Assembly: GCA_016926475.1 (NCBI GenBank)
Contig: JAFGON010000102.1
Span: forward strand, 1 to 13,123
Source: a candidate division WOR-3 bacterium
Lineage (GTDB): Bacteria > SDB-A
Length of the DNA stretch: 13,123 bases
Direction of reading: 5' to 3'
Shown: piece after piece, positions 1-13,123 of the stretch
How positions within the stretch are numbered: the stretch's first letter is position 1
How the letters are laid out: each line of letters opens with the position of its first letter
Notes under the pieces: model-generated
Told to the model about the DNA's origin: nothing
What the model saw: only the letters and a program-made list of their open reading frames with translations
Database searches by the model: none
Translations under genes and position numbers: made by a program

Positions 1-159
1 GGCAGAAACGTAAAAAATCTCTACACCGGAGAATTCAGCCAAGGTAGCAATTCATTCTCCTGGGATTACAGGTCTGACGGAATCACTTCGGGCAATTACA
101 TAATGCTGCTGACAGTTCCGGGAAAGACTCTATCGGAGAAGTTCTCGATACTGAACTAA
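1..159 (+). CDS. C-terminal end of a secreted/surface protein with FlgD-Ig / sorting-type domain (5' truncated)
   Basis: The window opens inside an ORF read in frame 1 that ends at TAA 157-159, so only the last 52 residues are visible. The fragment begins GRNVKNLYTGEF, continues with NSFSWDYRSDG and SGNYIMLLTVPG, and ends KFSILN. This is the pattern of FlgD Ig-like domains and of the C-terminal domains used as sorting tags in type IX-like secretion (G+xVrtL, xWDgrd, sGxYxxxL, then a short basic or hydrophobic tail). Such domains usually cap long exported enzymes or adhesins. What the rest of the protein does cannot be told from here. A strong hairpin follows the stop, so this is the last gene of its transcript. 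Recognition is by pattern only and no search was run. Confidence 0.75.
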   Translation, partial: GRNVKNLYTGEFSQGSNSFSWDYRSDGITSGNYIMLLTVPGKTLSEKFSILN

Positions 160-189
160 AATTGATGAATTGATTGCAATTCATTTTCG

Positions 190-216
190 GGAAGGGGGAA
201 AATACTTCCCCCTTTC
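190..216 (+). terminator. Intrinsic-type terminator after the left-edge gene
   Basis: A near-perfect hairpin lies 30 bases after the stop at 159. The arms are 190-200 and 206-216, with core GGGGG against CCCCC, a five-base loop AATAC, and one G-T pair. The bases after it are only modestly T-rich. Placement and stem strength fit a transcription terminator for the gene ending at 159. Confidence 0.7.
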
Positions 217-219
217 TAT

Positions 220-243
220 AAGAAATATGTACACATATTTCTT
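220..243. repeat. Perfect 10-bp inverted repeat with TACA loop
   Basis: Arms AAGAAATATG (220-229) and CATATTTCTT (234-243) are exact reverse complements around TACA. It sits four bases after the terminator-like hairpin 190-216 and about 150 bases before the -10 box of the next gene. It could be a second terminator, an RNA-processing hairpin or a symmetric operator. The A/T-rich stem makes a regulator site as plausible as a terminator. Confidence 0.55.
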
Positions 244-393
244 TGTGCACGGATAGAGCTGTGTTTTATTCCGCTTAGTGTTAAAAATTCCAATGTTTAT
301 ATTACGATTTCTTCGTTTAATAATTTATTCATAAAATTTTATATTTATTTATTCGGTTTTTTATTCACAGCGAATTTTGATTTGAAATTAATG

Positions 394-399
394 TATAAT
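394..399 (+). promoter_or_regulatory. Consensus -10 box before the first barrel gene
   Basis: TATAAT occurs at 394-399, preceded by TG, 29 bases before the ATG at 429, with a good ribosome site (GGAGGG, 417-422) between them. No convincing -35 hexamer is seen at 16-18 bases. The rest of the 160-428 gap is A/T-rich and holds the two hairpins at 190-216 and 220-243. No other gene was seen in it. Confidence 0.5.
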
Positions 400-428
400 T
401 TCTGATGTTATAAACCGGAGGGATTTGA

Positions 429-1049
429 ATGAAAAAATTCATTATCTCGATTTTCTTTATATTCTTGATATCTCTACCCTCATATTCATCGAGCAGATGG
501 AGTATGGAAATAACAGGAGGCAGGGATTTAGTCTTCTCCAACACTATCTCCAAAAACTGGGATCACGGCTGGTCCGTAAGTCTGGGGTTTCTCTATAAAA
601 TACACCCCCAACTCAAACTCACCTTTGGAGTAGGATACCACTATTTCAAGTTACATATCGTGAATTGGGGCGCCGGAGGATGGCCAACAAGCCTGGTCCT
701 CGACAGACTTGAGGGCAATGACACGAGGATGTACGATTTTTCATTTGGTTTTAACTCCTACAATTCTGTAAATTTGTCAGGTATATATGCGTCTGCAAGA
801 AGCGGAATCTGTTACGTTGAATACGGCAGAATAGACGAATACACATATTTTTTCTGGGAACCTGACGTCATTTACAAAAACATCTCATATGGGACGAATG
901 AATTAAGACCTTTCATTTCCATGTCACTGGGTTATGACATGAAAATCACATCACGTTTACACTTGAAAATCGAAGGCGGTATGATGACTGCATTCAAACG
1001 CGAATGCTCATTCATTCCCGCTAAAATCGCCTTCGAATATATGTTTTAG
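429..1049 (+). CDS. Small outer-membrane beta-barrel-like protein with signal peptide
   Basis: A 206-residue protein. The start ATG is well supported by GGAGGG six bases upstream. Residues 1-20 form a classic Sec signal (MKK, then a hydrophobic stretch rich in I/F/L, then a small-residue region SYSSS). The mature part is rich in alternating aromatic and polar residues and glycine (for example YHYFKLHIV, DMKITSRLHLKIEGGMM) and ends with an aromatic residue (EYMF), as in outer-membrane barrels. The size would fit roughly 8 strands (inference). It has no cysteine pair or catalytic motif that I recognise. It is not in an obvious functional operon: the next gene begins 77 bases later without a clear terminator between. 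It resembles the protein at 11469-12032 in type, not in evident sequence. The function is unknown; a porin-like or structural envelope role is only inferred. Confidence 0.72.
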   Translation: MKKFIISIFFIFLISLPSYSSSRWSMEITGGRDLVFSNTISKNWDHGWSVSLGFLYKIHPQLKLTFGVGYHYFKLHIVNWGAGGWPTSLVLDRLEGNDTRMYDFSFGFNSYNSVNLSGIYASARSGICYVEYGRIDEYTYFFWEPDVIYKNISYGTNELRPFISMSLGYDMKITSRLHLKIEGGMMTAFKRECSFIPAKIAFEYMF

Positions 1050-1126
1050 TTACTGATTAAAAAGTAAAAGTATCTCTTTTCCTGCTCATCTTTTTAGGGT
1101 TAAAATCCCAGAATATTGGAAAAAAA

Positions 1127-1570
1127 ATGGAAGTTGTTTTCAAAGACATAGACCAAAACAATTTTTTCGATTGCATGGACTTGGAAGTAAGAAACGACCA
1201 GCCCTACGTCGCTTCCAATTCCTTTTCTGTCGCGGAGTCAAAAATATTTCCGGAATGGACGACAAAAGCAGTTTACCACGAAGAAGAAATGGTCGGGTTC
1301 GTCATGTATACACTCGATTTCGACGACGGAGAACTCTACTTGTGCAGGTTCATGATAGACAAAAACCATCAGGGCAAGGGTTTCGGAGTAGCGACCCTCG
1401 ACCTTCTTAAAAAAATCGCTCTCGAAACCGACGGGATCGGGAAAATAGTTTTAAGCACAAGCCCTAAAAATTTAAACGGAATAAGGATTTACGAAAAATA
1501 CGGATTCCGGGACACCGGAGTCATTGAAGACGGAGAGGAAGTTTTCGAACTGGTTTTAAACAAAAAGTGA
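1127..1570 (+). CDS. GNAT N-acetyltransferase, Blt/PaiA-like (spermine/spermidine acetyltransferase type)
   Basis: A 147-residue GNAT-fold protein expected to transfer an acetyl group from acetyl-CoA to an amine in the cytoplasm. The acetyl-CoA-binding motif A is seen as HQGKGFG (81-87), preceded by the strand LCRFMID (72-78). The C-terminal motif B region NLNGIRIYEKYGF (115-127) is also clear. The N-terminal part ending in GFVMYTLDFDDGELYLCRF closely recalls the Bacillus BltD family that acetylates polyamines, so a polyamine substrate is plausible; this is family memory, not a search. Length is usual. The ATG has only a poor, A-rich ribosome site. A cupin gene follows after 12 bases, which suggests one transcript. 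Confidence 0.85.
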   Translation: MEVVFKDIDQNNFFDCMDLEVRNDQPYVASNSFSVAESKIFPEWTTKAVYHEEEMVGFVMYTLDFDDGELYLCRFMIDKNHQGKGFGVATLDLLKKIALETDGIGKIVLSTSPKNLNGIRIYEKYGFRDTGVIEDGEEVFELVLNKK

Positions 1571-1582
1571 GGAGGTGCGGGT

Positions 1583-1936
1583 ATGGGAAAAAACATTCCT
1601 TTTCAGGTCATCGACTGGTCAGAAATCCCGAAAACAGAGCATTTAGGGGAAAAAGGCCTTGGATACTGGCAGACCCTTCAGTATGAAGGTCTTAGAGTCA
1701 GAATCGTCGAATATCTGCCGGGTTATCTTGCCTATCATTGGTGCAAAAAAGGGCATATAGTTAATTGCCTTGAAGGAGATTTTGTCAGCGAGCAAACTGA
1801 TGGTTCAAAATTTGATCTCACTAAAGGCATGACGTATATAGTATCTGACGATGTCAGTTCTCATCGTTCCAAAACAGAAAACGGCGTAAAACTTTTGATA
1901 ATCGACGGGGATTTTTTAAAGTTTATTCCCGATTAA
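1583..1936 (+). CDS. DHCW-motif-type cupin-fold protein
   Basis: A 117-residue single-domain beta-barrel (cupin) protein. The start is fixed by a near-perfect ribosome site (GAGGAGGT, ending at 1576) six bases before ATG 1583. The sequence keeps the family pattern: NIPFQVIDW at the N-terminus, YWQTLQYEGLRVRIVEY (28-44), the motif region HWCKKGHI (52-59), CLEGDF, KGMTYIVSD (81-89) and SSHRS (92-96). His52, Cys54, His58 and His94 are candidate metal ligands (inference). The residue before HWC is Tyr51, where I recall Asp in relatives. The biochemical function of the family is not established. The gap to the acetyltransferase is 12 bases, so the two are probably co-transcribed and may act in one detoxification or small-molecule step. 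Confidence 0.83.
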   Translation: MGKNIPFQVIDWSEIPKTEHLGEKGLGYWQTLQYEGLRVRIVEYLPGYLAYHWCKKGHIVNCLEGDFVSEQTDGSKFDLTKGMTYIVSDDVSSHRSKTENGVKLLIIDGDFLKFIPD

Positions 1937-1996
1937 CCCGTCAATAATAGGGTTGAAATCAAGGTTTAAATCATTAAATTACAAAGAGGTGTCGCA

Positions 1997-2875
1997 ATGA
2001 AGACAGCTTTTATTCTTGCATTTTTGTCAGTTTTCATGTTTTTAACATTGTATTCTCAACAAAACGACGGCCAACCACCCGAGAATTATTTTATGAGTCA
2101 AAATACTCCGTCAGACGTACCAGAAATTTTCGCGGCTGGAATAGTTTCAACGGATGCTCACGAGTTTTCATTATGCGTATCCCCGGACGGTAAAGAAATA
2201 TACTTTACAAGAAGGCTCAAAGAGACAAATCAAACCGTCATAATGTTCAGCAGATTATCCGACAGTGGTTGGACAGCGCCGGAAATAACGTCTTTTTCCG
2301 AACAGTTCACGTTTGAAGCGATGATCACCCCGGACAACAGCAAGCTTTATTACCATGTCGGCAGAACCGTCGAAGGAGCGCTTCACATGTACACAATGTA
2401 TGTCGAAAGAGAATCCGACGGATGGAGTGAGCCCATAGAAGCAGGCGAACAGTTCAATCCGGACAAAACAATGTATATCTCATCAACCCTGGACGGGACG
2501 ATTTACACGACAGACATATCAGGAGGTATGGGTAACGAATTCATCGGCGTGATCAAACCGGTGAATGGTGGTTACTCTGTGTTGGAAAGGTTAAGCGCAA
2601 GGTTCAATTCGGAAATGACGTGCCAATACCCCTGGGTATCACCCGATGGAAAATACCTGCTGTTTTCAACCCCTGATTTCGACAAACCGATGAACAGCAC
2701 GATGTTCATTTCGTATTCAGATGAAAACGGAATTTGGAGCGAACCGAAATTGATAGACCTGGGAATGAGGGCTAGTCAACCCTTTGTATCATACGACGGT
2801 AAATACCTCTTCTTTTCATCCGGCGAACCAGGCAAAGGAGATATTTACTGGGTTTCGACAGAAATACTGAATTAA
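1997..2875 (+). CDS. Exported WD40-like (PD40/TolB-type) beta-propeller protein
   Basis: A 292-residue protein with an N-terminal signal (MKT, then the hydrophobic stretch 4-18, then LYSQQ) and no lipobox cysteine, so a periplasmic or secreted location is likely. Five PD40-style blades are visible: SPDGKEIYFTRR (62-73), TPDNSKLYYHVG (111-122), STLDGTIYTTD (163-173), SPDGKYLLFST (215-225) and SYDGKYLFFSSG (265-276). They alternate with GWxxPE / GWSEP / WSEPK turns typical of the same family. PD40 propellers usually bind peptides, glycans or partner proteins and do not catalyse. The ribosome site GAGGTG lies just before ATG 1997. The gap to the cupin is 60 bases without a terminator. The partner is unknown. 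Confidence 0.85.
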   Translation: MKTAFILAFLSVFMFLTLYSQQNDGQPPENYFMSQNTPSDVPEIFAAGIVSTDAHEFSLCVSPDGKEIYFTRRLKETNQTVIMFSRLSDSGWTAPEITSFSEQFTFEAMITPDNSKLYYHVGRTVEGALHMYTMYVERESDGWSEPIEAGEQFNPDKTMYISSTLDGTIYTTDISGGMGNEFIGVIKPVNGGYSVLERLSARFNSEMTCQYPWVSPDGKYLLFSTPDFDKPMNSTMFISYSDENGIWSEPKLIDLGMRASQPFVSYDGKYLFFSSGEPGKGDIYWVSTEILN

Positions 2876-2903
2876 CTGCAAACTCATCGGGAGCGGATAA
2901 AAA

Positions 2904-3701
2904 TTGAAAATTGACCTCGGAAAACCCATAGCATACGGTAGGACAGCCGAAATCTACCGGAGGCAGGACCGCTGGGTTTTAAAGCTGTTCTACGGCTGGT
3001 TTGACATCGAAAACATTGAACACGAAGCCGCGGTCTCCAGAGCCGTCAAAAAAACTGGGTTAGACATTCCCTATACCGGAGACATAATCCAAGTCAACGG
3101 AAGAAACGGACTGATCAACAGCAGAGTCGTCGGCAGGCCAGTATCGGAATTGATCATGCAGAGACCCTTGAATTTTATCCGCTACACAAAGCGCGTTGCA
3201 GAGCTTCAGTTTAAAACCCACGGGATTAAACCCGTTTCCGGATTGCCGTCACAGCGGAAAAACCTTTTGCACAGAATATCTGAATCCCCTGATTTGCCGG
3301 AAAATCTCAAATCAGAAGCTCTTTTGACCCTCGATTCGCTCCCGGAGGGTGACAGGTTGTGTCACGGAAATTTCCACCCCGGAAATATCCTTTCTACTGT
3401 CAACGGAGAGGTGATAATCGACTGGATCGACGCGACCAAGGGAAATCCTCTTGACGACCTCGCGAGGACAAGCGTCATAGCCCTGGGAGAAGCAGACACC
3501 GCACAGCGGGGTTTTAAAATGGCTCTGACTAAATTGTTTCATAAAAAATACATCGAACATTATTTCAACCTCAGCCCCGGCGGAGAAGACGAGTACAGGC
3601 GATGGCTGCCTGTCATTGCCTGCGCTAGACTTAGGGAGGGTATCCCCGAGATAAGGGATTGGCTCATAGACTTCGCTGAAAAAACGATACGAGATATATA
3701 A
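2904..3701 (+). CDS. APH-fold (aminoglycoside phosphotransferase-like) kinase homologue, HGD motif reads HGN
   Basis: A 265-residue protein with the protein-kinase-like APH fold. N-lobe: YGRTAEIYR (11-19), VLKLF with the ATP-site Lys27, and HEAAVSRA with Glu42. C-lobe: Brenner-type motif CHGNFHPGNIL (153-163) and the metal-binding DWIDATKGNPLDDLAR (173-188). In active members the first motif is HGD and its Asp is the catalytic base; here codon 156 is AAT, Asn. The second-lobe Asn161 and Asp173 are kept, so ATP/Mg binding may survive while phosphotransfer is in doubt. The start is TTG at 2904 with GGGAGC about nine bases upstream; no better start precedes KIDLGK. The gene lies 28 bases after the propeller gene and ends just before a convergent operon. 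The substrate is unknown and there is no reason to call it a resistance gene. Confidence 0.83.
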   Translation: MKIDLGKPIAYGRTAEIYRRQDRWVLKLFYGWFDIENIEHEAAVSRAVKKTGLDIPYTGDIIQVNGRNGLINSRVVGRPVSELIMQRPLNFIRYTKRVAELQFKTHGIKPVSGLPSQRKNLLHRISESPDLPENLKSEALLTLDSLPEGDRLCHGNFHPGNILSTVNGEVIIDWIDATKGNPLDDLARTSVIALGEADTAQRGFKMALTKLFHKKYIEHYFNLSPGGEDEYRRWLPVIACARLREGIPEIRDWLIDFAEKTIRDI

Positions 3702-3751
3702 AAATTCGGAGCTTTAAGTTTCCCTGCTATAAAGGTGATTTAGGGGTAATG

Positions 3752-4234
3752 TCACTTTCTGCGTAAAAAAACGCCGTACGGCAATATACATGGGATTCGT
3801 TTTCTGTAATTAAAGTACTCCTCACCGAATCTATCCACCAGGTACGCCTCTTCCTTCCTGACTAAAAATATCAGAATCACGTACATGAAAAAAGGTGCCG
3901 TAAGTGCCAGCAAACTGTTTACCGTTAAGGCTATGCCGGGGACGATGAAAACTATCCATGATCCGTAAAGCGGATGCCTGCAAAACCCGAACACGCCAGT
4001 TGTGACCAGCTCGTCAGCTTTGTAGGCTTTCGTAACAGCTCTAACAGAAGCGGCAAAAAAAGCAAGCCCGACAAGGACGAAGACTGAACCCGTAGCCAGC
4101 AGATACTGGTAATGAACCAGACTTATCTCGAAAATGGGGCGCAAAAACCGGCTTAATACAATAGAAGTCATGCCGTATACAATAGAAAATACCGCGAAAG
4201 AAGGGCCTACTCCCCATCTGCTGATTCTTTTCAA
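3752..4234 (-). CDS. Isoprenylcysteine/phospholipid methyltransferase-like integral membrane protein
   Basis: A 160-residue membrane protein of the ICMT/PEMT superfamily, expected to methylate a membrane-embedded or thiol substrate using SAM. Hydrophobic helices lie at about 11-29, 46-66, 92-112 and 113-125. The conserved C-terminal signature is present: TTGVFGFCRHPLYGSW (78-93), RKEEAYL (126-132), FGEEYFNY (136-143) and RIPCILP. The start is TTG (codon 4232-4234), chosen because a perfect GGAGG lies at 4239-4243 on the minus strand, about four bases upstream, and no ATG is nearby. It follows the soluble methyltransferase gene by 12 bases, so the two form an operon. The true substrate in bacteria is usually unknown. 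Confidence 0.82.
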   Translation of the reverse strand: MKRISRWGVGPSFAVFSIVYGMTSIVLSRFLRPIFEISLVHYQYLLATGSVFVLVGLAFFAASVRAVTKAYKADELVTTGVFGFCRHPLYGSWIVFIVPGIALTVNSLLALTAPFFMYVILIFLVRKEEAYLVDRFGEEYFNYRKRIPCILPYGVFLRRK

Positions 4235-4246
4235 TATGCCTCCAAA

Positions 4247-4993
4247 TTATTTGACCAGAGAATAGATGATGAAATTGGGCACCCTCACCTCATCGCTGAG
4301 TTCTGGCCAAACCTTCAATTGCTCTTCATCTACCGTAGGTTCAATTATCCTGGCCAGGGTAAACCCGGTCATGATGAAGCTGTTGACGTAGCTGGAGAGA
4401 GTTCTGTGGAAATTCGTGAAATCTACACCGAGCATTTTCCAGCGCCTTTCGCTTTCGTCGAAATAATTGTCCAATACCACGTGGGCTTTCTCTTTTTCAG
4501 AATTTACGTGCCACCTTCCGACTGCCGACCTCATAGGGTGAAGGTTTGCGACTAAGAAGCGCCCTCCGCTTCTGAGAATCCTGTAGACCTCTTTGTTGTT
4601 CTTCCTGAAGTCGATGAGGTCGCACTGGTTCAGGTACGAGACGGCGACGTCGAAAGTTTCATCTTCTATAAAGTCAAGTCTCTGAACGTCAGCTACCCTG
4701 TACTCCACGTTCAGATATTTGACTTCATTTGCAGCATTTATCATAGGTTCGCAAGAATCTAATCCGAGGACGTATTTAGCTCCGGCTTCTGACAATATCC
4801 TGCAGAAACGACCCTCGCCACAGCCGCAGTCCAGTATTTTCATGCCCTTTACTTCCCTGCATTCCTGTATCATGGGTTTGTCTAGAAGTCCTTTTCTCGT
4901 CGGGTTTCTGCCCTCTCTCGATTCTTTTATCCACGGGGAAGACAGCTCTTCCCATTCGAGTTTATACCTGGAATAATTCATAATTTCAGACAA
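4247..4993 (-). CDS. Class I SAM-dependent methyltransferase
   Basis: A 248-residue soluble methyltransferase. Motif I ILDCGCGEGRF (53-63) is followed by LGLDSCEPMI with the acidic Asp79 expected to hold the SAM ribose. ADVQRLDF (101-108) and FDVAVSY (114-120) correspond to motifs II and III, and ILRSGGRFLVANLHP (139-153) to the post-motif strand. The C-terminal 90 residues hold the variable substrate cap. The start is uncertain: TTG at 4991-4993 has an AAAGG site about five bases upstream, whereas ATG (4979-4981, residue 5) has no well-spaced site, so the TTG is preferred. It is the first gene of a two-gene minus-strand operon with the membrane methyltransferase-like gene. The substrate is not deducible. 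Confidence 0.86.
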   Translation of the reverse strand: MSEIMNYSRYKLEWEELSSPWIKESREGRNPTRKGLLDKPMIQECREVKGMKILDCGCGEGRFCRILSEAGAKYVLGLDSCEPMINAANEVKYLNVEYRVADVQRLDFIEDETFDVAVSYLNQCDLIDFRKNNKEVYRILRSGGRFLVANLHPMRSAVGRWHVNSEKEKAHVVLDNYFDESERRWKMLGVDFTNFHRTLSSYVNSFIMTGFTLARIIEPTVDEEQLKVWPELSDEVRVPNFIIYSLVK

Positions 4994-5047
4994 CCCTGCC
5001 TTTCATTGATAAAACCTTAATGCATTTCTTTGGACTGTTTTTTACAC

Positions 5048-5088
5048 GTCAAATTCCGTCAAAACAAGCATAAAATTCAAAGTTGAAT
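5048..5088. promoter_or_regulatory. Repeat and palindrome in the divergent intergenic region
   Basis: Between the divergent genes starting at 4993 and 5235 lie two direct copies of CGTCAAA (5048-5054 and 5058-5064), ten bases apart, that is one helical turn. A perfect palindrome follows, with arms ATTCAA (5075-5080) and TTGAAT (5083-5088) around AG. Read on the minus strand the repeats give TTGACG twice, which resembles a -35 element, but no good -10 lies 16-18 bases downstream. Regulator binding is a guess from geometry. Confidence 0.3.
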
Positions 5089-5156
5089 GATTTTTCTGAA
5101 CAAAAAAATAATCCTCGAATAGTATTAAAAGACAGGTGTTTGGTCTGCAACACAAT

Positions 5157-5185
5157 GTGGCAAGAAAAATCATTAGCTGTATAAT
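5157..5185 (+). promoter_or_regulatory. Sigma70-like promoter for the flavodoxin operon
   Basis: A -35-like GTGGCA (5157-5162) and a perfect -10 TATAAT (5180-5185), preceded by TG, are separated by 17 bases. Predicted transcription would begin near 5192, giving a leader of about 43 bases before ATG 5235 with ribosome site GGGAG at 5225-5229. Confidence 0.6.
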
Positions 5186-5234
5186 ATAAAAGCTTCGTCG
5201 CTGTCAAAGACCAAAAATTTACCAGGGAGTAATA

Positions 5235-5720
5235 ATGCCCAAAGTTCTTGTCGTGTATTACAGCCAGACCGGCAACACCGAAAAAATGACCTGTTTCATC
5301 GCCGAAGGGCTGAAAAGCGGCAGCGCTGAAGCGGATGTCAGGAGAGTTGAAGATGTTTCAACCCAACAACTTGTCAAATACGACGGTATAATTGTAGGTT
5401 CACCCGTCTACTACGGCTCGATGGTCGCTCCTGTAAAAAAGATGTTCGACGACTCAATAGCTATTCACGGCAAATTAGACGGCAAGGTCGGAGCGGCGTT
5501 TTCATCGAGCGCCAACATAGCCGGAGGAAACGAAACCGCCATCGCCGACATCATAAACGCCATGCTCATACACGGGATGGTAATCCAGGGCGACCCGAAA
5601 GGCGACCATTACGGACCGGTCGCGATAAATATTCCCGACGAGAGAACCCGGAAACAATGTATAAGACTTGGTCAGAGAGTTGCCGGACTTGTTTTAAAAC
5701 TTACAGAAAAGGAGAACTGA
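5235..5720 (+). CDS. Flavodoxin/WrbA-like family protein
   Basis: A 161-residue flavodoxin-fold protein that should bind FMN and move electrons or reduce quinone-type substrates in the cytoplasm. The phosphate-binding loop is clear at the N-terminus: VVYYSQTGNTEKM (6-18). The isoalloxazine-contact loop GSPVYYGSM (55-63) and the stretch AFSSSANIAGGNETA (88-102) match the WrbA / NAD(P)H-quinone-oxidoreductase branch more than classical electron-transfer flavodoxins. Length is a little short of WrbA (about 200 residues). ATG 5235 has GGGAG at good spacing. Its stop overlaps the start of the small membrane protein (TGATG at 5718-5722), so translation of the two is coupled. It has its own promoter. 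Confidence 0.87.
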   Translation: MPKVLVVYYSQTGNTEKMTCFIAEGLKSGSAEADVRRVEDVSTQQLVKYDGIIVGSPVYYGSMVAPVKKMFDDSIAIHGKLDGKVGAAFSSSANIAGGNETAIADIINAMLIHGMVIQGDPKGDHYGPVAINIPDERTRKQCIRLGQRVAGLVLKLTEKEN

Positions 5721-6070
5721 TGCCAGATTTAACCCAGAGCTTTGTCATGATGGTCACTTTGACATGGATTCAATACCTCTTTAAAATCCTCGTCTATTCA
5801 GGAATTTTAATCGCCTGCGCGGTGGGTTGGAAGAAAAAGAAAAATTTTGGGTTTATCTTCATTCTGATTTCAGCTTTGTTGGGTCTTCTCCACCACCTGC
5901 CATCGATTTACTGCAGAGGCTTCTACGCCATAAGAAGGGTCCCTGCGCTTGAGTACGGTCAAAACATGATAAGATGGTCTTATATAGACTATACCGTTCT
6001 TCCCATAGTTTCGATACTTTTGGTAGCAGGCCTCTTCATTCTGGCTTTAAAAAAGAATTCGATCAACTGA
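5720..6070 (+). CDS. Small integral membrane protein coupled to flavodoxin
   Basis: A 116-residue hydrophobic protein with helices at about 16-36, 43-60 and 92-111, a positively charged loop GWKKKKN (36-42), and a basic/aromatic loop (YCRGFYAIRRVP, 64-75). I recognise no family. The ATG at 5720 was chosen over a longer in-frame reading back to 5657 because the AAAGGAGAA ribosome site (5708-5714) lies correctly before it, and the longer version would only read the flavodoxin gene in another frame. The start overlaps the flavodoxin stop by one base, the usual sign of coupled synthesis, so a membrane partner or anchor for the flavodoxin is a reasonable inference. No cysteine or histidine pair suggests a haem or metal site. 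Confidence 0.7.
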   Translation: MPDLTQSFVMMVTLTWIQYLFKILVYSGILIACAVGWKKKKNFGFIFILISALLGLLHHLPSIYCRGFYAIRRVPALEYGQNMIRWSYIDYTVLPIVSILLVAGLFILALKKNSIN

Positions 6071-6205
6071 AATTATTTTTCCGACGCGTTAACAATCTGC
6101 AACGGTATAAGCTCAAATATTCTTTATTATTACCTGAAAATTTGCTATTTTTATAAATTGATTACGAAGACAATAGAAAAACACACCTAAAGGAAAGAAA
6201 ACAAA

Positions 6206-8191
6206 TTGAAAGAAAGGCCCCAATTTCCGAAAAGGGCGGTGATAACCGCCGGAATGCCTTACGGCAACAAAGAACTTCACCTCGGACACATAGGAGGGGT
6301 TTTCGTCCACGCCGACTGCTACGCGAGATTTTTAAGAGACAGAATAGGAAAAGAAAACGTCATCTTCGTCTCGGGAACCGACTGCTACGGCTCTCCTATT
6401 CTTGAAGACTTCAGGCGGCTTTCTTCCGAAGGCAAAATCAGCGGGACAATTGAGGATTTCGTCAGGTCCAACCACGAAAAACAGAAAATTGTTCTTGATA
6501 AATACAGTATAAGCCTAAACCTCTACGCCGCTTCAAGTTTCGGAAGGTCCGGCGAGAACCACAAGGCGTTCTCGGATTATGTCATAAACACTCTTTATAA
6601 AAACGGTTTTCTCATCAGAATGACTACATCCCAGTTCTTCGACACTGAATTCGGAGTTTTTCTCAACGGACGGCAGGTCGTCGGTAAATGCCCCATCGAG
6701 GGTTGTTCATCGGAAAAAGCTTACGCCGACGAATGCTCGATAGGCCACCAGTACATGCCCGAAGACCTGATAGACCCCAAGAGCACACTATCCGGGAAAA
6801 AACCCGAAATGAAAGGTGTAGAAAACTGGTATTTAGACCTCGTCGCTTTCGAAGATTTGCTGAGACAATGGACTGAAAGCATCAGAGAAAAGCCCAACTC
6901 GCGCCCTTTTGTAATAAAAAGCATATGGGAATTCCTGGAGCCACCAATTATTTACGTCAAACGCGACCAGAAAGAAAAACTCCAACCCATCCTTTCCAAG
7001 CTACCCCAACACGAAATTATAGACGACGGGGACAAAACTCCCGTCCGAATTGTATTCCAAAAATTAGAACAAAGAGAAAAATCCTGCGCCATTCTCAGGG
7101 ATAATTATATACGATTTCGAACCGGCAAGACGTTAGTGCCTTTTAGAATCACCGGCAACACCGAATGGGGAATTCCCGCTCCGATCATCGAGGGGGTGGA
7201 AGGACTGACCTTCTGGGTTTGGCCTGAATCACTGTGGGCGCCAATTTCGTTCACGATGACCTACCTCGAAAGCCTTCAAAAGGACAAAGACGCCTGGAGG
7301 GAATTCTGGTGCTCCAAAGATTCAAAGGTCTACCAGTTCATAGGAGAGGATAACGTCTATTTTTACGGACCCGTGGAAACAGCTTTGTTTATGGGCATGC
7401 AGGGCGGCAAACCCGTTCTCGACCCCGAGGAAGGCCAACTGCAGATACCCGACATTATTGCCAACAGCCATATTTTGTTTCTGGACAAAAAAGCGAGCAG
7501 CAGCGGCGCCATCAAACCGCCAAGCGCCGAAGACCTCCTAAACTATTACACGCCGGAACAATTGAGAGCACACTTTCTAAGCCTCGGACTCGGCTTGAGA
7601 AGCGTCGGATTCAAACCCAAGCCGCTAAATCCAAACGCAGACCAGTCAGCGGGTGACCCCGTCCTCAAGGAAGGCAATCTCCTCTCAAACGTTTTTAACA
7701 GGGCGGTGCGTTCGTGTTTTTACGGGGTCCAGAAATACACCTCCGGCAAAATACCAATGGGCGAGGTAAGCACAGAAGTGCTCAGTGACTCCGAATCTTT
7801 GATTCTCGAATACGAAAACCGCATGCACAAATGCGAATTGCACCTTGTGATAAACCTTATGGATTCTTATCTTCACGGGATAAACAAGTTCTGGTCGAAA
7901 AACATGAAGGAGGCGGACGCGGCAGGAGACGATTCCCTTCGCAGACAGACCCTGATAGACGCTTTCCACATGATCCGAACCGCGGCTGTTCTCATGCACC
8001 CGATAGCCCCGCAGGGAACCGAAATGATACGCGAATACCTGCGATTTGACGAAAGTTTTTGGAGCTGGGACCGGATTTTCGAGCCTGTGTACTCATTCAT
8101 GAAAGACCCTGTAAACCACGAACTCAAATATTTAGAGCCTAGGGTGGATTTTTTCACAAAACACCCGAACCAGATACAGGGAAAACCCTGA
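6206..8191 (+). CDS. Divergent methionyl-tRNA-synthetase-like class I tRNA ligase family protein
   Basis: A 661-residue class I synthetase-fold protein most like methionine-tRNA ligase. The HIGH-type motif is ELHLGHIGG (23-31), and GTDCYGSP (57-64) corresponds to GTDEHGT. A zinc knuckle is present with ligands Cys162, Cys167, Cys177 and His181 in place of the usual four cysteines, followed by the MetRS-like EDLIDPKSTLSG (186-197) and NWYLDL. After this, about residues 243-313 look like an extra segment before RITGNTEWGIPAP (314-326). The region usually read WFDAP is WVWPESLWAP (337-346). KMSKS is replaced by KASSS (429-433). An anticodon-type helical domain follows (about 490-625); there is no C-terminal EMAP/OB domain. 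The start is TTG 6206 with AAAGGAAAG upstream; residues 11-31 align with the usual N-terminus. It may be a working variant, seen in some anaerobes as far as I recall, or a paralogue with another role. Confidence 0.8.
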   Translation: MKERPQFPKRAVITAGMPYGNKELHLGHIGGVFVHADCYARFLRDRIGKENVIFVSGTDCYGSPILEDFRRLSSEGKISGTIEDFVRSNHEKQKIVLDKYSISLNLYAASSFGRSGENHKAFSDYVINTLYKNGFLIRMTTSQFFDTEFGVFLNGRQVVGKCPIEGCSSEKAYADECSIGHQYMPEDLIDPKSTLSGKKPEMKGVENWYLDLVAFEDLLRQWTESIREKPNSRPFVIKSIWEFLEPPIIYVKRDQKEKLQPILSKLPQHEIIDDGDKTPVRIVFQKLEQREKSCAILRDNYIRFRTGKTLVPFRITGNTEWGIPAPIIEGVEGLTFWVWPESLWAPISFTMTYLESLQKDKDAWREFWCSKDSKVYQFIGEDNVYFYGPVETALFMGMQGGKPVLDPEEGQLQIPDIIANSHILFLDKKASSSGAIKPPSAEDLLNYYTPEQLRAHFLSLGLGLRSVGFKPKPLNPNADQSAGDPVLKEGNLLSNVFNRAVRSCFYGVQKYTSGKIPMGEVSTEVLSDSESLILEYENRMHKCELHLVINLMDSYLHGINKFWSKNMKEADAAGDDSLRRQTLIDAFHMIRTAAVLMHPIAPQGTEMIREYLRFDESFWSWDRIFEPVYSFMKDPVNHELKYLEPRVDFFTKHPNQIQGKP

Positions 8192-8215
8192 CTAAAATTT
8201 AGTATAAAAAACTTG
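8191..8215 (+). promoter_or_regulatory. Palindrome and TATAAA abutting a GTG start
   Basis: Arms ACTAAA (8191-8196) and TTTAGT (8198-8203) form a palindrome with a one-base centre, starting on the last base of the synthetase stop codon. TATAAA (8203-8208) runs on from it and ends six bases before GTG 8215. No Shine-Dalgarno-like sequence precedes that GTG. The geometry would fit a leaderless start, but no -35 element is evident. Confidence 0.3.
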
Positions 8216-9240
8216 TGGCGATTATAACCCATAAACTCAAAAAAAATTTAAGATACACTGTGTCAGGTAAGTGCGAGCGCTGCGGCAAACCCTACAGTGT
8301 TTCAAAAGACGTGGACGTGGGCGCCGTATCACAAACAACCTCCCACAGGCCTAACGTAAACACGGAAAAACTTGTCTTGAGATCAATTTCAGTGACAAAA
8401 AACGTGTTCTGGGATGTTTTGAAAAATATCTTCGCAGAACCCCGCAGATTCGACGTAGTAAAATCCTGCCCCTCCTGCGGACATACTCAGTCCTGGATGG
8501 TTTTAAACGACACACGGGGAAAAAACAAGATATCACAATTTTTCAAATCAATAACCGGTTCCGACACATATCTAATTAAAACACCGACGGCACCTTCTCT
8601 GTCCATAAGCATGCCTGACACGGACACCACATCAATTCACGATTATCCCCCGGAGATACCTTTTGAATTGACCCGCACTGTTCAGTCCAGCCTTTTTTTC
8701 TGTCTTAAAAAAGGGGTTCCACCCCTGTACGTAAAGTATCTCGGGGCGAAAACAATGCTGGTCTCAAAAAACAGGATCTCAAGAGCCGAGGGTGAAGACA
8801 TTCTGAAACAAATAGATTATTTAAATAAGCGGAGGGCGGTCGGAGATTGGTTCAAAACAAATCCCGTTAAAATGGATGAGCAAATCCTTTTTGCGCTCGC
8901 GATGAGAATGAACAGACGAAACTGGCGAAACCTGGCGAGGCTAGCGGAAGATTTTCACTACAGGTACGTCAGCCGAGAAAAGTTGATGCGCCTGCTTCTA
9001 AAAGAGGAAAACGATGGAATATCCGACATCGCCCTCGACGACGACAAGGCGATTGAATTCTATTTCAACGTCGACCGGAGAAAAAAGCAAATTGTCATCT
9101 GCCAGGAATGCAAAAAACAGATGTTGATACCGATAGAACCGCTGCCTTCGGTGTTCACCTGTCCAAACTGCGGAAAGACAAAAAAATGTTCTTGGCGTCA
9201 GTTTCCGAACTCAAATGCCCGGTTTATTTTTTTGGAATAA
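8215..9240 (+). CDS. Unrecognised protein with two zinc ribbons
   Basis: A 341-residue protein with no family I can name. Four CxxC pairs are seen. Cys20/Cys23 (KCERCGK) and Cys85/Cys88 (SCPSCGH) could form a first zinc ribbon split by about 60 residues. Cys296/Cys299 (ICQECKK) and Cys316/Cys319 (TCPNCGK) form a compact second ribbon near the C-terminus. Between them lies a charged, mainly helical middle (about 180-290) with clusters such as RMNRRNWRNLARLAED. Such ribbons often bind nucleic acid or mediate protein contacts. There is no signal peptide or membrane span. The start is taken as GTG 8215, the first possible start after the in-frame TAG at 8200-8202; no ribosome site is visible, so a later start such as the GTG at Val16 cannot be excluded. 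It lies 23 bases after the synthetase-like gene, suggesting a shared transcript. Confidence 0.72.
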   Translation: MAIITHKLKKNLRYTVSGKCERCGKPYSVSKDVDVGAVSQTTSHRPNVNTEKLVLRSISVTKNVFWDVLKNIFAEPRRFDVVKSCPSCGHTQSWMVLNDTRGKNKISQFFKSITGSDTYLIKTPTAPSLSISMPDTDTTSIHDYPPEIPFELTRTVQSSLFFCLKKGVPPLYVKYLGAKTMLVSKNRISRAEGEDILKQIDYLNKRRAVGDWFKTNPVKMDEQILFALAMRMNRRNWRNLARLAEDFHYRYVSREKLMRLLLKEENDGISDIALDDDKAIEFYFNVDRRKKQIVICQECKKQMLIPIEPLPSVFTCPNCGKTKKCSWRQFPNSNARFIFLE

Positions 9241-9314
9241 AACCAAAAAAATTTTCGGTGATTTAACACGTATTTATTTATAAATGACATGTTTTTCGCG
9301 CTCAGTTAAAAGCG

Positions 9315-9737
9315 TTACGTCAGAAAACCAAAGACAGCAAGAGCCATCCCTATCAAAAAAACAACCGAATATTCAACAATTTCTCTTATCAGACTTATAT
9401 CGTTCAGAAAACGGTTGTTTTCAGGATTCTTTTCGTCATACACCACCGTTATTGTCCTGTTTATAAATGTCTCAGGTTTTCTGCTGGCAAACCTCGATTT
9501 TGAGTAATAGGTTTTACCCTTGCCGTCAATAAATTCAGCCACGAACCTGTGTTGTCCAGTGTTCACAGTGTTGTCGTTAGGGTATGTAGTCGACTCAACT
9601 ATTCTTGCCTGAGCTCTCGCGCCTGACTTTAGAAGTTTTTTGTCTTTCGTCCAATGGAAAAAACCAATGATAAGGCGCGGCATACCAATTACAATCAGTA
9701 TCAGCCCCGCCATTATAGCCAAATTTGCCAAATCCAT
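9315..9737 (-). CDS. DUF3592-like membrane protein
   Basis: A 140-residue protein with a membrane helix at each end (about 5-27 and 120-139) and a soluble beta-rich middle. The middle carries the DUF3592 pattern: GARAQARIVES (38-48), then FVAEFIDGKGKTYYSKSRF, then ITVVYDEKNPENNRF, corresponding to the family's vxYdPxnP ending. Function is unknown for the family. The start ATG (9735-9737) has no ribosome site, but an exact extended -10 box ends five bases before it, so the message is probably leaderless. The gene is convergent with the zinc-ribbon gene (74 bases apart, no strong terminator seen) and divergent from the methyltransferase at 9931. Confidence 0.8.
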   Translation of the reverse strand: MDLANLAIMAGLILIVIGMPRLIIGFFHWTKDKKLLKSGARAQARIVESTTYPNDNTVNTGQHRFVAEFIDGKGKTYYSKSRFASRKPETFINRTITVVYDEKNPENNRFLNDISLIREIVEYSVVFLIGMALAVFGFLT

Positions 9738-9742
9738 GCTGT

Positions 9743-9751
9743 ATTATATCA
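9743..9751 (-). promoter_or_regulatory. Extended -10 promoter placing the start at or near the ATG (leaderless)
   Basis: Read on the minus strand, 9751 to 9743 is TGATATAAT, an exact TGnTATAAT extended -10 element. Only five bases separate it from the ATG of the DUF3592-like gene. Transcription would normally start about seven bases after the -10 box, that is on or beside the A of the start codon. No -35-like hexamer is seen, which extended -10 promoters do not need. The remaining gap to 9930 holds the small ORF at 9869-9934 and no other clear signal. Confidence 0.6.
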
Positions 9752-9868
9752 TAAAACATGGTTATTGTGGTTGGTACAGTGCAGAATTCTATGGTGTCTT
9801 TAATTTCAGACAGTTGAAATCCATGTTAATCTGAGAAAAAATGCTCTATCATATAAACAATAAATACC

Positions 9869-9934
9869 ATGAAAACTATTAAAAAATTCCGAAAAAGAGC
9901 AGAGGAACCTGTCAGCGAAGAGTACAAAACATGA
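9869..9934 (+). CDS. Possible 21-residue upstream ORF overlapping the methyltransferase start
   Basis: ATG 9869 opens a 22-codon frame (peptide begins MKTIKKFRKRAEEP) whose stop TGA (9932-9934) overlaps the methyltransferase ATG at 9931 in an ATGA junction. The peptide is very basic at its N-terminus. The methyltransferase itself lacks a strong ribosome site, so translation through this short frame could deliver ribosomes to it. No ribosome site stands out before ATG 9869, so this may be chance. Confidence 0.3.
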   Translation: MKTIKKFRKRAEEPVSEEYKT

Positions 9935-10569
9935 ATTTGCTCCAGATAAGCGACCTTTGCAGAGAAAATTTAATCAAGTACACCCTCGAGGCTTTTTCAA
10001 AAATACCCCTTATCAAAAGACCTGTCATTCTCGACGCCGGATGCGGGACCGGTGTGTCTTCCCTCGCCGTAATCGAACACACCGACGGTTTGATTTACGC
10101 TGTCGACAAAGATGGGGAAAGTTTGAATTTATTCAGGCAAAAAATCTCTGATAGAGGATTTGATAACAGAATTAAAATCGTCGAAGGTTCAATCCTTGAG
10201 CCATCGCTTTTCGATTTCGGGTTCGACATCGTTATTGCTGAAGGGCTGTTAAACGTTTTAGGATTTGACGAAGGCATAAAAACCCTTCTCAAATACTCCA
10301 AGAACGGCAGTTTCTTGATAATACACGATGAACTCAGGGACTATTCGTATAAAAAGAAGTTTTTCAGAAAAAACTCACTGAGTCTTCTTTACGAAATCAC
10401 AATTGATGAAAAAATCTGGCTCGAAGAGTATTTTCAATGTTTGGAGAGAAAATTAAAACTTATCGAAGACAAAAAAAGGGCTGAAAAAGAACTGAGAATA
10501 ATTGAAAATCAAAAGAAAGAAACCCAAAACCTGCGGTCTGTTTATTTCATTTTGCGCTATCACCACTGA
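9931..10569 (+). CDS. Class I SAM-dependent methyltransferase with charged helical tail
   Basis: A 212-residue protein. Motif I VILDAGCGTGVSS (32-44) and YAVDKDGESL (56-65, acidic Asp59 for SAM ribose) are clear, followed by VEGSILE (84-90) and FDIVIAEGLLNVLG (98-111, motif IV region), then GSFLIIHDE (126-134). From about 160 on the chain becomes a lysine/glutamate-rich helix (ERKLKLIEDKKRAEKELR and on), probably coiled-coil or substrate-facing, ending in RYHH. It has no membrane span. The ribosome site is weak (GAAGAG, nine or more bases away); the start overlaps the stop of a short upstream ORF. The following gene is 61 bases away. The substrate cannot be told. It is unrelated at the motif level to the methyltransferase at 4247-4993 beyond the shared fold. 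Confidence 0.82.
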   Translation: MNLLQISDLCRENLIKYTLEAFSKIPLIKRPVILDAGCGTGVSSLAVIEHTDGLIYAVDKDGESLNLFRQKISDRGFDNRIKIVEGSILEPSLFDFGFDIVIAEGLLNVLGFDEGIKTLLKYSKNGSFLIIHDELRDYSYKKKFFRKNSLSLLYEITIDEKIWLEEYFQCLERKLKLIEDKKRAEKELRIIENQKKETQNLRSVYFILRYHH

Positions 10570-10630
10570 TGTTGAATGATATTTTTAGCTTTTGTGGGAA
10601 AAAACCGGTAAACGGGGAGAAAGTATATTC

Positions 10631-11335
10631 ATGCTGATGCCGTCTGAAAAGGCATACAAAGAGACAAAACTAATAATTTTCGGGAAAAGTGAAATCAAGC
10701 CTGAATTTTTACCTTTAGCTCGTTGGATTGACAAGGAATTTAAAGTCAAAACAATAAACATATACTACGACACAATTGACGAAGGGAAAAGACCGAGGCT
10801 CGGAGTCTTTTTTGAGAGTTCAGAGGAAGCTGAGAGCTTCCATGAAAACGGGCAATTTTCAAACTTCGACGCAAAAAAACAAAAAATGATCGCCGATAAA
10901 TTCAAACAGGTAAATGAAGAACATGAATTGACTGTCGGGACTGATTCTCAGAACTTCCTCAAAGGCAAAAAAACCGAAAAATATATTGTTGACAACCTCT
11001 TGGTATATACAGACGCTTTTGAACCAGCCGCAAAAATTGAGGCAAACGAGAATATCCCGCAGGAAAGCATAGAAGAACTAAAACGAAGTTTAAACTGCCC
11101 TGATCTTTGGGAGATCTCGCGCTCTTTTTCAAAAGTGAATTTTTTTCTGCTCACAGACGATCAGGTCAAAAAATACAGTAAAATCGCCAAAGAATGGGAG
11201 GACAGATACTTTGACCTCCTTGTTCAATACGATGAATTCGGATACTTTGAGCGCGAAAGCTTTTCAATTGGGCTGGACAGCAAAGAGAATTTAATCAAAA
11301 ACTATGAAGGCAATTGGTTTTATTACTACAAATGA
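10631..11335 (+). CDS. Hypothetical protein, charged and soluble
   Basis: I do not recognise this 234-residue protein. It has no signal peptide, membrane span or catalytic motif, and its composition is strongly charged (many K, E, D) with several aromatic patches, ending NWFYYYK. An N-terminal part (LIIFGKSEIKPEFL, then VKTINIYYD and RLGVFFES) reads like alternating strands; the middle and C-terminal parts read as helices (PQESIEELKRSL, KYSKIAKEWEDRY). The frame is open back to TTG 10592, but ATG 10631 is preferred because GGGGAG (10614-10619) precedes it, although the 11-base spacing is long. A second ATG lies two codons later. It follows the methyltransferase on the same strand and may share its transcript. 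Confidence 0.65.
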   Translation: MLMPSEKAYKETKLIIFGKSEIKPEFLPLARWIDKEFKVKTINIYYDTIDEGKRPRLGVFFESSEEAESFHENGQFSNFDAKKQKMIADKFKQVNEEHELTVGTDSQNFLKGKKTEKYIVDNLLVYTDAFEPAAKIEANENIPQESIEELKRSLNCPDLWEISRSFSKVNFFLLTDDQVKKYSKIAKEWEDRYFDLLVQYDEFGYFERESFSIGLDSKENLIKNYEGNWFYYYK

Positions 11336-11352
11336 CAGTCATAAAACCGGCA

Positions 11353-11382
11353 TTTACCCGGGCAAGTTATTAATTGTATAAT
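11353..11382 (+). promoter_or_regulatory. Promoter before the second barrel gene
   Basis: A -35-like TTTACC (11353-11358) and a perfect TATAAT (11377-11382), preceded by TG, are 18 bases apart. Transcription would begin near 11389, leaving an 80-base leader before ATG 11469. That leader contains a perfect but unused-looking ribosome site at 11415-11422. Confidence 0.55.
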
Positions 11383-11414
11383 ATTTTGGGGTTTTTATTT
11401 ATTTATTCGATAAA

Positions 11415-11422
11415 AAGGAGGT
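11415..11422 (+). promoter_or_regulatory. Orphan Shine-Dalgarno sequence
   Basis: AAGGAGGT is a perfect anti-16S match, yet no ATG, GTG or TTG follows at 4-12 bases. The next TTG opens only a three-codon frame (TTG TTA GCT TAA). The real gene start (11469) has its own site, AAGGTAGG, at about 11454-11461. It may be a relic, a non-canonical start or a ribosome standby site. Confidence 0.4.
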
Positions 11423-11468
11423 TATAGGATATTCAAAAATTGTTAGCTTAAAAAAGGTAGGTTTCAAA

Positions 11469-12032
11469 ATGAAAGAAAATCACCTGAGAATTTCTATGGT
11501 TGTCACTATGTTCGTTTTGTTTCTTGTTTCTTTGCAGGATGTATTTGCTTCTACCAGCCCTTCTTCCGAACAAACAGATCTCAGATCCAAGACCGAATGG
11601 GTGGCTTTTCAATTTGGCGTTGGAACTGGTCTTATCGCGGTGCATTTAGATCTAATAACTATACGCAGACCGTCCTTTTTCTGGGAACTTCTCCATTATA
11701 GATCAACTGGATTATTAGATTTCGTCCATATAGAAATAGGGACTCTTGGAGGTTTGCCCTACAGAATTGGCCAAAACTATGAGTTGCGAACAGGATTAGG
11801 TCTCGTATACAGTTATTATTATCGCGATAAACGAACTTGGGACGGCTATGGAATCTCTCCCCAAATAAGTTTTCTACTGACTAAATCACGAAAAATAAAA
11901 TGGGAAATAACAGGATCATTGCATCTCCCTATTTCAGGGAAATATGGCGTTGACAGTGAATACAAATATCTTCAACCCGAACCCTTTGAAAAACCCGTAA
12001 TATTCACTGTCTGTATTGGTTTCAGAATTTAA
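11469..12032 (+). CDS. Outer-membrane beta-barrel-like protein with signal peptide
   Basis: A 187-residue protein. Residues 1-26 form a signal peptide: a charged start (MKENHLR), a hydrophobic core at 8-22, and a cleavage-like VFA before STSPSS. The mature part alternates polar and aromatic residues, with glycine-rich turns (FQFGVGTGLIAVHLDL, YELRTGLGLVYSYYY, GISPQISFLLT, KWEITGSLHLPI), and finishes with the strand VIFTVCIGFRI, typical of a C-terminal barrel strand though not ending in an aromatic. The pattern of short repeated hairpins suggests about 8 strands (inference). It has a promoter at 11353-11382 and ribosome site AAGGTAGG. It is probably monocistronic: a long hairpin with a T tract follows. 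The function is unknown; an outer-membrane protein of the same general class lies at 429-1049. Confidence 0.7.
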   Translation: MKENHLRISMVVTMFVLFLVSLQDVFASTSPSSEQTDLRSKTEWVAFQFGVGTGLIAVHLDLITIRRPSFFWELLHYRSTGLLDFVHIEIGTLGGLPYRIGQNYELRTGLGLVYSYYYRDKRTWDGYGISPQISFLLTKSRKIKWEITGSLHLPISGKYGVDSEYKYLQPEPFEKPVIFTVCIGFRI

Positions 12033-12041
12033 AAAAAAGTT

Positions 12042-12135
12042 TATCCGGAAAAAAACAACTGATCCAAAATTTATTTAACAGTCAGTACAGTGCTTTGTCA
12101 TATACATATGTAGAGAATTTTCCGGGTATTTTTTT
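12042..12135 (+). terminator. Long-range hairpin followed by seven T
   Basis: TATCCGGAAAA (12042-12052) can pair with TTTTCCGGGTA (12118-12128) over 11 bases with one G-U pair, closing a 65-base loop, and is followed directly by T7 (12129-12135). It starts 10 bases after the stop at 12032. The T tract and position fit a terminator, but the loop is much longer than usual and includes the small palindrome CATATACATATG. A structured RNA or a short mobile-type inverted repeat is the alternative. Confidence 0.35.
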
Positions 12136-12160
12136 AAATTTCATTGTTTTTGTATTTCAA

Positions 12161-12169
12161 TGATAAAAT
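12161..12169 (+). promoter_or_regulatory. Extended -10 promoter for the peptidase-like gene
   Basis: TGATAAAAT matches TGnTAnAAT-type extended -10 elements, 27 bases before ATG 12197. No good -35 box and no Shine-Dalgarno sequence are seen, so the leader would be about 20 bases long. Confidence 0.45.
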
Positions 12170-12196
12170 CTGTTTAGGTTAAAAATCTTCAAAATC

Positions 12197-12826
12197 ATGA
12201 GCGGTCTAAAAACAGAATTCTCCCCTTGCGTCAATGGTTTCAAATTTGAAAACAACTTTAGGCCGGGCATTGAGTGTGTTGTTTTCGGAAAAATTCTCGG
12301 CTCTTTATTTTCAATAGGTCTATGCGGAGGGATGTATTTTGCCGCACTTGACAGGTTTCATCAATCAAGACATACAGAGACGAGAACCGATACCCCTGGG
12401 TTTCAAGACCGCTTGTTCCTAGAACTTTTTATCAAGCAGATCGCAACATTCACAAAAGGTGTATGGTACAAAGTTTTTCTCTGGCAGGCATCCCCTGACA
12501 ATGATGAAAATCAAAGGGTAAAAAGCGTAAGCAGCAGGACCAAAGAAGTCTGGCCGTCAATCCAAAACAGCATCGACAAGGGAGTTCCTGTCACCCTTTG
12601 TTTGATCTGCGTCAAAGGGTTTTGGAAAAATCCGGCAAAAAACCACCAGGTGATCGCCTGCCATTACGAAGAAAGAAAAAGCGGAATTACCATCAGGGTT
12701 TACGACCCCAACCACCCGGGAGTTTTTCAAAAAATTGACTTGGTCATGAAAGAGCGAAACGTCTTGATAAAGTACAGCTCTCCATTCTTGAACCCTGTCA
12801 GAGGTTTTTTCCCTGTTATGCACTGA
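12197..12826 (+). CDS. Papain/C39-like cysteine-peptidase-fold protein, uncharacterised
   Basis: A 209-residue protein with the hallmarks of a papain-like (C39-type) fold. A Cys-box GLCGGMYFAALDRF (41-54) has candidate nucleophile Cys43 at the start of a helix. A strand holds PVTLCLICVKG, then KNHQVIACHYE (148-158) with candidate catalytic His150. RVYDPNHPG (167-175) offers Asp170 or Asn172 as the third residue. The N-terminal FSPCVNGFKFENNF (8-21) also looks conserved. No signal peptide or membrane span is seen (28-40 is only mildly hydrophobic), so the protein is probably cytosolic. It is short for a full protease, and the substrate pocket is unknown; a transglutaminase-like or inactive binding role is possible. 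The start is ATG 12197 without a ribosome site but behind an extended -10. It stands alone between a barrel gene and a HIT pseudogene. Confidence 0.65.
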   Translation: MSGLKTEFSPCVNGFKFENNFRPGIECVVFGKILGSLFSIGLCGGMYFAALDRFHQSRHTETRTDTPGFQDRLFLELFIKQIATFTKGVWYKVFLWQASPDNDENQRVKSVSSRTKEVWPSIQNSIDKGVPVTLCLICVKGFWKNPAKNHQVIACHYEERKSGITIRVYDPNHPGVFQKIDLVMKERNVLIKYSSPFLNPVRGFFPVMH

Positions 12827-12891
12827 TAAGATAACTTTAACCTGCAAAGAATTGGGGTTTTAATATTGGTCAAAACTTAATTGCTTTACAA

Positions 12892-13123
12892 ATGAAAGAT
12901 TGTGCTTTCTGCAGAATAATTGAAAAAAACTTCCGAGCAGTTAAATCTACGAAGATGACCTTGTCGTCGCCATCATAGACATAAAGCAGGTCAACAGCGG
13001 TCACGATTTTATCATCAAAAGTATGATTTTTCGTCGCGAAGATGATAAACAGGGCTATGCGCAAAACAGGCATCCGTACTGAAGGGGTTAATTATTTTTT
13101 AGCCGACCTTCATGTTTTCCCAA
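12892..13123 (+). pseudogene. Decayed HIT-family (histidine triad) gene, runs off the right edge
   Basis: Pieces of a HIT nucleotide-hydrolase/transferase are readable in order but not in one frame. First, frame 1 from ATG 12892 gives MKDCAFCRIIEK. One base is then missing in the A7 run (12923-12929), after which frame 3 continues KLPSS, an in-frame TAA (12942-12944), then IYEDDLVVAIIDIKQVNSGH and DFIIK. A gap follows (about 18 codons absent against typical members) and frame 1 resumes at 13027 with FFVAKMINRAMRKTG, IRTEGVNYFLAD, then jumps to LHVFP. About 12 codons, including the first two histidines of the HxHxH triad and thus the catalytic one, are absent. At least four independent lesions argue for real decay and not sequencing error. 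No clear ribosome site precedes the ATG. Confidence 0.8.

Follow-up and report, generated by a model that had tools for sequence, protein, structure and literature searches.

The MLP gene and its surroundings

The window analyzed here, a whole stretch of 13,123 nucleotides from a candidate division WOR-3 bacterium, harbors on its (+) strand an open reading frame (ORF) of 661 aa that starts with TTG at position 6206 and ends with a stop codon at 8191, where the original prediction had placed a protein similar to methionyl-tRNA synthetase (MetRS). We use MLP as the working name of the MetRS-like protein family to which its product belongs. The features recognized at the locus are the following:

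6206..8191, +: MLP gene, encoding a proposed MetRS-derived glutaminyl-tRNA synthetase of 661 aa (ORF; PF09334, 212 bits; AF2; VIA-align)
6189..6197, +: candidate purine-rich ribosome-binding-like site, aaaggaaag, just 5' of the TTG start (inferred by reading the sequence)
6278..6289, +: HIGH motif in the form HLGH, residues 25-28 (H25, G27 and H28 invariant in 50 relatives)
6689..6748, +: C-C-C-H zinc knuckle, C162/C167/C177/H181, possible zinc ligands (4/4 invariant in 50 relatives)
6932..7123, +: MLP-specific insertion, residues 243-306, with a predicted ferredoxin-like fold (gap between Pfam matches; AF2)
7214..7243, +: WVWPESLWAP, residues 337-346, in place of the MetRS pocket part WxDAPxxY (alignment; nearly all invariant)
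7352..7378, +: pocket helix with Y387 (E. coli H301) and E/Q391 (E. coli W305) (alignment map, 50 relatives)
7487..7507, +: KMSKS equivalent, KKASSSG, residues 428-434 (K429, A430, S432 and S433 invariant, n = 50)
7655..7738, +: predicted anticodon-binding helix, with R499 and S/T503 at the positions of MetRS N391 and R395 (mean conservation 0.82; alignment map)

The Pfam model PF09334 detects MLP as two matches with a gap over the insertion, which bears out, for about residues 243-306, the earlier claim of a stretch without counterpart in MetG. MLP falls below every MetRS equivalog cut-off (166 vs 336 bits for TIGR00398, 216 vs 587 bits for PRK00133), and no match to glnS (TIGR00440) was listed for it in the profile search. 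The HLGH signature, the C-C-C-H arrangement of the putative zinc ligands and the replacement of the WFDAP-type residues were found as first described. The KMSKS equivalent does read KASSS, as had also been noted, but to call it degenerate was an overstatement: the first lysine is kept and the second is absent, a modest change given that many canonical MetRS read K-x-S-T-S, including that of the same genome (KVSTS).

The only other genome with the same upstream neighbors of the gene, a flavodoxin and a small membrane protein, is G001, of the window's bacterial family. A 341-aa ORF with CxxC pairs (8215-9240, +) lies 24 nt 3' of the MLP gene and is absent at the same place in G001. PADLOC returned no defence-system match, and no tRNA genes were found within the window or recurrently near MLP loci.

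MLP is a widespread and conserved paralog of MetRS

The genome to which the window belongs (G000, 2.15 Mb, 100% complete) encodes a canonical MetRS at C82, with a score of 617 bits to metG against a cut-off of 336. MLP is thus a paralog, and the variant main synthetase that had been considered is excluded. Since all 33 genomes tested, of which 31 are MLP hosts, have a canonical MetRS above the cut-off, a role as second or main MetRS was rejected.

A scan of GTDB genomes yielded at least 575 MLP relatives, the best 80 of which belong to Clostridia, Spirochaetales, Deltaproteobacteria, Lentisphaerae and Oligoflexia; among database matches the family is mostly clostridial, with Collinsella also represented. 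Orthologs share 86% (G001), 59% (Monoglobus), 56% (pRUMAL02 of Ruminococcus albus) and 46% (Collinsella) identity with MLP and, where annotated, are merely called "class I tRNA ligase family protein". An alignment of 50 members showed invariance not only of the four knuckle residues and of the KMSKS-equivalent positions listed above, but also of Y387 and of W337, W339, P340, E341, S342, L343, A345 and P346. The unusual motifs being invariant across the family, the gene is not decaying, and this conservation together with the intact frames rules out a pseudogene.

The MetRS tree that the original prediction had called for gathered MLP into one group of its own (support 100/100) on a long branch of 4.1 changes per site, apart from canonical MetRS and from the PyrN-like proteins, which formed a separate group, also long-branched (100/99). 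Because of the long branches the deeper placement is unsure. The family was also considered as mobile cargo, and this was rejected: phage records matched MetRS genes only in part and at low identity, and the three true orthologs in plasmid records were all on large replicons of gut or rumen bacteria.

The predicted structure keeps the MetRS fold and changes its pocket

The AlphaFold2 model of MLP (pLDDT 92, pTM 0.91) predicts a full-length MetRS fold, with VIA-align Z scores of 36.5 against E. coli MetRS with methionine (1f4l; 527 residues, 2.9 A rmsd) and 36.4 against the Aquifex MetRS-tRNA complex (2ct8; 455 residues, 2.3 A). To compare the active sites, MLP residues were mapped by alignment onto E. 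coli MetRS in the numbering of the literature, the roles of H301, W305, DAPxxY, D52, Y15 and W253 being those which we take from MetRS structures. The equivalents of D52, Y15 and W253 are kept. The methionine pocket residues (H301, W305 and A256/P257/Y260) are not retained: H301 is replaced by Y387 in 50/50 relatives and W305 by residue 391, which is E in 41 and Q in 9 of the 50, while DAPxxY becomes ESLWAP, the whole WVWPESLWAP stretch aligning without gaps to Y-V-W-L-D-A-P-I-G-Y of E. coli.

N391, R395 and W461, the readers of the CAU anticodon in E. coli MetRS, are lost in MLP, their positions being occupied by R499, by S/T503 and by a variable residue. The helix with R499 reaches the conservation of the catalytic halves (0.82 vs 0.80-0.86). 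The 64-residue insertion, modelled alone (pLDDT 84), gave weak matches to ferredoxin-like, ACT and EF-G domains (best VIA Z 8.7), and no convincing sequence match for it was found in Pfam or the PDB.

T-box leaders and GluRS genes associate MLP with glutamine

A T-box motif was found just upstream of MLP in 13 of 97 loci, the window's gene having none, and 10 MLP leaders exceeded the Rfam T-box gathering score. The specifier, taken as the three bases lying six bases before GAGC, is a Gln codon in 12 of 12 readable leaders (CAA in ten, CAG in L034 and L204); the thirteenth leader (L031) is truncated at the end of its contig and was left out of this count. When the rule was checked on T-boxes of Clostridium zeae and Anaerocolumna genomes, whose genes were identified by eye from the protein starts, the expected codons were obtained for LeuRS/leuA (CUC), ValRS (GUA), TyrRS (UAC), ProRS (CCU), ArgRS (AGA), GluRS (GAA) and cysE/cysK (UGC). 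A T-box on classical glnS, considered as a parallel to MLP, was found on none of 24 genes checked, so MLP and glnS are not regulated alike.

In 20 of the 75 loci with room for it, the gene immediately preceding MLP on the same strand encodes GluRS, which is often the only GluRS of the host.

MLP and GlnRS replace each other between genomes

The census covered 215 Clostridia genomes of at least 95% completeness, most of them MAGs, of which 30 carry MLP and 185 do not. GlnRS was detected in 3/30 of the former compared to 131/185 of the latter (Fisher test ignoring phylogeny; p-value: 2e-10). GatB was absent from 55 of the 215 genomes, 48 of which have GlnRS without MLP, 2 both enzymes, 5 MLP only and 0 neither. 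Therefore, the only genomes lacking a known route to Gln-tRNA carry MLP (five genomes, all MLP-positive, vs 0/185 of those without MLP; Fisher test ignoring phylogeny, p-value: 4e-5). These five (G092, G123, G169, G193 and G222) represent about three lineages by MLP identity, four of them have genomes of 0.8-0.9 Mb, and the MLP proteins of all five themselves contain Gln (17-28 residues). Outside this even sample, neither GlnRS nor GatB was seen in the MLP-positive genomes G069, G074, G075 and G082 (completeness not given), and GlnRS was present beside MLP in 8/29 genomes reached through similarity matches.

GatB is present in 23/30 MLP-positive Clostridia, and 22/30 have GatB without GlnRS, most of them with AsnRS too, so an indirect route to Gln-tRNA is possible there. 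That GatB is kept only because AsnRS is missing does not hold in general, since nearly all hosts have AsnRS, and applies only to the group of reduced genomes (n = 5). Four of these have AsnRS and lack GatB, and the fifth (G298) lacks AsnRS and carries gatCAB followed by aspS in one operon, a pattern which indicates that GatCAB follows there the need for Asn and not for Gln. In some other MLP hosts (L213, L214 and L216) gatCAB lies beside, or gatB is fused to, a nondiscriminating AspRS. The adjacency is seen in Anaerocolumna and a Herbinix MAG, and the natural GatB-AspRS fusion, of 957 aa, in the Ruminococcus MAG G084 (L213:1025-3898, -). By analogy with Deinococcus and Thermus, where GatCAB is devoted to Asn (PMC4206432), these arrangements would fit a GatCAB devoted to Asn.

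The same exchange is seen in the window's own bacterial family. MLP without GlnRS was found in G000 and G001, and the reverse in G002, of the same genus as G000, and G003, of the same family, whose GlnRS scores 427 bits (a fragment at a contig end) and 753 bits, respectively. A direct-charging slot thus appears to be filled by either enzyme. GatE was seen in all four genomes and GatD in G003, and MLP need not be the sole route to Gln-tRNA in the window's genome. The GatE loci (L188:331-2289, -; L189:1651-5048, +, with GatD; L192:1-996, -) include full-length GatE and GatD copies above the TIGR00134 and TIGR02153 cut-offs; these proteins are usually described as archaeal, and the copies of this family are of archaeal type. 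G001 gave no GluRS match at all, probably owing to an assembly gap.

MLP as a probable glutaminyl-tRNA synthetase derived from MetRS

From the T-box codon, the census, the exchange within the window's family and the GluRS adjacency, we infer that MLP functions as a glutaminyl-tRNA synthetase and arose from MetRS, in an origin separate from that of the classical GlnRS, which derives from GluRS; to this reading we assign a probability of about 0.8. The proposal of a paralog repurposed for another amino acid is therefore supported, glutamine being the most likely one. In a reshaped methionine pocket of MLP, L-glutamine would be activated with ATP; HLGH, the first lysine of KMSKS and the counterparts of D52 and W253 are kept, and the H301 and W305 positions are changed to Tyr and Glu/Gln. 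The activated glutamine would then pass to tRNA-Gln, recognized through an anticodon helix that lacks the CAU readers of MetRS. Some bacteria appear to depend on the enzyme alone for Gln-tRNA-Gln; in others it would form a second route beside GatCAB, GatDE or GlnRS, whose gene may sometimes be switched on by a T-box sensing uncharged tRNA-Gln.

MLP could also deal with tRNA-Gln without being a translational synthetase, supplying Gln-tRNA to a non-ribosomal process or helping GluRS/GatCAB. The Gln specifier, the adjoining GluRS genes and the frequency of GatB among the clostridial hosts suit such a role, but the five MLP genomes without GatB and GlnRS offer no indirect route that MLP could assist, the genomes of the window's family have either MLP or GlnRS, and MLP loci show no conserved non-ribosomal-synthesis neighbor, so that we regard this possibility as unlikely. 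Loading of glutamate onto tRNA-Gln by MLP, or a regulatory function of MLP devoid of synthetase activity, is highly improbable. The related PyrN uses Glu (PMC8664883) and the second KMSKS lysine is absent; however, in the same five genomes Glu-tRNA-Gln could be processed no further, the catalytic residues are invariant, and that lysine is missing in many canonical MetRS as well. A divergent second MetRS, for example an inhibitor-resistant one, would explain the complete fold and the kept HIGH, D52, Y15 and W253 equivalents, but a T-box codon for Gln instead of Met, the changed pocket and CAU readers, and the scores far below the MetRS equivalogs make it extremely unlikely.

The non-tRNA aminoacylation entertained in the original prediction would have its closest precedent in PyrN/Spb40, tRNA-independent amino-acid activators that are MetRS-like partners of N-N-forming cupins. 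Their domains also descend from MetRS, and some of them accept Glu or other amino acids (PMC8664883). The fold matches of MLP include a PyrN domain with glutamyl-sulfamoyl-adenosine, and the window contains a cupin-like ORF of 117 aa (1583-1936, +). However, this ORF matches only itself among the 1143 neighboring ORFs of 85 MLP loci and was found in no other MLP locus examined, no homolog of the Rhizobium cupin or of the SidA monooxygenase was found in that set, and MLP and PyrN-like proteins form separate, supported clades, on which grounds a PyrN/cupin system was rejected. Non-tRNA aminoacylation as such is disfavored by the T-box leaders for tRNA-Gln, by an anticodon-position helix conserved as much as the catalytic core and by the filling of the GlnRS/GatB gap by MLP, and the PyrN-type reading is accordingly very improbable.

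Relation to known routes and systems

Reviews give two routes to Gln-tRNA-Gln, the indirect one by amidotransferase and direct charging by a GlnRS that derives from GluRS and came from eukaryotes (PMC7373986), and no earlier description of the MLP family as a GlnRS was found in the full text of open-licence PMC papers. A MetRS-derived GlnRS would quite probably constitute a third bacterial route, the sole one in some genomes. It would share with the classical GlnRS (TIGR00440) the proposed reaction and the genomic role, but it belongs to a different class I lineage. With GluRS plus GatCAB/GatDE it would share the product, made there by two-step amidation. Compared to canonical MetRS of the MetG, E. 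coli/archaeal type, MLP adds the C-C-C-H knuckle, the predicted ferredoxin-like insertion and, in some hosts, a Gln-specific T-box. PyrN/Spb40 is likewise a MetRS paralog with a new amino-acid specificity, as proposed for MLP, but its association with a cupin and a Lys/Orn hydroxylase (PMC2922099, PMC8664883) is not shared by MLP.

If correct, the assignment would contradict the view that direct glutaminylation arose only once, out of GluRS in eukaryotes, with bacteria acquiring it by transfer. It would represent an independent invention of the synthetase of a coded amino acid and a rare natural specificity switch on one scaffold, from Met to Gln and from CAU to YUG. It would also explain the genomes seemingly without any Gln-tRNA route, correct the annotation in hundreds of genomes, gut bacteria included, and give orthogonal synthetases a new scaffold.

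Other elements at MLP loci

An uncharacterized protein of about 330 aa, with no Pfam match, is encoded directly upstream of MLP in 10 loci (e.g. L071:8782-9780, +). An MnmA-like tRNA 2-thiouridylase lies near MLP in six loci (e.g. L069:5316-6389, +), tRNA-Gln being a known MnmA substrate. The Clostridium zeae locus carries a cyclic di-GMP-II riboswitch (L063:31-113, +).
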